Shown here: piece by piece, positions 1-64,000 of the stretch
Layout of the letters: each line of letters opens with the position of its first letter
How positions within the stretch are numbered: the first letter of the stretch is position 1
Source: Micromonospora echinospora
GTDB lineage: Bacteria > Actinomycetota > Actinomycetes > Mycobacteriales > Micromonosporaceae
Reading direction: 5' to 3'
Assembly (NCBI RefSeq): GCF_014203425.1
Contig: NZ_JACHJC010000001.1
Coordinates: 7,061,867 to 7,125,866, forward strand
DNA: 64,000 nucleotides
The notes under the pieces: model-generated
The model's database searches: none
Told to the model about the DNA's origin: nothing
What the model saw: only the letters and a program-made list of their open reading frames with translations
Translations under genes and position numbers: made by a program

Positions 1-960
1 CTGAACGCGCAGGGCTCCTCGGCTCAGAAGAACGCCATGGCCGAATGGATCAAGGCGTATCAGCAGAAGTGCGCCGGCAGCACGATCAACTACGAGCCGA
101 GCGGCTCGGGCGCCGGCATCCAGGCCTTCATCGCCGGCACCGCCGACTTCGCCGGTTCGGACTCCCCCCTCAAGCCGGAGGAGCAGCCGCAGGCCGACGC
201 CAAGTGCACCGGCGGCCAGGCGCTCAACCTGCCGATGGTCATCGGCCCGGTCGCCGTGGTCTACAACGTCAGCGGCGCGGACAACCTCCAGCTCAGCCCG
301 GCCACCCTGGCGAAGATCTTCGCCGGCACGGTGACCAAGTGGGACGACGCGGCGATCAAGGCCGACAACCCGGACGCCAAGCTGCCGTCGACCGCGATCC
401 AGGCGGTGCACCGCTCCGACGAGTCGGGCACCACCGACAACTTCACCAAGTACCTCTCCAAGACCGCCGAGGCGGACTGGACGCTCGGCAACTCCAAGGC
501 GTGGAAGGCCCCGGGCGGCGTCGGCGCGGCCAAGTCCGACGGTGTGGCCAGCAAGGTCAAGAGCACCGACGGCACCATCAGCTACGTCGAGTGGTCGTAC
601 GCCGAGAACTCCGACCTGAAGATGGCGAAGATCAAGAACGGCAACGGCGAGTTCGTCGAGCTGACCGGTGACTCGGCCGGCAAGACCATCGCCGGCGCCA
701 AGTTCGAGGGTCAGGGCAACGACCTGAAGATGTCGATCGACTACAACACCAAGGAGGCCGGGGCGTACCCGATCGTCCTGGCGACCTACGAGATCGTCTG
801 CAGCAAGGGCCTCGCCGCCGACAAGCTGCCGCTGGTCAAGGGCCTGCTCGGTCACGCCGCCAGCGCCGAGGGGCAGAAGGAGCTGGTCGAGCTCGGCTAC
901 GCGCCGCTGCCCGAGACCGTCCGCACCAAGGTCGAGGCCGCGGTCAAGAGCCTCTCCTGA
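1..960 (+). CDS. pstS: Phosphate ABC transporter substrate-binding protein PstS (5' truncated by the window)
   Basis: The reading frame is open from base 1, so the signal peptide and lipobox lie outside the window; 319 residues remain. PstS captures orthophosphate outside the membrane and hands it to PstCA. The visible fragment carries the family phosphate-binding elements: a GSGAGIQAF segment near fragment residue 35 and RSDESGTTDNF around residues 138-148, plus an SPL loop. It is followed at 41 bp by pstC in the same direction, so this is the first gene of a pstSCAB operon. Such operons are normally PhoP-controlled, but the promoter is not in view. Assignment is secure; only the N-terminus is missing. 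Confidence 0.95.
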   Translation: MNAQGSSAQKNAMAEWIKAYQQKCAGSTINYEPSGSGAGIQAFIAGTADFAGSDSPLKPEEQPQADAKCTGGQALNLPMVIGPVAVVYNVSGADNLQLSPATLAKIFAGTVTKWDDAAIKADNPDAKLPSTAIQAVHRSDESGTTDNFTKYLSKTAEADWTLGNSKAWKAPGGVGAAKSDGVASKVKSTDGTISYVEWSYAENSDLKMAKIKNGNGEFVELTGDSAGKTIAGAKFEGQGNDLKMSIDYNTKEAGAYPIVLATYEIVCSKGLAADKLPLVKGLLGHAASAEGQKELVELGYAPLPETVRTKVEAAVKSLS

Positions 961-1001
961 CGCTCCGACCGACACCTCCTCAACGCGAAGCGAGCGAGCA
1001 G

Positions 1002-2087
1002 ATGGGTGACACCCCTCACCGCTCGGCCGGCGCCGGCACCGGCGGGAACCCCGTGGCCACGAGCCACGAGCGACCCGCCGGTGCCTCGGCGCGTCCGGCC
1101 GAGCGCTCCGGCAACCCGGGCCGCCCCGACGGCGGCCTCGGCGGCGGCGGCGCCCTCCCCCGGGCCCGCGCCTTCGGCGCGGAACGGGCGTTCCGCGGCC
1201 TGACGCTGGCCGCCGGCACCACAGTCCTGGTGGTCATCGCGGCGATCGCGATCTTCCTGGTCGCCAGGGCCGTCCCGGCGCTGCGGGCGAACACCGAGTC
1301 GTTCTGGACGTTCGAGGGCTGGTTCCCGAACGACAACCCGCCGCAGTTCGGCATCGGCGCGCTCGCCTTCGGCACCGTCCTGAGCTCGCTGCTGGCGCTG
1401 CTCATGGCGGTGCCGGTCGCGCTGGGCATCGCCCTCTACCTGTCGCACTACGCGCCCCGGCGGCTCGGCAACGGCCTGGGCTTCCTGATCGACCTGCTCG
1501 CAGCCGTACCAAGCGTCGTGTTCGGCCTCTGGGGCCGGGACTACTTCGCCCAGCCGGTCGCCGACCTGTCCGCGTGGCTGAACAGGTACTTCGGCTGGAT
1601 CCCCATCTTCGGCGACGGCCCGTACGGGAACTCGATCCTGCTCGGCTCCGTGGTGCTGGCGATCATGGTGCTGCCGATCATCACCTCGCTGTCCCGCGAG
1701 GTGTTCCGGCAGACCCCGACCGCGAACGAGGAAGCCGCGCTCGCGCTCGGCGCCACCCGCTGGGAGATGATCCGCACCGCCGTCCTGCCGTACGGGCGGC
1801 CCGGCGTCATCGCCGCGGTGATGCTCGGCCTGGGCCGGGCGCTCGGCGAGACCATCGCGCTGGCGCTCACGCTCGGCTCGACGTACGCCATCTCGTTCAA
1901 CATCCTGCAGAGCGGCGGAAACTCGATCGCCGCGAACATCGCCAACCGGTTCGCCGAGGCGAACGACACCGGCCGCGGCGCGCTCATCGCCTCCGGCCTG
2001 GTGCTGTTCGCGATCACGTTGATCGTCAACATCACCGCCCGGGCGATCATCCACCGGCGGCGCGAGTTCACGGAGTCGGCCGCATGA
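1002..2087 (+). CDS. pstC: Phosphate ABC transporter permease PstC
   Basis: Membrane permease of the Pst phosphate importer, 361 residues. The first ~60 residues are a Gly/Pro/Arg-rich cytoplasmic extension, longer than in enteric PstC; membrane segments begin near residue 66. The EAA loop that contacts the ATPase reads EEAALALGATRWEMI around residues 243-257, followed by the LPYGRPG turn. The ATG is preceded by a GAAGCGAGCGAGC stretch rather than a classical ribosome site; the same kind of GCGAGCGAAG string recurs at 62.7 kb. The stop overlaps the pstA start (ATGA), so the two permeases are translationally coupled. Confidence 0.95.
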   Translation: MGDTPHRSAGAGTGGNPVATSHERPAGASARPAERSGNPGRPDGGLGGGGALPRARAFGAERAFRGLTLAAGTTVLVVIAAIAIFLVARAVPALRANTESFWTFEGWFPNDNPPQFGIGALAFGTVLSSLLALLMAVPVALGIALYLSHYAPRRLGNGLGFLIDLLAAVPSVVFGLWGRDYFAQPVADLSAWLNRYFGWIPIFGDGPYGNSILLGSVVLAIMVLPIITSLSREVFRQTPTANEEAALALGATRWEMIRTAVLPYGRPGVIAAVMLGLGRALGETIALALTLGSTYAISFNILQSGGNSIAANIANRFAEANDTGRGALIASGLVLFAITLIVNITARAIIHRRREFTESAA

Positions 2088-3172
2088 CCACCACCCTCAC
2101 CCCCCGCCGCCCGCGCCCGCCGGCCCAGCCGGCCACGCTGCGGGCGAAGCGTCTTCCCGCGTACGCCGCTCCGGCCATCGCCGTCGCGGCGCTGCTGCTC
2201 GCGGCGGCCATCGTGTACGGCGGCGGCATCGGCGGCCCGGTCCTGGTCGTGGTGGTCGGCGCGCTGCTCTACCTGGCCGGTCTCTTCGCCGCGGCGAACG
2301 CGGTGGAGGGCCGCCGGTCGGCCCGCAACCGGACCTGGAGCGCGCTGATCCACTCCGCGTTCGTGCTGGCGGTGCTGCCGCTGGCCTCGGTGGTCTGGAC
2401 GCTCGTGAGCAAGGGCTCCGAGCGGCTGGACGCGAACTTCTTCGGCACCTCGATGAACAACATCGGGTCGCGCGACGCCAACGGCGGCGCGTACCACGCG
2501 ATCGTCGGCACGTTGCAGCAGGTCGGCATCGCCACAGTGATCACGGTGCCGCTCGGCGTGCTCTGCGCGATCTACATCGTCGAGTACGGCCGGGGCCGGT
2601 TCGCGTTCACCATCCGCTTCTTCGTGGACGTGATGACAGGCATCCCGTCGATCGTCACCGGCCTGTTCGTGCTGGCCTTCTGGGTGCTGATCGTCTCGCC
2701 GTGGTTCAACGACGGGCGGCCGGGCTTCTCCGGCTTCGCCGCCGCGCTGGCGCTGAGCGTGCTGATGCTGCCCACTGTGGTCCGCTCCACCGAGGAGATG
2801 CTCCGCCTGGTGCCCGCGCCGCTGCGCGAGGGCGCGTACGCCCTGGGCGTACCGAAGTGGAAGACGATCCTGCGGGTCGTGCTGCCGACCGCGCTGCCCG
2901 GCATCGTCACCGGCATCATGCTCGCCATCGCGCGGGCCGCCGGTGAGACCGCGCCGGTGCTGCTGGTCGCCGGCGGCGGCGCGGCGATCAACTTCAACCC
3001 GTTCGAGAACAACCAGTCGTCGCTGGCCCTTTTCGTCTACCAGCAGGCCGGTGAGGCGTCGAGGTACTCGCCGGCACGGGCGTGGACCGCGGCGCTGACC
3101 CTGGTCGCCCTCGTCCTCGTCCTCACCGTGGCGGCGAAGCTGCTGTCCCGCCGCAACCGGCTCGGCCGATGA
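2084..3172 (+). CDS. pstA: Phosphate ABC transporter permease PstA
   Basis: Second permease subunit of the Pst importer, 362 residues. The start is the ATG that overlaps the pstC stop; the open frame runs further upstream but that part lies inside pstC. Several hydrophobic segments precede the conserved [18 protein letters not shown] loop near residue 249, followed by [11 protein letters not shown], typical of PstA. The gene ends immediately before the pstB leader. It pairs with PstC to form the translocation channel and is energised by PstB. Confidence 0.95.
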
Positions 3173-3192
3173 ACCCCGGAGGTACCGCCACC

Positions 3193-3969
3193 ATGGCCAA
3201 GCGCATCGAAGCCACGAACGTGACCGCCTACTACGGCGGGTTCAAGGCGATCGAGAACATCAACCTGACCGTCGAGCCGAAGACGGTCACCGCCCTGATC
3301 GGCCCGTCCGGCTGCGGCAAGTCCACCTTCCTGCGGTCGATCAACCGGATGCACGAGGTGCTGCCCGGCGCCCGCGTCGAGGGCAGCCTCACCATCGACG
3401 ACCAGGACATCTACGACCGCGACGTGGACGTCACGGCGGTCCGCCGGATGATCGGCATGGTCTTCCAGCGGCCGAACCCGTTCCCCACCATGAGCATCTT
3501 CGAGAACGTGGTGGCGGGCCTGCGGCTCAACGGCGTACGGCGCAAGTCGATCCTGGAGAAGGCGGCCGAGCGGGCGCTCCGCTCGGCGAACCTGTGGGAC
3601 GAGGTGAAGGACCGCCTCGCCAAGCCCGGCGCGGGCCTGTCCGGCGGTCAGCAGCAGCGGCTCTGCATCGCCCGCACCATCGCTGTCGAGCCGCAGGTGG
3701 TGCTGATGGACGAGCCCTGCTCGGCGCTGGACCCGATCTCCACGCTGGCCATCGAGGACCTGATGTTCCAGCTCAAGGACAAGTTCACGATCATCATCGT
3801 CACGCACAACATGCAGCAGGCCGCGCGGGTGTCGGACCGGACCGCCTTCTTCTCCATCGAGAAGACCGGCGACCCGGGCCGCCTGATCGAGTACGACAAC
3901 ACGCAGAAGATCTTCAGCAACCCGAGCCAGAAGAAGACCGAGGACTACATCACCGGCCGCTTCGGCTGA
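3193..3969 (+). CDS. pstB: Phosphate ABC transporter ATP-binding protein PstB
   Basis: Cytoplasmic ATPase of the Pst system, 258 residues, the usual family length. Walker [10 protein letters not shown] starts at residue 37, the signature LSGGQQQRL lies near residue 149 and Walker B VLMDEP near residue 170, with the SALDP D-loop and the switch histidine in THNMQQA. The ATG at 3193 is chosen because GGAGG sits 10 bases upstream; an in-frame ATG at 3169, overlapping the pstA end, would add eight residues. A dispersed repeat follows directly after the stop, marking the operon end. Confidence 0.95.
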
Positions 3970-3972
3970 GCT

Positions 3973-4027
3973 GTAAGGAGGGGCCCCCTGTTAACCGCCT
4001 CCGGTAGAGGAAGGGGCCCCTCTTAAC
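3973..4027 (-). repeat. Dispersed GTTAA/GGGGCCCC repeat, copy 1 (inverted relative to copies 2 and 3)
   Basis: Read on the minus strand it begins GTTAAGAGGGGCCCC and ends with GGGGGCCCCTCCTTAC; it contains two GGGGCCCC palindromes separated by a CTCTACCGGAGGCG core. Near-identical copies occur at 35496-35547 and 60565-60616. This copy fills the gap between the convergent ends of pstB and the NUDIX gene, so a terminator or mobile-repeat role is plausible. The similarity between copies is seen directly; the function is not known to me. Confidence 0.85.
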
Positions 4028-4041
4028 ACCGCAGGCGCAGG

Positions 4042-4857
4042 TCAGCGCAGCAGGAAGCGGGGCTCGGCGCCGTCCAGGCCCTCGATGTACGGCAGGATCG
4101 GCGTACCCGGATCGCGCTCCGCCGCGTCCCGCGCCACTCCGGCGAGGTCGCCCGCGGCGGCGACCTCGGCGAGCGTGACCATGGTCGGCGGCAGCATGGT
4201 CAGCTCGCCGGCCAGCGCGTCCGCCGGGCGCAGCCACAGCGTGTGGTCGGCCTCGCCGGACACGTCGCGGGTCCGCTGCCCCTCGGGCAGCAGGGCGACG
4301 AAGAAGTACGTGTCGAAGCGGCGCGGCTCGAACTCCGGCGTGATCCACCGGCTCCACGGCAGCAGCAGGTCGGACCGGAGCGTCAGGCCCTTCCCGGCCA
4401 GCAGGTCCGCGAAGCCGGCCCGCCGGCCCACCAGGTCCTGCCGGGCCTCCTCCCAGTCGTCGCCGCTCACGTCGCCGACCACCGTGTCCGGGTCCGGCCC
4501 GGCGAGCAGCACGCCCGCCTCCTCGAAGACCTCGCGGGCGGCGGCGCACACCACCGCCTGCGCGGCGGCCGGATCGAGCCCGAGCCGTTCCCCCCACGCC
4601 GCCGGGTCCGGGCCGGCCCAGCCCAGGTGCGCCTCCGAGTCGGAGCGGTCCACCCCGCCGCCGGGAAAGGCGTACATGCCGCCGAACGTCATCGCCGCGA
4701 CCCGGCGGATCATGTAGACCTCGAATCCGTCGCCGGCCGGACGGAGCAGCAGCACTGTGGCGGCGACCCGGGGCACGGCCGGTACGGCGCCCTCGGCCTG
4801 GAATCGGCGGGCGTGCTCCACCAGGGCGGGAGGTGCGGCGAAGCCGTCGATCGTCAT
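4042..4857 (-). CDS. NUDIX hydrolase, NUDT19-like with split NUDIX box
   Basis: 271-residue hydrolase of nucleoside diphosphates linked to another moiety. The NUDIX box is interrupted: the glycine part (PGGGVD, residues 65-70) and the metal-binding helix REVFEEAGVLL (from residue 108) are about 40 residues apart instead of about 12. Such an insertion is known in the NUDT19/RP2p branch, whose animal members hydrolyse coenzyme A derivatives; CoA diphosphatase activity here is an inference. The gene is convergent with pstB across a repeat and otherwise stands alone. The start at 4857 gives a full N-terminal strand. Confidence 0.8.
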   Translation of the reverse strand: MTIDGFAAPPALVEHARRFQAEGAVPAVPRVAATVLLLRPAGDGFEVYMIRRVAAMTFGGMYAFPGGGVDRSDSEAHLGWAGPDPAAWGERLGLDPAAAQAVVCAAAREVFEEAGVLLAGPDPDTVVGDVSGDDWEEARQDLVGRRAGFADLLAGKGLTLRSDLLLPWSRWITPEFEPRRFDTYFFVALLPEGQRTRDVSGEADHTLWLRPADALAGELTMLPPTMVTLAEVAAAGDLAGVARDAAERDPGTPILPYIEGLDGAEPRFLLR

Positions 4858-4993
4858 GCGCCCGAGCCTAGTTCCCGCCCGGGCGGATCAGTGGGGACGG
4901 TGCTGCCCCGCCGGAAGCCGGCGGCGAGCACGCGATCCGGTCACGTCGCCACGGGGCTGCGTCCGTCGGCAACGCCTGGCAGGGTCATGACCC

Positions 4994-5581
4994 GTGATCG
5001 ACGATTTCGCGAAGGAATACCTGCACAACGATCTGCGCCAGATCCGCGAGGCCATGCTGTGGAAGCTCGACGGACTGTCCGAGTACGACGTCCGCCGTCC
5101 CCTGACCGCGTCCGGCACCAACCTGCTCGGGCTGGTCAAGCACCTGGCGGTTGGGCAGGCCCGGTACTTCGGCGAGGTGTTCGGCAGGCCGTTCCCGGAG
5201 CCGCTGCCCCGGTGGGACGACCCGGATCCGGACGGCACCGACATGTGGGCGACCGAGCACGAGAGCCGCGAGGAGGTGATCGGTCGTTACCGGCGAGCGT
5301 GGGAGCACGCGGACGCGACGATCGACGCCCTCGCGATCGACGCGCCCGGCCATGTGCCGTGGTGGCCACGGCCGGACGTCAAGCTGTTCAACGTCATGGT
5401 CCACGTGCTGACCGAGACCAGCCGGCACGCCGGGCACGCCGACATCCTGCGGGAGCAGCTCGACGGCTCGACCGGGGCATGGGCCGAGTACGCGTACCTG
5501 GAACCCGACCGGACGACGCTGACGACGCGGCGGGCGATGATCGAACTGGCCGCCCGGGCCGCCGCCGACACCCCCCGCTGA
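4994..5581 (+). CDS. DinB-fold protein (DUF664, putative metal-dependent thiol enzyme)
   Basis: 195-residue four-helix-bundle protein. The DinB/DUF664 pattern is visible: LVKHLAVGQARYFGEVFGR in the first half (His50), and HVLTETSRHAGHADILRE in the second (His145, His148), giving the histidine triad that binds a metal. In actinobacteria many members use mycothiol or act as uncharacterised S-transferases; the substrate cannot be told from sequence. The start is a GTG 13 bases after a TGA-rich leader. The gene stands between the NUDIX gene and a Gfo/Idh oxidoreductase, both co-directional or divergent without tight spacing. Confidence 0.85.
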   Translation: MIDDFAKEYLHNDLRQIREAMLWKLDGLSEYDVRRPLTASGTNLLGLVKHLAVGQARYFGEVFGRPFPEPLPRWDDPDPDGTDMWATEHESREEVIGRYRRAWEHADATIDALAIDAPGHVPWWPRPDVKLFNVMVHVLTETSRHAGHADILREQLDGSTGAWAEYAYLEPDRTTLTTRRAMIELAARAAADTPR

Positions 5582-5641
5582 GCCGTCCCGACCGGTGGAT
5601 CACCCTCCCTGCCCCGGAGCGGTCCGGGATAGCGTGCCGGC

Positions 5642-6610
5642 ATGACGCGTTGGGGAATCCTGGCCACCGGACACATCGCTGCCTGTTTCGCCGCCGATCT
5701 GCGGCTGGTGCCGGACGCCGAACTGGTGGCGGTCGGATCGCGCACCCGGGAGAGCGCCGAGCTGTTCGCGCGCCGGCACGACGTGCCGCGGGCGTACGCC
5801 TCATGGGCGGAACTGGCCGCGGACCCGGACGTGGACGCGATCTACGTGGCCACCCCGCACGCTGCGCACCACGAGGCGGCGCTGGCGTGCCTGGCCGGCG
5901 GCAAGGCAGTGCTGGTGGAGAAGCCCTGCACGCTGGACCTGCCGACCACCACCGAACTGGTGGAGACGGCCCGCGCCCGGGGTCTGTTCCTCATGGAGGC
6001 CATGTGGATGCGGACCAACCCGCTGATCCTGCGGGTGCTGGAGCTGATCCGGGACGGCGCGATCGGCGAGGTCACGCACGTACGGGCCGACTTCGGCGTG
6101 GCCGGACCGTTCCCGCCGGAGCACCGGATGCGGGCCCGCACGCTCGGCGGCGGCGCGCTGCTCGACCTCGGCGTCTATCCGCTGAGCCTGGCCCACCTGG
6201 TGCTCGGCGTGCCGCAGCACGTGCAGGCGTGGGCGAAGCTGACCCCGGAGGCGGTGGACGAGAACACCGGCATGGTGCTCGGCTGGGACTCCGGCGCGGT
6301 GGCGACGCTGAGCTGCGGCATGGTCGGCGCGACAGCGATCACCGCGTCGATCACCGGCACGACGGGCCGGATCGACCTGCCCGAGCTGTTCTTCCGGCCC
6401 GCGCACGCGGTGCTGCACCGGGCCGGCGCCGAACCGGAGACGATCCCGGGGGACCTGACCGGCGGCGGCTACCAGTACGAGGCGATCGAGGTGCAGCGCT
6501 GCCTGGCGGCCGGGCTGACCGAGAGCCCGCTGGTGCCGCACGCCGCCACGCTCGAGGTGATGGGCCTGATCGACGACGTCAAGGCCCGGATCGGCGTCTC
6601 CTACGCGTGA
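5642..6610 (+). CDS. Gfo/Idh/MocA family NAD(P)-dependent oxidoreductase
   Basis: 322-residue two-domain dehydrogenase. The N-terminal Rossmann domain opens with WGILATGHIAA (residues 4-14); the family EKP motif is at residues 93-95 (VEKPCTLD), and the second-domain DLGVYP motif at residues 175-180 supplies the catalytic region. Families of this kind oxidise or reduce sugars, inositols and dihydrodiols; the short EHRMRARTLGGGALLDLGVY stretch resembles trans-dihydrodiol dehydrogenase-like members, but the substrate is not assignable. It is monocistronic, with a strong hairpin directly after the stop. Confidence 0.88.
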   Translation: MTRWGILATGHIAACFAADLRLVPDAELVAVGSRTRESAELFARRHDVPRAYASWAELAADPDVDAIYVATPHAAHHEAALACLAGGKAVLVEKPCTLDLPTTTELVETARARGLFLMEAMWMRTNPLILRVLELIRDGAIGEVTHVRADFGVAGPFPPEHRMRARTLGGGALLDLGVYPLSLAHLVLGVPQHVQAWAKLTPEAVDENTGMVLGWDSGAVATLSCGMVGATAITASITGTTGRIDLPELFFRPAHAVLHRAGAEPETIPGDLTGGGYQYEAIEVQRCLAAGLTESPLVPHAATLEVMGLIDDVKARIGVSYA

Positions 6611-6637
6611 GGGGCCCCCGCCACGGCGGGGAACCCC
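6611..6637. terminator. Hairpin terminator between convergent genes
   Basis: CCCCGC (6616-6621) pairs with GCGGGG (6626-6631) around a CACG loop, and outer GGGG (6611-6614) can pair with CCCC (6634-6637). It begins at the base after the oxidoreductase stop codon and could serve the convergent PiT gene as well. Confidence 0.7.
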
Positions 6638-6658
6638 TCGACGTCGTCGCGCGGGAGA

Positions 6659-7663
6659 TCAGAACAAGGGGCGGACCAGCAGGTACGCGAGGCAGGCGAT
6701 CGCGGCGGCGGCCGGGAACGTGATGATCCAGGCGATCACGATGTTGCCGGCCACGTTCCAGCGCACCGCGGAGAGCCGTTTCGTCGAGCCCACACCCATG
6801 ATCGCCGAGGTGATCGTGTGGGTGGTGGAGATCGGCGCCTTGAGCACCAGCGCGTTGAAGTAGAGCACCGCGCTGGCCACGGTCTCGGCCGCGAAGCCCT
6901 CCGCCGGGCCGAGGTCGATGATCTTCCGGCCGAGCGTCCGGATGATCCGCCAGCCACCCGCGTACGTGCCGGCGGCCAGCATCGCGGCGGAGGTCCAGAA
7001 GACCCAGCCCGGGATGTGGGTCTTGCTCTCCTGGAAGCCGCCGGTGTAGAGCGCCAGCACGATGATGCCCATGGTCTTGGCGGCGTCCTGCATGCCGTGG
7101 CCGACCGACATGGCGGCGGCGGACACGGTCTGCGCCCAGCGGAAACCGCGGCTGAGCTTGCCGGGCTGCCCCTTCCGGAACAGCCACATGATCGCCAGCA
7201 TCACCAGGAAGCCGAGGACCAGGCCGACCATCGGCGAGAGCACCATCGGGATGAGGACCTTCTCGACGATGTTGCCCCACTGGACGATGCCGTCGGCGGC
7301 GAACAGGGTCGCGCCGACCAGGCCGCCGAAGAGGGCGTGCGACGAGGAGGACGGCAGGCCGAAGTACCAGGTGATCAGGTTCCAGATGATCGCGCCCAGC
7401 ACGCCGGCGAAGACCACGCCCAGGCTCTCCACCCCGGTGGGCAATGTCACCAGGCCGTCGCCGACCGTCTTGGCCACGCCGGCGCCGAAGTGCGCGCCGA
7501 TGAAGTTGCCGACTGCTGCCAGCCCCAAGGCGATCCGGGGGGTCAGCGCCCGGGTCGAGATGCTGGTGGCGATCGCGTTTGCCGCGTCGTGGAAGCCGTT
7601 CGTGTAGTCGAACGCCATGGCGACCGCGATCACCGCCAGCACGGCGATGAGTTCGGGACTCAC
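6659..7663 (-). CDS. pit: Inorganic phosphate transporter, PiT family
   Basis: 334-residue low-affinity, cation-coupled phosphate permease of the cytoplasmic membrane. The PiT signature is present in both halves: NGFHDAANAIATS near residues 22-34, and a second copy with FNALVLKAPISTTHTI near the C-terminus; SSSHALFGGLVGATL lies between. About ten hydrophobic segments are evident. The GTG start lies 4 bases after the stop of the DUF47 gene, so they form a two-gene operon. A PHO box upstream of that operon suggests PhoP control. Confidence 0.93.
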   Translation of the reverse strand: MSPELIAVLAVIAVAMAFDYTNGFHDAANAIATSISTRALTPRIALGLAAVGNFIGAHFGAGVAKTVGDGLVTLPTGVESLGVVFAGVLGAIIWNLITWYFGLPSSSSHALFGGLVGATLFAADGIVQWGNIVEKVLIPMVLSPMVGLVLGFLVMLAIMWLFRKGQPGKLSRGFRWAQTVSAAAMSVGHGMQDAAKTMGIIVLALYTGGFQESKTHIPGWVFWTSAAMLAAGTYAGGWRIIRTLGRKIIDLGPAEGFAAETVASAVLYFNALVLKAPISTTHTITSAIMGVGSTKRLSAVRWNVAGNIVIAWIITFPAAAAIACLAYLLVRPLF

Positions 7664-7667
7664 TGGA

Positions 7668-8294
7668 TCAGGACTCCTTGACCGCGATGGTCTCGACGGT
7701 GTTGGCGACGTGCTCGAAGGCGTCGCAGGCGGCCTCCAGCTCGTCGGCCACCTCCTTCATCTTCAGCACCGTGAGCGCGTCGTACTCACCGGAGAAGAGG
7801 CGCACCAGCAGCATCCGGTACGCCTGGTCGCCGTCGTTCTCGAGCCGGTTGCACTCGATCCAGTAGTCCTCGAGGTCCTTCATCGACTTCAGCCGGGGCA
7901 TCGCCTCGGCGGTGAGCTTGGCCTGCAGGTCGAGCACGTTCACCAGCTCGTGCAGCTCACGCGGAAGCGACGGGAGCTTGGTCAGGCCGTACAGGTAGAG
8001 CAGGTTGCCGACCGCCTCCAGGTGGTCCATCACGTCGTCGAGCAGCGAGCCGAGCCGGTAGATGTCCTCCCGGTCGAACGGCGTGATGAAGGTGGAGTTG
8101 ATCTTCTTGTACAGCTCGTGCGTGATCTGGTCGCTGTCGTGCTCGATGTCGGTCAGCCGCTCGCTGATCGACTGCACGTCGGCGCCGGGCAGACCCAGCT
8201 CGTTGAGCAGGTCGGTCCCCTTCACCAGGTTCTGCGCGGCCTTCGTGAAGAGCTCGTAGAAGGCGCCCTCGGTGGGACGGAAGGAAAACTTCAC
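7668..8294 (-). CDS. DUF47 family PhoU-like protein, partner of PiT
   Basis: 208-residue all-helical cytoplasmic protein of the TIGR00153/DUF47 family, beginning VKFSFRPTEGAFYELF. These proteins resemble PhoU and are almost always encoded next to PiT transporters, where they are thought to restrain or assist transport. The GTG at 8294 is chosen over an upstream in-frame ATG at 8396 because the latter adds 34 Arg/Pro-rich residues not seen in the family, and GAGGT lies just before the GTG. The adjacent PiT gene starts 4 bases downstream. A four-unit PHO box lies 107 bases upstream. Confidence 0.92.
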   Translation of the reverse strand: MKFSFRPTEGAFYELFTKAAQNLVKGTDLLNELGLPGADVQSISERLTDIEHDSDQITHELYKKINSTFITPFDREDIYRLGSLLDDVMDHLEAVGNLLYLYGLTKLPSLPRELHELVNVLDLQAKLTAEAMPRLKSMKDLEDYWIECNRLENDGDQAYRMLLVRLFSGEYDALTVLKMKEVADELEAACDAFEHVANTVETIAVKES

Positions 8295-8400
8295 AGCACG
8301 GACCTCGTCGTGTCGGTGGAAGGGTGGCCGTCGCCGCCCGGGCGTCTGCATTGCGCATGCTAGGGACCGCGTCCAGGCGGCTTTCGATCGGCCCACCCCT

Positions 8401-8444
8401 GGTCAAGCCCGATTCACCGGTCGTTCACCTTCCGTTCACCTGAT
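8401..8444. promoter_or_regulatory. PHO box (four 11-nt direct repeat units), putative PhoP binding site
   Basis: Direct repeats with an exact 11-base period: GGTCAAG at 8401, ATTCACC at 8412, GTTCACC at 8423 and GTTCACC at 8434. Streptomyces PhoP recognises 11-nt direct repeat units with a GTTCACC core, and the two central units match perfectly. The motif reads on the plus strand while the DUF47-PiT operon it precedes is on the minus strand; PPK2 ends exactly at 8444. Control of the PiT operon by phosphate starvation is an inference. Confidence 0.75.
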
Positions 8445-9394
8445 CACCCGCTGAACTGGTTCCGTAACCGGTCACGCTCCCGATCAACGTCGAAATCGGC
8501 AGCCGGATACCCCAGATGCAACCCCTCGAACGTCTCGCGCAGCAGGTGGGCCACCGCCCAGTCCCGGTACCACTTGCGGTCCGCCGGGACCACGAACCAG
8601 GGCGCGTCGTCGCTGCCGCACCGCTCGATCGCCTCGGCGTACGCCGCCTGATAGTCGTCCCATCGTGCCCGGGTGTCCAGGTCACTGGGGTTGTACTTCC
8701 AGAACTTCGTCGGGTCGGTCAGCCGCTCCATCAGCCGCTCACCCTGCTCGGCGTACGAGATGTGCAGCATGACTTTGATCACCGTGACCGCCTGCTCGGC
8801 CAGTTCCCGCTCGAAGTCGTTGATGATCGCGTACCGGGACCGCCAGGTCGCCTCGTCGACCAGCCCCTCGACCCGGGCGATCAGCACGTCCTCGTAGTGC
8901 GAGCGGTTGAACACGCCCACGTACCCGGGCGGCGGCAGCGCCCGCCGTACCCGCCACAGGAAGTCGTGCCGCAACTCCTCCTCGGTCGGCGGCCCGAACG
9001 AGCGGATGTGCAGCCCCAGCGGGTTCATCGCGCCGGCCACCCGCTTCACGGCGCCGTCCTTGCCGCCGCAGTCCATCGCCTGGAGCACCAGCAGCACCCG
9101 GCGCGGCCGGCCCGCACCCAGTCCCGCGCCCGCCTGGGCCGGCGCGCTCGTGGCGCCGCCCGGACCGGCGGCGCCCTGCGCCGAGGCGTACAGCATCTCC
9201 TGCTGCCGCCCCAGTTCCGCGCCGACCATCTCGACCTGGGCCCGCGCCCACTCCTTGCGCGCGGGCCCGCGCCCGGCCGCCGCCGGCAGCCCCGGTGTCG
9301 ACCGGGGGTCGATCGCCGCCAGGTCCACCGGCCCCGGCCCCACCCGCAGCAGTTCCCGCATCGGCCCGCCCTCGGGCCACACCACCTCACTCAT
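8444..9394 (-). CDS. ppk2: Polyphosphate kinase 2 family protein (PPK2)
   Basis: 316-residue P-loop kinase transferring phosphate between polyphosphate and nucleotides. Walker A variant MDCGGKDGAVKRV lies at residues 107-119 and the lid/substrate motif FNRSHYEDVLIARVEG at 162-177, with DRKWYRDWAV near the C-terminus; these are the PPK2 hallmarks. An Ala/Gly-rich insert (about residues 70-97) precedes the P-loop. The ATG at 9394 follows a GGGGG tract; the open frame continues upstream for 131 residues of non-family sequence and is rejected. Its position upstream of the PHO box and PiT operon fits phosphate storage metabolism. Confidence 0.9.
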   Translation of the reverse strand: MSEVVWPEGGPMRELLRVGPGPVDLAAIDPRSTPGLPAAAGRGPARKEWARAQVEMVGAELGRQQEMLYASAQGAAGPGGATSAPAQAGAGLGAGRPRRVLLVLQAMDCGGKDGAVKRVAGAMNPLGLHIRSFGPPTEEELRHDFLWRVRRALPPPGYVGVFNRSHYEDVLIARVEGLVDEATWRSRYAIINDFERELAEQAVTVIKVMLHISYAEQGERLMERLTDPTKFWKYNPSDLDTRARWDDYQAAYAEAIERCGSDDAPWFVVPADRKWYRDWAVAHLLRETFEGLHLGYPAADFDVDRERDRLRNQFSG

Positions 9395-9484
9395 CCCCCG
9401 ATCCTCACCCCCGAACGCAATCCCCGAGTACGTCGCGCCCCCTAAAACCCCCTTTGTCCCCCTCCTCCACCGCCCCCACCACGC

Positions 9485-9553
9485 CGATCTTGCAGTTGCG
9501 GCCCCTTGCACGTCCGGAAAGCGGCGTTTGCCGGGGCAGCAAGTACAAGATCG
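9485..9553. repeat. Imperfect 21-bp inverted repeat in a divergent promoter region
   Basis: Arms 9485-9505 (starting CGATCTTGCAGTTG) and 9533-9553 (ending GTACAAGATCG) match at 18 of 21 positions in inverted orientation around a 27-base loop. It sits in the 205-base gap between the divergent PPK2 and sigma-factor starts. Similar CGATCTTGCA hairpins occur, as I recall, between genes in other Micromonospora genomes, so it may be a dispersed repeat rather than a specific operator. Confidence 0.7.
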
Positions 9554-9599
9554 ACGAGGGTGGGTGGGGGTGGGGTGCGCGGGGCGGGAGAATGGGGGG

Positions 9600-10550
9600 G
9601 TGGATGAACTTACGGGGGAGTTCGAAGCGGAACGGGGGCATCTGCTGGCTGTCGCGCGGCGGATGCTCGGCAGCCGCAGCGAGGCCGAGGACGCCGTGCA
9701 GGAGACCTGGCTGCGCTTCTCCGGCGCGCTGAGCGACCCCGAGCAGCGCGCCCGCGTACGCGACCTGCGGGGCTGGCTCATCACCACCTGCTCACGGATC
9801 TGCCTGGACGTGCTCCGCTCCGCCCGGGTGCGCCGGGAGGCGTACCCGGGTCAGTGGCTCCCCGAGCCGGTGGTGACCACCGTGCCGGCGGCGGACGGGT
9901 TCGCGCCCGACCCGGCCGAACGGGCGGTACGGGCCGACCAGCTCGGCACCGCGCTGCTGGTGGTGCTGGAACGGCTGACGCCGGAGCAGCGGGTGGCGTT
10001 CGTGCTGCACGACGTGTTCGCGGTGCCGTTCGCCGACGTGGCGGACGTCCTCGCGGTCACGCCGGAGGCGGCGCGTCAGCTCGCGTCGCGGGCCAGGCGG
10101 GCGGTGCACGCGCCGGACGCCCCCCGGCACAGCGCGGACCTCGCCGAGCAGCGGCGGGTGCTCGACGCGTTCGCCGCGGCGGTGGAGTCCGGTGAGCTGG
10201 AGCAGCTGGTCCGCGTACTCGCCCCGGACGTGGTGTCGATCGGCGACGCGGGCGGTCACTTCCCGGCCGGGCGGCGGCCGGTGGTCGGCGTCGAGTCGGT
10301 CGGCCGCCTGCTGCTCGGCCTCTACGGCCAGGCCCAGCGGCGCGGCGGCCTGCGCGGACGGCCGGTGCTGGTGGACGGGACGCTGGGGTGGCAGTCGGAG
10401 TTCTTCCACCGGGACGGGCGACCCGTCCGGATGGTCACCTCGTTCGCCGTCCACGAGGGGCGGATCACCGGCGTGTTCAACCAGCTCAACCCGGCCAAGG
10501 TCGGCGAGCTGCCGCCGCTGGGCCCGGAGGCCGTCTGGCCGCCGCGGTGA
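9600..10550 (+). CDS. ECF sigma factor with SnoaL-like C-terminal domain (ECF41/SigJ type)
   Basis: 316-residue RNA polymerase sigma factor. Region 2 spans about residues 10-80 (RRMLGSRSEAEDAVQETWLRF) and region 4 about 125-170 (LTPEQRVAFVLHDVFAVPFADVADVL). The remaining ~140 residues form a SnoaL-like domain with a DAGGHFPAGRRPVVG segment and the terminal NPAKV motif, the counterparts of the DGGGK and NPDKL motifs of ECF41 factors, where this domain regulates activity without a separate anti-sigma factor. GTG start at 9600. The typical neighbour of ECF41 genes (carboxymuconolactone decarboxylase or oxidoreductase) is absent, so its target here is unknown. Confidence 0.9.
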   Translation: MDELTGEFEAERGHLLAVARRMLGSRSEAEDAVQETWLRFSGALSDPEQRARVRDLRGWLITTCSRICLDVLRSARVRREAYPGQWLPEPVVTTVPAADGFAPDPAERAVRADQLGTALLVVLERLTPEQRVAFVLHDVFAVPFADVADVLAVTPEAARQLASRARRAVHAPDAPRHSADLAEQRRVLDAFAAAVESGELEQLVRVLAPDVVSIGDAGGHFPAGRRPVVGVESVGRLLLGLYGQAQRRGGLRGRPVLVDGTLGWQSEFFHRDGRPVRMVTSFAVHEGRITGVFNQLNPAKVGELPPLGPEAVWPPR

Positions 10551-10556
10551 GCCGGC

Positions 10557-11063
10557 TCAGACCACCAGCGCCAGCCACTTCCGGTACGACGTGGCGAACG
10601 GCTCGGTGCCGTCGCCGAGCGCGCCGAGCAGCCAGCGGGCGGCCGCCTCGGCCTCGGTGACCACGTCGTCCGGGTAGCCCCAGCGGGAGCGGTGCTCGGC
10701 GAACTCGTCCTCGTCGCGCAGCTCGACCAGGGCGGTCTCGCGGCGGCGCACCACGTCCAGGTCGAGGTCGATCAGGTGGACGGTCTCCTCACCCTCCCAG
10801 CGGGCCGGGGTGGCGATGTCGCAGTAGACCTCGCTGGTGCGCGGCGGCGGATTGAACATGCCGGTCCACCAGGCGTGGTGGGGCACCAGCAGGACGAACG
10901 GGATCTGCTCGACCGAAGGGCGGCCGTGGTAGACGGATTCGGTGCCGGCGGGCACGCCGAGCCAGACGCCGAGATCGTCCTCGGCGAGCCGACGGGCCGG
11001 GTAGTCGCGGTGGGCGCTGCCGTCGTACTTGCGGTAGATCACGCGGACCACGTCGCTCGGCAT
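10557..11063 (-). CDS. DUF402 domain protein
   Basis: 168-residue protein. The DUF402 core is visible: a YHGRPSVEQIPFVLLVPHHAWWTGMFNPP stretch split by the family tryptophan cluster, then EVYCDIATPARWEGEETVHLIDLDLDVV and an acidic C-terminal helix beginning ELRDEDEFAEH. The best-studied relative, FomD, hydrolyses cytidylylated phosphonates with a metal ion; in most actinobacteria the natural substrate is unknown. The ATG at 11063 is the only sensible start; an upstream extension to 11210 is Arg/Pro-rich. It is divergent from the DinG gene and convergent with the sigma factor (6-base gap). Confidence 0.82.
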   Translation of the reverse strand: MPSDVVRVIYRKYDGSAHRDYPARRLAEDDLGVWLGVPAGTESVYHGRPSVEQIPFVLLVPHHAWWTGMFNPPPRTSEVYCDIATPARWEGEETVHLIDLDLDVVRRRETALVELRDEDEFAEHRSRWGYPDDVVTEAEAAARWLLGALGDGTEPFATSYRKWLALVV

Positions 11064-11187
11064 GCCTGGCACCCTAACCGATTCCGGCCACGCCACGCGA
11101 TCGGGAGGTAACCGGACGCGACCCGCCGGTACGCCACGCCGCCGGAGCGACCGGACCCCCGTCGGTGCCGACGGGTACGGTCGCACG

Positions 11188-13332
11188 GTGACCCCGTCCC
11201 GCACCGCCACCGGCCCGGCCGTCCCGAAGAAGCGCCGCGGTGGCCGCGCCGGTGCCGGGGAGCTGCTGACCGCCGCTGTGGGCGCGGTTCCAGGCGGCGC
11301 GGCCCGGCCGGGTCAGCAGCAGATGGCCGAGGCGATCGAGCGCAGCATCGCCTCCGGCGAGCACCTGCTGGTGCAGGCCGGCACCGGCACCGGCAAGTCC
11401 CTGGCGTACCTGGCCCCGGCGCTGACGGTGGACGGTCCGGTGGTGGTCTCCACCGCCACGCTGGCGTTGCAGTCCCAGCTCGTCGAGCACGACCTGCCGA
11501 GGCTGGCCGACGCGGTCGAGCCGGTGCTTGGCCGCCGCCCCACCTTCGCCGTGCTGAAGGGGCGCCACCACTACCTGTGCCTGGCCCGGCTGGACAGCTC
11601 GGTCGAGGACGAGCCGGACGACGCGCTGTTCGACGCGCCGCGGCCCGGCAGCGGCGGCACCAAGTGGCTCGGCGAGGCGGGCCGCCTGGGCAAGCAGGTG
11701 CAGCGGCTGCGCGACTGGGCCGAGGAGACGGCCACCGGCGACCGCGACGAGCTGGACCCGGGCGTGGACGACCAGGTGTGGCGCAGCGTCTCCATGCCGG
11801 CCCGGGAGTGCGTGGGCGCGAGCCGCTGCCCGTTCGGGTCGGAGTGCTTCGCCGAGGCGTCCCGGGCCCGCGCCCGCGAGGCCGACATCGTGGTGACCAA
11901 CCACAGCCTGCTCGCCGTCGACATGCTCGCCGGTCGGCACATCGTGCCGCCGCACAAGCTGCTGGTGGTGGACGAGGCGCACGAGCTGGCCGACCGGGTC
12001 TCCTCGGCGGCCCAGGCCGAGCTGGTGCCGGAGCTGATCGACAGGTCGACCCGCCGGGCCCGGCCGCTGCTGCGCCCGGACCTGGCCGAGCGGCTCACCG
12101 AGGCCGGGGACGCCCTCGCCGTGGGGCTGGCCGAGGCGCCCGCCGGGCGGCTCACCGCCGGTCTGCCGCCCGCGCTACGGGAGGCGTGCACGCTGCTGGA
12201 CTCGGCGACCCGGGCCGCGCTGGAGGCGATCGGCGACGTGAAGTCCGACGACCCCGACCCGGTACGCAAGCAGCAGGCCAAGGCCGTGCTGGACGAGCTG
12301 TCCACCACCGCCCAGCGGCTGCTGGAGGAGGCCGACCACGACGTCGCCTGGGTCGAGAAGCCGGACAACGGCAGCCGGCGGGCGTTGGTGGTCGCGCCGC
12401 TGTCGGTCGCGGGCACGCTCGCCACCCACCTGTACGACGAGCGCACCGTGGTCGCCACCTCGGCGACGCTGGCGCTGGGCGGTCGCTTCGACACGGTGGC
12501 CCGGGCGCTGGGGCTGGACGCGCCGCCGCCCGCCCCGCCGTCCCCGGCCGCCGCCGCGCTCGCCACCGCCGCCGCCGCGGGCCGCCCTCCGGTCACGCCG
12601 CCGGTGGCAGCCACCGAGGGCAGCCGCGCGGCGATCGGCACCGTGCCGGCCACCGAAGGGCCGGGCTGGAGCTCGCTCGACGTCGGCTCGCCGTTCGACT
12701 ACGCCCGGCAGGGCATCCTGTACGTGGCGGCGCACCTCCCGCGCCCCAGCGTCTCCGGGCTGCCCGGCCCGGCCGGTGAGGAGCTGCTGGCGCTGGTCGG
12801 GGCGCTCGGTGGTCGTACCCTCGGGCTCTTCTCGTCGCGGCGGGCCGCGCAGCAGGCGGCGGAGCTGCTCCGCGCGCGGACCGACCTGCCCGTGCTGCTC
12901 CAGGGCGAGGAGGCGCTGCCGCTGCTGGTCCGCCGGTTCCGCCAGGAGCGGGAGAGCTGCCTGTTCGGGGTGATGTCGCTCTGGCAGGGCGTGGACGTGC
13001 CGGGTGACGCCTGCCAGCTCGTGGTGATCGACAGGTTGCCGTTCCCCCGGCCGGACGAGCCGCTCGCCGCGGCGCGCGCGGCGGCGGTGGACGCCGGTGG
13101 CGGCTCCGGTTTCGCGGCGGTGAGCGTGCCGATCGCGGCGGTCCGGCTGGCCCAGGGCGTCGGCCGGCTGATCCGGGCCACCGGCGACCGGGGTGTGGTG
13201 GCGGTGCTCGACTCGCGGCTGGAGACGGCGCGCGGGTACGGCCCGTTCCTGCGCCGCTCGCTGCCGCCGTTCTGGTACACCACCCGGCCCGAGGTGGCCC
13301 GGGGCGCGCTGGAACGGCTCGCCAAGAGTTGA
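11188..13332 (+). CDS. DinG/XPD-type ATP-dependent helicase with Fe-S cluster
   Basis: 714-residue superfamily 2 DNA helicase translocating 5'-3'. Walker A AGTGTGKS lies at residues 64-71, DEAH at 262-265, and motif VI QGVGRLIRATGDRG near residues 650-663. Four cysteines at about 131, 208, 214 and 220 (CVGASRCPFGSEC) fit the Fe-S cluster seen in DinG/XPD. An Ala/Pro-rich low-complexity insert of about 50 residues lies between motifs III and IV (near residues 448-492). GTG at 11188 is chosen; the frame continues upstream without family similarity. A hairpin overlaps its stop codon. Probable role: unwinding D-loops and R-loops during repair. Confidence 0.92.
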   Translation: MTPSRTATGPAVPKKRRGGRAGAGELLTAAVGAVPGGAARPGQQQMAEAIERSIASGEHLLVQAGTGTGKSLAYLAPALTVDGPVVVSTATLALQSQLVEHDLPRLADAVEPVLGRRPTFAVLKGRHHYLCLARLDSSVEDEPDDALFDAPRPGSGGTKWLGEAGRLGKQVQRLRDWAEETATGDRDELDPGVDDQVWRSVSMPARECVGASRCPFGSECFAEASRARAREADIVVTNHSLLAVDMLAGRHIVPPHKLLVVDEAHELADRVSSAAQAELVPELIDRSTRRARPLLRPDLAERLTEAGDALAVGLAEAPAGRLTAGLPPALREACTLLDSATRAALEAIGDVKSDDPDPVRKQQAKAVLDELSTTAQRLLEEADHDVAWVEKPDNGSRRALVVAPLSVAGTLATHLYDERTVVATSATLALGGRFDTVARALGLDAPPPAPPSPAAAALATAAAAGRPPVTPPVAATEGSRAAIGTVPATEGPGWSSLDVGSPFDYARQGILYVAAHLPRPSVSGLPGPAGEELLALVGALGGRTLGLFSSRRAAQQAAELLRARTDLPVLLQGEEALPLLVRRFRQERESCLFGVMSLWQGVDVPGDACQLVVIDRLPFPRPDEPLAAARAAAVDAGGGSGFAAVSVPIAAVRLAQGVGRLIRATGDRGVVAVLDSRLETARGYGPFLRRSLPPFWYTTRPEVARGALERLAKS

Positions 13333-13368
13333 CGCCCGCGCCTCCCCGGGCGGGGCGACGCGGGCGTC
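13331..13368. terminator. Bidirectional hairpin terminator
   Basis: GACGCCCGCG (13331-13340) pairs perfectly with CGCGGGCGTC (13359-13368), and CCCC/GGGG within the loop can extend the stem. It separates the convergent helicase and AI-2E-type transporter genes and includes the last bases of the helicase stop codon. Confidence 0.75.
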
Positions 13369-13383
13369 AAGGGGTCTTGCCTG

Positions 13384-14682
13384 TCAGGGCGCCTGGGAGG
13401 CGACCACCACCGCGTCCGGTGGGGTGTCCGGCACGGTACGCGCGGCGAGCCGCCGGACCGCTGTGTTGAGCACGGCGATCAGCGGCACCGCGACGAGCGC
13501 GCCGGCGATGCCGGCGAGCACCACGCCGGCGGCGATACCGATGATCACGGCGAGCGGGTGGATGGCCACCGCCCGGCCCATGATCAGTGGCTGGAGCACG
13601 TGGCCCTCGACCTGCTGCACACCGACCACCGCGCCCAGGATGATCAGCGCGGTCACCGGGCCGCTGTCGACGAGCGCCACCAGCACGGCCACCACGCCGG
13701 ACAGGAACGCGCCGACGATCGGGATGAACGCGCCCAGGAAGACCAGCGCGGCCAGCGGGAACGCGAACGGGACGTCGAAGAGCACCAGGAAGATGCCGAT
13801 GCCGACCGCGTCGATGAAGGCGACCAGGACGGTGGCCCGCACGTAGGCGCCGAGCGTCGCCCACGACGCGCGTCCGGCGTCGTCGACCTTCCACCGCGCC
13901 GCGACCGGCAGCAGCCGGACCAGGAACCGCCAGATGTTGTTGCCGTCGCGCAGGAAGAAGAACGTGGCGAAAAGCACCAGTACGGCGCCGGTGAGCACCT
14001 CGGCCAGCGTGGTGGCGGTGCTGAGCGCGCCGCTGGTGAACCGCTCGGTGTTGCCGTTGATCCAGTTCTGCGCCTCGTCGATGTAGCGGTCGAGTTGGCT
14101 GTCGGACAGGTGCAGCGGCCCGGTCTTGAACCAGTCCTGGATCTGCCGGACGCCCTCGGAGGACTTCTCGCTCAGCTTCGGCACGCCCTTGATGAACTCG
14201 TTAACCACGAGCGTCAGCGTGCCGACCACCGCGGCCAGGCCGCCGACCAGCACCACGGCGGTCGCCAGGGAGCGGGGCAGCCGGGCCCGGAGCAGCCAGC
14301 CGACCGCCGGGGCGAGCAGCGCGGAGAGCAGCAGCGCGACCGTCAGCGGGATGATCACGATGCTGATCGTCCCGACGATCTTGAGCAGGGCCCAGGTGAC
14401 GATGCCGATCACGATCAGCCGCCAGCACCACGCGGCGGCGATGCGCAGCGCGTGCGGCACCTCGGTGTCGTCCCGGCTGACTGTCGAGGAGTGCATCGCG
14501 GCCGGCGGCTCGACGCCCACCACTGCCGCCTCCGGCGACGCCGCCGGTCCCGGTGCGGCGGGCGAGGCCACGCCCGCCTCCCCCGGCGCCGCTTCCGGGT
14601 CGGTCCGGCGGGTCCGGGCGGTCTCCCGGCCCGACTCGTACGCGCGGCGTAGCCGTCCGCGCATCCGCTCGAAGCGGCTCAA
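13384..14682 (-). CDS. AI-2E family transporter (PerM-like membrane protein)
   Basis: About 432 residues with a charged N-terminal cytoplasmic region and eight hydrophobic segments. Family features include PLTVALLLSALLAPAVGWL, LVGGLAAVVGTLTLVVNEF, AFIPIVGAFLSG and QQVEGHVLQPLIMGRAVAIHPL near the C-terminus. Members have been linked to autoinducer-2 export or Na+/H+ antiport, so the cargo is open. Start choice is uncertain: TTG at 14682 has GGAGG five bases upstream; GTG at 14688 overlaps that GGAGG; ATG at 14664 is 23 bases away. It is divergent from the GroES-like gene. Confidence 0.88.
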   Translation of the reverse strand: MSRFERMRGRLRRAYESGRETARTRRTDPEAAPGEAGVASPAAPGPAASPEAAVVGVEPPAAMHSSTVSRDDTEVPHALRIAAAWCWRLIVIGIVTWALLKIVGTISIVIIPLTVALLLSALLAPAVGWLLRARLPRSLATAVVLVGGLAAVVGTLTLVVNEFIKGVPKLSEKSSEGVRQIQDWFKTGPLHLSDSQLDRYIDEAQNWINGNTERFTSGALSTATTLAEVLTGAVLVLFATFFFLRDGNNIWRFLVRLLPVAARWKVDDAGRASWATLGAYVRATVLVAFIDAVGIGIFLVLFDVPFAFPLAALVFLGAFIPIVGAFLSGVVAVLVALVDSGPVTALIILGAVVGVQQVEGHVLQPLIMGRAVAIHPLAVIIGIAAGVVLAGIAGALVAVPLIAVLNTAVRRLAARTVPDTPPDAVVVASQAP

Positions 14683-14836
14683 GCGCACCTCCGGCAAAGT
14701 TGGCCCCACCACCTCGCAGGGGGCACAGGATACGTCTGCTCGCCCCACCCTAGGGCGACTCGGCCACACATTGCCCGCCCGGCGCTCCCGCCAACCACGG
14801 CGGGATCGACAGTCGGGCACGCGGTAGCGTCTTCGC

Positions 14837-15184
14837 GTGACCGCCGACCAGAGTCTCGACGCCGGGCTGCCGATCCGCCTGCTGCACGACCGCGTGCTGG
14901 TACGCACCGAGGGCGCCGAGGGCGAACGCCGTTCCACCGCCGGCATCGTGATCCCCGCGACCGCCGCCGTGGGCAAGCGGCTGGCCTGGGCCACCGCGGT
15001 CGGCGTCGGGCCGCACGTCCGCTCGATCGTGGCCGGCGACCGGGTGCTCTTCGACCCGGACGACCGCTCCGAGGTCGAGCTGCACGGGCGGGCGTACGTG
15101 CTCCTGCGCGAGCGGGACGTGCACGCCGTGGCGGCCGAGCGGGTGGAGACCGCCGCCGCCGGTTCCACAGGTCTCTACCTCTAG
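14837..15184 (+). CDS. GroES-like co-chaperonin family protein
   Basis: 115 residues, slightly longer than GroES (about 97). The beta-barrel start PIRLLHDRVLVRTEG and the mobile-loop region RRSTAGIVIPATA, followed by AWATAVGVGPHVRSIVAGDRVLFDPDD, align with the GroES fold; the C-terminal EVELHGRAYVLLRERDVHAV replaces the usual EEYLVLSARDILA-type end. It is not next to groEL (which lies at 31-32.7 kb) and has no CIRCE motif upstream, so it is likely a paralogue rather than the main co-chaperonin. GTG start, divergent from the AI-2E-type gene. Confidence 0.8.
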   Translation: MTADQSLDAGLPIRLLHDRVLVRTEGAEGERRSTAGIVIPATAAVGKRLAWATAVGVGPHVRSIVAGDRVLFDPDDRSEVELHGRAYVLLRERDVHAVAAERVETAAAGSTGLYL

Positions 15185-15257
15185 CTCGGCACCGGCGCCG
15201 TTTGCGGCGCTGCCCGGCGGGAAGCCCAGGCACCTGAGCGCCCTGGGGAGGGACACC

Positions 15258-15425
15258 ATGCCGGTAGTGATCAAGAAGATCCTCGCCTGGGGATTCCTCG
15301 CGTTCCTGATCTACTTCATGGCGTTCCGTCCGGACGGGGCCGCGCAGGTGTTCAAGGGGATCGGGGCAGCGCTCATGGCCATCGCCCAGGGGCTCGGCGA
15401 CTTCCTGACCGGCCTGATGAGCTGA
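15258..15425 (+). CDS. Small single-pass membrane protein (55 aa)
   Basis: A 55-codon gene with a strong GGGGAGGG ribosome site about 6 bases before the ATG. The product starts MPVVIKKILAWGFLAFLIYF, a positively charged end followed by a membrane helix, then an amphipathic second half (FKGIGAALMAIAQGLGDFL). No known function; the clean ribosome site, high third-position GC and tight convergent spacing (3 bases) to the PrsW gene support it as real. Tail-anchored or peripheral association with the membrane is an inference. Confidence 0.72.
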   Translation: MPVVIKKILAWGFLAFLIYFMAFRPDGAAQVFKGIGAALMAIAQGLGDFLTGLMS

Positions 15426-15428
15426 CGT

Positions 15429-16925
15429 TCAGCGGCCGGGGTGCCAGGGCGCGCCCGGGTCGTGCCAGCCGGCCGGGCCGTGACCGCCCGGGCCGTGACC
15501 ACCCGGGCCGTAGCCACCCGGGCCGTAGCCACCCGGGCCGTAGCCACCCGGCGGGAACGCGGGCGGCGCGGTGAGTACCACCGGGATCGGCACCACCGGG
15601 TCGTCCGGCGCCTCCACCGGGCGCTGCGAGCCGTCCGGGAACCGCAGGTGGTAGCGCTGACCGTCCCAGAGGCCGACCGGCGCCTGCGGGTCACGACCGA
15701 CGAAGAACGACCGGTACGCGGAGATCGCCTCCAGCAGTTCCCGTTCCTCCCGCGCTGTCCGTTCCTGCTCGGCGGGCTTGCGGTCCAGTCCTCGGCGCAT
15801 CCCGTCGCGCAGCAGCGCGAGCCGGGTCGCGGCGAACTGGTAACCCCGCATCGCCTTCACGCCGCCGTCACCGGCGACCCGCCGCGCCCAGGTACGCGCC
15901 GCGTGCCGCCGGCCCAGGCTGCCCAGCGCGGCCACCTCGGGCGGGGTGAGCCAGCCCGCCCGGACGTAGTCGGGCAGCGTGCGCTCGGTGAGCCGGCCCT
16001 CCCAGGCGCGCAGCCAGATCGCCAGCCCCACCATGGCGAAGAAGATCGGCACCATCACGCCGATGTACCCGTAGAGCACGATCACCGTCTGCCCGGTGGC
16101 CTGGGCCAGCGAGGGCAGCAGGTTCCAGGTGCCGTGCAGGATCATCGCCAGCAGCAGGCCGGCCAGCGGGGCGAGGATCCGCACCCGACGGTCGGCGGTA
16201 CGCGCCGCGACGCCCAGCCCGACGCCGGTCATCGAGGTGAACAGCGGGTGGGCGAAGCCGAACAGCAGGATCCGGACGATGAAGATCGCGATCACCTGCT
16301 GCGCGCCGGTAGCCGGGCCGTACTGCTCCACGCCGGTGCGGTAGCCGTACCCGCCCAGGTAGAGGATGTTCTCGACCATGGCGAAGCCGACCGCGGAGAG
16401 CCCGCAGTAGACCAGGCCGTCGGTGATCCCGGAGAACTCCCGGCGCCGGAAGATCAGCACCAGGAGCGGGCCGGCCGCCTTGGTCAGCTCCTCGATGAAC
16501 GGGGCGACGAGCACCGCTGTGAGCGCGGCCGGCAGCCCCCAGTCGTCGAACAGCCGCGCGCCGGTCTCGTTGACCAGCAGCGAGATCGCGGTGGAGACGA
16601 AGGCGCCCCACGCGAAGCAGAAGATCAGGTACTTCAGCGGCTCCGGCTCGTAGCGGTCGAGCCACAGGAAACAGGCGACCAGCACCGGCACCGGCAGGAT
16701 CGCCGCGATCAACCCCACCAGCAGCGCCTCGGCGCCGAGGCTCTCGCCCAGCGTGAAGACCATGAACAACGCGCCGGCCGCGATCAGCAGCACCACACCG
16801 GCCAGTGCGAGGAAGCGCCGCCAGCCGAGCCGGCGCAGCGGCATCCGGGGCGTCGGCGCCCCCGGTGGCGGGGCGGCGGGGGCGGGCGGCGGCGGCAGGG
16901 CTCCGCCGGGCGGGGTGTCGGCCAT
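15429..16925 (-). CDS. PrsW family intramembrane metalloprotease
   Basis: 498-residue polytopic membrane protein. The PrsW signature is clear: PFIEELTKAAGPLLVL (EExxK), GFAMVENILYLGGYG (second glutamate motif) and MILHGTWNLLPSL (histidine motif), inside about eight hydrophobic segments. The N-terminus is Pro/Ala-rich; the C-terminal third is cytoplasmic and ends in tandem GGYGPGGYGPG-type repeats encoded by a ~15-bp DNA repeat at 15474-15550. In Bacillus, PrsW cleaves an anti-sigma factor; the substrate here is unknown. Start ATG 16925 is preferred over 16967. It is divergent from the SAM-IV riboswitch. Confidence 0.9.
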   Translation of the reverse strand: MADTPPGGALPPPPAPAAPPPGAPTPRMPLRRLGWRRFLALAGVVLLIAAGALFMVFTLGESLGAEALLVGLIAAILPVPVLVACFLWLDRYEPEPLKYLIFCFAWGAFVSTAISLLVNETGARLFDDWGLPAALTAVLVAPFIEELTKAAGPLLVLIFRRREFSGITDGLVYCGLSAVGFAMVENILYLGGYGYRTGVEQYGPATGAQQVIAIFIVRILLFGFAHPLFTSMTGVGLGVAARTADRRVRILAPLAGLLLAMILHGTWNLLPSLAQATGQTVIVLYGYIGVMVPIFFAMVGLAIWLRAWEGRLTERTLPDYVRAGWLTPPEVAALGSLGRRHAARTWARRVAGDGGVKAMRGYQFAATRLALLRDGMRRGLDRKPAEQERTAREERELLEAISAYRSFFVGRDPQAPVGLWDGQRYHLRFPDGSQRPVEAPDDPVVPIPVVLTAPPAFPPGGYGPGGYGPGGYGPGGHGPGGHGPAGWHDPGAPWHPGR

Positions 16926-16952
16926 GCGGTCAGCGTAGTCACCCGCGACCCA

Positions 16953-16982
16953 CTGGTCCGGGTTCATCGCTGCGGCTATGCT
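16953..16982 (+). promoter_or_regulatory. Possible promoter of the SAM-IV riboswitch transcript
   Basis: A TATGCT -10-like hexamer (16977-16982) ends about 8 bases before the first base of riboswitch stem P1; a weak CTGGTC -35-like hexamer lies at 16953-16958 with an 18-base spacer. The position relative to the aptamer is the main argument. Confidence 0.4.
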
Positions 16983-16990
16983 CCCGGACA

Positions 16991-17115
16991 GGTTACGAGC
17001 GCCAGCGTCAAGCCCCGGCTTGCTGGCCGGCAACCCTCGTCGAGGTTCGCGGTGGGGTGCCCCGGGTGATGACCGGGCCCAGCGCCGCTCCGCGTGCTGG
17101 GCAAGCGCGGACCCC
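16991..17115 (+). ncRNA. SAM-IV riboswitch
   Basis: The segment contains the conserved SAM-IV core almost unchanged: GCCAGCGTCAAGCCCCGGCT (17000-17019), the CTTGCTGGCCGGCAACCCTC strand that follows, GCGGTGGGGTGCCCCGGGTG (17049-17068), and the trailing GGGCAAGCGCGGACCC pseudoknot strand. The P1 stem forms between GGTTA at 16991 and the TGACC near 17070-17074. SAM-IV aptamers are known from actinobacteria, where they bind S-adenosylmethionine and switch off sulfur-metabolism genes. It lies 45 bases before a class V aminotransferase gene. Confidence 0.92.
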
Positions 17116-17126
17116 GTCCCGGCACC

Positions 17127-17153
17127 ACCCGGGGTCCCCCGTGACCCGGGAGG
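17127..17153 (+). promoter_or_regulatory. Candidate expression platform hairpin covering the ribosome site
   Basis: CCCGGGGTC (about 17127-17136) can pair with GACCCGGG (17143-17150), whose last bases are the beginning of the GGGAGG ribosome site (17148-17153). This would let the SAM-IV aptamer control translation. The pairing is seen; the switching mechanism is inferred. Confidence 0.45.
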
Positions 17154-17159
17154 CTCGGC

Positions 17160-18422
17160 ATGACCCTCACTCTCGTACCCCCGTCACCAGTGCTGCCCGC
17201 GCCGGTCCGGCCCGACCCGCTCGGCGTGCTCGGCGTACCCGGGGAGATCAACCTGGACCACGCCGCCAGCGCGCCGTGCGCGCGGGCCGCGGCCGACGCG
17301 GTGGCCGGGCTTCTTCCCTGGTACGCCAGCGTGCATCGCGGCGCGGGCGCGCTGTCGCGGCGCTGCACGCTCGCCTACGAGCGGGCCCGGCAGACCGTCG
17401 GGGACTTCCTCGGCGCCCGCCCCGACGACCACGTGATCTTCACGCGGAACACCACCGATGCGCTGAACCTGCTGGCCCGGGCGCTGCCGCCGGGCACCAC
17501 AGTGATCACGTTCGGCGGCGAGCACCACGCCAACCTGCTGCCCTGGCCGCGCGGCTCGGTACGCCTGCCGGTGCCGGACAGCCCGGCCGGCGCGGTCCGG
17601 TCCCTCGCGGCGGCGCTGGGCGAGCTGGCCCGCGACGCCCGGCCCGGCCTGCCGGTGCTGGTGGCGGTCACCGGCGCCGGCAACGTGACAGGCGAGTGCT
17701 GGCCGGTCGCCGAGCTGGCCCGCATCGCCCACCGGCACGGCGCCCGCATCCTGGTCGACGCCGCGCAACTCGCCCCGCACGCTCCGGTCGACCTGGCCGC
17801 GCTGGACGTGGACTACGTGGCGCTGTCCGGCCACAAGCTGTACGCCCCGTTCGGCGCGGGCGTGCTCGCCGGGCGGGCGGACTGGCTGGACGCGGCCCCG
17901 CCGTACCTGGCCGGAGGCGGCGCCACCAGCCACGTCGGCGCCGCCACCCACGAGGTGCGGTGGACCGTCGGCCCGGCCCGGCACGAGGCCGGCACCCCGA
18001 ACCTGCTCGGCGCGGTGGCGCTGGCGGCGGTCTGCGCCGCGCTCGGCGAGACCGACCGGCAGGCGCTGCACGTACGGGAGCAGGCGCTGCTGACCCGGCT
18101 GCGCCGCGGCCTGGCCACGCTGCCGGACGTGGTCGAGTTGCGCACGTTCGGCCCGGACGCGCCCCGGGTGGGCATCGTCAGCTTCGTGGTCGCCGGCCGG
18201 GACTCGGGCGAGGTGGCCGCGCACCTGGCGAGCCGGCACCGGATCGGGGTACGGGACGGCTTGTTCTGCGCCCACCCGTTGACCCGTCGCCTGCTGGCCG
18301 AGGCCGCCGCCCGTACCGGCCGCACCGACCTGCCGCCGACCGCCCTGCGCGCCAGCCTGGGCCTGGGCACGACAGAGACGCAGGTGGACGCCCTCCTGAC
18401 CGCCCTGTCCCACCTCCCCTGA
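17160..18422 (+). CDS. Class V aminotransferase (cysteine desulfurase-like), SAM-IV controlled
   Basis: 420-residue PLP enzyme of the NifS/SufS fold. INLDHAASAPCA opens the fold; HHANLLPW, VTGAGNVTGE, LVDAAQLAPH and the Schiff-base motif SGHKLYAPFG (Lys226, preceded by His225) follow in order. It lacks an obvious active-site cysteine loop of the RxGxHC type; near the expected place is VRDGLFCAHPL, which contains a cysteine (about residue 369). ATG with GGGAGG six bases upstream. The SAM-IV riboswitch points to a role in cysteine/methionine sulfur metabolism rather than general Fe-S assembly. Exact reaction unknown. Confidence 0.9.
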   Translation: MTLTLVPPSPVLPAPVRPDPLGVLGVPGEINLDHAASAPCARAAADAVAGLLPWYASVHRGAGALSRRCTLAYERARQTVGDFLGARPDDHVIFTRNTTDALNLLARALPPGTTVITFGGEHHANLLPWPRGSVRLPVPDSPAGAVRSLAAALGELARDARPGLPVLVAVTGAGNVTGECWPVAELARIAHRHGARILVDAAQLAPHAPVDLAALDVDYVALSGHKLYAPFGAGVLAGRADWLDAAPPYLAGGGATSHVGAATHEVRWTVGPARHEAGTPNLLGAVALAAVCAALGETDRQALHVREQALLTRLRRGLATLPDVVELRTFGPDAPRVGIVSFVVAGRDSGEVAAHLASRHRIGVRDGLFCAHPLTRRLLAEAAARTGRTDLPPTALRASLGLGTTETQVDALLTALSHLP

Positions 18423-18449
18423 CCGACAGCCCTCCCATTACCGGGGCGG

Positions 18450-18506
18450 TGATCAAGGAGTTTGGGGCAGAGTTGATCTCCGCTGGGGACGTTAACTCCT
18501 TGATCA
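18450..18506. repeat. 13-bp perfect inverted repeat between convergent genes
   Basis: TGATCAAGGAGTT (18450-18462) is repeated inverted as AACTCCTTGATCA (18494-18506) around a 31-base loop that itself holds a second GTTGATC. It lies 28 bases after the aminotransferase stop and before the convergent FUSC gene end. It could act as a bidirectional terminator or be a member of a dispersed repeat family; the absence of a T-run is normal in this GC range. Confidence 0.75.
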
Positions 18507-18556
18507 ACGCAGCAGGCGGCGCCACGGCCCGGTGGGCGGTGGGGGGTGGGGTGGGG

Positions 18557-19816
18557 TCAGCCGATTGGAGGGGCTGTGGGTGGGTGGGCGGCGGGGTTGC
18601 GGTCGGTGGGTCCGCCGGTGCGGTGCTCCTTCTCGCCGAACGCCTGCCGGACCAGCCGGTTCGCCTCCTCCTGCTCGATCCCGGAGGCCACCAGCAGGTC
18701 ACTCGCAGTAGTCCGCACCTGGGCGATCACCACGCTGCCGGAGAAGCCCACCCCCTCGGCGTACGCCCGGCCGGCCTCGCTCACCGCGCGCAGCGACCGT
18801 TCCCGGGCCTCCTCCGGCTCCTGTCCGGCGGCGAACTCCTGCCGGAGCATGCGTACCGACTCGGCCAGGTGTGCGACCGCGTCCGGCATCGGCTCGGGGA
18901 TGGGCTCCTCGTCCTCGATCATGGTGACCGAGCGGCGGATCAGCGTGCCGCTGTTGCGCATGGCCCGGTCGATCGGGTCGGCCGCCTCGGCGTAGTGGGT
19001 CAGCTCGCCGCGCCGGTGCCAGCGGGCCGGGGAGAGCGTGCTCGTCTCCTTGGCGCCCTCGATCGCCTCGGAGAGCGCGGCCAGTTCCTCCTTGTTCTCG
19101 CGCAGCCGCAGCAACGCCCGCTGCGCCGCCTCCCGGTCCCGGCCGCGCAGCGCGTCGGCGGCGGCGTCGAGCTGGTCGGAGAGCAGGTCCAGCGCCGGCC
19201 GGGCGGCCCGGTTGATCACCCGCAGCGGGTTGAGCGGCAGCAGGATGGCGGTGACCAGCAGCGCGATGCCGCCGCCGAGGAGTGCGTCGATGAAACGGGG
19301 GAACTCCAGGTTCTCCGTGGACGGGCTGAGCGTCACGATCAGCACGGCGGTGGCCGCCGCCTGGATGACGATGGCGACGCTCGCCCCGGCGAAGATGCTC
19401 AGCAGGATCGCCGAGGTCACCACGAGCGCGAGCTGCCACGCGCCGGTGCCGACGAAGTAGATGAGCGCGTCGCCGACGAGCACGCCGACGGCCACGCCGG
19501 CGATCAGCTCGACGGTGCGGCGGAACCGTTGCCCGACCGAGGCGGCGAGCGTGCCCACCGCGGAGATCGGGGCGAAGACCGGCTGCGGGTTCTTCAGCAG
19601 CCGGTGCGAGATCAGGTACGCCAGGCCGGCGGCGAGCCCGGCCTGCACCGCCAGGCCGAACGCGGTACGGACCCGGTGCATCCGGTCGTGCAGGGTCGCC
19701 TTGCTCCGGTGCCGCAACTCCTCCATCGCGGAGGCGATCCGCTGCCCGTCGCGGTCGGCCCGCCCGTCACGCAGCTTTCCACGACGCAAGAACTGCAGAC
19801 GTCCGTCCCGGCCCAT
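18557..19816 (-). CDS. FUSC family membrane protein (aromatic-acid-exporter-like)
   Basis: 419 residues. A basic N-terminus is followed by paired hydrophobic blocks: AFGLAVQAGLAAGLAYLI, PISAVGTLAASVGQRFRRTVELI, AVGVLVGDALIYFVGTG and AIVIQAAATAVLIVTLS, the pattern of the FUSC/ArAE domain, then a long helical cytoplasmic half (about residues 210-390) with heptad-like charge. The tail is Pro/Ala-rich. FUSC proteins are proposed to export aromatic acids, but evidence is limited to a few enteric and plant cases. ATG at 19816 chosen; the frame runs upstream without similarity. It is divergent from the HD gene (69-base gap). Confidence 0.85.
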   Translation of the reverse strand: MGRDGRLQFLRRGKLRDGRADRDGQRIASAMEELRHRSKATLHDRMHRVRTAFGLAVQAGLAAGLAYLISHRLLKNPQPVFAPISAVGTLAASVGQRFRRTVELIAGVAVGVLVGDALIYFVGTGAWQLALVVTSAILLSIFAGASVAIVIQAAATAVLIVTLSPSTENLEFPRFIDALLGGGIALLVTAILLPLNPLRVINRAARPALDLLSDQLDAAADALRGRDREAAQRALLRLRENKEELAALSEAIEGAKETSTLSPARWHRRGELTHYAEAADPIDRAMRNSGTLIRRSVTMIEDEEPIPEPMPDAVAHLAESVRMLRQEFAAGQEPEEARERSLRAVSEAGRAYAEGVGFSGSVVIAQVRTTASDLLVASGIEQEEANRLVRQAFGEKEHRTGGPTDRNPAAHPPTAPPIG

Positions 19817-19885
19817 GGCCGGTACTACCCGTACCGCCCCGGCTGAATCCCTCCGCCCGGGCCGGAGTGGGGCAGACTGCACCCG

Positions 19886-20521
19886 GTGGACGACCTGACG
19901 GCACGGTGGCGGGAGACGGCGCGGGCGGCGGGCGCGACCGATCCGGCGGCAGTCGACCGGGCCGGCGCCCGGCTGCTGGCGGGCTGGCGGGAGCCGCACC
20001 GGCGCTACCACGACGAGGCGCACCTGCGGGCGGTGCTCGACGTGGTCGACGCGTACGCCGCGCTGGCCCCCCACCCCGACCTGGTCCGGCTCGCGGCGTG
20101 GTGTCACGACGCGGTCTACGACCCGCGCGCGGCGGGCGACGCCAACGAGCGGGCCAGCGCCGACCTCGGCGGCGAACTGCTGGCCGCCGCCGGGCTCCCG
20201 GCCGCGACGGTGACCGGGGTACGCCGCCTGGTGCTGCTCACCGCCGGTCACGCGGTCGGGCCGGACGACCCGGACGGCGCGCTGCTCTGCGACGCCGACC
20301 TGGCGGTGCTGGCGGCCCCGCCGGAGCGCTACGACAGGTACGCCGCCGCGATCCGCGCCGAGTACGCGCACGTGCCCGACCCGGACTTCCGCGCCGGACG
20401 GGCCGCGGTGCTGCGGCGCCTGCTCGCCCTGCCGGCGCTGTACCGGCTACCCGAGCCGCACGCCCGCTGGGAATCCCGGGCCCGGGCCAACCTGTCCCGG
20501 GAGCTGAGCGGCCTCACCTGA
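19886..20521 (+). CDS. HD-domain metal-dependent phosphohydrolase-like protein
   Basis: 211 residues, GTG start. Metal ligands appear as RRYHDEAHLRAVL (His42, His46) and AAWCHDAVYD (His74-Asp75), followed by NERASADLG and a later CDADLAVLAAPPERY aspartate motif, matching the family of predicted HD phosphohydrolases of about 200 residues found near thymidine and nucleotide metabolism genes. No substrate can be assigned. Its last 75 bases are overlapped, antisense, by the convergent DUF4031 gene. Confidence 0.87.
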   Translation: MDDLTARWRETARAAGATDPAAVDRAGARLLAGWREPHRRYHDEAHLRAVLDVVDAYAALAPHPDLVRLAAWCHDAVYDPRAAGDANERASADLGGELLAAAGLPAATVTGVRRLVLLTAGHAVGPDDPDGALLCDADLAVLAAPPERYDRYAAAIRAEYAHVPDPDFRAGRAAVLRRLLALPALYRLPEPHARWESRARANLSRELSGLT

Positions 20522-20791
20522 GGCGCGGACGACGTGCTTCGGCCGGCGCAGACCCGTGTCACGCAGCAGCCGGACGATCTCCCGCGAGGGCACGACTGTG
20601 GCGCCGAGCCAGACCGCCGCCCGGAACCGCTCGGCGGGCAGGTCGTAGTGATCCCGGTCGAAGCCGCGCCGGGGCGCGCCGAGCATCTCGGCGAACGCGT
20701 GCAGCTCGGCGTACGAGACGTCGCTGATCAGGTGCGACCAGAGCCGGCCGCGCCAGGGCACGGCGGGCGGGTCCAGGTAGAGCACGGCCAC
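20447..20791 (-). CDS. DUF4031 domain protein
   Basis: 114 residues beginning AVLYLDPPAVPWRGRLWSHL after a GTG start at 20791, followed by ISDVSYAELHAFAEMLGAP, a DHYDLPAERF motif and a short basic tail. This is the conserved DUF4031 domain, an uncharacterised protein common in actinobacteria. Its 3' end runs 75 bases into the convergent HD gene, so one of the two tails may differ from what is drawn. The gene is divergent from the FAD oxidase (27-base gap between start codons), so a shared regulatory region is very small. Confidence 0.8.
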   Translation of the reverse strand: MAVLYLDPPAVPWRGRLWSHLISDVSYAELHAFAEMLGAPRRGFDRDHYDLPAERFRAAVWLGATVVPSREIVRLLRDTGLRRPKHVVRASGEAAQLPGQVGPGPGFPAGVRLG

Positions 20792-20818
20792 AGACGGTAC
20801 GCCGGTAGCCTTCCCGGC

Positions 20819-22219
20819 ATGGCCGCCCATCCCCTCCTCGACGACCTGCGGGCCGCGCTCGGCGACGCCGCCGTGCTGACCGATCCCGACCTGCTGGCCG
20901 GGCACGCGCGCGACGAGGCCGACCTGTGCGACTCGGGCATCCCGCTGGTGGTGGTCCGGCCCCGCGACACCGAGGACGTGGTGGCGGTGGTCCGGGCGGC
21001 CGGGCGGCACGGCGTACCCGTGGTGCCGCAGGGGGCGCGGACCGGGCTGGCCGGCGCGGCGAACGCGGTGGACGGCGCGGTGGTGGTGAGCACCGTGGCG
21101 ATGGACCGGGTCCGGGAGATCGACCCGGTCGGCCGGATCGCCGTGGTGCAGCCCGGCGTGGTCAACGCGGCGCTCGCCCGCGCGGTGCGGGAGCACGGCC
21201 TGTGGTACCCGCCGGACCCCGGCTCGTGGGAGTCGTCCACCGTCGGCGGCAACGTGGCCACGAACGCCGGTGGCATGTGCTGCGTGAAGTACGGCGTGAC
21301 CGGCGAGTACGTGCTGGGCCTGGAGGTGGTGCTCGCCTCCGGCGAGGTGCTGCGCACCGGGCGGCGTACCGCGAAGGGGGTCGCCGGGTACGACCTGACC
21401 CGGCTCTTCGTCGGCTCGGAGGGCACGCTCGGCGTGATCACCGAGGTGACTGTGGCGTTGCGGCCGGCCCCGGAGGAGTCACTGACCCTGGTCGCGGTCT
21501 TCCCCACGGTGGCCACGGCCGGTGGCGCGGTCGCCGGGATCGCCGAGCGGGGTCTCACCCCGAGCCTGCTGGAACTGCTGGACCGGACCCATCTGCGCGC
21601 GATCGAGGCGTACCGGCCGATGGGTCTGCGCACTGATGCCGAGGCGCTGCTGCTGGCAGCGGTGGACACCGGCGCCCGGGCCCCCGACGACCTGGCCCGG
21701 CTCGCGGAGGTGTGCGCCGCGGCGGGCGCCGACGAGGTCTACGCGGCCAGTGACGCGACCGAGGCCGCGGCGCTGCTCCAGGCCCGGCGGCTGGCCCACC
21801 CGGCGATGGAGCGGTTCGCGGCGCAGACCTACCCCGGCGGCAACGGGGGCCTGGTCATCGACGACGTGGCGGTGCCGCGCGGCCGGCTGGCGGAACTCCT
21901 GGACGGGGTGGCCCGGATCGCCGAGGCGTGCCAGGTGCCGATCGGGGTGGTCGGTCACGCGGGCGACGGCAACATGCACCCGAACATCGTGGTCGACCGG
22001 GCCGACCCGGCCGCCCTGGCCCGGGGGCGGCGGGCCTTCGACGAGATCATGGCGCTCGGGCTGGAATTGGGCGGCACCTGCACCGGGGAACACGGCGTGG
22101 GGCTGCTCAAGCGGGACTGGCTGGCCCGCGAGATCGGCCCGGTGGGCGTACGGGTGCACCAGGCGATCAAGGCGGCGCTGGACCCGGCGGGGTTGCTCAA
22201 CCCCGGCAAGGTGATCTGA
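20819..22219 (+). CDS. FAD-binding oxidase, GlcD/D-lactate dehydrogenase-like
   Basis: 466-residue flavoprotein. The PCMH-type FAD domain shows VVPQGARTGLAGAANAVDGAVVVS and GGNVATNAGGMCCVKYGVT; the C-terminal FAD-oxidase domain holds the GHAGDGNMHPN motif and ends LGGTCTGEHGVGLLKRDWL, the substrate histidine region of glycolate/D-lactate oxidases. Glycolate oxidase subunits E and F are not next to it, so a stand-alone 2-hydroxyacid dehydrogenase is most likely. ATG 20819 is picked because upstream in-frame sequence overlaps the divergent DUF4031 gene. It ends one base before the convergent lipoprotein gene. Confidence 0.92.
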   Translation: MAAHPLLDDLRAALGDAAVLTDPDLLAGHARDEADLCDSGIPLVVVRPRDTEDVVAVVRAAGRHGVPVVPQGARTGLAGAANAVDGAVVVSTVAMDRVREIDPVGRIAVVQPGVVNAALARAVREHGLWYPPDPGSWESSTVGGNVATNAGGMCCVKYGVTGEYVLGLEVVLASGEVLRTGRRTAKGVAGYDLTRLFVGSEGTLGVITEVTVALRPAPEESLTLVAVFPTVATAGGAVAGIAERGLTPSLLELLDRTHLRAIEAYRPMGLRTDAEALLLAAVDTGARAPDDLARLAEVCAAAGADEVYAASDATEAAALLQARRLAHPAMERFAAQTYPGGNGGLVIDDVAVPRGRLAELLDGVARIAEACQVPIGVVGHAGDGNMHPNIVVDRADPAALARGRRAFDEIMALGLELGGTCTGEHGVGLLKRDWLAREIGPVGVRVHQAIKAALDPAGLLNPGKVI

Positions 22220-22220
22220 C

Positions 22221-22730
22221 TCAGCCCTTGTCCTCGGCGGGCGTGGCCTGGGTGACGAGCAGCAGCACCTCGTACGCCAGCTTCGGCTTCGGCTCGCCCG
22301 GGCAGTCCTGGATGGTGACGGTCAGGCCCGGCGGGACGAGCAGCGTCGAGGTCAGCACCCCGATGCAGCCCTGCTTGTAGCTGCGGGCCTGGTCGGTCTC
22401 CTTCGCCAGCGCCGGGTCCGCGAGCATCCGCTGGAGGCGGCGGGTCTGCTCGGGGCTCAGCGTGCCGGTGGCGTCCACGCCGTCACCGGCGCAGTCGCGG
22501 CACTGCCAGCGGCCGGACGGGTCCACCTCCAGGTTGCGGACCGGGCCCTCGTCGCCGAGCTTCTGCACCAGGGAGACGCGCTTGCCGACCGGGGTCGGGC
22601 TGACCGTTCCGGCCGCTCCGGGCGCGGTGGCGCCTTCGGCCCGGCCGAACGCGCAGCCGGTCAGAGCGGTCGCCAGCAGGACGGCAGCGGACAGAGCGGA
22701 GACGCGCGACGACCATGATGGGCGAACCAC
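22221..22730 (-). CDS. Secreted lipoprotein of unknown function
   Basis: 169 residues with a type II signal peptide (basic start, hydrophobic ALSAAVLLATA, lipobox LTGC with the acylated Cys at about residue 26). The mature part has four further cysteines, two in a WQCRDCAGDG pair and two later (KQGCIG, QDCPG), suggesting disulfides. No catalytic motif or recognised domain. GTG start. It is convergent with the oxidase and followed in the same direction, 67 bases upstream, by the end of glpD's neighbour gap. Function unknown. Confidence 0.78.
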   Translation of the reverse strand: MVRPSWSSRVSALSAAVLLATALTGCAFGRAEGATAPGAAGTVSPTPVGKRVSLVQKLGDEGPVRNLEVDPSGRWQCRDCAGDGVDATGTLSPEQTRRLQRMLADPALAKETDQARSYKQGCIGVLTSTLLVPPGLTVTIQDCPGEPKPKLAYEVLLLVTQATPAEDKG

Positions 22731-22796
22731 GCGGGGAAACCTACACTTCCGTAGGTAGCGCGCACTACCGGCCGAGTGGCCCGGGGTGGGGATCCC

Positions 22797-24629
22797 CTAC
22801 CTGGGGGAGGCCGGAAGTTCAACGCCCGAGCCGTCGGTCCCTCGATCTGCTGCGAATCCACGCACATCGGGCGCCCCGAGGCGGGCCGCGTCGGCCGCGA
22901 TGTCGTCCGTCATGAGCTGCGACTCCCGCTCGGCCAGCACCCGCGCCCGGTAATGGGCCACCTCCCGGTCCCGGGTCGCCTCGTCCCAGCCGAGCACCGC
23001 GCCCATCAGCTCCGCGGCGTGCTCCGCCGACTCCAGGCCGCGGTGGCTGGTCTCGATCGAGATCCGGGTACGCCGGGTCAGCACGTCCTCCAGGTGCAGC
23101 GCGCCCTCGGCGCGGGCGGCGTACGTCACCTCGGCGGCAAGGTATTCCGGCGCGCCGGCCAGCGGCGACCCGAGCAGCGGATCGGCGTCGACCAGGGCGA
23201 GCAGGTCCAGGGTGAGGTTGCCGTAGCGCTCCAGCAGGTGCTCGACCACACCGACCGCGACTCGGTGCCGGCGGGCCAGGTCGGCCCGGTCCCGCCACAG
23301 GGCCGCGTACCCGTCGGCGCCCAGCAGCGGCAGGTCGGCGGTGCGCGAGGGGCGGACCTGGCCGAGCCGGTGCATCGCACGGTCGACCACGTCCGAGGCC
23401 ATCACCCGGTAGGTGGTGTACTTGCCGCCGGCCACCAGCAGCAGGCCGAGCATCGGCTCCACCACTGCGTGCTCGCGGGAGAGCTTGGAGGTGGAGTCCG
23501 CCTCGCCGGCCAGCAGCGGGCGCAGCCCGGCGTAGACGCCCTCGATGTCGGCGGTGGTCAGCGGCCGGTCCAGCACCTCGTTGACCTGCGACAGCAGGTA
23601 TTCGATGTCGCTCGCGGTCGCGGCCGGGTGGGACCGGTCGAGCTGCCAGTCGGTGTCGGTGGTGCCGATGATCCAGTGCCCGCCCCAGGGGATCACGAAG
23701 AGCACGCTCGTGGCGGTACGCAGGATCAGGCCGGTCTCGCCGACGATCGCCGACCGGGGCACCACCAGGTGCACCCCCTTGGAGGCCCGGACCCGCAGCT
23801 TGGGACGGAGCCCGACGTCGTTGAGCATCCGCGACATGTCGTCGCTCCACACGCCGGTGGCGGCGATCACGGTGCGGGCGCGTACCTCGAACTCGGCGTC
23901 CGGCGAGCCGGCCGGCGCCTCCAGGTCGCGTACCCGCACGCCGGTGACCTCGCGGGCCTGGCGGGTCAGGCCGACCGCGCGGGCGCTGGTCACCACAGTC
24001 GCGCCGAGGCTCGCCGCGGTGCGGGCCAGCGTCACCACGAGACGGGCGTCGTCGACCTGACCGTCGTAGTAGCGGATCGCGCCGGCCAGCTTGTCCGGAC
24101 GCAGGCTCGGGAAGATCCGGCGCGTGCCCTCGCGACTCAGGTGCCGGTGCAGCGGCATCCCCCGCCCGCCGCCGAACACCCCGGCGAACGCGTCGTACGC
24201 GGCCACCCCGAGGCCGTAGTAGGAGCGGCGGAAGAACCGCCGGGGCAGGTCCCGCGCGCCGCCCTCGGCCGGGAGCGGCACCAGGATGGGCACGGGGCGG
24301 ACCAGGTGCGGGGCGAGCCGGGTGGCGAGCAGTCCGCGTTCGGTCAGCGCCTCGTGAACCAGGTGGAACTCCAGCTGCTCCAGGTAGCGCAGGCCGCCGT
24401 GGATCAGCTTGCTGGACCGGCTGGAGGTGCCGGCGGCGTAGTCGCGCGCCTCCACCAGAGCGACCTTCAGCCCGCGGGACGCGGCGTCGAGCGCGGCGCC
24501 CGCTCCGGTCACCCCGCCGCCGATGACCAGGACGTCGAACCGCTCGGCGCGGAGCCGGCGCAGGTCGTCGGCGCGGCGCTCGGCGGAGAGCTGACCGGCC
24601 ACGGATCGGGACACATTGGGGTCGCGCAC
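22797..24629 (-). CDS. glpD: Aerobic glycerol-3-phosphate dehydrogenase
   Basis: 610-residue FAD enzyme oxidising glycerol 3-phosphate to dihydroxyacetone phosphate and passing electrons to the quinone pool at the membrane. The dinucleotide motif VIGGGVTGAG begins near residue 35; GTSSRSSKLIHGGLRYLEQ, ATGVWSDDM and PWGGHWIIGTTDTDW are family signatures; the C-terminal domain (from about residue 420) is the DAO-C helical region. GTG at 24629 is preferred because an upstream ATG at 24665 would run into the divergent gene. No glpF or glpK is adjacent. Confidence 0.94.
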   Translation of the reverse strand: MRDPNVSRSVAGQLSAERRADDLRRLRAERFDVLVIGGGVTGAGAALDAASRGLKVALVEARDYAAGTSSRSSKLIHGGLRYLEQLEFHLVHEALTERGLLATRLAPHLVRPVPILVPLPAEGGARDLPRRFFRRSYYGLGVAAYDAFAGVFGGGRGMPLHRHLSREGTRRIFPSLRPDKLAGAIRYYDGQVDDARLVVTLARTAASLGATVVTSARAVGLTRQAREVTGVRVRDLEAPAGSPDAEFEVRARTVIAATGVWSDDMSRMLNDVGLRPKLRVRASKGVHLVVPRSAIVGETGLILRTATSVLFVIPWGGHWIIGTTDTDWQLDRSHPAATASDIEYLLSQVNEVLDRPLTTADIEGVYAGLRPLLAGEADSTSKLSREHAVVEPMLGLLLVAGGKYTTYRVMASDVVDRAMHRLGQVRPSRTADLPLLGADGYAALWRDRADLARRHRVAVGVVEHLLERYGNLTLDLLALVDADPLLGSPLAGAPEYLAAEVTYAARAEGALHLEDVLTRRTRISIETSHRGLESAEHAAELMGAVLGWDEATRDREVAHYRARVLAERESQLMTDDIAADAARLGAPDVRGFAADRGTDGSGVELPASPR

Positions 24630-24682
24630 CCGTCCACGGTAACCGTCCCGGGCGCGCGATGACATGCGACGCCCGTACGGTG

Positions 24683-27088
24683 ATGACCATGCTGACCGGC
24701 CCGCCGTTCGTGCCCGTACCCCCGCCGCCGCCGCGCGAGACCGGGCCGTGGCCGGTCGTCGCGGCGGTGCTCACCGGGTTCTGGGTCGTGCTGGTGACCG
24801 TTCCGGGTCAGGTCGGCGGCTGGCTCGTCGAGCAGGTCGTGCTGGTCATGGGCCTGGACCGGGCGGTCGCGGTCTGGCCGGTGGTGGCGGTGGCCACCGT
24901 GCTGCTGGCCGGCGCGCCGTCGCTGGCGCTGGCGCTGGCCCCCCGCTCCCCCGTGCTGCGGGTGACCGGCCGCGCCTGGACCGCCGCCGTGGTCGCGCTC
25001 GGCGCTACGACGCTGCTGCGGACGGTGCCGCCGGTGCACCACGAGGCGTACCTGGCCGCGCTGGCGGTGACCGCCGCGGTGCTCGCGTTCGTCGCCGCCC
25101 GGCTCGCCCGCGTGCGCCCGCCCGTCGCCGTGGACGCGGTCCCGGAGGGCCGGTTCGGGACGGTGTCGCTGCTGGCGATCGCGGCCGGGCTGGCGTCGCT
25201 GCTGCCCTGGGCGTGGGTGGGCGCGCTGGGCGGAGCGCTGGAGACGGTGCTCGCCGGGCTGGCCGCCGCCGCGCTCGGCGCGCTCGCCGGGGCGCTGCTC
25301 GGCGCCCGGTTCTGGGCCGCGTTCGGGCCCGGTCCGGCCCGGCTGGTGCTGGTCGGCGGTCTGGTCGCGGGCGTCGCGCTGACGCCGCTCGCCGCCGCCG
25401 CCGGGCAGTCCGGCGTACAGCTGCCGGCGCTGTTCCTGCTGCCGCCGCTCGGTTTCGTGCTGGCCGCGCTGGAGGCGGCGGCCCGGCACGCGGGCCGGCC
25501 GGCCGGGCCGGCGCCGGTGCGCCTGCTGGTCGGGCTGGCGCTGCTGGGGCCGCTGGCGTTCACCGACCCGGACGAGATCACTCTTCTGCTCGCCACCACC
25601 CGCGACACGCCGTTCTGGGTCGCCGTGGGCACCGGCGTCGCGTTCGCCGTCGCGGTCCTGCTCGCCCTCGGGTACGGCGTGCTGCTCGCCCGGTCCCGCG
25701 CCCGCGCGCCCCGGCGCGGCCCGGCCGCGCTCGCCGCCGCCGCGCTGCTCGTCGCCGTCGCCGTGGTGTACGTGGTCCCCGGCCAGCCGGGCCTGCACGG
25801 CGAGCGGCTGCTCGTGGTGCTGCGCGAGCAGGCCGACCTGACCGGGTTGCCGGCCGGGACGCCGGGGCGGGCGGGGCGGGACGCGCGGGCGACGGAGGTC
25901 TACCGGCGGCTGGTCGCCACCGCCGACCGCACCCAGGGCGACCTGCGCCGCACGCTGGCGGACATGCGACTGAACCCGACGCCGTACTACCTGGTCAACG
26001 CGATCGAGACGGACGGCGGGCCGGCGGTGCGCGCCTGGTTGTCCGGCCGGCCCGAGGTGGCCCGGGTGCTGGTCAGCCAGCGGCTGCGCCCGCTGCCCGC
26101 GCTCGCCCCGACGGCGCGCGGCGACGCCCCGGCGCCGACCGGACCGGCCTGGAACATCTCGCTGATCGGGGCGGACCGGGTCTGGTCGGAGCTGGGCGTC
26201 ACCGGCTCCGGCGTGGTGGTGGGCAGCTCCGACTCCGGAGTGGACGGCCGGCACCCGGCGCTCGCCGGCGGCTTCCGGGGCGGCGACGACTCCTGGTACG
26301 ACCCGTGGGAGGACCGCCGCGCCCCGGCCGACCGGGGTGGTCACGGCACCCACACGCTCGGCAGCGCGGTGGGCCGGGACGGCATCGGCGTGGCGCCGGG
26401 GGCGAGCTGGGTCGGCTGCGTCAATCTGGACCGCAACCTGGGCAGCCCGGCCCGCTACCTCGACTGTCTCCAGTTCATGCTGGCCCCGTTCCCGGCCGGC
26501 GGGAACCCGCTGACCGACGGCCGTCCCTCCCGCGCGCCGGACGTGCTCACCAACTCGTGGGGCTGCCCGCCGCTGGAGGGCTGCGACCCGGGGGCGCTGC
26601 GACCGGCGACCGCCGCGCTGACCGCGGCCGGGATCCTGGTGGTGGCCGCCGCCGGCAACACCGGCCCGTCCTGCGGGTCGATCGCGGACCCGCCCGCGCC
26701 GTACCCGGACGTGCTGACCGTCGGGGCGGTGGACCGGCAGCGCCGCGTCACCGACTTCTCCAGCCGTGGCCCGGCGCCGGACGGTGTGGCCAAGCCGGAT
26801 CTGGTCGCCCCGGGCGCGGCTGTGCTCTCCGCGATGCCCGGCGGCGGGTACGCCACCCTGGACGGCACCTCGATGGCGACGCCGCAGGTGGCGGGCGTGG
26901 TGGCGCTGATGTGGTCGGCGAATCCGGCGCTGGTCGGGGACCTGGAACGGACCCGGGCCATCCTGCGCGAGACCGCCGGCCCGGTCACGCAGCCCGCCAG
27001 GGCGGACGCCTGCGGCGGGCCGCAGGACGTCTCCGGCGCCGGGCTGGTCGACGCGTACGCGGCGGTGCGGGCGGCCCGGGCCGGGTAG
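24683..27088 (+). CDS. Subtilase (S8) fused to a polytopic N-terminal membrane domain
   Basis: 801 residues. Residues ~20-385 hold roughly nine to ten hydrophobic segments with short loops; residues ~490-800 are a complete S8 peptidase with Asp517 (SSDSGVDG), His554 (GHGTHTLG), oxyanion Asn659 (AAGNTGPSC) and Ser730 (GTSMATPQVAG). Between them is a ~100-residue region resembling an inhibitor-like segment (ADRTQGDLRRTLADM and RPEVARVLVSQRLRPLP). There is no ordinary signal peptide, so the membrane domain places the protease outside. Start is one of GTG 24680, ATG 24683 or ATG 24689. It stands alone, divergent from glpD. Confidence 0.88.
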   Translation: MTMLTGPPFVPVPPPPPRETGPWPVVAAVLTGFWVVLVTVPGQVGGWLVEQVVLVMGLDRAVAVWPVVAVATVLLAGAPSLALALAPRSPVLRVTGRAWTAAVVALGATTLLRTVPPVHHEAYLAALAVTAAVLAFVAARLARVRPPVAVDAVPEGRFGTVSLLAIAAGLASLLPWAWVGALGGALETVLAGLAAAALGALAGALLGARFWAAFGPGPARLVLVGGLVAGVALTPLAAAAGQSGVQLPALFLLPPLGFVLAALEAAARHAGRPAGPAPVRLLVGLALLGPLAFTDPDEITLLLATTRDTPFWVAVGTGVAFAVAVLLALGYGVLLARSRARAPRRGPAALAAAALLVAVAVVYVVPGQPGLHGERLLVVLREQADLTGLPAGTPGRAGRDARATEVYRRLVATADRTQGDLRRTLADMRLNPTPYYLVNAIETDGGPAVRAWLSGRPEVARVLVSQRLRPLPALAPTARGDAPAPTGPAWNISLIGADRVWSELGVTGSGVVVGSSDSGVDGRHPALAGGFRGGDDSWYDPWEDRRAPADRGGHGTHTLGSAVGRDGIGVAPGASWVGCVNLDRNLGSPARYLDCLQFMLAPFPAGGNPLTDGRPSRAPDVLTNSWGCPPLEGCDPGALRPATAALTAAGILVVAAAGNTGPSCGSIADPPAPYPDVLTVGAVDRQRRVTDFSSRGPAPDGVAKPDLVAPGAAVLSAMPGGGYATLDGTSMATPQVAGVVALMWSANPALVGDLERTRAILRETAGPVTQPARADACGGPQDVSGAGLVDAYAAVRAARAG

Positions 27089-27134
27089 CTCCTGGCGGCT
27101 TTCCGCACCACCCTTGACAGTGGACGGACCCGCA

Positions 27135-27177
27135 CTGATCATGTGGGCACTCCAGCCCCGGCCGTTTCCATGATCAG
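27135..27177. terminator. Inverted repeat after the subtilase gene
   Basis: CTGATCATG (27135-27143) pairs with CATGATCAG (27169-27177) across a 25-base loop. Placed 46 bases after the stop codon it may end the transcript; stem length is modest, so a protein-binding role is also possible. Confidence 0.45.
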
Positions 27178-27556
27178 GCCGGCGACTGGCACCTACGAAA
27201 ACGGGGGAAACAGTGCGGCGGTCTCAGCGACGACAACGGACATCAGGCGCCCCGAGCGGGAGCCGCCCAGCCGGCTCGTCGCCGGCCTGACGGTGAGCGC
27301 CGCCGGGAGGCGGTGACCATCAGCCGGAGTCCGGCCGCGCCAGGGCTCAGGCGTCTTCCACCTGTACGCGTCGGCACACCGGCCGGGCGCGACGGCCGGC
27401 CGATGTCCGTGGAAGCCGCAGCACCTGACGTCGCCGCCCGGGCGCGGCACGTGACACCACGGCACCTGCGGGTGCGATCTGAAGCAACCGATCGGGGGAC
27501 GGTTGTGCGTGCTCGCGCGTCCCCCTCGGTACCGGATACGAGCGAGGACTCAGCGA
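27178..27556. other. Long intergenic stretch without a convincing gene
   Basis: Open frames here on either strand lack family similarity and have mixed codon use. A GGGGG ribosome-like site at about 27204 precedes a GTG opening a 26-codon Arg/Ser-rich frame (starting MRRSQRRQRTSG) that stops at once; it looks like the beginning of a secreted protein that decays, but this is weak. The region is otherwise the leader of the HELAH gene. Confidence 0.4.
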
Positions 27557-29131
27557 ATGCCCGAGACACCCAACCCGATCCCGCCCCACCCGACCGGCCC
27601 GTATCCGGGAGGTCATCCGGCACCCGGACCCCACGGCCCTCCGGGACAGCGCCCCGGGCCTTACGGGCCGCCCGTGCACTACGCGCCGCCCGGCCAGTAC
27701 GGACCACCCGGCCAGTACGCGCCGCCCGGCCCGTTCGGACCGCCGCCCACGCCCCGCAAGACGTCGAAGCGCTGGATCTGGATCACCCTGAGTTCGGTCC
27801 TGGCGCTGGTACTCGTCTGCGTGGGCGGCGCCTTCGCGCTACGCAACCACAACCTGCAACGGTCCGCCGAGCGCGCCGCCGCCTACGACGAGAAACGCAA
27901 CCCGGTCAAGCGCGAGTCGGTCGATCGCCTGCTGGCCGAGCACACCCGGGCGCTGAAGGACCGGGATCTCAAGGCGTTCCTGGCGCCCTTCGACCCGGCC
28001 GACAAGAAATTGATCGCGGACCAGACCCGGGTGTTCCACAACCTCACCAGGATCCCCTTCAGCGAGGCGACGTTCGCCAACAGGACCATGCGTGACGTCA
28101 CGCCGCTCGGCGCGGGGTTCACCTTCGACCTGATGGTGGGGTTCCTGCACCGGATCGGTGAGTACGACCGCGCGCCGGTCGAGCGGAGGTACTTCTGGAA
28201 GGTCGTCCAGGACGAGAGGAACGGCCCGCTCAAGGTCACCGCGATCGACCGGATCCCGGCCGGGTTCAAGGCGTCGGATGACGACTTCTACCCCACGCCC
28301 TGGGACAAGTGGGCCACCGTCCACGTCGAGAAGACCGAACACACGGTGCTGATCGTTGACGGATCACTGCGCGCCGAGGCCCGGCGTCACGCACCGGCGG
28401 TCGAAGCGGCAGCGGTCAGGAACATCACCACGTGGAAGGCCTCGGGCGTGGAGGGTGAGATCCCGTCGGGCTTCGTCGTCTCACTCGTGAAGGGCAGGAA
28501 GGATCTGGGGTCACTGTGGCGCGTCGCCGATGAGCCGCCCACGGAGGCCGGCGTCTCCATCAGCATGCCCACCGCCGAGTACGACGCGAACATGGAACAG
28601 CTCGACGGCCCGCTCATCGGCGGCAGCCGGGTGGTGATCGACCTGAAGACCTCGTTCTTCACCGCCGCTGCTCCCGACGGCCCGCCGCTCATCTTCCGGC
28701 ACGAACTCGCCCACTCGATGGTGGCGGCCCTCACCGCCGTCGACAAGGACAGCCCGGAACGGTCCGAGCGGTCCCTGTGGACGGTCGAAGGGTTCGCCGA
28801 GTACATGGCCTATTCGCCCAAGCCGTGGACGGCCAGCTACAACATCCCGGAAGGCAGGCGACAGTTGCGCGCGGACCGCGGCGAGGTGTCGTTGCCCGGC
28901 AACGGGGTCTGGAACTCGTCGTCCGCGGGCCGGTTGAACTACCACTACCTGCTGGGTCACACGGCCATGGACTACATCGCCGGGAAATACGGTGCGCAGA
29001 AGCTCTTCCAGTTCGTCGCCGGGAACTACCGGGGCAAGTCGGTCGAGAATCTCACCCAGGAACTGTTCGGCGTCTCGTACCAGGAGTTCGAGCGGCAGTG
29101 GGCCGCGCACGTCACCGGCAAACTGCGCTGA
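27557..29131 (+). CDS. Membrane-anchored putative zinc metalloprotease (HELAH)
   Basis: 524 residues. A 70-residue Pro/Gly/Tyr-rich cytoplasmic head (PPGQYGPPGQYAPPG repeats) leads to one membrane helix (about residues 76-96), then an extracytoplasmic region of ~430 residues. The zinc motif HELAH is at 382-386, with a downstream VEGFAEYM (third ligand Glu411 or Glu415), the gluzincin arrangement. The middle region (residues ~105-210) resembles an NTF2/DUF4440-like alpha-beta segment. ATG 27557 has GAGGA ten bases upstream. A strong hairpin follows the stop. Target unknown; the motif itself is clear. Confidence 0.75.
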   Translation: MPETPNPIPPHPTGPYPGGHPAPGPHGPPGQRPGPYGPPVHYAPPGQYGPPGQYAPPGPFGPPPTPRKTSKRWIWITLSSVLALVLVCVGGAFALRNHNLQRSAERAAAYDEKRNPVKRESVDRLLAEHTRALKDRDLKAFLAPFDPADKKLIADQTRVFHNLTRIPFSEATFANRTMRDVTPLGAGFTFDLMVGFLHRIGEYDRAPVERRYFWKVVQDERNGPLKVTAIDRIPAGFKASDDDFYPTPWDKWATVHVEKTEHTVLIVDGSLRAEARRHAPAVEAAAVRNITTWKASGVEGEIPSGFVVSLVKGRKDLGSLWRVADEPPTEAGVSISMPTAEYDANMEQLDGPLIGGSRVVIDLKTSFFTAAAPDGPPLIFRHELAHSMVAALTAVDKDSPERSERSLWTVEGFAEYMAYSPKPWTASYNIPEGRRQLRADRGEVSLPGNGVWNSSSAGRLNYHYLLGHTAMDYIAGKYGAQKLFQFVAGNYRGKSVENLTQELFGVSYQEFERQWAAHVTGKLR

Positions 29132-29137
29132 TCCGCG

Positions 29138-29179
29138 CGAGCCGTGGTGGCCGGTCGTTCCGCCGGTCACCACGGCTCG
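29138..29179. terminator. Strong bidirectional hairpin terminator
   Basis: CGAGCCGTGGTG (29138-29149) pairs perfectly with CACCACGGCTCG (29168-29179); CCGG/CCGG extends it inside after one bulge. It separates the convergent metalloprotease and DUF1877 genes. Confidence 0.82.
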
Positions 29180-29188
29180 GAAGCGGCG

Positions 29189-29713
29189 TCAGTCGAGCCA
29201 GCAGATGACCGCGTCACCGGCGCCGGCCGCGGCGGCGAAGAACTCCCGCGCGTACGGCAGGTGGTGGGTGACCCAACTCAGCTCACCGTCCCGGTCCCAG
29301 ATCAGCGGGTAGATGCCGGCCGCGGTCAGCTCGGCCGGGTCGACACCGCGCACCAGGTCCTCCTCGGTGATCCCGGCCAGCGCGGTCGCCGCCTGGGCCA
29401 CCTGCTCCGGCGTCAGGTGGCACGGCGGTCCGTAGCCCCAGTCGTAGGCGTCGAGGAACTCCGCCCAGTCCCCGCCCTCCGGCGGCGCGTCGGGCAACGG
29501 CACGAGCAGGTCGCCCCCGGTGACCACCGGCACCGTCACGCCGTGCCGTTCCAGCAGGAACTCCAACGCCTGCCACGCCTTCCCGGTGCCGCCGTACCGT
29601 ACGTCCTCGGCGTCGGCCGCCGCCCGCGCCGACTCGTACGCCCAGTCGTGGTCTGCTCTGGCCCGGGCCAGTTCGTCCGGCGTGACCCGCAGCCAGTTCC
29701 CGTTCATGCTCAC
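29189..29713 (-). CDS. DUF1877 (YfbM-like) protein
   Basis: 174 residues beginning MSMNGNWLRVTPDELARA, the standard DUF1877 opening, with the GGTGKAWQALEFLL and ICWLD-type ends of that family. These are small cytoplasmic proteins of unknown function that some authors link to polymorphic toxin immunity; no toxin gene is adjacent here. The GTG at 29713 reproduces the usual N-terminus; an ATG two codons in is the alternative. It is divergent from the double acetyltransferase gene. Confidence 0.83.
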   Translation of the reverse strand: MSMNGNWLRVTPDELARARADHDWAYESARAAADAEDVRYGGTGKAWQALEFLLERHGVTVPVVTGGDLLVPLPDAPPEGGDWAEFLDAYDWGYGPPCHLTPEQVAQAATALAGITEEDLVRGVDPAELTAAGIYPLIWDRDGELSWVTHHLPYAREFFAAAAGAGDAVICWLD

Positions 29714-29779
29714 GAGGGCGCAGCCTAGGAGCCGGGTCCGACACCCGCTACCCCGTTGCGGGCGCTACCGTCGGCAGCC

Positions 29780-30706
29780 ATGAACGTGGAGATCACCGAT
29801 CTGCCGCCCGAGCCGTCGCCGGCCGTCGTCGAGCTTTGCCGGCGAGCGCTCGACCTGCCCGAGGACGCGGCCGAGGCACCGCACATCCTGGAGACGCTCA
29901 CCCGGCGCGCGGCGGCCCACCGGCCGGTCGTGGTGCTCGGCGCGGTCCGCGACGGCTCGCTGATCGGGGTGCTCGTCGGGTCGCTGTCGGCAGCCGATCC
30001 GCGGCTCGGCCACGTCGACCTGGTCGCGGTGACGCACGAGGAACGCTGCCAGGGCGTGGGTGGGGCGCTGCTGGCCGAGGCGGAGAGCCGGCTGGGCGCG
30101 CTGGGCGCGGTTGAGGTGCTGCTCGCCGGCAACCCGCCGTACTACGCCTGGCCCGGAATCGACGTGCGCTACACCCCGGCGGTCTGCGCCGCGCAGCGGC
30201 TCGGTTACCGGCAGGACCGTACCGCCTGGAACATGACCGCCGAGCTGTCCGAGGGGTCGGCGGCGCTGCGTCCCACCGAGGCCGCCGAGCAGCGGCTGGC
30301 CGGGCGGGGCGTGACGGTACGCCGGGCCACCGCGGACGACCTGCCGGCGCTCACCGCGTTCGCCCGGTCCACGTTCGGCGGCACCTGGGACGGCGAGCTG
30401 GCGGGTTCGGTCGGGCGGCCGGACGCGGGCGCGCACCTCGCCGAACGGGACGGTGAGATCCTCGGTTTCGCCGCGTACGGGTCGGCCCGGCCGAGCTGGT
30501 TCGGTCCGATGGGCACCGCGCCGGCGGCGGAGGGCTCCGGGATCGGCGGCGTGCTGTTGCGCCGCTGCCTGCGTGACCAGGCGGCGGCCGGGATCACCGC
30601 GGCGCAGATCGGCTGGGTGGGGCCGGTGCCGTTCTACTCGAACGCGGCCGGGGCGCGGATCGAGCGGGTGTTCTTCCTCTATCGGAAAGCCGCCAAAGGG
30701 GCATAG
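29780..30706 (+). CDS. Tandem GNAT acetyltransferase
   Basis: 308 residues with two GNAT folds. The first (about residues 1-160) has HVDLVAVTHEERCQGVGGALLAEAES, an acetyl-CoA binding loop variant of Q/RxxGxG/A. The second (about 175-305) has the corresponding AEGSGIGGVLLRRCLRDQ loop and a terminal PVPFYSNAAGARIERVFFLYRK. Two-domain GNATs of this size often have one catalytic and one degenerate half; mycothiol synthase is the best-known actinobacterial example but lacks this sequence. The substrate is not assignable. Alternative start at 29756 would add eight residues. Confidence 0.82.
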   Translation: MNVEITDLPPEPSPAVVELCRRALDLPEDAAEAPHILETLTRRAAAHRPVVVLGAVRDGSLIGVLVGSLSAADPRLGHVDLVAVTHEERCQGVGGALLAEAESRLGALGAVEVLLAGNPPYYAWPGIDVRYTPAVCAAQRLGYRQDRTAWNMTAELSEGSAALRPTEAAEQRLAGRGVTVRRATADDLPALTAFARSTFGGTWDGELAGSVGRPDAGAHLAERDGEILGFAAYGSARPSWFGPMGTAPAAEGSGIGGVLLRRCLRDQAAAGITAAQIGWVGPVPFYSNAAGARIERVFFLYRKAAKGA

Positions 30707-30776
30707 ACGCCAATAGCGCCATTCGGCCTCCTTCGTCATCGACCGGGTTCTACGGTCGGGGCAGAGGAGGCGGTGC

Positions 30777-30998
30777 ATGACCACCAATGACGAACGGGCC
30801 GAGGAACCGGCGGACGAGCTTCCCGGGCAGCTCCCGTTCGACCGGCTCGACATCGGCGACGCCGAGCAGCTCGCCGAGCTGACCGGCGCGGACCGGCCAC
30901 CGGTGGAGGAGCCACGGCAGCCGGTGGACGAGCCGCGGCGGCTGCCGCCGTACGACCGGACGCACAAGCGGCGCAACCAGCGCCCGCTGCCCACCTGA
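30777..30998 (+). CDS. Small acidic/basic hypothetical protein (73 aa)
   Basis: A short gene with an excellent GAGGAGG site six bases before the ATG. The product is highly charged and Pro-rich without hydrophobic segments: an acidic first half (DERAEEPADELPGQLPFDRL) and a basic end (YDRTHKRRNQRPLPT). No known domain. It is followed by a perfect hairpin shared with the convergent groEL gene. Coding is supported by the ribosome site and codon use; function unknown. Confidence 0.65.
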   Translation: MTTNDERAEEPADELPGQLPFDRLDIGDAEQLAELTGADRPPVEEPRQPVDEPRRLPPYDRTHKRRNQRPLPT

Positions 30999-31010
30999 CA
31001 CGCACGCGGA

Positions 31011-31044
31011 AAGGGGGCGGACCGCTGACGCGGCCCGCCCCCTT
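31011..31044. terminator. Bidirectional hairpin terminator at the groEL 3' end
   Basis: AAGGGGGCGG (31011-31020) pairs with CCGCCCCCTT (31035-31044); on the minus strand the order also gives an A/G stem ending in TT. It lies 24 bases after the groEL stop. Confidence 0.82.
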
Positions 31045-31067
31045 CGGCGTACTGGGTGGAGCTGGAC

Positions 31068-32873
<1,806 letters not shown>

Positions 32874-32890
32874 CTACCGCCCCGACCTTC

Positions 32891-32915
32891 TGGCACTCAC
32901 CGTATGCGAGTGCCA
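32891..32915 (-). promoter_or_regulatory. CIRCE element (HrcA operator), copy overlapping the transcription start
   Basis: TGGCACTC (32891-32898), nine bases, GAGTGCCA (32908-32915): a perfect 8-bp inverted repeat with the diagnostic N9 spacer. It falls at the expected +1 of the groEL promoter. Confidence 0.9.
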
Positions 32916-32921
32916 ATGACT

Positions 32922-32951
32922 TGTTTAGCACTCTCCCTAGCCGAGTGCAAG
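32922..32951 (-). promoter_or_regulatory. groEL promoter with a second CIRCE element
   Basis: On the minus strand TTGCAC (32945-32950) and TAAACA (32922-32927) form -35 and -10 hexamers with a 17-base spacer. The same bases spell CIRCE: TTAGCACTC (32925-32933), nine bases, GAGTGCAA (32943-32950), so HrcA binding would cover the promoter exactly. Confidence 0.85.
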
Positions 32952-32965
32952 CACGACCGCCCCGC

Positions 32966-34420
32966 TCAGCCGAGTTCCGCAGCCAGCTGGGCCGCAGTCA
33001 CCGGGCCTTCCTGGGCCCGCTGCTCGGCGTACGTGACGACCAGCCCGACCTGCTGCACCAGGTAGGTCGGAGCCGCCACCGCGGCGCTGAGAACGGTGAT
33101 CGTCACCGCGCCGATCGCGGTGCCCACGGCGCCCATCGGCTCGACCCCGAACAGCTCCACGTTGATCCCGGCCAGCACGACGTCCAGCAGCGTCGCCGCG
33201 ACCAGCGCCGCTACCACCAGCATGACCCGGCCCAGCACCATGCCGAACCGGCTGTGGAACATCTGCCACGACCGCCCGACCGGATCCCGCCGCTCGAACA
33301 GGTAGACCGGACCGAACAGGGCGAGCGCGAGCGCGACGTAGACGCCGGGCAGCAGACAGAAGCAGGCGCCCAGCGTGACCAGCAGCGACACCACGATGGT
33401 CCAGCCCCAGAGACCGAGGGCACGGCTCAGCCCGTACCGGAAGGCGGAACCGAGCCCGGCCGGCTGACCGGCCGCCTGCCGGGCGATCACCCAGGTGCCC
33501 GCCGCCCAGCCCATCGCCTGGAGCGCGCCGAAGATCAGCCCGGCGAACAGGATCGCGCCGTAGAAGCCGAGCGTCTGCGCCCAGAAGCCCTCCGGCAGCG
33601 CCGGCGCGCCGTTCGGCGCGGTCGCCATCTGCCCGTCGGGGCTGATGATCAGCGTGAGGACGCCGATCACCGTCGCCGGGAGTACCTGGGTGAGCAGCAC
33701 GATCGGCAGGAGCTGCCGCCAGCCGCGCCGCAGCGCCCCCCAGCAACGGGCGAACCAGGGACCGATGCCCGCGTGCGGCGGGTTGACGAGCGGGTCCTGC
33801 GGGTCGAAGCCGGAGGGCCAGCCGGCGTACGCCCCGGAGCCGGCGGGCACCGGGTAGGCGGCGCCGGGCATCGGATGAGCCGGGTACCCGGGCCCGGTCC
33901 AGCCCGCCTGCGGAGCACCGGTCGGGTAGCCCTGCGGCGTGGGGTAGCCGGGCATCGCGGGGTAGCCGGGGGACGGGGTGGCGCCGGGCGCGGTCCAGCC
34001 GGACTGGCCGCCTCCCGGATTCGGGGTGCCGCCCGGTGCGCTCCAGCCCGAGGGCGGAGTGCCGTGCGGTGCGCTCCAGCCCGAGGGCGGGGTGCCGTGC
34101 GGTGCGCTCTGGCCCGGCGGGTGCGAGGCGGGCGCGTTCCGGCCGGCCGGGTCGCCTCCACCGGGCGGGGTGGCCGGGTCGGGCGGGTTCGGGTGGGCGG
34201 GCTGCGTGCCGTACCCGGGTTGCTGCGGGATGGCCGGGCCGTGGCCGGTCTGATCGGCCCACGGATCGGCGGGCGCCGGGCCGGGAGCTGGCACGGACGG
34301 CCCGGCGCTCCCCGACGACGCCGGATCGGCGGCCGCAGGCGGGGGCGCGGTCGGGTCGGCCGGAGGGCCGGACGGCGTCGGCGGCACCGGTTCGGAACCC
34401 GGCGGAGGCAGATCGGACAT
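32966..34420 (-). CDS. Polytopic membrane protein with long Pro/Gly-rich N-terminus
   Basis: 484 residues. Residues 1-~215 are disordered, rich in Pro, Gly, Ala and Ser with near-repeats (SAPHGTPPSGW). The rest has six hydrophobic segments starting QLLPIVLLTQVLPATVIGVL and a pattern resembling the membrane domain found with glycerophosphodiester phosphodiesterases (LIFGALQAMGWAAGTWVIARQAAG, LGACFCLLPGVYVALALALFGPV). No catalytic domain is present. AGGAGGG lies five bases before the ATG. The gene starts 97 bases after the cold-shock gene end in the same direction; function unknown. Confidence 0.75.
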   Translation of the reverse strand: MSDLPPPGSEPVPPTPSGPPADPTAPPPAAADPASSGSAGPSVPAPGPAPADPWADQTGHGPAIPQQPGYGTQPAHPNPPDPATPPGGGDPAGRNAPASHPPGQSAPHGTPPSGWSAPHGTPPSGWSAPGGTPNPGGGQSGWTAPGATPSPGYPAMPGYPTPQGYPTGAPQAGWTGPGYPAHPMPGAAYPVPAGSGAYAGWPSGFDPQDPLVNPPHAGIGPWFARCWGALRRGWRQLLPIVLLTQVLPATVIGVLTLIISPDGQMATAPNGAPALPEGFWAQTLGFYGAILFAGLIFGALQAMGWAAGTWVIARQAAGQPAGLGSAFRYGLSRALGLWGWTIVVSLLVTLGACFCLLPGVYVALALALFGPVYLFERRDPVGRSWQMFHSRFGMVLGRVMLVVAALVAATLLDVVLAGINVELFGVEPMGAVGTAIGAVTITVLSAAVAAPTYLVQQVGLVVTYAEQRAQEGPVTAAQLAAELG

Positions 34421-34515
34421 GGGCCCTCCTCAGCGGCTACGGCTGGAACGGCTCTCGATCTTCCACTGTGCGCGCTCGCGCCACAGCCCTCCGATCGGCG
34501 GACCCGGCTGCGGAA

Positions 34516-34530
34516 CCGCCCGGCGGGCGG
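34516..34530 (-). terminator. Short hairpin after the cold-shock gene
   Basis: CCGCCC, GGC loop, GGGCGG, located three bases after the stop of the cold-shock gene; CCTCCG (34488-34493) can also pair with CGGAGG (34528-34533). Confidence 0.6.
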
Positions 34531-34533
34531 AGG

Positions 34534-34737
34534 TCAGGCGATGACGCGGACCCGCTCGGCCTGCGGGCCCTTCTGCCCCTGCGCGATCTCGAACTCGACC
34601 CGCTGGCCGTCGTCCAGTGCCTTGTAGCCGTCCATCTCGATCGCGGAGAAGTGGACGAAGACGTCCTGCCCGCCGTCGACGGCGATGAAGCCGTAGCCCT
34701 TTTCGGAGTTGAACCACTTCACGGTGCCCTGTGCCAC
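34534..34737 (-). CDS. Cold-shock domain protein (CspA family)
   Basis: 67-residue single OB-fold nucleic-acid-binding protein. [19 protein letters not shown] carries RNP1 (KGYGFI), and DVFVHFSAI carries RNP2. GTG start at 34737 with GAGGAAG seven bases upstream; the length equals the family norm. A long leader upstream (to the divergent GNAT gene, about 220 bases) fits the structured 5' regions usual for csp genes. It is likely an RNA chaperone expressed widely, not only in the cold. Confidence 0.96.
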
Positions 34738-34959
34738 GGTGCACTTCCTCACTCTGCGCGGCGTTCCAACACCCGGGAACCGGCGGACCGGCACCGGTGG
34801 CGCACCGGTTCGGCGATCGGCGACCGTCGCTGAATTCGGTGACCGAAATCGCACGCTACACGAGGCGTGACGACGGCGCACGACCACAAACCGGACATAT
34901 TCCGGGCGGTCCCGGCCCCGGTCACACGCCTTCGCCGGCCCGTCCGGTATGCATGCGGC

Positions 34960-35475
34960 ATGACCAGCGCGCCCACCACGACCATCGTTCGCCGGGTCCG
35001 GCCGACCGACGCCGCCCGGATGCGGGCGCTGCGGCTGGAGATGCTGGCCGACTCCCCGCTGGCCTTCCTGGAGACGGTGGCCGAGGCCGCCGCCCGGCCG
35101 CACGCGGAGTTCGCGGCCCGGATCGCGGGCGTCTCCCGGGGCGACCACACCGCCCAGTTCGTGGCCGATCCGGGCGGCCGGCTGGTCGGCCACGCCGGTG
35201 GTACGGCCGCACCGGACGAGCCGGGCCTGACGCTCGTCTACGCGGTCTACGTGACGCCGGCCCGACGGGGCAGCGGCCTGCTCGCGGCGCTCGTCGACGA
35301 GGTGTCGGCCTGGTCGCGCGCCTGCGGACGGCCCGAGCTGATGATGGAGGTGGTGGTCGGCAACGACCGCGCCTACCGGGCCTACCAGAAGCTGGGCTTC
35401 GTGGACACCGGGGTACGGGTGCCGCACCCCCGGATCCCCCGCCTGTACGAACTCCAGATGCGCCGCCCCGCGTGA
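34960..35475 (+). CDS. GNAT family N-acetyltransferase
   Basis: 171 residues. The N-terminal strand and helix ([24 protein letters not shown]) and the acetyl-CoA loop [19 protein letters not shown] are typical, as is the last strand [17 protein letters not shown]. It resembles small-molecule or protein acetyltransferases of the RimJ-like group without allowing a specific substrate. ATG 34960 is used; an upstream frame of 31 residues lacks similarity. A dispersed repeat follows 20 bases after the stop. Confidence 0.88.
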
Positions 35476-35495
35476 GGCGCCGACCGGGCGCAGCT

Positions 35496-35547
35496 GTTAA
35501 AAGGGGGCCCCTCCTCTACCGGAGGCGTTAAGAAGGGGCCCCTCCTT
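35496..35547 (+). repeat. Dispersed GTTAA/GGGGCCCC repeat, copy 2
   Basis: Begins GTTAAAAGGGGGCCCCTCCT, has the CTCTACCGGAGGCGTTAAG core and ends GGGGCCCCTCCTT, one base before the paaN stop codon. It fills the convergent gap between the GNAT and paaN genes. Confidence 0.88.
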
Positions 35548-37221
35548 TCAGGAGTGGCGGCGGCTCTGGACGATGCGGAACCGGTTCGCCACGTACGCGC
35601 CGTCGGTGAGCGCCGAGTTGGCCGCCGCGTTCGCGCCCGAGCCGTGGAAGTCGGAGAACGCAGCCGACTGGTTGACGAACACCCCGCCGGTGAGGTTGCA
35701 GGACAGGTGCACGCCCGCGTCGATGGCCGCCTTCTCCGCCTCGTCCAGCACCGCCTCGTCGGTGGAGTAGACGCCCGCGGTCAGCGCGCCCTTCTCGCCC
35801 ACCGTCTCGCGCAGGATGCGCAGGCTGTGCTCGGTCGAGTCGGTCGCGATGGCGAACGAGATCGGCCCGAACCACTCCCGCGAGTAGGTGGCGGTGTCGG
35901 CCGCGTCCAGCTTCACCACCGTCGGCGTACGCACCACCGCGCCGGGGAAGGACGGGTGCTCGACGACGCGCGACTCCAGCACCGGCTCGCCGACCTTGGT
36001 GACCTCGTCCAGCCGCTCCAGCACGCCGTCGTTGACGATCGCGCCGGTCAGCTCGACGCCCCGGGCCGGGTCGGCGGTGAGCTTGGCGACCGCGCCCGCG
36101 ATCCCGGCGGCCACCTCGTCGAAGCTCTTGTGCCCCTGGTCGGTGGCGATGCCGTCGCGCGGGATCAGCAGGTTCTGCGAGGTGGTGCACATCTGGCCGC
36201 TGTAGAGCGTGAGCGTGAAGCCCAGATTGCGGCAGAGCCCGGCGAAGTCGTCGGTGGAGTCGATCACCACCGTGTTCAGGCCGGCCTTCTCGGTGTAGAC
36301 GGCCGCCTGCCGGGCGTTCGCCTCCAGCCAGTCGCCGTACTCGGTGGAGCCGGTGAAGTCGACGATCTTCACGGCCGGGTCCAGGGCCAGCGTGGTGGCG
36401 AGCTTCTCGCCGGGTCCCTCGGGCGCGAGCTGCACCAGGTTCGGGTCGAACCCGGCCTCGGCGAGCACCTCGCGGGCGTACTTCACGGTGACCGCCAGCG
36501 GCAGCACCGCGCGCGGGTGCGGCTTCACCACCACCGGGTTGCCGGTGGCCAGCGAGGCGAACAGGCCGGGGTACGAGTTCCAGGTGGGGAACGTGTTGCA
36601 GCCGATGACCAGCGCGACCCCGCGCGGCACCACGTGGAACGTCTTGGTCATCCGCAGCGGGTCGCCCTTGCCGGCGGCCTTCTCCCAGCCGGCGGTCCCC
36701 GGGTGGCGGGTCATCTCGGCGTACGCGTAGGCGACCGCCTCCAGGGCGCGGTCCAGCGCGTGCGCGCCACCGGCCTGGAACGCCATCACGAACGCCTGGC
36801 CGCTGGTGAACTGCACCGCGTTCGCCAGCTCGAAGATGTTCCCGTGCAGCCGGGCGAGGATCTCCAGGCAGACGCCCACCCGGGCCTGCGGGCCGGCGTC
36901 GCGCCAGGCGGGCAGCGCGGCGCTCGCGGCGGACACCAGCTGGTCGGCGCTCGCGTGCGGGTAGCGCACGTCCAGCGCCACGCCGAACGGGCTGACCTCG
37001 GTCGCCACGGTGGTGCCGTCACCGGCCTGGTCCAGCGGGAAGTCGCCGCCCAGGTACGCCTCGAAGGCGGCCTTGCCGTCGGCGGCGGCGGTCTCGCCGT
37101 ACACCCGGGGGCTGGGCGACTCGGGGTAGGCCGACCAGTACCCGCGCTCCGCGATGGCGGTCAGCGCCCGGTCGAGGGTCTCGCGGTGCCTGTCGTACAG
37201 GGGGTGCGGGGTCTCCGTCAT
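35548..37221 (-). CDS. paaN: Phenylacetic acid degradation protein PaaN (aldehyde dehydrogenase family)
   Basis: 557-residue aldehyde dehydrogenase-fold protein. The TIGR02288-type features are present: PLYDRHRETLDRALTAIAERGYWSAYPE at the start, VIGCNTFPTWNSYPGLFASLATGN and FTGSTEYGDWLEANA, with a catalytic region LYSGQMCTTSQNLLIP. Enzymes of this group oxidise the ring-opened intermediate of the CoA-dependent phenylacetate pathway. None of paaABCDE, paaG or paaK is in the window, so it stands apart from any cluster. ATG 37221 chosen. A repeat abuts its 3' end. Confidence 0.9.
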   Translation of the reverse strand: MTETPHPLYDRHRETLDRALTAIAERGYWSAYPESPSPRVYGETAAADGKAAFEAYLGGDFPLDQAGDGTTVATEVSPFGVALDVRYPHASADQLVSAASAALPAWRDAGPQARVGVCLEILARLHGNIFELANAVQFTSGQAFVMAFQAGGAHALDRALEAVAYAYAEMTRHPGTAGWEKAAGKGDPLRMTKTFHVVPRGVALVIGCNTFPTWNSYPGLFASLATGNPVVVKPHPRAVLPLAVTVKYAREVLAEAGFDPNLVQLAPEGPGEKLATTLALDPAVKIVDFTGSTEYGDWLEANARQAAVYTEKAGLNTVVIDSTDDFAGLCRNLGFTLTLYSGQMCTTSQNLLIPRDGIATDQGHKSFDEVAAGIAGAVAKLTADPARGVELTGAIVNDGVLERLDEVTKVGEPVLESRVVEHPSFPGAVVRTPTVVKLDAADTATYSREWFGPISFAIATDSTEHSLRILRETVGEKGALTAGVYSTDEAVLDEAEKAAIDAGVHLSCNLTGGVFVNQSAAFSDFHGSGANAAANSALTDGAYVANRFRIVQSRRHS

Positions 37222-37272
37222 GCCGCCATCATGCAACAGTCAGGCACCAGATCAGTAGGGGCGTGTCACAAC

Positions 37273-38292
37273 TCAGATCGTCAGCTGCCAGTCGACGGAA
37301 CCGGCGGCGGGGCGGAAGCCGAGCCGCTCGTTGATCGCGATCATGTGGCGGTTCGCCGCCGCGTTCCAGGTGTCGACGGCCCGCAACGCCGGTTCGTGCG
37401 CCAGCACGTACGCGAGGTTTCCGGCCTTGCAGAGCAGGCCGAGCCGGTGGCCGCGGTGGTCGGGGTCGACGAGGGTGATCTCCTGCCAGGCGTGGTCGGT
37501 GCTGCCCGCGTCCAGGCCGAGCTGGGTCCAGCCGACCAGCCTGCCGGTCGCCTCGTGCACCACGCCGGTGTTGTACCGGCGTACGCCCCGGGCATCAAGC
37601 GCCCGCTCCGCGTCCCGCACCCGCGCCGCGTCCATCTGCTCCGGCTCCCAGTCCAGCTCACCCATCGGCGCGTCGAGCAGCAGCCGGCCCTGGAGGTAGG
37701 CGACGTCCGCGACGTACTCCTCGGGGGTGTGGTCGCGCCACCGCACCGGCCGGTAACCGGTGGCCGCGGCGCGGGCCTCGGCCAGCAGCGCGCCCAGCTG
37801 GTCGCGGTCGAGCCCGGTCACGTCGAGGCGGCGGCGGACGTCGGCCAGCGCCGGTTTGGCGCCCAGGGCGGCGGCGAACGCGGCGCCAGGGAAGACCCGG
37901 TCCTCCTCGCCGGGCAGCGCGGCGGTGGTCGAGCCGACAAGGCGTTTGCCGCCGTGCTCGCGGAGCAGCCGCACGCCGTGCTCGTGCAGCACGCGGCCGA
38001 TGCCGCGCCGCCGGTACGCCGGGTCGACGGTCAGTTCGACGGTCGCGTTCTCGGTGTTCTCGATCGTGTGCAGGTGCAGCCGGAGCCAGCCCACCGGCAG
38101 GCCGTTCAGGCGGGCGACGAGCCAGCGTCCCTCGATGCCGGGCATCGGGTGCGACAGCGGCGCCTCGAACCGCCGCCGGCAGGGGGCGGGCAGGTCCGGC
38201 TCGTCGACGGCCTGGGCGGCGCACGCGACCCGGTACACCGCGTCGAGCGTCGGCCGGTCGGCCGGATCCAGCGGTGTCACGGTCGGCGTCAT
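37273..38292 (-). CDS. Two-domain GNAT acetyltransferase
   Basis: 339 residues with two GNAT halves: the first has VELTVDPAYRRRGIGRVLHEHGVRL (acetyl-CoA loop), the second has ITLVDPDHRGHRLGLLCKAGNLAYVL and ends in AANRHMIAINERLGFRPAA. Such double GNATs are frequent in actinobacteria and mostly uncharacterised. ATG 38292 is chosen; the frame upstream crosses a hairpin and an RNA-like region and is not part of the protein. It lies 27 bases downstream of a candidate RNA gene and could be read through from it. Confidence 0.85.
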   Translation of the reverse strand: MTPTVTPLDPADRPTLDAVYRVACAAQAVDEPDLPAPCRRRFEAPLSHPMPGIEGRWLVARLNGLPVGWLRLHLHTIENTENATVELTVDPAYRRRGIGRVLHEHGVRLLREHGGKRLVGSTTAALPGEEDRVFPGAAFAAALGAKPALADVRRRLDVTGLDRDQLGALLAEARAAATGYRPVRWRDHTPEEYVADVAYLQGRLLLDAPMGELDWEPEQMDAARVRDAERALDARGVRRYNTGVVHEATGRLVGWTQLGLDAGSTDHAWQEITLVDPDHRGHRLGLLCKAGNLAYVLAHEPALRAVDTWNAAANRHMIAINERLGFRPAAGSVDWQLTI

Positions 38293-38318
38293 GTCACCCA
38301 GGGTGCGCCGGAGACAGC

Positions 38319-38349
38319 GAAGAGGCCAGCGGTTTCCGCTGGCCTCTTC
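38319..38349 (-). terminator. Perfect 14-bp hairpin terminator with a three-base loop
   Basis: GAAGAGGCCAGCGG (38319-38332) pairs without mismatch to CCGCTGGCCTCTTC (38336-38349). In the minus-strand reading it ends the RNA gene described next; it lies 27 bases before the GNAT start. Confidence 0.9.
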
Positions 38350-38436
38350 GGACGTTGGTCGGGAGGGACGTCCGCACAACGCCTCCGGCGTTGGGTCGCA
38401 AGAACTTGAAAAGTCTCCGGCGGATGCCCTCCCGCA
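38319..38436 (-). ncRNA. Candidate structured small RNA (about 118 nt), new to me
   Basis: On the minus strand a -35/-10 promoter ends just before this segment, and it closes with a perfect terminator hairpin. The body folds as a multi-branch RNA: a long P1 (38427-38434 with 38360-38367, continued by 38420-38426 with 38369-38375 after one bulged base), a 7-bp triloop hairpin (38377-38393) and a 4-bp hairpin (38404-38414). No protein frame across it is convincing. It sits between thrC and a GNAT gene. I do not recognise the family; an attenuated leader for the GNAT gene is the alternative. Confidence 0.65.
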
Positions 38437-38442
38437 CGAAGC

Positions 38443-38471
38443 ATCTTGCGCCGTCCGGTTCCTGCCGTCAA
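38443..38471 (-). promoter_or_regulatory. Promoter of the candidate RNA
   Basis: TTGACG (38466-38471) and CAAGAT (38443-38448) on the minus strand with a 17-base spacer. The expected start falls near 38436, at the first bases of the P1 stem. Confidence 0.65.
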
Positions 38472-38589
38472 GTCCTTGAGGGTGGCTTTCTGGCACTCAC
38501 CGCACATCACCGGTTACCCACCGGTCTCCCCCGATCCCCCACTCGGGCGAGCCGCGCATCCCCCACCCGGCCGAGGTGCCGGTTCCGGG

Positions 38590-39879
38590 TCAGGACAGCA
38601 GGTCGGCGTCCCGGGCGGCGCGCAGGGACGGCTTGATGCGGTGGGTGGGCCCGACCTGCGCGGCCACCGCGTCGAGCGTCTTCAGGCCCTCGCCGGTGTT
38701 GAACACGACAGTCTCGGCGGACGGGTCGAGCCGGCCCGACTCGACCAGCTTGCGCAGCACCGCGACCGTCACGCCGCCCGCCGTCTCGGCGAACACCCCG
38801 GTGGTACGGGCGAGCAGCCGGATGCCGTCACGGATCTCGTCGTCGTCGGCGTAGTCCATCCAGCCGCCGGTGCGCCGCACCGCCTCCAGCGCGTACAGCC
38901 CGGCTGCCGGGTCGCCGATGTTCAGCGACTTGGCGATGCCGGTCGGCTTGACCGGCGTGATCGTGTCGGTGTCGCCGTGCAGCGCGGTGGCGATCGGGTT
39001 GCAGCCGGCCGACTGCGCGCCGAACACCTTCCAGCCGCCGGCCGGTGCCTCGACCAGCCCGATCTCGACCAGCTCGGTGAACGCCTTGTCGATCTTGGTG
39101 AGCAGCTCGCCGCTGGCCATCGGGATGACCACCTGGGCCGGGATCCGCCAGCCGAGCTGCTCGGCCACCTCGTAGCCGAGCGTCTTGGAACCCTCCGCGT
39201 AGTAGGGCCGGACGTTCACGTTGACGAACGCGGTGTCCTCGAACTCGTCGGTCTCCACCAGCTCGCCGCAGAGCCGGTTAACGTCGTCGTACGAGCCGTC
39301 GATGGCGACCAGGTCACCGCCGTAGACAGCGGTGGTGACGACCTTGCCCTGCTCCAGGTCGCCGGGGATGAAGACGATCGACGGCACCCCGGCCCGGGCC
39401 GCGTGCGCGGCGACGGAGTTGGCGAGGTTGCCGGTCGACGCGCAGGCGTACCGGGTGAAGCCGAGCTGCCGGGCCGCGGTGAGCGCCACCGAGACGACCC
39501 GGTCCTTGAACGAGTGGGTGGGGTTCGCGCTGTCGTCCTTCACCCAGAGCGGGGCGCTGAGCCCCAGCTCGGCGGCGAGGTGCGGGGCGGCGACGAGCGG
39601 GGTCAACCCCGGGTCGAGCGTGACCCGGGTGGCCGGGTCCTGACCGGCCGGCAGCAGGGCCGCGTACCGCCAGATGTTGGCCGGGCCGGCCTCGATCTGC
39701 TCACGGGTGACGGCGGCCAGCGCGGCGGTGTCGTAGTCGACCTCCAGCGGCCCGAAACACTCGTAGCAGGCGTGCTGGGCGGCCAGCGGGTAGCGCGCCG
39801 AACAGGCACGGCAGACCAGGGCGCGGGCCGGGCTGAGGGTGGTGTCGATGCCGGTTTCGGCGGGAAGCGTCGACGTCAT
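38590..39879 (-). CDS. thrC: Threonine synthase
   Basis: 429-residue PLP enzyme converting O-phosphohomoserine to threonine. An N-terminal zinc ribbon holds Cys23, Cys26, Cys38 and Cys41 (CRAC and CYEC); the PLP lysine is Lys125 in HSFKDRVV; ASTGNLANSVAAHAARAG and the C-terminal TVVFNTGEGLK follow. It is a stand-alone copy without thrA or thrB. A SAM-I riboswitch lies in its leader, linking its expression to methionine/SAM status, since phosphohomoserine is at the branch to methionine. The N-terminal zinc ribbon is an extension not present in all ThrC. Confidence 0.95.
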   Translation of the reverse strand: MTSTLPAETGIDTTLSPARALVCRACSARYPLAAQHACYECFGPLEVDYDTAALAAVTREQIEAGPANIWRYAALLPAGQDPATRVTLDPGLTPLVAAPHLAAELGLSAPLWVKDDSANPTHSFKDRVVSVALTAARQLGFTRYACASTGNLANSVAAHAARAGVPSIVFIPGDLEQGKVVTTAVYGGDLVAIDGSYDDVNRLCGELVETDEFEDTAFVNVNVRPYYAEGSKTLGYEVAEQLGWRIPAQVVIPMASGELLTKIDKAFTELVEIGLVEAPAGGWKVFGAQSAGCNPIATALHGDTDTITPVKPTGIAKSLNIGDPAAGLYALEAVRRTGGWMDYADDDEIRDGIRLLARTTGVFAETAGGVTVAVLRKLVESGRLDPSAETVVFNTGEGLKTLDAVAAQVGPTHRIKPSLRAARDADLLS

Positions 39880-39890
39880 GTCGAGGATTT

Positions 39891-40025
39891 CCTCTCATCT
39901 TTCCCCGCATCGCCGGGTGCGGCGGGGACGGAATTGGCACCTGCCCGCTGTCGCTCGTCGTCGAGCGTGCGGGTGGTTGCCGGGGCGTCGTCGGGCCGTA
40001 TCCCTCAGCCCCTCTGGATGAGGTA
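39891..40025 (-). ncRNA. SAM-I (S-box) riboswitch
   Basis: Read on the minus strand: CCTCATCCAGAGG, then GGCTGAGGGATACGGCCCGA, ACGCCCCGGCAACCACC, a variable arm, AGGTGCCAATTCCGTCCCC and the closing GGGGAAAGATGAG. P1 pairs CTCATC (40018-40023) with GATGAG (39894-39899). These are the conserved S-box elements. The aptamer ends 12-15 bases before the thrC start, so it probably controls ribosome access directly. Confidence 0.95.
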
Positions 40026-40030
40026 TTCAG

Positions 40031-40285
40031 TTGTGCCGCCGAGTCTATGCGCTGCTCACGGGCGCGCCACCTCGGGATCCCACGCTGTGGGCCGGCTCGA
40101 CGTCCGACCACCGCGGCCGGTTCCACCACCGCGGGCCGGTCCACCACCGCGAGCGGCTGCGGCGCCGTCGTGGTCACCGCCGCCGAGCGGGTACGGGTGA
40201 CGAGGTTCGCGGCCGCGACGAGCTGGACCGCCTCTACCCGGGCCTGCTCGATGCCGTCCTCACGGCGCCCGCCCGGCCGGAATGA
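40031..40285 (+). CDS. Doubtful small ORF (84 aa, His/Arg-rich)
   Basis: A TTG-started frame whose middle is a HRGRFHHRGPVHHRERLRRR stretch and whose end (DELDRLYPGLLDAVLTAP) has more protein-like composition. Third-position GC is clearly lower than in neighbouring genes, and no ribosome site precedes it. It may be chance, or only the 3' part may be coding. The surrounding 300 bases between the SAM-I riboswitch and the lipoprotein gene hold nothing else I can identify. Confidence 0.25.
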   Translation: MCRRVYALLTGAPPRDPTLWAGSTSDHRGRFHHRGPVHHRERLRRRRGHRRRAGTGDEVRGRDELDRLYPGLLDAVLTAPARPE

Positions 40286-40327
40286 TCAGCGCCCCAGCCG
40301 CTCCCGGCGGGGTGACATGATCGCCTG

Positions 40328-40969
40328 ATGCGGAAGGCGGCGGCCCGGATCGGGCTCCTCACCGGCGCGACGCTGCTCGCCGGCTGCGCCACGGCGCCGG
40401 CCCCTGTCGACGGGCTGCCGTCGGTGCCGCCCCGGCCCGGCGCCGAGGCCGCCCCGCCCACCACCGCCGCCTGCTCCCCGGAGGGCATCCGGATCACCGG
40501 GCTCGGGGTGAGCGCGGCGATGGGGCTGCGCGCGATGGGCCTGGACCTGGTCAACTGCGGCGATCGCCCGTACGAGCTGCGCGGCTATCCGGCGGTCGCG
40601 CTCCGGGACGCCGACGGGGACGCGATCCCGGTACGGATCATCCCGGGCGCCGCGCCGATCACCTCCGGCTTCGACGACCCGCCCACCCGGATCGTGCTGG
40701 CGCCGGGCGAACGGGCCGGCGCGGCGCTGATCTGGCGCAACCTCGTCACCGACGCGACAGTGGTGGCCACGGCGGGCACGGAGCTAGACGTCGCCCCGTC
40801 GACCGGCCGGCCGGCGTACCCGGTCGCGCTGGACGGGCCGATCGACCTCGGGAACACCGGTCGGCTCGGCGTCAGCGCCTGGAAGCGCCGCGACAGCGCC
40901 CCGGCGACGCAGGCGCCCCAGCCGTCCGATCCACCGGCCCCCTCGACCTCGCCGGTCAACCCGCTCTGA
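40328..40969 (+). CDS. DUF4232 lipoprotein
   Basis: 213 residues. A short type II signal peptide ends at LLAGC (Cys about residue 20). The mature part begins with a Pro-rich linker, then the DUF4232 beta-domain: CSPEGIRITGLGVSAAMGLRAMGLDLVNCGDRPYELRG split here by family convention, VVLAPGERAGAALIWRN-like strand, and a Pro/Ser tail. DUF4232 proteins are secreted actinobacterial proteins of unknown function. A strong hairpin follows the stop, convergent with DoxX. Confidence 0.83.
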   Translation: MRKAAARIGLLTGATLLAGCATAPAPVDGLPSVPPRPGAEAAPPTTAACSPEGIRITGLGVSAAMGLRAMGLDLVNCGDRPYELRGYPAVALRDADGDAIPVRIIPGAAPITSGFDDPPTRIVLAPGERAGAALIWRNLVTDATVVATAGTELDVAPSTGRPAYPVALDGPIDLGNTGRLGVSAWKRRDSAPATQAPQPSDPPAPSTSPVNPL

Positions 40970-40973
40970 CGCC

Positions 40974-41021
40974 GATCGTGGCACGGGACGGCCCTTCGGG
41001 GGCCGCTCCCGCACCACGATC
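40974..41021. terminator. Bidirectional hairpin terminator
   Basis: GATCGTGG (40974-40981) pairs with CCACGATC (41014-41021); inside, a GGGA...TCCC and GGCCC/GGGCC stem closes on a TTCG loop. It separates the convergent lipoprotein and DoxX genes. Confidence 0.8.
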
Positions 41022-41033
41022 TCGCCGCGCGGG

Positions 41034-41483
41034 TCAGACCGGGACCGAGGCGGGCGACGCGGGGGCGGACTCGGCCGGGGCGGCGCGGCGACGGGCGAGC
41101 AGCGCGTCCAGCGCCCAGTTTCCCGGGCCGAGCACGGCGACCAGCAGGAACGACCAGCAGAAGAGCGCGGCCAGCTCGCCGCCGTTCTCCAACGGCAGCA
41201 GTTGTTGCGGCTGGTGCACCACGAAGTACGCGTACGCCATCGAGCCGGAGGCGAGCAGCGCGGCCGGACGGGTGAGCAGGCCGACGAGCACCAGCACGCC
41301 GCAGACGAGCTGGATCAGGGCCGCCCACCAACCGGGCCAGGTGCCGAGCGGGATGGCCTCGCCGGAGCCCCGGTTGCCGCCGAAGACGCCGAATATCGAC
41401 GCCGCGCCGTGGCATAGGAACAGCACCCCCACAACCACGCGGAACAGGGACAGGACAGGGCCGCTGAGCTGGGTCGGAATCAT
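41034..41483 (-). CDS. DoxX family membrane protein
   Basis: 149 residues, four membrane helices. LFRVVVGVLFLCHGAASIFG opens the domain; LVCGVLVLVGLLTRPAALLASGSMAYAYF and ALFCWSFLLVAVLGPGNWALD follow, the usual DoxX order. Members take part in thiosulfate oxidation, or, in mycobacteria, oxidative-stress complexes. AGGAGG lies six bases before the ATG at 41483. Two palindromic operator-like sites precede it, so it is probably a single-gene unit under repressor control. Confidence 0.9.
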   Translation of the reverse strand: MIPTQLSGPVLSLFRVVVGVLFLCHGAASIFGVFGGNRGSGEAIPLGTWPGWWAALIQLVCGVLVLVGLLTRPAALLASGSMAYAYFVVHQPQQLLPLENGGELAALFCWSFLLVAVLGPGNWALDALLARRRAAPAESAPASPASVPV

Positions 41484-41535
41484 GTGTGACCTCCTGGGGC
41501 GAGTGCTTGACGGCTCCAGGATGGCGATCACACGT

Positions 41536-41551
41536 ATCGATGTTAATCGAT
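41536..41551 (-). promoter_or_regulatory. ATCGAT-N4-ATCGAT inverted repeat upstream of doxX
   Basis: ATCGAT (41536-41541), GTTA, ATCGAT (41546-41551). It resembles LacI-family half sites and overlaps a possible -10 region for the DoxX gene. Confidence 0.5.
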
Positions 41552-41575
41552 TTCTTTGCAGGCGGGACAATTGCT

Positions 41576-41589
41576 TGGGAACGCTCCCA
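41576..41589 (-). promoter_or_regulatory. TGGGAACGCTCCCA palindrome, CebR-like LacI operator
   Basis: The 14-mer differs by one base from TGGGAGCGCTCCCA, the operator bound by CebR-type LacI repressors in actinobacteria. It lies 93 bases upstream of the DoxX start. No LacI gene is in the window, so the regulator would act in trans. Confidence 0.6.
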
Positions 41590-41633
41590 TGATATGGGCG
41601 GACGCGCCAACGTGGGTACCCCCGCCGGTGACC

Positions 41634-42542
41634 TCAGCTGGTGATGTCCTTGCGGGTGAAGCGCCAGAAGGCCAGGCTCCAGAACAACGTGGCGTAGACG
41701 ATTGCCGAGAACGCGCCCTTGACAACGTCATCGGTCTGCATCGGCGAGGACAGCAACCCCAGCCAGGCGCTGCTGTAGTGGGTGGGCAGCAGGTTCCGCA
41801 GGCCGCCCAGCGCGGTGATCTGGTCCAGGATGCTGGAGAGGATCCAGAGCAGCACCGCGCCGCCGACCGCGCCGAGCGCGGCATCGGTGGTCACCGACAG
41901 CAGGAACGCCAGCCCGGCCACCACCAGCAGCACCACCGCCAGGTACCCGAGCACCCCGAGCAGCCGCAGCAACCCGTCGGCCGGGGCCAGCTCGGCCGAG
42001 ACCTGGCTGCTCAGCGGCTTCCAGCCGTACCGCAGCGTGCCGGCCAGCAGCGCGGTGCCGGCCAGCAACAGCAGCGCCAGCCCGGAGTACGCGAGCGCGA
42101 CGACCAGCTTCACCGCGAGCAGCCGGGCCCGGGGCACCGGTACGGCCAGCAGGTAGCGCAGGCTGCCCCAGCTCGCCTCGCTGGCCACCGTGTCGCCGCA
42201 GAACAACGCCACCACCACGACCAGCAGGAACGACGCGGAGACCAGGATCGAGAACAGGGTGAAGTTGAGCCCGCCCGACGTGGCCAGGTCGGCCAGGCTG
42301 GAGAACTCGCCCCGCCCGCCGCGGTCGTCGTCCCCGGAGTCGAACTGGAACGCCACCAGGATGATCAGCGGCAGCAGCACCATGAACCCCAGCGCGAGCT
42401 GGGTACGCCGGCGTGACGCCTGCCGCCGGAACTCCGCGGCGAACGGAAGCGTCGCCGAGGGCCGGTAACCGGCCGCCGCACCGCCCGCGCCGGGCCCGGA
42501 CGCGCCACCACCAGGCGACGATGCCACAGACGAACCCGCCAT
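41634..42542 (-). CDS. ABC transporter permease, partner of the hydrolase-ATPase fusion
   Basis: 302 residues with six hydrophobic segments (QLALGFMVLLPLIILVAF, ILVSASFLLVVVVALFCGD, LVVALAYSGLALLLLAGT, LGVLGYLAVVLLVVAGLAFLL among them) in the ABC-2 export permease pattern, with a polar N-terminal Gly/Ala/Ser-rich stretch. The family motif DTVASEASWGSLRYLLAVPVPR is clear. Its ATG overlaps the upstream fusion gene's stop codon by one base, so the two are co-translated and form one exporter. Cargo unknown. Confidence 0.88.
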   Translation of the reverse strand: MAGSSVASSPGGGASGPGAGGAAAGYRPSATLPFAAEFRRQASRRRTQLALGFMVLLPLIILVAFQFDSGDDDRGGRGEFSSLADLATSGGLNFTLFSILVSASFLLVVVVALFCGDTVASEASWGSLRYLLAVPVPRARLLAVKLVVALAYSGLALLLLAGTALLAGTLRYGWKPLSSQVSAELAPADGLLRLLGVLGYLAVVLLVVAGLAFLLSVTTDAALGAVGGAVLLWILSSILDQITALGGLRNLLPTHYSSAWLGLLSSPMQTDDVVKGAFSAIVYATLFWSLAFWRFTRKDITS

Positions 42543-45406
42543 CACCGGTCCCCGCTTCCCCGAGAGTTCTCGCCGACCAGGGCGAGGAACGCGTCCTCCA
42601 GGCGGCGCCGGGGCACCACCCGGTCCACTCCGATACCGGCCCGGACCAGCTCGGCCACCACCTCGCTGCGGGCGGTGCCGTTGGTGTCGACCACCAGCCC
42701 GCCGTCGCCGTCGGGCAGCACCCGTACGCCGCCGAGCCGGTCGAGCACCGTACGCGCCGCGTCCGGGTCGCTCACGTCGAACAGCACGCTCGGCGACTCG
42801 CCGACGATCTCCTCCACCGGGCCGGACGCCACGATCCGCCCCTTGTTGACCACCACCGCGTGCGTGCAGGTCTGCTCCACCTCGGCCAGCAGGTGGCTGG
42901 AGACCAGCACCGCCCGGCCGTCGGTGGCGTAGCGCTGGAGCACCCGGCGCATCTCCGCGATCTGCGGCGGGTCCAGCCCGTCCGTCGGCTCGTCCAGCAC
43001 CAGCAGCTCGGGCAGGCCGAGCATGGCCTGGGCGATGGCCAGCCGCTGCCGCATGCCGTGGCTGTACTTCTTCGTCCGCCGGTGCACCGAGTCGCCCAGG
43101 CCGGCGATCGCCAGCGCCTCGTCGAAGTGCGCGTCCTCCCACGGCCGGCCGGTCGCCCGCCAGTACGCCTTGAGGTTGTCCAGCCCGGACAGGTGCGGCA
43201 GGAAGCCCGGCCCCTCGACGAGCGCGCCGATCCGGGACAGCACCGGCGAGCCGGGCACCAGCCGGTGACCGAAGACGTAGATCTCCCCGGCGGTGGGCTG
43301 GGTCAGCCCCATCAGCACCCGCAGCGTCGTGGTCTTGCCCGCGCCGTTGGGCCCGAGCAGGCCGACCACCTGGCCGGGGTGCACCTCGAAGTCGACGTCG
43401 GAGACCGCGACGAAACCGTCCGCGTACTCCTTGCGCAGGTTGCGCACGGCGAGCGGGACGCCCGCGTACTCCGGGTGCACCGAGCTGTCCTGGCGACGGT
43501 GCCGGCGGCGGGTGAGCAGCACGACCACGACGAGCCCGAGCACGATCGCGGCGAGCAGACCGGCCAGCGCCCAGCGCCACACCGCAGCCGTGGTGGGGAT
43601 GGGCGAGGCGTCGACGGTGGGCAGCGTCAGCGGCCCGTCGGCCAGCGCCACGGTGTGCACGGCCGGCTCGGCCGGGGAGGCGTACGCCTGGTCCGACGTC
43701 GCCACCACGAGCCGCAGCCGGTGCCCGGCCTCGACCCGCCGGACGATCCCCGGCAGCGTGACGGTGACCGGCGTGGCCGCGTCGACGGTGGCCGGCAGGC
43801 CGGTCAGTCGCACCGGCGCCACCAGGCCCGACGGCAGCGTGGCCGCGCCCTGCGGGTCGACGTCGTAGAGCTTCACGAAGAGCACCGCCTCGCCGGTCGG
43901 GGAGGCGGCCCTGATCCGCACGGTGGGCGCGCCCACCACGTCGACCGCGTCGTCGAGCGGCGCCGACTCGAAGCGGGCGTGCTGGCCGGGGATGTCCCCC
44001 GCCACGCCGTCCAGCAGCGAGCCGAGCGCGCCCGCGAACGGCACCGAGGAGATCGCCGCCGGGTTGCCGTTCGGCGGTACGGCGACCGGCTGGGGCGGGC
44101 CGGCGAGCGTCACCTCGCGGCGGTCCTGCCCGGCCAGCCCCGGATAGTCGGCGGTACGGAAGCCGGTGGCCACCAGGCCCCGGTCGAGCGCGTCGAACCC
44201 GGCGATCCGGGAGAACGTGAACGTGTCGCCGGGGGCAGCCCCGTCGCCCTTGACGTAGTGGTCGAGCCACTGCGCGGTCAGGAACTTCACCCGGTCGGAG
44301 TCGGAGGTGGGTCCGGAGCCGCCGTCGTGGCCGCCGGTGAACCAGGCGACCCGCACCGGCGTGCCGGCGGCGGCGATACCACGGGCGTTGGCGTCCGCCT
44401 CGGCCAGCGGGAAGAGCGTGTCCGCCTCGCCCTGGACCAGCAGCGTCGGCGACTTGATCCGGTCGAGCACACCGGCCGGCGACGACCGGCGGAGCAGCTC
44501 GACCGCCGCCGCGTCGGCCCGGCCGGTGGTGGCGATGCGCAGGTACGCGGCGCAGACGTCGGCGGCGAAGCGGCCGCAGGACGGGTCGGCGGCGCCACCC
44601 GGAGCGCGACCGGAACCGGTGCCCGGACCGGCGCCCGGCTGCGGGCTCGGCGGGCCGGCGGACTCGGGCGCGCCCTCCGGCGCGGCGGCGGTGGCCCCGG
44701 AGAGCCCGGCCGGACCGGAGCCGGCGTTCCCGCCGCCGCCGAAGAAGATGCCGGCCCAGCCCTTCTTGAACACGCCGTCGGTGGACTGCCGGCCGGTGCT
44801 CTCCGGCAGGAACGCCCGGGACAGGTCGTTCCAGGTGATCATCGGGACGATCGCGTCGACCCGCTGGTCCTGCGCGGCCAGCAGCAGGGCCAGGCCGCCG
44901 CCGTAGGAGCCGCCGACCACACCGACCCGGGGGTCGCCGGCCGCGTCGAGGCGGATGTCCGGCCGCTCCGCCAGGCGGTCGAGCAGGCGCTGCGCGTCCC
45001 GCACCTCGTAGTCGGGGCTGTCCAGGTGGATCTGGCCGCCGCTGCGCCCGAAGCCGCGAGCGGTCCAGGTGAGCACGGCGTACCCCCGGGCGGCCAGGTC
45101 CTCGGCGTCGGAGCGGACCGAGTCCTTGGTGCCGCCGAAGCCGTGCGCCAGCAGCACCGCCGGTACGCGGTTCGCGGCCGACGCGCGGTCCGGCAGGTAG
45201 AGCGTGGTGTCCAGGTCGACCGGCTCGTCGCCGGAGGGCCCGGAGCGGACTGTCACCAGCGCCGACTCGGTGCGGAAGTCCGGGCTCTGCGGCCGGGCCA
45301 CCCAGACGAGCCCGGCGGCGACGAGGACGACCACCGCCACGACGGCGACGATCCGGCGTGGGCGTCCGGCCAGGGCGCGCCGGATCCGCGCGACTGGTGA
45401 TCTCAT
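42542..45406 (-). CDS. Extracytoplasmic alpha/beta hydrolase (X-Pro peptidase S15-like) fused to an ABC-exporter ATPase
   Basis: 954 residues in one frame. TM1 at about 18-37; then a peptidase S15/CocE-type hydrolase with Ser167 (GGSYGGG), Asp329 (GEADT) and His360 (TGGHDGG); a jelly-roll X-Pro C-terminal domain (about 410-600); TM2 at about 607-632; then a cytoplasmic ABC ATPase with Walker A GPNGAGKT (685-692), signature SHGMR (782-786) and Walker B LVLDEPTDGLDP (802-813). A Gly/Pro linker with low complexity (223-275) interrupts the hydrolase. The single ATG at 45406 covers everything; no frameshift is needed. The permease gene follows with a one-base overlap. Confidence 0.9.
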   Translation of the reverse strand: MRSPVARIRRALAGRPRRIVAVVAVVVLVAAGLVWVARPQSPDFRTESALVTVRSGPSGDEPVDLDTTLYLPDRASAANRVPAVLLAHGFGGTKDSVRSDAEDLAARGYAVLTWTARGFGRSGGQIHLDSPDYEVRDAQRLLDRLAERPDIRLDAAGDPRVGVVGGSYGGGLALLLAAQDQRVDAIVPMITWNDLSRAFLPESTGRQSTDGVFKKGWAGIFFGGGGNAGSGPAGLSGATAAAPEGAPESAGPPSPQPGAGPGTGSGRAPGGAADPSCGRFAADVCAAYLRIATTGRADAAAVELLRRSSPAGVLDRIKSPTLLVQGEADTLFPLAEADANARGIAAAGTPVRVAWFTGGHDGGSGPTSDSDRVKFLTAQWLDHYVKGDGAAPGDTFTFSRIAGFDALDRGLVATGFRTADYPGLAGQDRREVTLAGPPQPVAVPPNGNPAAISSVPFAGALGSLLDGVAGDIPGQHARFESAPLDDAVDVVGAPTVRIRAASPTGEAVLFVKLYDVDPQGAATLPSGLVAPVRLTGLPATVDAATPVTVTLPGIVRRVEAGHRLRLVVATSDQAYASPAEPAVHTVALADGPLTLPTVDASPIPTTAAVWRWALAGLLAAIVLGLVVVVLLTRRRHRRQDSSVHPEYAGVPLAVRNLRKEYADGFVAVSDVDFEVHPGQVVGLLGPNGAGKTTTLRVLMGLTQPTAGEIYVFGHRLVPGSPVLSRIGALVEGPGFLPHLSGLDNLKAYWRATGRPWEDAHFDEALAIAGLGDSVHRRTKKYSHGMRQRLAIAQAMLGLPELLVLDEPTDGLDPPQIAEMRRVLQRYATDGRAVLVSSHLLAEVEQTCTHAVVVNKGRIVASGPVEEIVGESPSVLFDVSDPDAARTVLDRLGGVRVLPDGDGGLVVDTNGTARSEVVAELVRAGIGVDRVVPRRRLEDAFLALVGENSRGSGDR

Positions 45407-45539
45407 GCGGCACACGGTACGGGCCGATCGCTGTGCATTCGCTGAGATCCGCCGTACGTCTGTCCGGTTGCGCCGTTCGTCGCCCGCAGACCGTCGTCCG
45501 CCAAAGGTCCAGAACATCCCAGCGGTGCATGTTCGGATC

Positions 45540-45553
45540 ATGTGAATTCACAT
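45540..45553. promoter_or_regulatory. 14-bp perfect palindrome ATGTGAATTCACAT
   Basis: An AT-rich perfect palindrome in an otherwise high-GC gap between the fusion gene (start 45406) and the conservon (start 45781). Its composition suggests a regulator operator, possibly for the divergent exporter operon. Confidence 0.5.
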
Positions 45554-45600
45554 CTACACGCGCAAACCACCATCGATGTCACTTCTCGGCCACATGATCG

Positions 45601-45633
45601 GACGCTGAGTGACGCCCAGGCTCACTCAGCGTC
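45601..45633. repeat. 12-bp inverted repeat with nine-base loop
   Basis: GACGCTGAGTGA (45601-45612) and TCACTCAGCGTC (45622-45633) match perfectly. It precedes the conservon promoter by 42 bases, so it is more likely a regulator site or upstream terminator than part of the transcript. Confidence 0.6.
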
Positions 45634-45674
45634 GCCCAGAATGGACTGACGTGAAGCCGACTCATCGACCGAGG

Positions 45675-45702
45675 TTGCACCGACGTCCGGTTCGGCTACT
45701 TT
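45675..45702 (+). promoter_or_regulatory. Probable conservon-operon promoter
   Basis: TTGCAC (45675-45680) and TACTTT (45697-45702), 16-base spacer, 78 bases before the first gene of the operon. Confidence 0.55.
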
Positions 45703-45780
45703 TCCGGTCCGGTGCACGGGACTGCGTACGGCGACCTCCCGGGGCACCGACCGCCCCGCCGTCGCCGGAGGAGACACACC

Positions 45781-46962
45781 ATGACAGTCCCCGCGCCGCG
45801 GGTCCGTCGGCGGCCCGCCGTACCGGGCCGTACGCTTCCCCTGCTGCTGGTGCTGGCGCTGCTCGTACCGCTCGGGTTCATCTTCGCCCAGGCCGAGAAC
45901 AACGCCGCCGACGACCACGAGCTGGCGAGCCGGGAACGGCTCGGCGTCCGCTACCTGCGCGCTCTCGGCCCGATCACCGACGCGCTGGTGGAGGCGCAGG
46001 CGATCGCGGTCGCCGAGGGGTCCGTCTCCCGGACCGCGCTCACCGCCGCGATCGAGGGCGTCGCCGAGGTGGACAACGCCGTCGGCGACGAGTTGCGCAC
46101 CCACGAGCGCTGGGCCGGGCTGCGGGCGAAGCTGGAGGCGCTGCCGGACCGCGGGCTCGGCGACCCCGAGGCCGCCTTCCGGGCCTACGGCGAGGCGTGC
46201 GACCTGCTGCTGGCCCTCTACCGCAAGGTGCGGGAGAGCTCCGGACTGATCCGCGACCCGCGCTCGGACTCGTTCTTCCTCCAGGACGGCATCGGCGGTG
46301 ACCTGCCCACCGCGACGGTGCTGGCCGGGCGGCTCGTCGACCTGGCCCGGCTGGCGACCAAGCGTCCCGCCGCCGAGCGCGCGCGGACCGGAGCGGAACT
46401 GGCCGAGCTGCGCGTCGCCGCGCTCGGCCCGGCCACCGACCTCGTCGCCGACCTGCGCTCCGCTGTCGACAGCTCGGAGAGCACCGACCTGGGCGCCAAC
46501 GTGCTCACCCCGCTGGACACCTACCAGCGCTCGCTGGAGACGTTCTCGGCCTACTCGGCGCCCGGCGGCGGCCGGTCCGCGCCGGGCACCGACCAGCTCA
46601 CCCAGGCCGGGATCACCGCGCAGAACGCCGCCAAGCAGCTCCGGACGGTCATCCTCGACCAGCTCGACACGCTGCTGAAGGAACGGCTGGACGCGATCGA
46701 CCGGGACCTGCTGCTGGGCCGGGTCGCGGCCGGCACGGCAGTCGCGCTGCTCGCCGGGATCGCCGCGCTGCACGTGGCCGCGGCGCGGCGGGAGCGGTCC
46801 TCCGGCCCTCCTCCGGCGCGCCGGACGCCGACCGAGGCAGGACCGCCACCGGCGGTCCACGAGGACCCGCCGATCGTCGCGTCCGAGGGTGACCGCCAGC
46901 CGGTCGCCGTCGGCCGGGGCGGCGACGCCGACCGGTGGAGGCCGTTCGATGCTGCTCGCTAG
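45781..46962 (+). CDS. Membrane sensor-like protein upstream of a conservon
   Basis: 393 residues: a short cytoplasmic head, TM1 (about 20-40, LPLLLVLALLVPLGFIFA), a ~290-residue helical extracytoplasmic region and TM2 (about 318-338), then a Pro-rich cytoplasmic tail. The extracytoplasmic part resembles the NIT-like sensing region of the adjacent CvnA kinase (for example DHELASRERLGVRYLRALGP), but no kinase or HAMP domain follows. GGAGGAG precedes the ATG. It overlaps cvnA by 14 bases, so it is probably a dedicated input partner of the kinase. Confidence 0.75.
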   Translation: MTVPAPRVRRRPAVPGRTLPLLLVLALLVPLGFIFAQAENNAADDHELASRERLGVRYLRALGPITDALVEAQAIAVAEGSVSRTALTAAIEGVAEVDNAVGDELRTHERWAGLRAKLEALPDRGLGDPEAAFRAYGEACDLLLALYRKVRESSGLIRDPRSDSFFLQDGIGGDLPTATVLAGRLVDLARLATKRPAAERARTGAELAELRVAALGPATDLVADLRSAVDSSESTDLGANVLTPLDTYQRSLETFSAYSAPGGGRSAPGTDQLTQAGITAQNAAKQLRTVILDQLDTLLKERLDAIDRDLLLGRVAAGTAVALLAGIAALHVAAARRERSSGPPPARRTPTEAGPPPAVHEDPPIVASEGDRQPVAVGRGGDADRWRPFDAAR

Positions 46963-49825
46963 GTTACGGATCCGGGGCAAGCTCGCCCTGCTGGTGATCA
47001 TCCCGCTGCTCAGCATGGTCGGGCTGGCCGTTCCGGTGGTCATCGACCGGGTGGCCGCCGCGCAACGGGCCGCCGACACCGCCGAGACGGTCCGCATCGC
47101 CAGCCGGGTCGGCAGCCTGGTCCAGGATCTCCAGCAGGAACGCCTGCTCTCGATCGGGCTGCTGCTCGGGCGGGTGACCCGCACCGAGCTGATCCAGAAG
47201 TCGGCCACCGTCGACGACCGGGTCGCCGACCTGCGCGCCGAGACGCTGCCCGCGCCGATCCGCGACAGCCTCGACGGGGTACGCAAGCTGGACGACGTCC
47301 GCACCGCCACGCTCGCCGGCCGGGCCAGGCCGGGCCAGATCCTGACCGCGTTCGCCGAGGTCGACACCGCCCTGATCGACGCGCTGCGGCTGCCGTACCA
47401 GGTGGACACCGACACCGCGGCCGGCCGGCAGGTGCTCGCCCTGGACGCGCTGCTGCGCGTCGACGAGGCACTCAGCTCCTGCACCACCCAGATCGTGCTG
47501 GTCAAGGCGACCGGCGACCCGCTGATGTCGCGGTCGTTCGTGGCGTGCATGGCGGCGCTCAACGTCGACAACCGGCGCTTCCGCCGGCTGATCACGCCGG
47601 AGCAGCTCAAGGTGGCCGAGCTGGACGACGCGGCGGTGGCCGCGCGGACCAGCCCGACGTTCCTGGTGGACAGCCTCCGCGACCCCGACGCCGCGATCGC
47701 GCCGGTCTCGCTGGACGTGCTCTTCCCCGCGTCCCGGTCCATGATCACGCTGGGCCAGTTCGTGGAGAAGAAGGTCGTCGCGGACGTCATCGCGGAGACC
47801 CGCGCCCGGGAACGCGAGGCCCTGACCGCGGCCTGGCTGGTCACCCTGGCGGCCGGCGTCATCCTGCTGGTCGTGGTGCTGCTGAGCATGACGGTGGCCC
47901 GTACCGTCGCCCGCCCGCTGAGCCGGCTCACCCGCTCCGCCGAGCGGGTCGCCCGGGTCGCCGAGGCGGAACTGACCCGGGTCGCCGACGACGAGTCCGA
48001 GAGCGTGCCACCGGTACGCCTCGACCCGGTGGAGGTCGGCGCCCGGGACGAGATCGGCGAGCTGGCCCGCGCGTTCGACCGGGTGCAGCGCACCGCCGCC
48101 CGGCTGGTCGAGCGCCAGGTGGCCGGACGCCGCAACGTGGCGCAGATGTTCGGCCACGTCGGGCGGCGTACGCAGAACCTGGTCGGCCGCCAGATCGCGC
48201 TCATCGACCGGCTGGAGCGGCAGGAGACGGACCCGGGCCGGCTGGAGCACCTGTACCGGCTCGACCACATCTCCAGCCGTCTGCGCCGCAACGCGGGCAG
48301 CCTGGTGGTGCTCTCCGGCGCCACCGGCTCGGACGGCCACGTGGCCCCGGTCCCGCTGGCCGACGTGGTCCGGCTCGCGCTCGGCGAGATCGAGGACTAC
48401 ACCCGCGTCGACGTGGAGGTGCCACCCGGTGTCGCGGCGGCGCCCGCGATCGTCGGCGACCTGGTCCTGACGCTGGCCGAGCTGATGGAGAACGCCACCT
48501 CCTTCTCGGCGCCGCACACCCGCGTCGTGGTGACCGGCGAGCTGACCGACGGCGGCGCCCGGCTCGTCGTGGTCGACCACGGCATCGGCCTGACCGAGGA
48601 GCGGATGACCGAGGAGAACGCCCGGTTCACCCGCCGGGAACGGCTCGACCTCGCCCCGACCGAGGTGCTCGGCCTCTTCGTCGTCGGCCGGCTGGCCCGG
48701 CGGCACGGCTGGCACGTCCGGCTGTCCCCGACCGTCGGGGGCGGCGTCACCGCCACCCTGGAGGTCCCGGCCGCCTCGCTCGTGGTCCGCCGGGCCGAGC
48801 CGGTCTTCGCCACCGCCTCGCGGGCCGCCGTACCGCCCGGAGGTGGGCAGGAGCCCGGCAGCCCACCGGCCACCGAACCGCCCTCCGGCTTCGACGCGGA
48901 GCTGCTGAGCCGGGCCACCCGCAGCATGTCCAGCGGCAACCCGTGGAACGCCTTCGGCAACCGGGGCGACGCTGCGGACACGACCGAGGACCTGGGCTTC
49001 CCCACCGCCGGTCCGCCGCCCGCCTGGCCACCGGCCGCCGGTGCGCCCGCCACCCGGCCCACCGGACCGGCGGCGCGCCCCGGCCGTACCTCCCCGCCGA
49101 CACCGGTCGTCGGCCCGGTCCCGGTCGCTCCCCCGGCCGCCGGGCCGACGACCGGTCCGCCCCGCACGCCGCCGGCCGGTCCGGCCCTGACCCCACCGGC
49201 CGGTCCGGCCCTCGCGCCGACCGCCGGGGCCGGCCCGGCCGTCGGGCCGTCGTCGCCACCGGCCGCCCGGCCGGTGCGCACGCCCAGCGTCGGGTCCGCG
49301 CCCGTACCGACCGCCGGACCGGCGTCGGCCCCACCGGCCGGACCGGCCCGTTCGGCGCCGCCCGCCGGTGGTCGCCCGTCGGTCCCGGCCGGGCCGGAGC
49401 CGGTCGGCCCGCCCGCCGGACGGCCCGGCGCCCGGTCGCCGATCCGGCAGCGGGTGCCCGGGGCGAACCTCCCGGCCCCCGCGCCCACCGCCCCGGCCGG
49501 CCCGGCCACCGGCGGGCCGCTGATCGGCGTCCCCGCCGACCCGGCCCACGTCCGGGCCCTGGTCGAGGCGTTCCAGGACGGCGTACGCCGGGCCGAGGGC
49601 TACAGCGTCCCCGCCCCGCCCGGCGCGGAGCGGCCCCGGCTGAGCCGGCGGGTGCCGGGCGCGAACCTGGCCGCCACCGCGACCCAGTCCACGCTCCCGA
49701 CCAGTTCCGACCCCGGCGACCCCGTCGAGGTCCGCAATCTCGTCAACGAGTTCGAGGCGGGCGTCGCCCGTGCTCTGCGCGAAGTCAGCCCAGACCGCCA
49801 TTACGAAGAGGACCCATCACGGTGA
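46949..49825 (+). CDS. cvnA: Conservon sensor kinase CvnA
   Basis: 958 residues. TM1 (about 11-33), NIT-type helical sensing domain, TM2 (about 294-317), HAMP (to ~385), then a kinase half: phosphoacceptor-like YRLDHISSRLRRNAG (His440), N box ELMENATSFS near 511, and HGIGL/GLFVVGRLARRHG G-type boxes. The last ~290 residues are Pro/Ala/Gly-rich and end with three short AHVRALVEAF- or EVRNLVNEF-like helices. CvnA proteins signal to the co-encoded small G protein. GGAGG precedes the ATG; it is coupled to the upstream sensor by overlap and to cvnB by GTGA. Confidence 0.92.
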   Translation: MLLARLRIRGKLALLVIIPLLSMVGLAVPVVIDRVAAAQRAADTAETVRIASRVGSLVQDLQQERLLSIGLLLGRVTRTELIQKSATVDDRVADLRAETLPAPIRDSLDGVRKLDDVRTATLAGRARPGQILTAFAEVDTALIDALRLPYQVDTDTAAGRQVLALDALLRVDEALSSCTTQIVLVKATGDPLMSRSFVACMAALNVDNRRFRRLITPEQLKVAELDDAAVAARTSPTFLVDSLRDPDAAIAPVSLDVLFPASRSMITLGQFVEKKVVADVIAETRAREREALTAAWLVTLAAGVILLVVVLLSMTVARTVARPLSRLTRSAERVARVAEAELTRVADDESESVPPVRLDPVEVGARDEIGELARAFDRVQRTAARLVERQVAGRRNVAQMFGHVGRRTQNLVGRQIALIDRLERQETDPGRLEHLYRLDHISSRLRRNAGSLVVLSGATGSDGHVAPVPLADVVRLALGEIEDYTRVDVEVPPGVAAAPAIVGDLVLTLAELMENATSFSAPHTRVVVTGELTDGGARLVVVDHGIGLTEERMTEENARFTRRERLDLAPTEVLGLFVVGRLARRHGWHVRLSPTVGGGVTATLEVPAASLVVRRAEPVFATASRAAVPPGGGQEPGSPPATEPPSGFDAELLSRATRSMSSGNPWNAFGNRGDAADTTEDLGFPTAGPPPAWPPAAGAPATRPTGPAARPGRTSPPTPVVGPVPVAPPAAGPTTGPPRTPPAGPALTPPAGPALAPTAGAGPAVGPSSPPAARPVRTPSVGSAPVPTAGPASAPPAGPARSAPPAGGRPSVPAGPEPVGPPAGRPGARSPIRQRVPGANLPAPAPTAPAGPATGGPLIGVPADPAHVRALVEAFQDGVRRAEGYSVPAPPGAERPRLSRRVPGANLAATATQSTLPTSSDPGDPVEVRNLVNEFEAGVARALREVSPDRHYEEDPSR

Positions 49826-50286
49826 CCAGCCCGTTCCTGCACGACAACATCGAACAGAGCGCCACCGGCGACCTCAGCCCTGAGGCGCGCACCTTCAACT
49901 GGCTGCTCGACTCGTTCACCTCCAGCACCGCCGGGGTGATGGAGGCGATCGCGGTCTCCTCGGACGGGCTGCTGATGGCCATGTCCGCCATCAAGGACCG
50001 GTCCAACGCGGAACGGCTCGCCGCCGTGGTCTCCGGCATGACCAGCCTCGCCGGGGGCGCCGCGAGCTGGTACGCGCTGGGCGCGCTCAACCGGGTGATC
50101 GTCGACATGGCCGAGGGATACCTGCTGATCAGCGCGATCAGCAGTGGTTCGGTCCTCGGCGTCGTCGCCGACCGTACGGCGAATCTGGGCACCGTGGCGT
50201 ACGAGATGACGCTCTTCGCCGGCCGGGCCGGCGGCGCCCTGAGTCCCCGCCTGATCGCCGAGCTGAAGAACGCCGTCCAGCAATGA
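49822..50286 (+). CDS. cvnB: Roadblock/LC7 domain protein CvnB
   Basis: 154 residues, cytoplasmic. The roadblock fold is recognised from FNWLLDSFTSSTAGVMEAIAVSSDGLLMA split over two strands, and ISAISSGSVLGVVADRTANLG; it is the standard second gene of conservons, thought to act as GTPase-activating or scaffold protein for CvnD. GTG start overlapping the cvnA stop (GTGA), and ATGA overlap with cvnC, so the four genes are co-translated. Confidence 0.93.
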   Translation: MTSPFLHDNIEQSATGDLSPEARTFNWLLDSFTSSTAGVMEAIAVSSDGLLMAMSAIKDRSNAERLAAVVSGMTSLAGGAASWYALGALNRVIVDMAEGYLLISAISSGSVLGVVADRTANLGTVAYEMTLFAGRAGGALSPRLIAELKNAVQQ

Positions 50287-50732
50287 TCCCGGGGGCCGCC
50301 GGCGCGGACCCGGAGCCGGAACCCGGCATCCGGGTCCGCCCCTTCCTGCACGCGTCCGCTCCGAGTCCGGAGCCGGACGCGGGCGACGGGGAGCCGACCG
50401 GCCCGCGCCCGTTCGTGCTGACCGCCGGACGGGTGGACGGCGACCCGGCGATCGGTCTGGAGACCCAGGTCACCGCTCGTCCGGGCAGCACCTCGTGGGC
50501 GGTGACCGCCCGGCTCGCCCCGGAGCTGGCGGCGATCGTCGCGATCTGCGCCGAGCCCGTCTCGGTGGCAGAGATCTCCGCCCGGACCCGGATGCATTTC
50601 GGTGTGACCCGGGTGCTCGTCGGCGACCTTCGCGCCGCCGGTCATCTCGACGTGCACGTCGCGGACGGCGACGACGCCCTCGATCCCGACATCATCCTGC
50701 GAGTGATTGATGGACTTCGTGCGATCTCCTGA
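50283..50732 (+). CDS. cvnC: DUF742 protein CvnC
   Basis: 149 residues. The DUF742 domain is visible in RPFVLTAGRVDGDPAIGLETQV and in PELAAIVAICAEPVSVAEISARTRMHFGVTRVLVGDL, whose second half resembles a winged helix. A Pro/Glu-rich head precedes it. It is the third conservon gene; its biochemical role is unknown, though it accompanies CvnB and CvnD nearly always. It ends inside the first codons of cvnD (23-base overlap). Confidence 0.92.
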   Translation: MIPGAAGADPEPEPGIRVRPFLHASAPSPEPDAGDGEPTGPRPFVLTAGRVDGDPAIGLETQVTARPGSTSWAVTARLAPELAAIVAICAEPVSVAEISARTRMHFGVTRVLVGDLRAAGHLDVHVADGDDALDPDIILRVIDGLRAIS

Positions 50733-51504
50733 ATGGCCGGCGGCGGCCCTGGGCGGGCCGTCCGCGAACAGCGCCCCGAGCCGCTACGGCGGACCGGCCC
50801 CGCTGATCGGCCGCGCCACACCGCCACCGCCCACCCCGCCGCTGCCGTACCTGCCGCCCGGGGTGCCGCCACAGGAACCCGCACCGATCGTCAGCCGGGT
50901 GCCGGCGCCCCGCCCGCCGATCCCGGTCAAGCTCCTGATCGCCGGCGGGTTCGGGGTCGGCAAGACCACCACGGTGGGGGCGATCTCGGAGATCGCGCCG
51001 CTGACCACCGAGGCCGAGATGACCACCGTCGGGATCGGCATCGACGACCCCGGCGGCGTCGCCGGGAAGACCACCACGACCGTCGCCATGGACTTCGGCT
51101 GCGTGACCATCGACCGCAGCCTCAAGCTCTACCTCTTCGGTACGCCCGGTCAGGCGCGGTTCGGCTTCATGTGGGACGACCTGGCCCGGGGGGCGCTCGG
51201 CGCGCTCGTGGTGGTGGACAGCGCCCGCCTCGACGACTGCTACCCGGCCATCGACTTCTTCGAACGGTCCGGGCTGCCGTTCGCCGTCGGCGTCAACGCC
51301 TTCGACGGGCGGCTGGCCCTCGACCTGCCGTCGATCCGCTGGGCGCTGGCGATCGCGGAGCACGTGCCGCTCGTACAGTTCGACGCCCGGGACCGGCTCT
51401 CGGTCCGGGACGCCCTGCTGGTCGTCCTGGACCGGGCGCTGGACCGGGCGACCCGGTCGGGCCGGCGCGGCGACGGGCCGGCTCCGCAGTCACGGCCGGG
51501 CTGA
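50710..51504 (+). CDS. cvnD: Conservon small GTPase CvnD
   Basis: 264 residues. G1 GGFGVGKTT from residue 79, G3 variant FGTPGQARF from about residue 143 (a TPGQ instead of DxxG), and G4-type NAFDG from residue 196. The Pro-rich N-terminus (about 70 residues) is longer than in the shortest family members. This is the effector of the conservon, probably switched by the CvnB roadblock protein. ATG 50710 is preferred; a TTG lies one codon upstream. No downstream cytochrome P450 (cvnE/F) gene is present. Confidence 0.92.
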   Translation: MDFVRSPEWPAAALGGPSANSAPSRYGGPAPLIGRATPPPPTPPLPYLPPGVPPQEPAPIVSRVPAPRPPIPVKLLIAGGFGVGKTTTVGAISEIAPLTTEAEMTTVGIGIDDPGGVAGKTTTTVAMDFGCVTIDRSLKLYLFGTPGQARFGFMWDDLARGALGALVVVDSARLDDCYPAIDFFERSGLPFAVGVNAFDGRLALDLPSIRWALAIAEHVPLVQFDARDRLSVRDALLVVLDRALDRATRSGRRGDGPAPQSRPG

Positions 51505-51551
51505 ACACCGACAGTCGTTTCGATCCGTTGTCTGGCGAAGGGGTGGACGCC

Positions 51552-52043
51552 ATGAGAGGTGATCTGGACGAGACACTGGCCCGGATGGCGCGACGCGAAG
51601 AGGCGATGCGCCGACGGGCGCCCGGCGAACCGGCCGGGAGGGCCGACCAGGACGTGCCCCTGGAGGAGCTGCCGGCCGAGCCGGCCAACGGGCGGGCGGG
51701 GCACGGCGCGTACCGGCTGCGGGGCGGCCCGGCGCCGGCGCGGCGTGACCCGGTCGAGGAGGTCGCCGAGGCGGTCCGGCGGGTCGTGGCCGATCACCCC
51801 GGGGTCGCCGTCACGCTCCGGGTGGAGCTGGGCGACCAGGCGTACCCGCTGCGGGTCTCCTGGTCGGGCCCCGCGGTCACGGTCGGCCCGGCCACGGCGC
51901 CGACGCCCCCACCGGCGTGGCCCATGTCGGTGAAGACGGTGCCCGCACCCGGCCAGGACTCGCTCGAGTCGGACCCGGCGGCCCGGCTGGCGGAGATGAT
52001 CCGGCGGGATCCCTCGTTGCTGGACGGCCCGGACCCGCGCTGA
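51552..52043 (+). CDS. Hypothetical protein following the conservon
   Basis: 163 residues, hydrophilic, no membrane helix. It begins MRGDLDETLARMARREEAMRRRAP, a charged helix, passes a small beta-rich part (DHPGVAVTLRVELGDQAYPLRV) and ends LAEMIRRDPSLLDGPDPR. No known domain. An AAGGGG stretch precedes the ATG; an in-frame GTG at 51543 is possible. Its location 47 bases after cvnD and 38 bases before the AAA ATPase suggests that it belongs to the same transcription unit. Confidence 0.65.
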   Translation: MRGDLDETLARMARREEAMRRRAPGEPAGRADQDVPLEELPAEPANGRAGHGAYRLRGGPAPARRDPVEEVAEAVRRVVADHPGVAVTLRVELGDQAYPLRVSWSGPAVTVGPATAPTPPPAWPMSVKTVPAPGQDSLESDPAARLAEMIRRDPSLLDGPDPR

Positions 52044-52081
52044 GGCGGCACCGGCGTGGTCACGGCGGCTACTGTCGGCGG

Positions 52082-54325
52082 GTGGCGGAACCCGACCTGA
52101 CCCTGACCGCGACGCTGCGGCCGGCCGCGCTCGACGCCCGCCGCGGCGTGGTACGCCTGCACCCGGAGGTGCTCACCGCGCTGGCGCTGCGCCCCGGCGA
52201 CCCGGTGCGGCTGACCGGCCGCCGGACGACAGCCGGCATCGCTGCCGCTGCCGACCCGAACACCAGCGACGTCCTGCTGCACGCCGACGACCTGCTGCTC
52301 GGCAACCTCGGGCTGCGGGCCGGCGGCCAGGTGACGGTGAGCCCGCTGCCGGCCACCCCGGCGCGCCGGCTCACGCTGGCCGGCCCGGCCGCGGTGGTCG
52401 CCGCGGTCCCGCCGGAGATGCTGCGGCTCGCGCTGCTGGGCAAGGTCGTCACCCCCGGCGACGACGTCTCGCTGCTGCCGCAGGACGTGCTCCCGGACGC
52501 CGCCGTGCGCGGCCTGATCGAGGCCGCGCGGCGCAGTCTCGCCAGTTCCGTCGGGTACGCCTGGACCAGCACGCTGCTCAACGTCGTGTCCGCCGAGCCG
52601 ACGACCGGCGCGCTCGTCACCATGGACACGGTGGTGGGCTGGGAGCACGGTCCGGCCACCCGAGGCTCCGGGCCGGTGTCCCCGGCCCCGGGCGCGCCCG
52701 TCTCCGCTTCCTCGGCCGCGCCGGCCGGGACGGAACAGGCCGAGGGCCTGCTCGGCCCGGAGGACGCCCCCGACGTCGACGAGCTGCCCGGCCTGCGTGC
52801 CCAGGCCGAGGAGCTGACCGAGCTGCTGGACCTGGGCTTCCACCACCGCGAGGTGCTGGGCCGGCTCGGCACCACCGTCTCGCTCGGCGTGCTGGTGGAG
52901 GGACCGGCGGGCTCGGGCAAGTCCGCGCTCGTGCGCGCCGTGGCCGCCCGGGTCGGCGCGGGTCTGCGCCCGCTCTGGGCACCGGAGCTGGCCGCGCTCA
53001 CGAACGACGCCGCGGCCCGCAGACTCCGTGAGGCGGCGTCGGCGGTACGCGCCGGCGGACCGGCGGTGCTGCTGGTCACCGACGTGGAGGCGATCGCCCC
53101 GGCCGACGAGCCGGGTCCGCTGGCGACCGTGTTCCGGCAGGTGGTCGCCGAGACGCTGCGGGCCGGCGTGGCGGTGGTCTGCACCAGCGGGCGGCCCGAG
53201 GCGGTGGACCCGGGGCTGCGCGGCCCGGATCTGCTGGCGCTGCGGATCACCGTGCCGCTGCCCGACGCGGCGCTGCGCCGGGAACAGCTGACGGTGCTCA
53301 CCCGGCAGGTGCCGCTGGCCGACGACGTCCGGCTGGACGAGGTGGCCGGCCGTACCCCCGGGTTCGTCGCGGCGGACCTGGCGGCGCTCGTCCGCGAGGC
53401 CGGGGTGCGCGCGGCGCTGCGGCAGAAGACGGCGGAGACGCCGACGGTGGCGATGCCGGACTTCACCGAGGCGCTGGAGGTGGTCCGGCCGACGACCATG
53501 TCCGCGTCCACGCTGGAGCTGGCGTCGGTGACGCTCGACGACGTGGGCGGGCTGCACGACGTCAAGCAGACGCTCACCGAGTCGGTGCTCTGGCCGCTCA
53601 CCTACCCGGACACGTTCGCCCGGCTGGGCGTGACGCCGCCGCGCGGCGTGCTGCTCTACGGCCCGCCCGGCTGCGGCAAGACCTATCTGGTGACCGCGCT
53701 GGCCGGGTCCGGGCGGGCGAACGTGTTGTCGGTGAAGGGTGCCGAGCTGCTCTCCAAGTGGGTGGGTGAGAGCGAGCGGGCGGTCCGGGAGTTGTTCCGC
53801 CGCGCCCGCCAGGCCGCGCCCACGCTCGTCTTCCTGGACGAGGTGGACGCGCTGGCCCCGGTGCGCGGGCAGGCCAGCGACGGCGGCACCACCGACCGGG
53901 TGGTGGCAGCGCTGCTCACCGAACTGGACGGGGTGGAGGCGCTGCGCAACGTGGTGGTGGTCGGCGCGACGAACCGGCCGGAGCTGGTCGACCCGGCGCT
54001 GCTGCGGCCCGGCCGGCTGGAACGCCTGGTCTACGTGCCGCCGCCGGACGGCCCGGCCCGCGCGGAGATCCTCCGCGCCGCCGCCCGGGGCGTACCGCTC
54101 GCTCCGGACGTCGACCTCGACGCGCTCGGCGCCGAGCTGGACGGCTTCTCCGCCGCCGACTGCACCGCGCTGGTACGGGAGGCGGCGCTCGCCGCCATGC
54201 GGGAGTCGCTCAACGCGAGCACTGTGACTGCGGCGCACGTCGGGGCGGCCCGTGACCGTGTCCGGCCGTCGCTGGACCCGGTGCAGCTCGCGCACCTGGA
54301 GTCGTACGCGGCCGGCCGGTCCTGA
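52082..54325 (+). CDS. CDC48-like tandem AAA ATPase
   Basis: 747 residues. An N-terminal CDC48-type substrate-binding domain (to ~185), a variable Ala/Pro linker, then two AAA modules. D1 has Walker A GPAGSGKS (about 274-281) but a weak Walker B (LLVTDVEAI, Glu replaced in the DE pair); D2 is canonical with GPPGCGKT (527-534), FLDEVD (about 584-589) and the arginine finger region PALLRPGRLERL. Bacterial relatives act as unfoldases; D1 may be inactive. Being next to a conservon is not usual for this family. GTG 52082 is chosen over an upstream frame. Confidence 0.9.
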   Translation: MAEPDLTLTATLRPAALDARRGVVRLHPEVLTALALRPGDPVRLTGRRTTAGIAAAADPNTSDVLLHADDLLLGNLGLRAGGQVTVSPLPATPARRLTLAGPAAVVAAVPPEMLRLALLGKVVTPGDDVSLLPQDVLPDAAVRGLIEAARRSLASSVGYAWTSTLLNVVSAEPTTGALVTMDTVVGWEHGPATRGSGPVSPAPGAPVSASSAAPAGTEQAEGLLGPEDAPDVDELPGLRAQAEELTELLDLGFHHREVLGRLGTTVSLGVLVEGPAGSGKSALVRAVAARVGAGLRPLWAPELAALTNDAAARRLREAASAVRAGGPAVLLVTDVEAIAPADEPGPLATVFRQVVAETLRAGVAVVCTSGRPEAVDPGLRGPDLLALRITVPLPDAALRREQLTVLTRQVPLADDVRLDEVAGRTPGFVAADLAALVREAGVRAALRQKTAETPTVAMPDFTEALEVVRPTTMSASTLELASVTLDDVGGLHDVKQTLTESVLWPLTYPDTFARLGVTPPRGVLLYGPPGCGKTYLVTALAGSGRANVLSVKGAELLSKWVGESERAVRELFRRARQAAPTLVFLDEVDALAPVRGQASDGGTTDRVVAALLTELDGVEALRNVVVVGATNRPELVDPALLRPGRLERLVYVPPPDGPARAEILRAAARGVPLAPDVDLDALGAELDGFSAADCTALVREAALAAMRESLNASTVTAAHVGAARDRVRPSLDPVQLAHLESYAAGRS

Positions 54326-54341
54326 CGGGCCGCCCTGGCGG

Positions 54342-55385
54342 TCAGCTCTCGTCGCGGCGGCGGGCGGCCGGGCGGCGGGGCCGCTCCGGGACGCGGCGGG
54401 AGCGGTCGGCGCGCGGCTCCCGCTGCTCGCGTACCGGCCGGCGGCGGGAGCGCTCCGGCTCCGTGAGGACCGGCTCGCCGGCATACTCGTCGTCGTCGAA
54501 GTCGTTGCCCTCGTCGTAGGCGGCGTACTCGTCGTCGGCCGGCCCGGCCTCTCCCCGCTCCTCCCGGAGCGCGGTCTCGTGGTCCTTGACGACCTGGGAG
54601 TCCTCGATCTCGCCGCGCCAGCCCTCGACCGCGTCCGGGTCGAGCACGGTCCGGGTCATCACGTGCCGGACGAAGTGCTTCAGCTCCAGCCGGACCCGGC
54701 GGCCCTGGGCCCGCCACAGGTTGCCGGTGTGCTCGAAGAAGCCCTGCGGGTGGTACTCCAGCACCACCAGGATCTTCGTCAGCTCCGGGCCGACCTCGTG
54801 GAAGCTGACGGTGCCGTCGACCGAGCCCTTCTCGCCCTTGGAGCGCCAGTGGATGAGCCGGTCCGGGATCTGCCGGACGATCGTCGACTCCCAGGTCCGG
54901 TGCGACCAGAGCACCTGCGCCTTCCAGGTCATCTTCTCGTCGTCGTCGCAGTCGGCCTGCTCGACCTTCTTCATGAAGCTCGGGAAGTCGCCGAACGTCG
55001 TCCACTGGTTGTAGGCGACCCGGACCGGCACGCCGACCTCGATGGTCTCGACGATGTTGGTGACCTTGAGCTTCCGGCCGCCGTCGCCGCCGCCCTTGCG
55101 ACCGAACGCCGCCATCAGCTTCTCCTTACCGCCGGCCACGCCGGCATGGAACATGGCCTTCACGGGGGAGTTGCCCTCGGCGAGCTTCCGCGCGCCGGTG
55201 GCGGCGGCGACCAGGCCGGGATCGCCGCCCTGCTTGGCGTACTCGGTGAGTCGCCCGGTCGCGTCGGTGACCCGATCGCTGATCGCCTGCACGGCCCGTT
55301 CACCGAGCGCCGAGGCGAGGTTGCGCAGCTCGCCGCCGATCTCGTCGCGTACCCGGTCGGTCAGACTGGTCGTCGCCACGGTCAC
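54342..55385 (-). CDS. SRPBCC/cyclase-dehydrase family protein with charged tail
   Basis: 347 residues. The first ~110 residues are helical; residues ~120-260 are an SRPBCC (START-like) lipid-binding fold seen from TIEVGVPVRVAYNQWTTFGDFPSFM, WKAQVLWSHRTWES and GTVSFHEVGPELTKILVVLEYHPQGFFE. The last ~90 residues alternate acidic and Arg-rich blocks. It overlaps the upstream small protein by GTGA, and both probably act at the membrane or on a polyprenyl/lipid ligand. Function unknown. Start GTG 55385 is fixed by the overlap. Confidence 0.82.
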   Translation of the reverse strand: MTVATTSLTDRVRDEIGGELRNLASALGERAVQAISDRVTDATGRLTEYAKQGGDPGLVAAATGARKLAEGNSPVKAMFHAGVAGGKEKLMAAFGRKGGGDGGRKLKVTNIVETIEVGVPVRVAYNQWTTFGDFPSFMKKVEQADCDDDEKMTWKAQVLWSHRTWESTIVRQIPDRLIHWRSKGEKGSVDGTVSFHEVGPELTKILVVLEYHPQGFFEHTGNLWRAQGRRVRLELKHFVRHVMTRTVLDPDAVEGWRGEIEDSQVVKDHETALREERGEAGPADDEYAAYDEGNDFDDDEYAGEPVLTEPERSRRRPVREQREPRADRSRRVPERPRRPAARRRDES

Positions 55386-55789
55386 CGCCCCCGCTGCTGT
55401 CGATCCGGCGCGACGGGCTGCTCGTCCAGTTCCGGCTCCTCGTCCGGCGCGGAGCGCTCGGTGTCCGGCCGGTCCGGGCCGCTCCTGCGGCGCAGCACGT
55501 CGGCGCCGTCGCGCAGCCGTCCGCCGATCGCGTCGATGCCGCCGCCGGCGGCGGCGGTCGCCGCGGCCCGCCCGGCCGCCACGAGCGGCGGCCCGAGCCC
55601 GCCGAGGTTGCGCAACTGCGGACTGGCGCCCATCAGGTCCGCGCCGAGTTGCCTGATGCCGCCCGGGCGCTGGCTGGCCCGCCCGGCGGCGACCGCCGCG
55701 GCGAGCGTCAGCGCGGTACGCATCTTCTTCCGGCGACCCAGCAGGTAGCCGAAGCCCACCGCCAGTGCCACCCGTGCTCCGCTTTTCAT
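55382..55789 (-). CDS. Small Ala/Gly-rich protein coupled to the SRPBCC gene
   Basis: 135 residues. A short hydrophobic N-terminus (ARVALAVGFGYLLGRRKKMR) followed by helical Ala-rich sequence and an acidic Pro-rich end; no known domain. A GGAGGAG site lies a few bases before the ATG at 55789. Because its stop overlaps the SRPBCC start, the two are co-expressed. It may be a membrane-associated partner. Function unknown. Confidence 0.72.
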   Translation of the reverse strand: MKSGARVALAVGFGYLLGRRKKMRTALTLAAAVAAGRASQRPGGIRQLGADLMGASPQLRNLGGLGPPLVAAGRAAATAAAGGGIDAIGGRLRDGADVLRRRSGPDRPDTERSAPDEEPELDEQPVAPDRQQRGR

Positions 55790-55950
55790 CCGCTCTCCTC
55801 CGCACTCCCCCGGGATGCGAACGCGATCCCGGAGAGGCGGGCAGTACCCGTCACCCCATTGGCAAAACATTTCCTCGGGGGAACGGAAAAGGCGGCCGAA
55901 ACCTCGCAGCGAGCACTAGTGAGCAGCAAGAACGCAATCTGGTACGGGCG

Positions 55951-56460
55951 TCAGCGGATCGGCAGCGCCGAATCGAGGCACATTCGGGCGTGCACTTTTC
56001 CGCCCTCCTCGCGCAATTCCGCACCGCATTTCCGTAACACCGACAGCGCGCCCGTGTTGTCCGGCGTGGTATCCGCGACCACCGTGTGCATCCCGGCGGC
56101 CGCCGCGGTGTGCAGCAGCTGCCGCAGCGCGGCGGCGCCCAGACCCCGGCCCCGGGCCGAGCGGCCCAGCCACATGCCCGTCTCCACGGTGCCGGGCTCG
56201 TCCCGGCGGGTCATCCGGACCATGCCGACCACCTCGCCGCCGGAGACGATGGCGTACATGGCCGTGCGGGTCGGGCCGTTGATTCCACCGAGGCTCGCCC
56301 GGTGGAATTCACGGAACGCGTCCCGGCGGGCGAGCGACCAGCCCGCGGGCGCCTGCACCGGAGGCATCACGTCCTCCGGTTCCGCCTCCGCCGCCGCTAC
56401 GGAGAGCAACGGTTCCAGGTTCCGCTCGTCCACCGGCTCCAGCCGTACCGCACCCGTCAC
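55951..56460 (-). CDS. GNAT family N-acetyltransferase
   Basis: 169 residues. TGAVRLEPVDERNLEPLLSV, MWLGRSARGRGLGAAALRQLL (acetyl-CoA loop) and TTPDNTGALSVLRKCGAELR are the family elements. GTG 56460 chosen by these; 36 upstream residues lack similarity. It resembles ribosomal-protein or aminoglycoside-type small acetyltransferases (RimJ/RimL branch), without a specific substrate. Confidence 0.86.
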   Translation of the reverse strand: MTGAVRLEPVDERNLEPLLSVAAAEAEPEDVMPPVQAPAGWSLARRDAFREFHRASLGGINGPTRTAMYAIVSGGEVVGMVRMTRRDEPGTVETGMWLGRSARGRGLGAAALRQLLHTAAAAGMHTVVADTTPDNTGALSVLRKCGAELREEGGKVHARMCLDSALPIR

Positions 56461-56610
56461 GAGGCGCAGTCTGCCGCTACCCGTCCGGTCCGTCCACCCC
56501 TTTGGGCCCGGATTGCCGCTATGGCCGACCGCCTCGGCCGGTCGTACCCCCGGGGTGTTCCGCCTCACGCTGCGTTGTCATCCGACCGGGTCGTTCGGGC
56601 GTGAGCGTGC

Positions 56611-57513
56611 TCACGCCGAAGGGGCGAACTCGCACAGCACCACCGAGGCGTCGTCGGTGCGCTTGCGCCGCCGCAATCGCTCCGGGTGGTCCCGCTCGGC
56701 CGCCCGGACCCGGTCGATCAGTCCCTCCGGCCCCTCCACTGTCGCCACCTCCAGCAGCCCGGCCCAGTCGAAGAGACCGAACTGCTCGACGGCGCAGGAG
56801 GCACCGTCACTGAGCAGCGCGGCTCGGCGCAGCGCGTCCGGCCCGCTCAGCGGGACCGTCCCGGTCACCGCGTGGTACGCCGCGTCCGGGTCGCTCGCCG
56901 CCGTCCAGTAGCCGTGGGTGCGGTTCATCCGGGTCCGCTGCGCTGTCGTCGCCCGCCGGAACCAGGTCGCCGGGTCGGTCTCGCCGTCGGGCAGCGCGGC
57001 GGCGCTGCGGCGCAGGTCCGCCACGGCGGCCTCCAGCCGGTCGTCGGTGATCACCTCGATCCCGCCTCCGGTGTCGAGCACCAGCGGGCTGTCGCAGAGC
57101 ACCAGGTAGTCGGCCCGGTCGCCACTTTCCCGCAGCAGGCAGACCGTCGACGACGGGGTACCCGGATGGTCGAGGTCGCAGGCCCCGCCGTGGTCGGCCC
57201 GGACCGCGAGGATCGCCGCCGCCAGGCTGCTCATCAGCGTGGCCGCGGGCCGGGCCGCGATCGCCAGGCCGATCCGGGCGGCGAGGTGCCGGACGTACCA
57301 GGCGGGACCGTGCACGCATCCGGTGTCGAAGCCGTCCGGCACGGTGGCCCCGTCGAGGACGCCGACGAGCGGACCGAAGCGGAAGACCACGTCCTCGTTC
57401 TCCGGGCGTCCCGGCGCCGGGTCGGAGGCGGAACGCACCCGCATCGTCGGCGCCTCCCCGACCGGGCGGGCCGGTCGGCTGCCGATCGCGTACCGGCGGT
57501 CTGGTGCCCCCAT
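56611..57513 (-). CDS. PP2C-like serine/threonine phosphatase
   Basis: 300 residues. PP2C features: NEDVVFRFGPLVGVLDGATVPDG (metal aspartate), SSTVCLLRESGDRADYLVLCDSPLVL, AALLSDGASCAVEQFG and the final TDDASVVLCEF aspartate. The usual GxGHG second motif is not evident, so catalytic competence is probable but not certain. GGAGG lies about five bases before the ATG at 57513. It stands between a GNAT gene and a divergent small gene; its target is unknown. Confidence 0.8.
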   Translation of the reverse strand: MGAPDRRYAIGSRPARPVGEAPTMRVRSASDPAPGRPENEDVVFRFGPLVGVLDGATVPDGFDTGCVHGPAWYVRHLAARIGLAIAARPAATLMSSLAAAILAVRADHGGACDLDHPGTPSSTVCLLRESGDRADYLVLCDSPLVLDTGGGIEVITDDRLEAAVADLRRSAAALPDGETDPATWFRRATTAQRTRMNRTHGYWTAASDPDAAYHAVTGTVPLSGPDALRRAALLSDGASCAVEQFGLFDWAGLLEVATVEGPEGLIDRVRAAERDHPERLRRRKRTDDASVVLCEFAPSA

Positions 57514-57665
57514 CGTGTCCTCCGTTCGTCGCCGTCAGCCGCCTACCCGCGCGCCGCCGGGCCATCCGCGGCGCGACCCCGATCGTGACAACCGACCGTC
57601 ACCTACTCCGGACTTTCGGTAGCGTCGGACGCGACCGGGTCGGTCCCGGCGACAGGGGGTTGGGG

Positions 57666-57878
57666 ATGTTGGAACGGTTGCACGAAGGGGGCATCCGGGC
57701 GGAGCACGCGTACCTCGCCGGATTCCTCAGCATCGGCCTCTCGGTCACCAGCTGGTTCCTCTCCAAGCACATGGAGCGCGCCGGAGTGGCGCGGGCGGAC
57801 CGCTGGGGCATCTTCATCGGCGAGTGGGCGCCGACGTTCTTCGCCATCGGCAACGGGCTGCGCACGTACGAGAAGTGA
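57666..57878 (+). CDS. Small protein (70 aa) with amphipathic helix
   Basis: 70 residues beginning MLERLHEGGIRAEHAYLAGF, with LAGFLSIGLSVTSWFL as a possible membrane or buried helix and a terminal WAPTFFAIGNGLRTYEK. AGGGGGT lies about eight bases before the ATG. It ends six bases before the convergent DUF3263 gene. No known family recognised. Confidence 0.65.
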   Translation: MLERLHEGGIRAEHAYLAGFLSIGLSVTSWFLSKHMERAGVARADRWGIFIGEWAPTFFAIGNGLRTYEK

Positions 57879-57884
57879 GGCGGG

Positions 57885-58322
57885 TCAGCGGCGCCGGTTG
57901 CGGGCCCGGGACGAGCGGAGCCGGCGCAGCCGGCCGACGAGAACCGGCTCGGCGGCAAGCGCGGCCGGGTGGTCGAGCAGCGCGTTGAGCAGCTGGTAGT
58001 AGCGGGTCGCGGAGAGCCCGAACGTGTCCCGGATGGCCTGCTCCTTGGCCCCGGCGTGCTTCCACCACTGCGCCTCGAAGGCGAGGATGCGCTGCTCCCG
58101 CTCGGTGAGACCGGGCGGCGTCACCGCTTCCGGCGCGGCCTGCCCGACCGGCGCGATCGACTCGGGCTCGGCCGCTGGCCCGGCCTCGGGCGGCGGGGTG
58201 GACTCGACGGGCGGGGCGGTCCGGGGTGGCGGAACGGTCCCGCCCGCGTGGCGCGTACCCGCTGTCGGCCCCGGCGGCCCCGGCCGGTCGACGGCGGCCC
58301 GGTGTGAGGCGTCGGCGGACAT
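57885..58322 (-). CDS. DUF3263 protein
   Basis: 145 residues. The C-terminal half is the conserved actinobacterial DUF3263 helix-turn-helix-like domain: LTEREQRILAFEAQWWKHAG and FGLSATRYYQLLNALLDHP. The first ~70 residues are Pro/Ala-rich and variable. In mycobacteria and streptomycetes the domain is linked to the LytR-type cell-envelope region, but biochemistry is lacking. It is convergent with the small gene at 57.7 kb. Confidence 0.9.
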   Translation of the reverse strand: MSADASHRAAVDRPGPPGPTAGTRHAGGTVPPPRTAPPVESTPPPEAGPAAEPESIAPVGQAAPEAVTPPGLTEREQRILAFEAQWWKHAGAKEQAIRDTFGLSATRYYQLLNALLDHPAALAAEPVLVGRLRRLRSSRARNRRR

Positions 58323-58423
58323 GGCGCTCCTCTCCGGCGGCGGGTGACCGGCAGGCGGAGACGCGCGCCGGCCGGGGGGACCCCAGCGTAACCAGGGCCG
58401 CCCCCGGCCGCATCGGACGCGGG

Positions 58424-58456
58424 GTCCGCGCCGCCGGCCGGGCCGGCGGCGCGGAC
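58424..58456 (-). terminator. Very stable hairpin terminator of the ABC operon
   Basis: GTCCGCGCCGCCGGCC (58424-58439) and GGCCGGCGGCGCGGAC (58441-58456) are exact inverted copies with almost no loop; the apex will open by a few pairs. It lies directly after the permease stop in the minus direction. Confidence 0.88.
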
Positions 58457-58460
58457 GAGG

Positions 58461-59474
58461 TCAGGAGATGTCGCGCCGGCGCATGGTCCAGAACGCGGCG
58501 GCCACGGCTGCCACCAGGGCCACCCCGAACACCACAGCCGACTGTTCCCACGTGACCACGTACTTGGCAGGCTCGCAGGCGCCCTGGGTGAACTGGCAGG
58601 TGTCGTAGTCGTACAGCTCCGCCTGCTTCAGGAACCACGACTGGGCGTACGTGGAGAGCACGTACCGGTCCCCGAACTGGACCCCCAGAATCGACACGGC
58701 GATCCGGATGCCGATCTCGCTCACCGCGAAGATCCCCACCGCCGCACCGAGCGCCATCGCGGTGTGCCGGCCCAGTGAGGCCAGCGCGAACCCGACCGCC
58801 GCCACGACGAGTGTCAACCCCAGCGCCCGCAGCCCGTCCAGCCCGATCGAACGCCAGGCTCCGGCGGTCATCCCCACGGTGGTGCCGCGCTGGCTGCCGA
58901 TCACCCAGAACACCGCCGTCCAGATCGCGCCGAGCACCACTGTCAGGCCGAACACGGTGGTGAGCAGGGCGGCCAGCTTGGTGCTCAGCACGGCGAGCCG
59001 TTTCGGTCGCCAGAGCAGCAGGTTCATCATCCCGCCGGTGTTCCACTCGGCGCCCACGAAGGAGGCGCCGACGATGAAGGCGAACAGTGCCACGGAGGCG
59101 GCGAACACGGCGATGAACATGGGGAACTCGGCCCGGAAGTCGAACTGGTAGGGCAGGTTCCATTTCGGGTCGAACATGTCCGGCTGCGGCTGGTAGTCCT
59201 TGCCGCAGTTCGGGCCGTACCGTTCCTCGGTCTGCTCACCGCGGGCCTGCGCGGCCTCGCACTCCGTGATCGTGCGCTTCCACTCCTCCGTCGCCCGCTG
59301 GTACTGGGCCCGGGAGTCGGCCTCCGCCGCCGCCACCACCGTCGGCGAGAGCTTCTGGCTGGAGAAGCTGAACGCCGTGGCCACGGTGGCCAGGCCGACG
59401 AGCAGCAGGACGAGCATGAGCCGGGTCAGCCGGCGCTTGCCGAGCCGGCGCAGCTCGGTGACGAACAGGCTCAT
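58461..59474 (-). CDS. ABC transporter permease (ABC-2 type)
   Basis: 337 residues. The N-terminus has TM1 (LTRLMLVLLLVGLATVATAF), followed by a ~90-residue extracytoplasmic charged loop with two cysteines (ITECEAAQ, GPNCGKD) and five further hydrophobic segments; the ABC-2 hallmark VGAEWNTGGMMNLLLWRPKR is clear. It ends with MRRRDIS. Its ATG overlaps the upstream ATPase stop (ATGA). The pair is an exporter of unknown cargo. Confidence 0.9.
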   Translation of the reverse strand: MSLFVTELRRLGKRRLTRLMLVLLLVGLATVATAFSFSSQKLSPTVVAAAEADSRAQYQRATEEWKRTITECEAAQARGEQTEERYGPNCGKDYQPQPDMFDPKWNLPYQFDFRAEFPMFIAVFAASVALFAFIVGASFVGAEWNTGGMMNLLLWRPKRLAVLSTKLAALLTTVFGLTVVLGAIWTAVFWVIGSQRGTTVGMTAGAWRSIGLDGLRALGLTLVVAAVGFALASLGRHTAMALGAAVGIFAVSEIGIRIAVSILGVQFGDRYVLSTYAQSWFLKQAELYDYDTCQFTQGACEPAKYVVTWEQSAVVFGVALVAAVAAAFWTMRRRDIS

Positions 59475-60469
59475 GCGCCCCAACCTCCTGCGGTACCGGT
59501 CTGGTCGACCTTGGCGGACTGATCGACCTGCCGGTGCTGGCCGGGAACCGGCGCGGTGGCGGTCAGTTCCAGGAAGACGCTCTCCAGGTCGACGGCGACC
59601 GGGGTGAGCTCGCTGACGTACAGGCCCTGCTCGGCGAGGAGCCGGCTGACAGTGGCGGGCTTGTCCACTCCGGACAACAGCAGGTGGTCCGGCTCGGCGG
59701 CCACGCGGACCCCGGCCCGGCTGAGCGCGTCCGCGGCCTGGGGCAGGTCGCTGACCGCCTCCAGGCGTACCCGCACGGCGCCCTGGGAATGGGCCGCGAG
59801 CACCTGCTCGACCGGCCCGAACGCGACCCGGCGGCCGAGCGAGATGATGGTGACCGAGTCGCAGATCAGCTGGATCTCACCGAGGATGTGGCTGGAGAGC
59901 ACCACCGTCATGCCGCTCTCGGACAGTTCCCGCATCAGCCCGCGCATCTCCCGGATGCCGCCCGGGTCGAGGCCGTTGGCGGGCTCGTCGAGGATCAGCA
60001 GCTTGGGGTTCTTGAGCAGCGCGGAGGCGACGGCCAGTCGCTGCTTCATGCCGAGCGAGTAGGTCTTGACCCGCTCGCCGGCCCGGTCGCGCAGCCCGAC
60101 CAGTTCCAGCACCTCGTCGACGCGCTGCTTGGGCAGCTCGCCGGCTTGGGCGAGCAGGCCCAGGGTGTCCCGCGCGGAGAAGTTCGGGAAGAACTGCGGA
60201 CTCTCCACGATGGCGCCGACCTGCCCGGCGACCGCCGGCAACGCGTGCGGCAGCTCCTGGCCGAGAATGGTCATCCGGCCGCCGTTGGGCCGGATCAGGC
60301 CGAGCAGCGTACGCAACGTGGTGGTCTTGCCCGACCCGTTCGGGCCGAGGAAGCCGTGCACCTGCCCGGCCTCGACTCGCATGTCGAAGCCGTCGAGCGC
60401 GTGGCGGACCCCGCGCTTCCGGCTCCGGTACGTCTTGCGGAGACCTTCGATCTCCAGGACAGCCGACAC
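59471..60469 (-). CDS. ABC transporter ATP-binding protein
   Basis: 332 residues. Walker A GPNGSGKT near residue 42, Q loop IVESPQFFP, signature YSLGMKQRLAVASALL and Walker B LLILDEPANGLDP are all intact; the DrrA-like C-terminal domain (about residues 225-300) follows. GTG 60469 has GGAGG six bases upstream. Two identical palindromes and a strong promoter lie just before the gene, so expression is probably repressor-controlled. Partner permease overlaps by four bases. Confidence 0.93.
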   Translation of the reverse strand: MSAVLEIEGLRKTYRSRKRGVRHALDGFDMRVEAGQVHGFLGPNGSGKTTTLRTLLGLIRPNGGRMTILGQELPHALPAVAGQVGAIVESPQFFPNFSARDTLGLLAQAGELPKQRVDEVLELVGLRDRAGERVKTYSLGMKQRLAVASALLKNPKLLILDEPANGLDPGGIREMRGLMRELSESGMTVVLSSHILGEIQLICDSVTIISLGRRVAFGPVEQVLAAHSQGAVRVRLEAVSDLPQAADALSRAGVRVAAEPDHLLLSGVDKPATVSRLLAEQGLYVSELTPVAVDLESVFLELTATAPVPGQHRQVDQSAKVDQTGTAGGWGA

Positions 60470-60503
60470 AGCTGACCTCCCCCGATAAGTAGGCGTCAGC
60501 GAC

Positions 60504-60541
60504 ACCATACGCGGTATGCACGCGAAGGCAATACCCGGTAT
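60504..60541 (-). promoter_or_regulatory. Promoter with two ATACNCGGTAT palindromes
   Basis: TTGCCT (60526-60531) and TATGGT (60504-60509) give -35/-10 with a 16-base spacer on the minus strand. ATACGCGGTAT (60507-60517) covers the -10 and ATACCCGGTAT (60531-60541) abuts the -35; their centres are 24 bases apart. The geometry suggests a dimeric repressor, possibly of the GntR/YtrA or PadR type, but no such gene is in view. Confidence 0.75.
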
Positions 60542-60564
60542 GCAGTGTCGGCGTGTTGAGGCGT

Positions 60565-60616
60565 GTTAAAAGGGGGCCCCTCCTCTACCGCAGGCGTTAA
60601 GAAGGGGCCCTTCCTT
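60565..60616 (+). repeat. Dispersed GTTAA/GGGGCCCC repeat, copy 3
   Basis: Begins GTTAAAAGGGGGCCCCTCCT as in copy 2, has a CTCTACCGCAGGCGTTAAG core (one change, C for G) and ends GGGGCCCTTCCTT. It lies between the promoter of the ABC operon and the end of the DeoR gene. Confidence 0.88.
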
Positions 60617-60622
60617 GCGCCG

Positions 60623-61408
60623 TCAGGCGCAGACGACGTGCACGCCCGCCTCGCGGAACGCCGCCACCACGTCCGGGGACGCGCCGGAGTCGGTGACCAG
60701 CGTCTCCACCCGGTCCACCGCGCAGATCCTGGCGAACGCGTGCCCGCCCAGCTTCGAGGAATCAGCTATCACCACCACCCGCTTGGCGCGGGCGACCATG
60801 AGGCTGTTCATGGCCGCCTCCCCCTCGTGGTGCGCGGCGGCGCCGAGCTGCGGGTCGATCGCGTCCACGCCGAGCAGCGCGACGTCCAGGGTGACCTCGC
60901 GCAGCAGCGCCCCACCCAGCGGACCGACCAGCTCGAACGACTTGGGCCGGACCACGCCGCCGGCCACCACCACCTTCATCCGCGAGCGCACCAGCAGCTC
61001 GTTGGCGATGTTCAGCGCGTTGGTGACCACCGTGAGCTGGGCGCCCTCCGCGCTGGTGTTGAGGTCCGGGCGCACGGCCAGCGCCCGGGCGACCTCGGTG
61101 CTCGTGGTGCCGCCGTTGAGGCCGACCACGGTGCCCGGGGAGACGAGCGCGGCGGCCGCCGTGCCGATCCGCTGCTTCTCGGCCGAGTGCTTAGCGGTCT
61201 TGTAGCGCAGCGGCAGGTCGTAGGAGACGCCGTTGGCGACCGCGCCACCCCTGGTCCGGGTGATCATCTGCTGCTGGGCGAGCTGGTCGAAGTCGCGCCG
61301 AATGGTGGCCTGGGAGACGTCCAGCCGGTCGGCCGCCTCCTCGACGGTGACCCGGCCGCTGTCGGTCAGCATCTCCAGCAGCGCGTTCCAGCGCGCGTAG
61401 CGGTCCAC
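60623..61408 (-). CDS. DeoR/GlpR family transcriptional regulator
   Basis: 261 residues. An N-terminal winged helix (RVTVEEAADRLDVSQATIRRDFDQL, helix-turn-helix near residues 25-45) with the RTRGGA linker, then the DeoR C-terminal sugar-phosphate sensor (IGTAAAALVSPGTVVGLNGGTTSTEVARAL split over two strands). GTG start. It is divergent from an amino-sugar catabolic operon with SIS isomerase, ROK kinase and NagA, so it probably represses it and senses an amino-sugar phosphate. Confidence 0.92.
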   Translation of the reverse strand: MDRYARWNALLEMLTDSGRVTVEEAADRLDVSQATIRRDFDQLAQQQMITRTRGGAVANGVSYDLPLRYKTAKHSAEKQRIGTAAAALVSPGTVVGLNGGTTSTEVARALAVRPDLNTSAEGAQLTVVTNALNIANELLVRSRMKVVVAGGVVRPKSFELVGPLGGALLREVTLDVALLGVDAIDPQLGAAAHHEGEAAMNSLMVARAKRVVVIADSSKLGGHAFARICAVDRVETLVTDSGASPDVVAAFREAGVHVVCA

Positions 61409-61514
61409 CGCGGGGGCCTCCCCTGACTATGCGTGAACGGTGATCGGTTGCGTGCACACTAGTGCGCGAAACTCAGTCCGCGCAAAAGCCTTCGCTGCGC
61501 GAACTTGGAGACAG

Positions 61515-61554
61515 TTGCCACAACCACGCCACTTCGCGCAGAATGACGCGCGAA
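61515..61554 (+). promoter_or_regulatory. Amino-sugar operon promoter with DeoR-like operator
   Basis: TTGCCA (61515-61520) and CAGAAT (61539-61544), 18-base spacer. The perfect inverted repeat TTCGCGC (61533-61539), eight bases, GCGCGAA (61548-61554) covers the -10. Further GCGCGAA, GCGCAAAAG and TGCGCGAA half sites occur at 61463-61500, so the regulator could bind several times in this divergent gap. Confidence 0.6.
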
Positions 61555-61606
61555 AGACGGCAGTATCGCGCCGTATTGCGCAAGGTTTTCTCGGCGAGGA
61601 GTTGTC

Positions 61607-62536
61607 ATGGCGTACGTGCACGCGGAGATCGCGAGCCAGCCCGACTGCTGGCGGGAGGCGGCGCGACTCGCCCCGACCGTCGCCGAGCGCCTGCCGCGCC
61701 CCGGCGAGCGGGTAGCGGTGGTCGGTTGCGGCACGTCATGGTTCATGGCCATGGCGTACGCCGGGCTGCGCGAGGCCGCCGGCCACGGCGAGACCGACGC
61801 CTTCCAGGCCAGCGAGTTCCCCACCGGCCGCCACTACGACCGGCTCATCGCGATCACCCGCTCCGGCACCACCACCGAGGTGCTCGACCTGCTCACCGCG
61901 CTGCGCGGGCGGATCCCCACCACGGTCCTGGTCGGCGACCCGGACTCGGCCGCCGTCGCGACGGCCGACGCCACTGTCGCGCTGCCTTTCGCCGACGAAC
62001 GGTCGGTGGTGCAGACCCGCTTCGCCACCACCGCGCTCGCGCTGCTGCGCGCCCACCTCGGCGAGGACCTCAGCCGGCTGGCCGCCGACGCGGAGGTGGC
62101 CGTCCGGGCCCCGCTGCCGATCGACCCGGCCGGCATCGAGCAGGTCACCTTCCTCGGCCGCGGCTGGACCGTCGGGCTGGCCCAGGAGGCCGCGCTGAAG
62201 TGCCGCGAGGCGGCCACGTTCTGGGCCGAGGCGTACCCGGCCATGGACTACCGGCACGGCCCGATCTCGGTCGCCGCCCCCGGCCGGCTGGTGTGGGCGC
62301 TCGGCGAGATCCCGGACGGCCTGCCCGAGGACGTGGCCGCCACCGGCGCCGCGTTCGTGCACAGCCGCACGCACGGCTGGCGCACGGTGCTGACGAGCTG
62401 GTCGGCCGGCCGCAACCCGGTCGACCCGATGGCCGACCTGATCCTGGCACAGCGCTTCGCTGTCGCGCTCGCGACCACCCGTGGCCTCGACCCGGACGCG
62501 CCGCGTCACCTGACCCGGTCCGTGGTCCTGGCATGA
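61607..62536 (+). CDS. SIS-domain amino-sugar isomerase/deaminase-like protein
   Basis: 309 residues with two SIS domains. The first has VVGCGTSWFMAMAYAGLREAAG and ITRSGTTTEVLDLL; the second has FLGRGWTVGLAQEAALKCREAATFWAEAYPAMDYRHGP, the GlmS/AgaS-type active region with Glu and His. It is probably a ketose-aldose isomerase or deaminase of amino-sugar phosphates, without the glutaminase domain of GlmS. ATG with GAGGA about seven bases upstream. First gene of the operon divergent from the DeoR regulator. Confidence 0.88.
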   Translation: MAYVHAEIASQPDCWREAARLAPTVAERLPRPGERVAVVGCGTSWFMAMAYAGLREAAGHGETDAFQASEFPTGRHYDRLIAITRSGTTTEVLDLLTALRGRIPTTVLVGDPDSAAVATADATVALPFADERSVVQTRFATTALALLRAHLGEDLSRLAADAEVAVRAPLPIDPAGIEQVTFLGRGWTVGLAQEAALKCREAATFWAEAYPAMDYRHGPISVAAPGRLVWALGEIPDGLPEDVAATGAAFVHSRTHGWRTVLTSWSAGRNPVDPMADLILAQRFAVALATTRGLDPDAPRHLTRSVVLA

Positions 62537-62733
62537 GCGAACGCACCGAGCGCAGCGAGGGCCGTGAGCGCATGCCCAGCCAGCACGGCATGAGCGAACG
62601 CACCGAGCGCAGCGAGGGCCGTGAGCGCATGCCCAGCCAGCACGGCATGAGCGAACGCACCGAGCGCAGCGAGGGCCGTGAGCGCATGCCCAGCCAGCAC
62701 GGCATGAGCGAGCGAAGCGAGCCCACGGCGTGA
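62533..62733 (+). repeat. 57-bp tandem repeat (three full copies plus a partial), in frame with translation
   Basis: Units at 62533-62589, 62590-62646 and 62647-62703 are identical; 62704-62733 is a partial fourth copy. Each encodes MSERTERSEGRERMPSQHG, and the frame stays open to a TGA at 62733, giving a 66-residue Ser/Glu/Arg-rich protein. Its ATG overlaps the isomerase stop (ATGA) and its end overlaps the kinase GTG (GTGA). The copy number multiple of three keeps coupling intact. Whether it is a translated gene or only a spacer is unresolved. Confidence 0.85.
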
Positions 62734-63662
62734 GCTCGGGCGACGAGGTCGTCGTCGCGCTGGACGTGGGCGGCACCGGGATGAAGTGCGCCCTGGTCCG
62801 GCCGGACGGCACGACTGTGCACACCGAACGGCACGCCACCGACGCCCAGCGTGGACCGGAGGCCGTGGTCGGCACGATCCTCGACGTGGCCGAAGGACTG
62901 GCCGGCAAGGCCCGCGCCGACGGCCACACGCCGGTGGCCTGCGGCATCGCCGTACCCGGGGTGGTCGACGAGGCGCGCGGCGTGGCGGTCTGGTCGGCCA
63001 ACGTGGGCTTCCGGGACGTACCCCTGCGGGAGCTGGCGCGCACGCGGCTCGGACTGCCCGCGGCGCTCGGCCACGACGTGCGCGTGGGCGGCCTGGCCGA
63101 GGCGCGGCTCGGGGCCGGGCGGGACGCCGGCCACGTGCTGTTCGTCGCGATCGGCACCGGCATCGCCGCCGCCCACGTGGTCGACGGGTCGGCCGCCACC
63201 GGCGCGCACGGCGCCGCCGGGGAGATCGGCCACATCCTGGTACGCCCCGGCGGCCCGCGCTGCGGATGCGGGCGGACCGGCTGCCTGGAGGCGGTGTCGT
63301 CGGCCTCGGCGATCGGACGCCGGTACGCCGAGCTGTCCGGCGCGCCCACCACCGCGGCCGAGGTGGCCGACCGGGCGGCCGCCGGTGAACCGCTCGCCGT
63401 CGAGGTGTGGCAGGAAGCGGTCGAGGCGCTCGCCGACGGACTCGCCACCGGGCAGGCGCTCTACGATGTGTCGACAGTGGTGCTCGGCGGCGGGCTGGCC
63501 CAGGCCGGTCCCCGGCTGTTCGACCCGCTGCGGCGGGCGTTGCGCGAGCGGCTGACGTTCCACCGCGAGCCGCGCCTGGTCGCGGCCGGCCTCGGGGACG
63601 AGGCCGGCTGCCTCGGCGCCGCCCTGCTGGCCCTGGACACCCTGGCGAAGGAGAGTCGATGA
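62730..63662 (+). CDS. ROK family sugar kinase
   Basis: 310 residues. DVGGTGMKCALV (ATP phosphate loop), GIAVPGVVDEARG, AIGTGIAAAHVVDG and the ROK zinc/signature region AAGEIGHILVRPGGPRCGCGRTGCLEAVSS, split here by its two strands, show a full ROK fold with CGCGRTGC. The gene probably phosphorylates N-acetylglucosamine or a related amino sugar, judged from nagA downstream. GTG start overlapping the repeat ORF stop; ATGA overlap with nagA. Confidence 0.93.
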   Translation: MSSGDEVVVALDVGGTGMKCALVRPDGTTVHTERHATDAQRGPEAVVGTILDVAEGLAGKARADGHTPVACGIAVPGVVDEARGVAVWSANVGFRDVPLRELARTRLGLPAALGHDVRVGGLAEARLGAGRDAGHVLFVAIGTGIAAAHVVDGSAATGAHGAAGEIGHILVRPGGPRCGCGRTGCLEAVSSASAIGRRYAELSGAPTTAAEVADRAAAGEPLAVEVWQEAVEALADGLATGQALYDVSTVVLGGGLAQAGPRLFDPLRRALRERLTFHREPRLVAAGLGDEAGCLGAALLALDTLAKESR

Positions 63663-64000
63663 CCCGGCGCGTGACCGGCAAGGTGGTGACCCCGACCGGC
63701 GTCGTCCGGCAGGGTTGCGTGGAGATCGCGGACGGGCGGATCACCGCCGTGGCCGAGTATCCGTCGGTGCGCGACGGGCACTGGATCGTGCCGGGCTTCG
63801 TGGACATGCACACCCACGGCGGCGGCGGGCACACGTTCACCACGGGTGACCCGGAGGCGGCGCGGCAGGCCGCCGCGTTCCACCTCGGGCACGGCACCAC
63901 CACGCTGCTGGCCAGCCTGGTCAGTTCCCCGTTCGAGCTGATGCGCGACGCCGCCGCCGCCTACCGCCCGCTGGTGGAGGAGGGCGTGCTCGCCGGCGTC
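63659..64000 (+). CDS. nagA: N-acetylglucosamine-6-phosphate deacetylase NagA (3' truncated by the window)
   Basis: 114 residues in view. After a short beta-domain (MTRRVTGKVVTPTGVVRQG) comes VPGFVDMHTHGGGGHTF, the amidohydrolase metal motif HxH of NagA, then LGHGTTTLLASLVSSP. The enzyme removes acetate from GlcNAc-6-phosphate. Its start overlaps the kinase stop (ATGA). The downstream half, with the catalytic Asp, lies outside the window. Confidence 0.93.
   Translation, partial: MTRRVTGKVVTPTGVVRQGCVEIADGRITAVAEYPSVRDGHWIVPGFVDMHTHGGGGHTFTTGDPEAARQAAAFHLGHGTTTLLASLVSSPFELMRDAAAAYRPLVEEGVLAGV

Follow-up and report, generated by a model that had tools for sequence, protein, structure and literature searches.

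A candidate stand-alone structured RNA gene with an encoded CCA end, spread through the Micromonosporaceae

A candidate structured RNA gene lies on the minus strand of a 64,000-nt stretch of Micromonospora echinospora DNA (GCF_014203425.1, contig NZ_JACHJC010000001.1, forward-strand positions 7,061,867-7,125,866), referred to here as the window. Read from 38471 to 38319, it runs through a -35 element, 17 bases and a -10 element into an RNA domain and closes with a perfect 14-bp hairpin (Table 1). Comparison between loci showed that it has a conserved fold and its own conserved, predicted promoter, is independent of both neighbouring genes and lacks coding capacity. The gene is spread through the Micromonosporaceae, as judged from sequence matches, and is found in nearly all sampled Micromonospora genomes and in many related genera. 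We consider it probable (about 0.6) that it is a stand-alone small RNA gene whose product acts in trans as a ribonucleoprotein that is read at the terminal helix and CCA end.

Table 1. Features of the RNA gene and its flanking genes, in window coordinates.
Feature	Position	Strand	Basis or remark
-35 element TTGACG	38466..38471	-	read in the sequence; CTTG conserved across rows
-10 element CAAGAT, within the longer conserved GCA-RGAT-GCT	38443..38448	-	read in the sequence; conserved
Conserved RNA domain (terminal helix P1/P2, two inner hairpins, 3' GACCAA)	38355..38437	-	fold, covariation, row conservation
P1, 5' strand CGGGAGGG	38427..38434	-	partner 38360-38367 in the predicted fold
P3 arm, variable	38397..38419	-	predicted fold; elsewhere often longer, loop CUUGGYRACAAU in other genera
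P4 hairpin, 7 bp, triloop GGA	38377..38393	-	predicted fold, covariation
P1, 3' strand CCCUCCCG	38360..38367	-	predicted fold; last seven bases 0.90-0.98 (anchored rows)
Unpaired 3' tail ACCA, directly after P1	38356..38359	-	CGACCA conserved
14-bp hairpin with AAA loop, likely terminator without U-tract, genus-level	38319..38349	-	perfect stem, 15 bp including the outer C-G
CACCCT, possible -10 of the GNAT gene (leaderless)	38300..38305	-	7 nt before ATG, moderate conservation
Downstream neighbour, GNAT acetyltransferase gene (outside the RNA gene)	37273..38292	-	PF00583; ATG at 38292
Upstream neighbour, PLP enzyme gene, putative thrC (name from the first-pass annotation; outside the RNA gene)	38590..39879	-	PF00291; stop at 38590

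The promoter described in the first-pass annotation, TTGACG-N17-CAAGAT on the minus strand, was found exactly at its place, with a spacer of 17 bases. Across 169 distinct rows, CTTG at -36 to -33 was conserved at 0.89-1.00 and the spacer mostly at 0.5-0.8, while GCA, GAT and GCT of the -10 region reached 0.91-0.99, 0.91-0.99 and 0.90-0.92. Rows from outside the genus (n=78) had the same conservation islands with a weaker second half of the -35 element (CTTG 0.83-1.00, the following AC 0.59, GCA/GAT/GCT region 0.79-0.97). Consensus scans of the RNA locus called no sigma-70 site. The RNA promoter is close to the promoter consensus (-35 nTGACn, -10 TAnnnT) that the available part of a study on Actinoplanes (PMC7682106) gives, differing from it at the -10, which begins with C rather than T. 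Transcription by RNA polymerase carrying the main sigma factor would begin at about 38437. A start near 38436 had been proposed; the region held, and for the exact base, spacing and purine preference make G38437 or G38435 more likely than U38436.

Each part of the fold that had been drawn from the sequence (a bulged P1, a 7-bp triloop hairpin and a third helix) was recovered in its place. In the predicted fold, a GC-rich helix closes a three-way junction. The folding energy of the 118-nt segment 38436-38319 is -66.4 kcal/mol, compared with -43.2 kcal/mol for shuffled sequences (sd 3.6, n=200; z -6.5), and none of the 200 shuffles was as stable. In the predicted folds of 132 distinct RNAs, at least nine end-to-end pairs formed in every case; two hairpin loops were present in 129 and three in the other 3, and z was below -2 in 129/132. 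Compensatory changes in the stems, suggested earlier as a check, were indeed present: the junction alignment (37 sequences) contained 96% standard pairs and changes on both sides in 8/25 pairs (37 such cells), values reached in 0/500 shuffles, with a significance that may be inflated by the relatedness of the sequences. This alignment (A1) comprises 37 of 44 clusters and leaves out L094, L104, L105, L108, L110, L116 and L119. With the partner strand displaced by 1-3 columns, the share of paired cells dropped to 33-53%.

The 5' end of P1 carries CGGG in all rows read, and the bases that follow show compensated variation in L155, L158, L159 and L227. The outer helix CGGGGAG/CUCCCCG replaces CGGGAGG/CCUCCCG in L155, L158 and L159, such that the outer P1 pairs are changed on both sides, and those of L227 are likewise changed on both strands. 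Inner helices differ in L094, L119, L162, L220, L223, L224 and L227. The compensated outer helices of L155, L158 and L159, together with the differing inner helices, also argue for a conserved fold. The interior is not fixed, the length from start to CCA ranging from 76 to 147 across rows; CCGGAGG (P4) occurs in 100/132 distinct RNAs and a CUUGGYRAC-type loop of the P3 arm in 33/132. An inner GUCGAGCAGCGCCAGC is common to L223, L224 and L227, which represent three genera and have RNA bodies that are otherwise different.

The features that stay the same across lineages are the promoter, a terminal helix that opens with CGGG/CCCG, and purine-CCA at the 3' end; the interior is rebuilt between genera. 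Conservation is concentrated in islands (-35, GCA-RGAT-GCT, RNA start and RNA 3' end), and similarity drops right past CCA(A). The rows were anchored on the 5' motif [TC]GCGGG[AG]GG and on CCA, which makes nearby values conditional on the anchors; the 5'-anchored rows, and with them the 132 distinct RNAs, omit L155, L158 and L159 (3/193 loci scoring at least 22 bits), which were read separately, and one row lacks the 3' end owing to a contig end. At the 3' end, CCUCCCG and ACCA were conserved at 0.90-1.00 (169 distinct rows, anchored on both ends), and a near-constant block CCUCCCGACCA spans from the helix into the tail. CGACCA was present in 118/118 first-extracted loci as well as in L155, L158 and L159, all of which had been identified through similarity or synteny. 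In g12, three sequences carry GCCA, with G replacing the A; their helix has gained a C-G pair, and CCA is retained. In g6 and g13, the bases that follow CGGG in the helix are swapped with compensation and ACCA is unchanged. CCA is encoded in every RNA locus read to its 3' end.

The perfect 14-bp hairpin noted at the end of the segment is present at 38349-38319, and the consensus scan of the RNA locus found no U-tract terminator. A stem of at least 9 bp within 30 nt of the tail was detected in 90/91 distinct genus rows and in 13/77 non-genus rows; a separate earlier count placed the end hairpin in 77/78 genus loci. It is also kept in genus rows without GNAT, and its stems vary in sequence between rows. 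Judged by these comparisons, the broadly conserved part ends at CCA (38356) and the end hairpin is mainly a feature of the genus.

A 191-base query gave matches, of differing lengths, in 159/160 Micromonospora genomes. The sole miss (G113) had no covariance-model match either; its thrC stops 67 nt before a contig end, and its absence from the count is possibly an assembly gap. Within the Micromonosporaceae, blastn matched the element in 131/250 genomes and 22/44 genera; carriers include Actinoplanes, Plantactinospora, Couchioplanes, Pseudosporangium, Virgisporangium, Rugosimonospora and Spirilliplanes. Among 40 blastn-negative family genomes, the covariance model (R1) matched 13 at E <= 0.001 and 21 at E <= 1; three of the weak matches (L164, L165, L168) also adjoin thrC, the remaining weak ones being candidates. 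In the model searches, RNA matches at E <= 0.001 numbered one per genome. The genus-wide matches, together with the covarying pairs, place the locus beyond chance.

Searching for thrC gave matches in 25/30 genomes, and reading downstream of the gene revealed divergent RNA elements in 7/25 (L217-L219, L220, L223, L224 and, farther away, L227). A further locus (L221, genome G162) has an element about 570 nt from thrC, and one (L207) was cut. No element was found within 420 nt of thrC, or by pattern in the fetched 4.2 kb, at ten loci of the family (L208-L216, L222), so the RNA is not universal in the family. At six thrC loci of other families, no element was seen within 420 nt or by pattern (L226 and L231 were shorter). 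The promoter pattern occurred in 6/10 family genomes compared with 0/70 genomes of other families of the order. Across the class it matched 8/296 genomes (3 of the genus, 5 others; reversed control 2), and in the five non-genus matches CTCCCGACCA, the RNA 3' end, was absent from the next 170 bases. R1 gave 45 matches over 298 genomes of the order, all within the own family. This search used strict filters with 15 candidates scored per genome and missed at least nine own-family genomes, some of which have the element, so that its silence in other families weighs little. A match in Actinomadura soli, of only 14 bits and without thrC, was rejected as chance.

Rfam 15 (4227 families) contained none that scored above its gathering threshold over the RNA region; at E up to 10 there were four matches, the best (E 0.18) on the opposite strand. 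Eleven loci of other genera gave only SAM riboswitches and sub-threshold matches. The scans thus rule out a known RNA family and agree with the first-pass annotation, which did not recognise one. Among the matches listed, titles and abstracts of the open-licence literature included no description of this RNA. That no convincing protein frame crosses the region was borne out by the RNA lengths, which are spread evenly modulo 3 (16/17/16 among 49 distinct genus sequences) and show that the region is not protein-coding. On the same grounds, a leaderless small protein from GTG 38437 was ruled out; frames from the first codon are open in 84/118 loci, by chance. Comparison supports an own promoter and independence of the neighbours, and we place the RNA in a new family of its own among the stand-alone small RNAs of bacteria, a kind already known.

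Neighbouring genes were scored at 164 distinct loci, excluding L155, L158 and L159; four of the 164 were cut, and at 35 exceptional loci ORFs were chosen by length and third-position GC. Both thrC and GNAT lay within 400 nt in 126/164, thrC without GNAT in 25/164, GNAT without thrC in 5/164 (two of these have thrC at 451 and 519 nt) and neither gene in 3/164. In 152/164, thrC was located at most 400 nt upstream on the same strand and the downstream side either had been read for 700 nt or more or held a GNAT; three more were cut downstream. At L065, a GNAT homologue 71 nt after the RNA has its middle deleted and matches residues 1-44 and 267-339 only; this locus was removed from the class of thrC without GNAT (26 to 25). 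GNAT is more than 1.1 kb away at L079 and L088, and at L079 an opposite-strand transposase-like ORF (identified by eye), about 16-930 nt past the end of the RNA 3' match, splits the RNA from GNAT. The RNA adjoins an aldehyde dehydrogenase-type gene, the next gene after GNAT in the window, at L018, L032, L035 and L120, and convergent ORFs at, for example, L092, L108, L110, L178, L183 and L184. At L028 and L041 it is found in another context, with thrC not adjacent.

The Rfam covariance scan also placed a SAM-I riboswitch ahead of the thrC-like gene (window 39892-40024, minus strand) and a SAM-IV riboswitch at 16991-17113 (plus strand), and hence two SAM switch classes inside one 64-kb window. 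A SAM match near thrC was obtained in 11/11 scanned family loci; the pairing of a SAM sensor with a gene of threonine synthase type is possibly worth closer study.

The region ahead of GNAT contains signals of its own. Conservation at -13 to -8 of the gene was 0.40-0.69 in 75 genus regions and 0.47-0.77 in 30 non-genus regions, and in the same regions a box GRAAATTCGGTCGCG at -44 to -32 had single positions mostly at 0.4-0.9. In Micromonospora, part of this box falls within the 3' half of the end hairpin, and the conservation of the box in this genus is therefore tied to that of the hairpin. CACCCT and the upstream box suggest that the GNAT message is probably leaderless and made from its own promoter. 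A repeated box of the type TAAWTCGSTCGCG is located before GNAT, 12-107 nt after the RNA (L082, L107, L095 and others); a strict pattern found it in 20/168 rows, and L089 has three near-copies. It is possibly the site of a regulator.

The annotation had left two alternatives, a free small RNA and an attenuator for the GNAT gene. A cis-acting GNAT leader, in which the fold beside the terminator sets read-through into GNAT, would fit the order of promoter, structured domain, hairpin and gene, and both neighbours lie close by at most loci (126/164). Such a leader, either attenuator or riboswitch, is nevertheless quite unlikely, since the RNA persists at loci that have lost GNAT or have a convergent gene next, and no constant same-strand gene follows it: loci without a near GNAT (25/164) or with neither neighbour (3/164) point to a free-standing RNA. 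The confinement of the end hairpin largely to the genus (90/91 against 13/77) likewise argues against an attenuator, as does the lack of a shared alternative structure, P1 ending at 38360 and the hairpin beginning at 38349 without common bases in the predicted fold and the ensemble centroid. The promoter-like CACCCT and the box at -44 to -32, moderately conserved and in the genus lying in the hairpin, also speak for separate expression of GNAT. The free small RNA thus gains support from comparison, the RNA and its promoter being kept without GNAT, with a convergent next gene and without an adjacent thrC. A point against a stand-alone gene is that thrC adjoins the RNA in nearly all loci, which fits a thrC-linked role too. 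The RNA could then be the processed 3' end of the thrC transcript, serving as stabiliser or thrC-linked regulator; the same-strand position of thrC within 400 nt (152/164) and the SAM riboswitch ahead of it in the window accord with this. We regard it as very unlikely, given that the RNA is preceded by a predicted promoter of its own, whose conservation forms islands as that of the RNA does, and that it persists at loci without an adjacent thrC (e.g. L028, L041).

Two further readings concern what the 3' end does. Other small RNAs are known to block ribosome-binding sites with C-rich seeds, and the near-constant block that runs from helix to tail could work in this way, with ACCAA as toehold and the CCUCCCG strand invading ribosome-binding sites of the form UUGGUCGGGAGG. 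Perfect 12-nt targets before a start codon, however, were found in 14/146 genus genomes compared with 34/146 in the reversed control, and among the matches listed none of these perfect targets recurred between genomes, a result that argues against a simple seed. In L155, L158, L159 and L227, moreover, another sequence takes the place of the CCUCCCG strand, with compensation; because the proposed seed is not constant, the odds of a base-pairing RNA were lowered slightly, and we hold it unlikely. The RNA could instead mimic an acceptor end, with a tRNA-Pro-like CGGG helix, then a purine, then CCA encoded in the gene. It would tune tRNA maturation either as an occupant or as a substrate of RNase P, CCA enzymes or prolyl-tRNA synthetase. 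RNase P reads purine-CCA. This reading is drawn from the presence of CCA in every RNA locus read to its 3' end as against 12/47 tRNA genes, and from its retention in g6, g13 and g12; the tRNA-Pro-like end (CGGG, C1-G72, A73) and the rarity of CCA in tRNA genes form its basis and are not proof, and we give it a small chance.

For the stand-alone trans-acting RNA, recognition is placed at the terminal helix and purine-CCA because every lineage read keeps these, and not a loop. In Micromonospora, the transcript would end at the hairpin and be about 118 nt long; in other genera, it would probably be trimmed or end near CCA. A protein partner would read the CGGG/CCCG helix end and the purine-CCA tail, and the inner arms would be free to vary, mainly closing the fold or carrying lineage-specific contacts. 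Fixed ends on a replaceable body point to a partner of this type. The gene would add an uncatalogued structured RNA across much of a family of antibiotic-producing actinomycetes, for which no small-RNA survey was found among the listed matches of the open-licence literature. Promoter, boundaries and covariance model make the RNA directly testable in culturable species.

Of the known systems, tRNAs and tRNA-like RNAs such as tmRNA and RNase P substrates share with this RNA an end made of a helix, one unpaired purine and CCA. A tRNA-Pro of the same genome starts with CGGG and has C1-G72 and A73 as in this RNA, and a predicted tRNA-Glu has C1-G72, A73 and CCA. CCA is encoded by 12/47 distinct tRNA genes of the genome; the 47 were taken from 30 fetched loci, and the whole genome gave 68 matches. 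The acceptor-type end is thus present, yet there is no cloverleaf, ARAGORN having reported 0 tRNA or tmRNA genes in the window. The compact junction after a promoter and before a hairpin resembles SAM-I and SAM-IV riboswitches, from which the RNA differs in having neither a constant downstream gene nor a switching overlap. 6S RNA, a rod with a central bubble, is similarly rich in helices and has its own promoter; the RNA described here, in contrast, is a three-way junction with a GC-rich closing helix, and 6S RNA was not matched in the Rfam scan. Ms1 binds core RNA polymerase and is longer than this RNA. Both are stand-alone actinobacterial small RNAs with conserved synteny, but in most species Ms1 has a HAD hydrolase gene as its neighbour, according to the available part of its description (PMC9130861), whereas the neighbours here are the PLP enzyme gene (thrC) and GNAT. 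The same part of that source reports Ms1 in Actinoplanes, Couchioplanes, Rugosimonospora, Spirilliplanes and Virgisporangium (PMC9130861), genera that also carry the present RNA, which indicates, as far as that account extends, that the two are separate RNAs.
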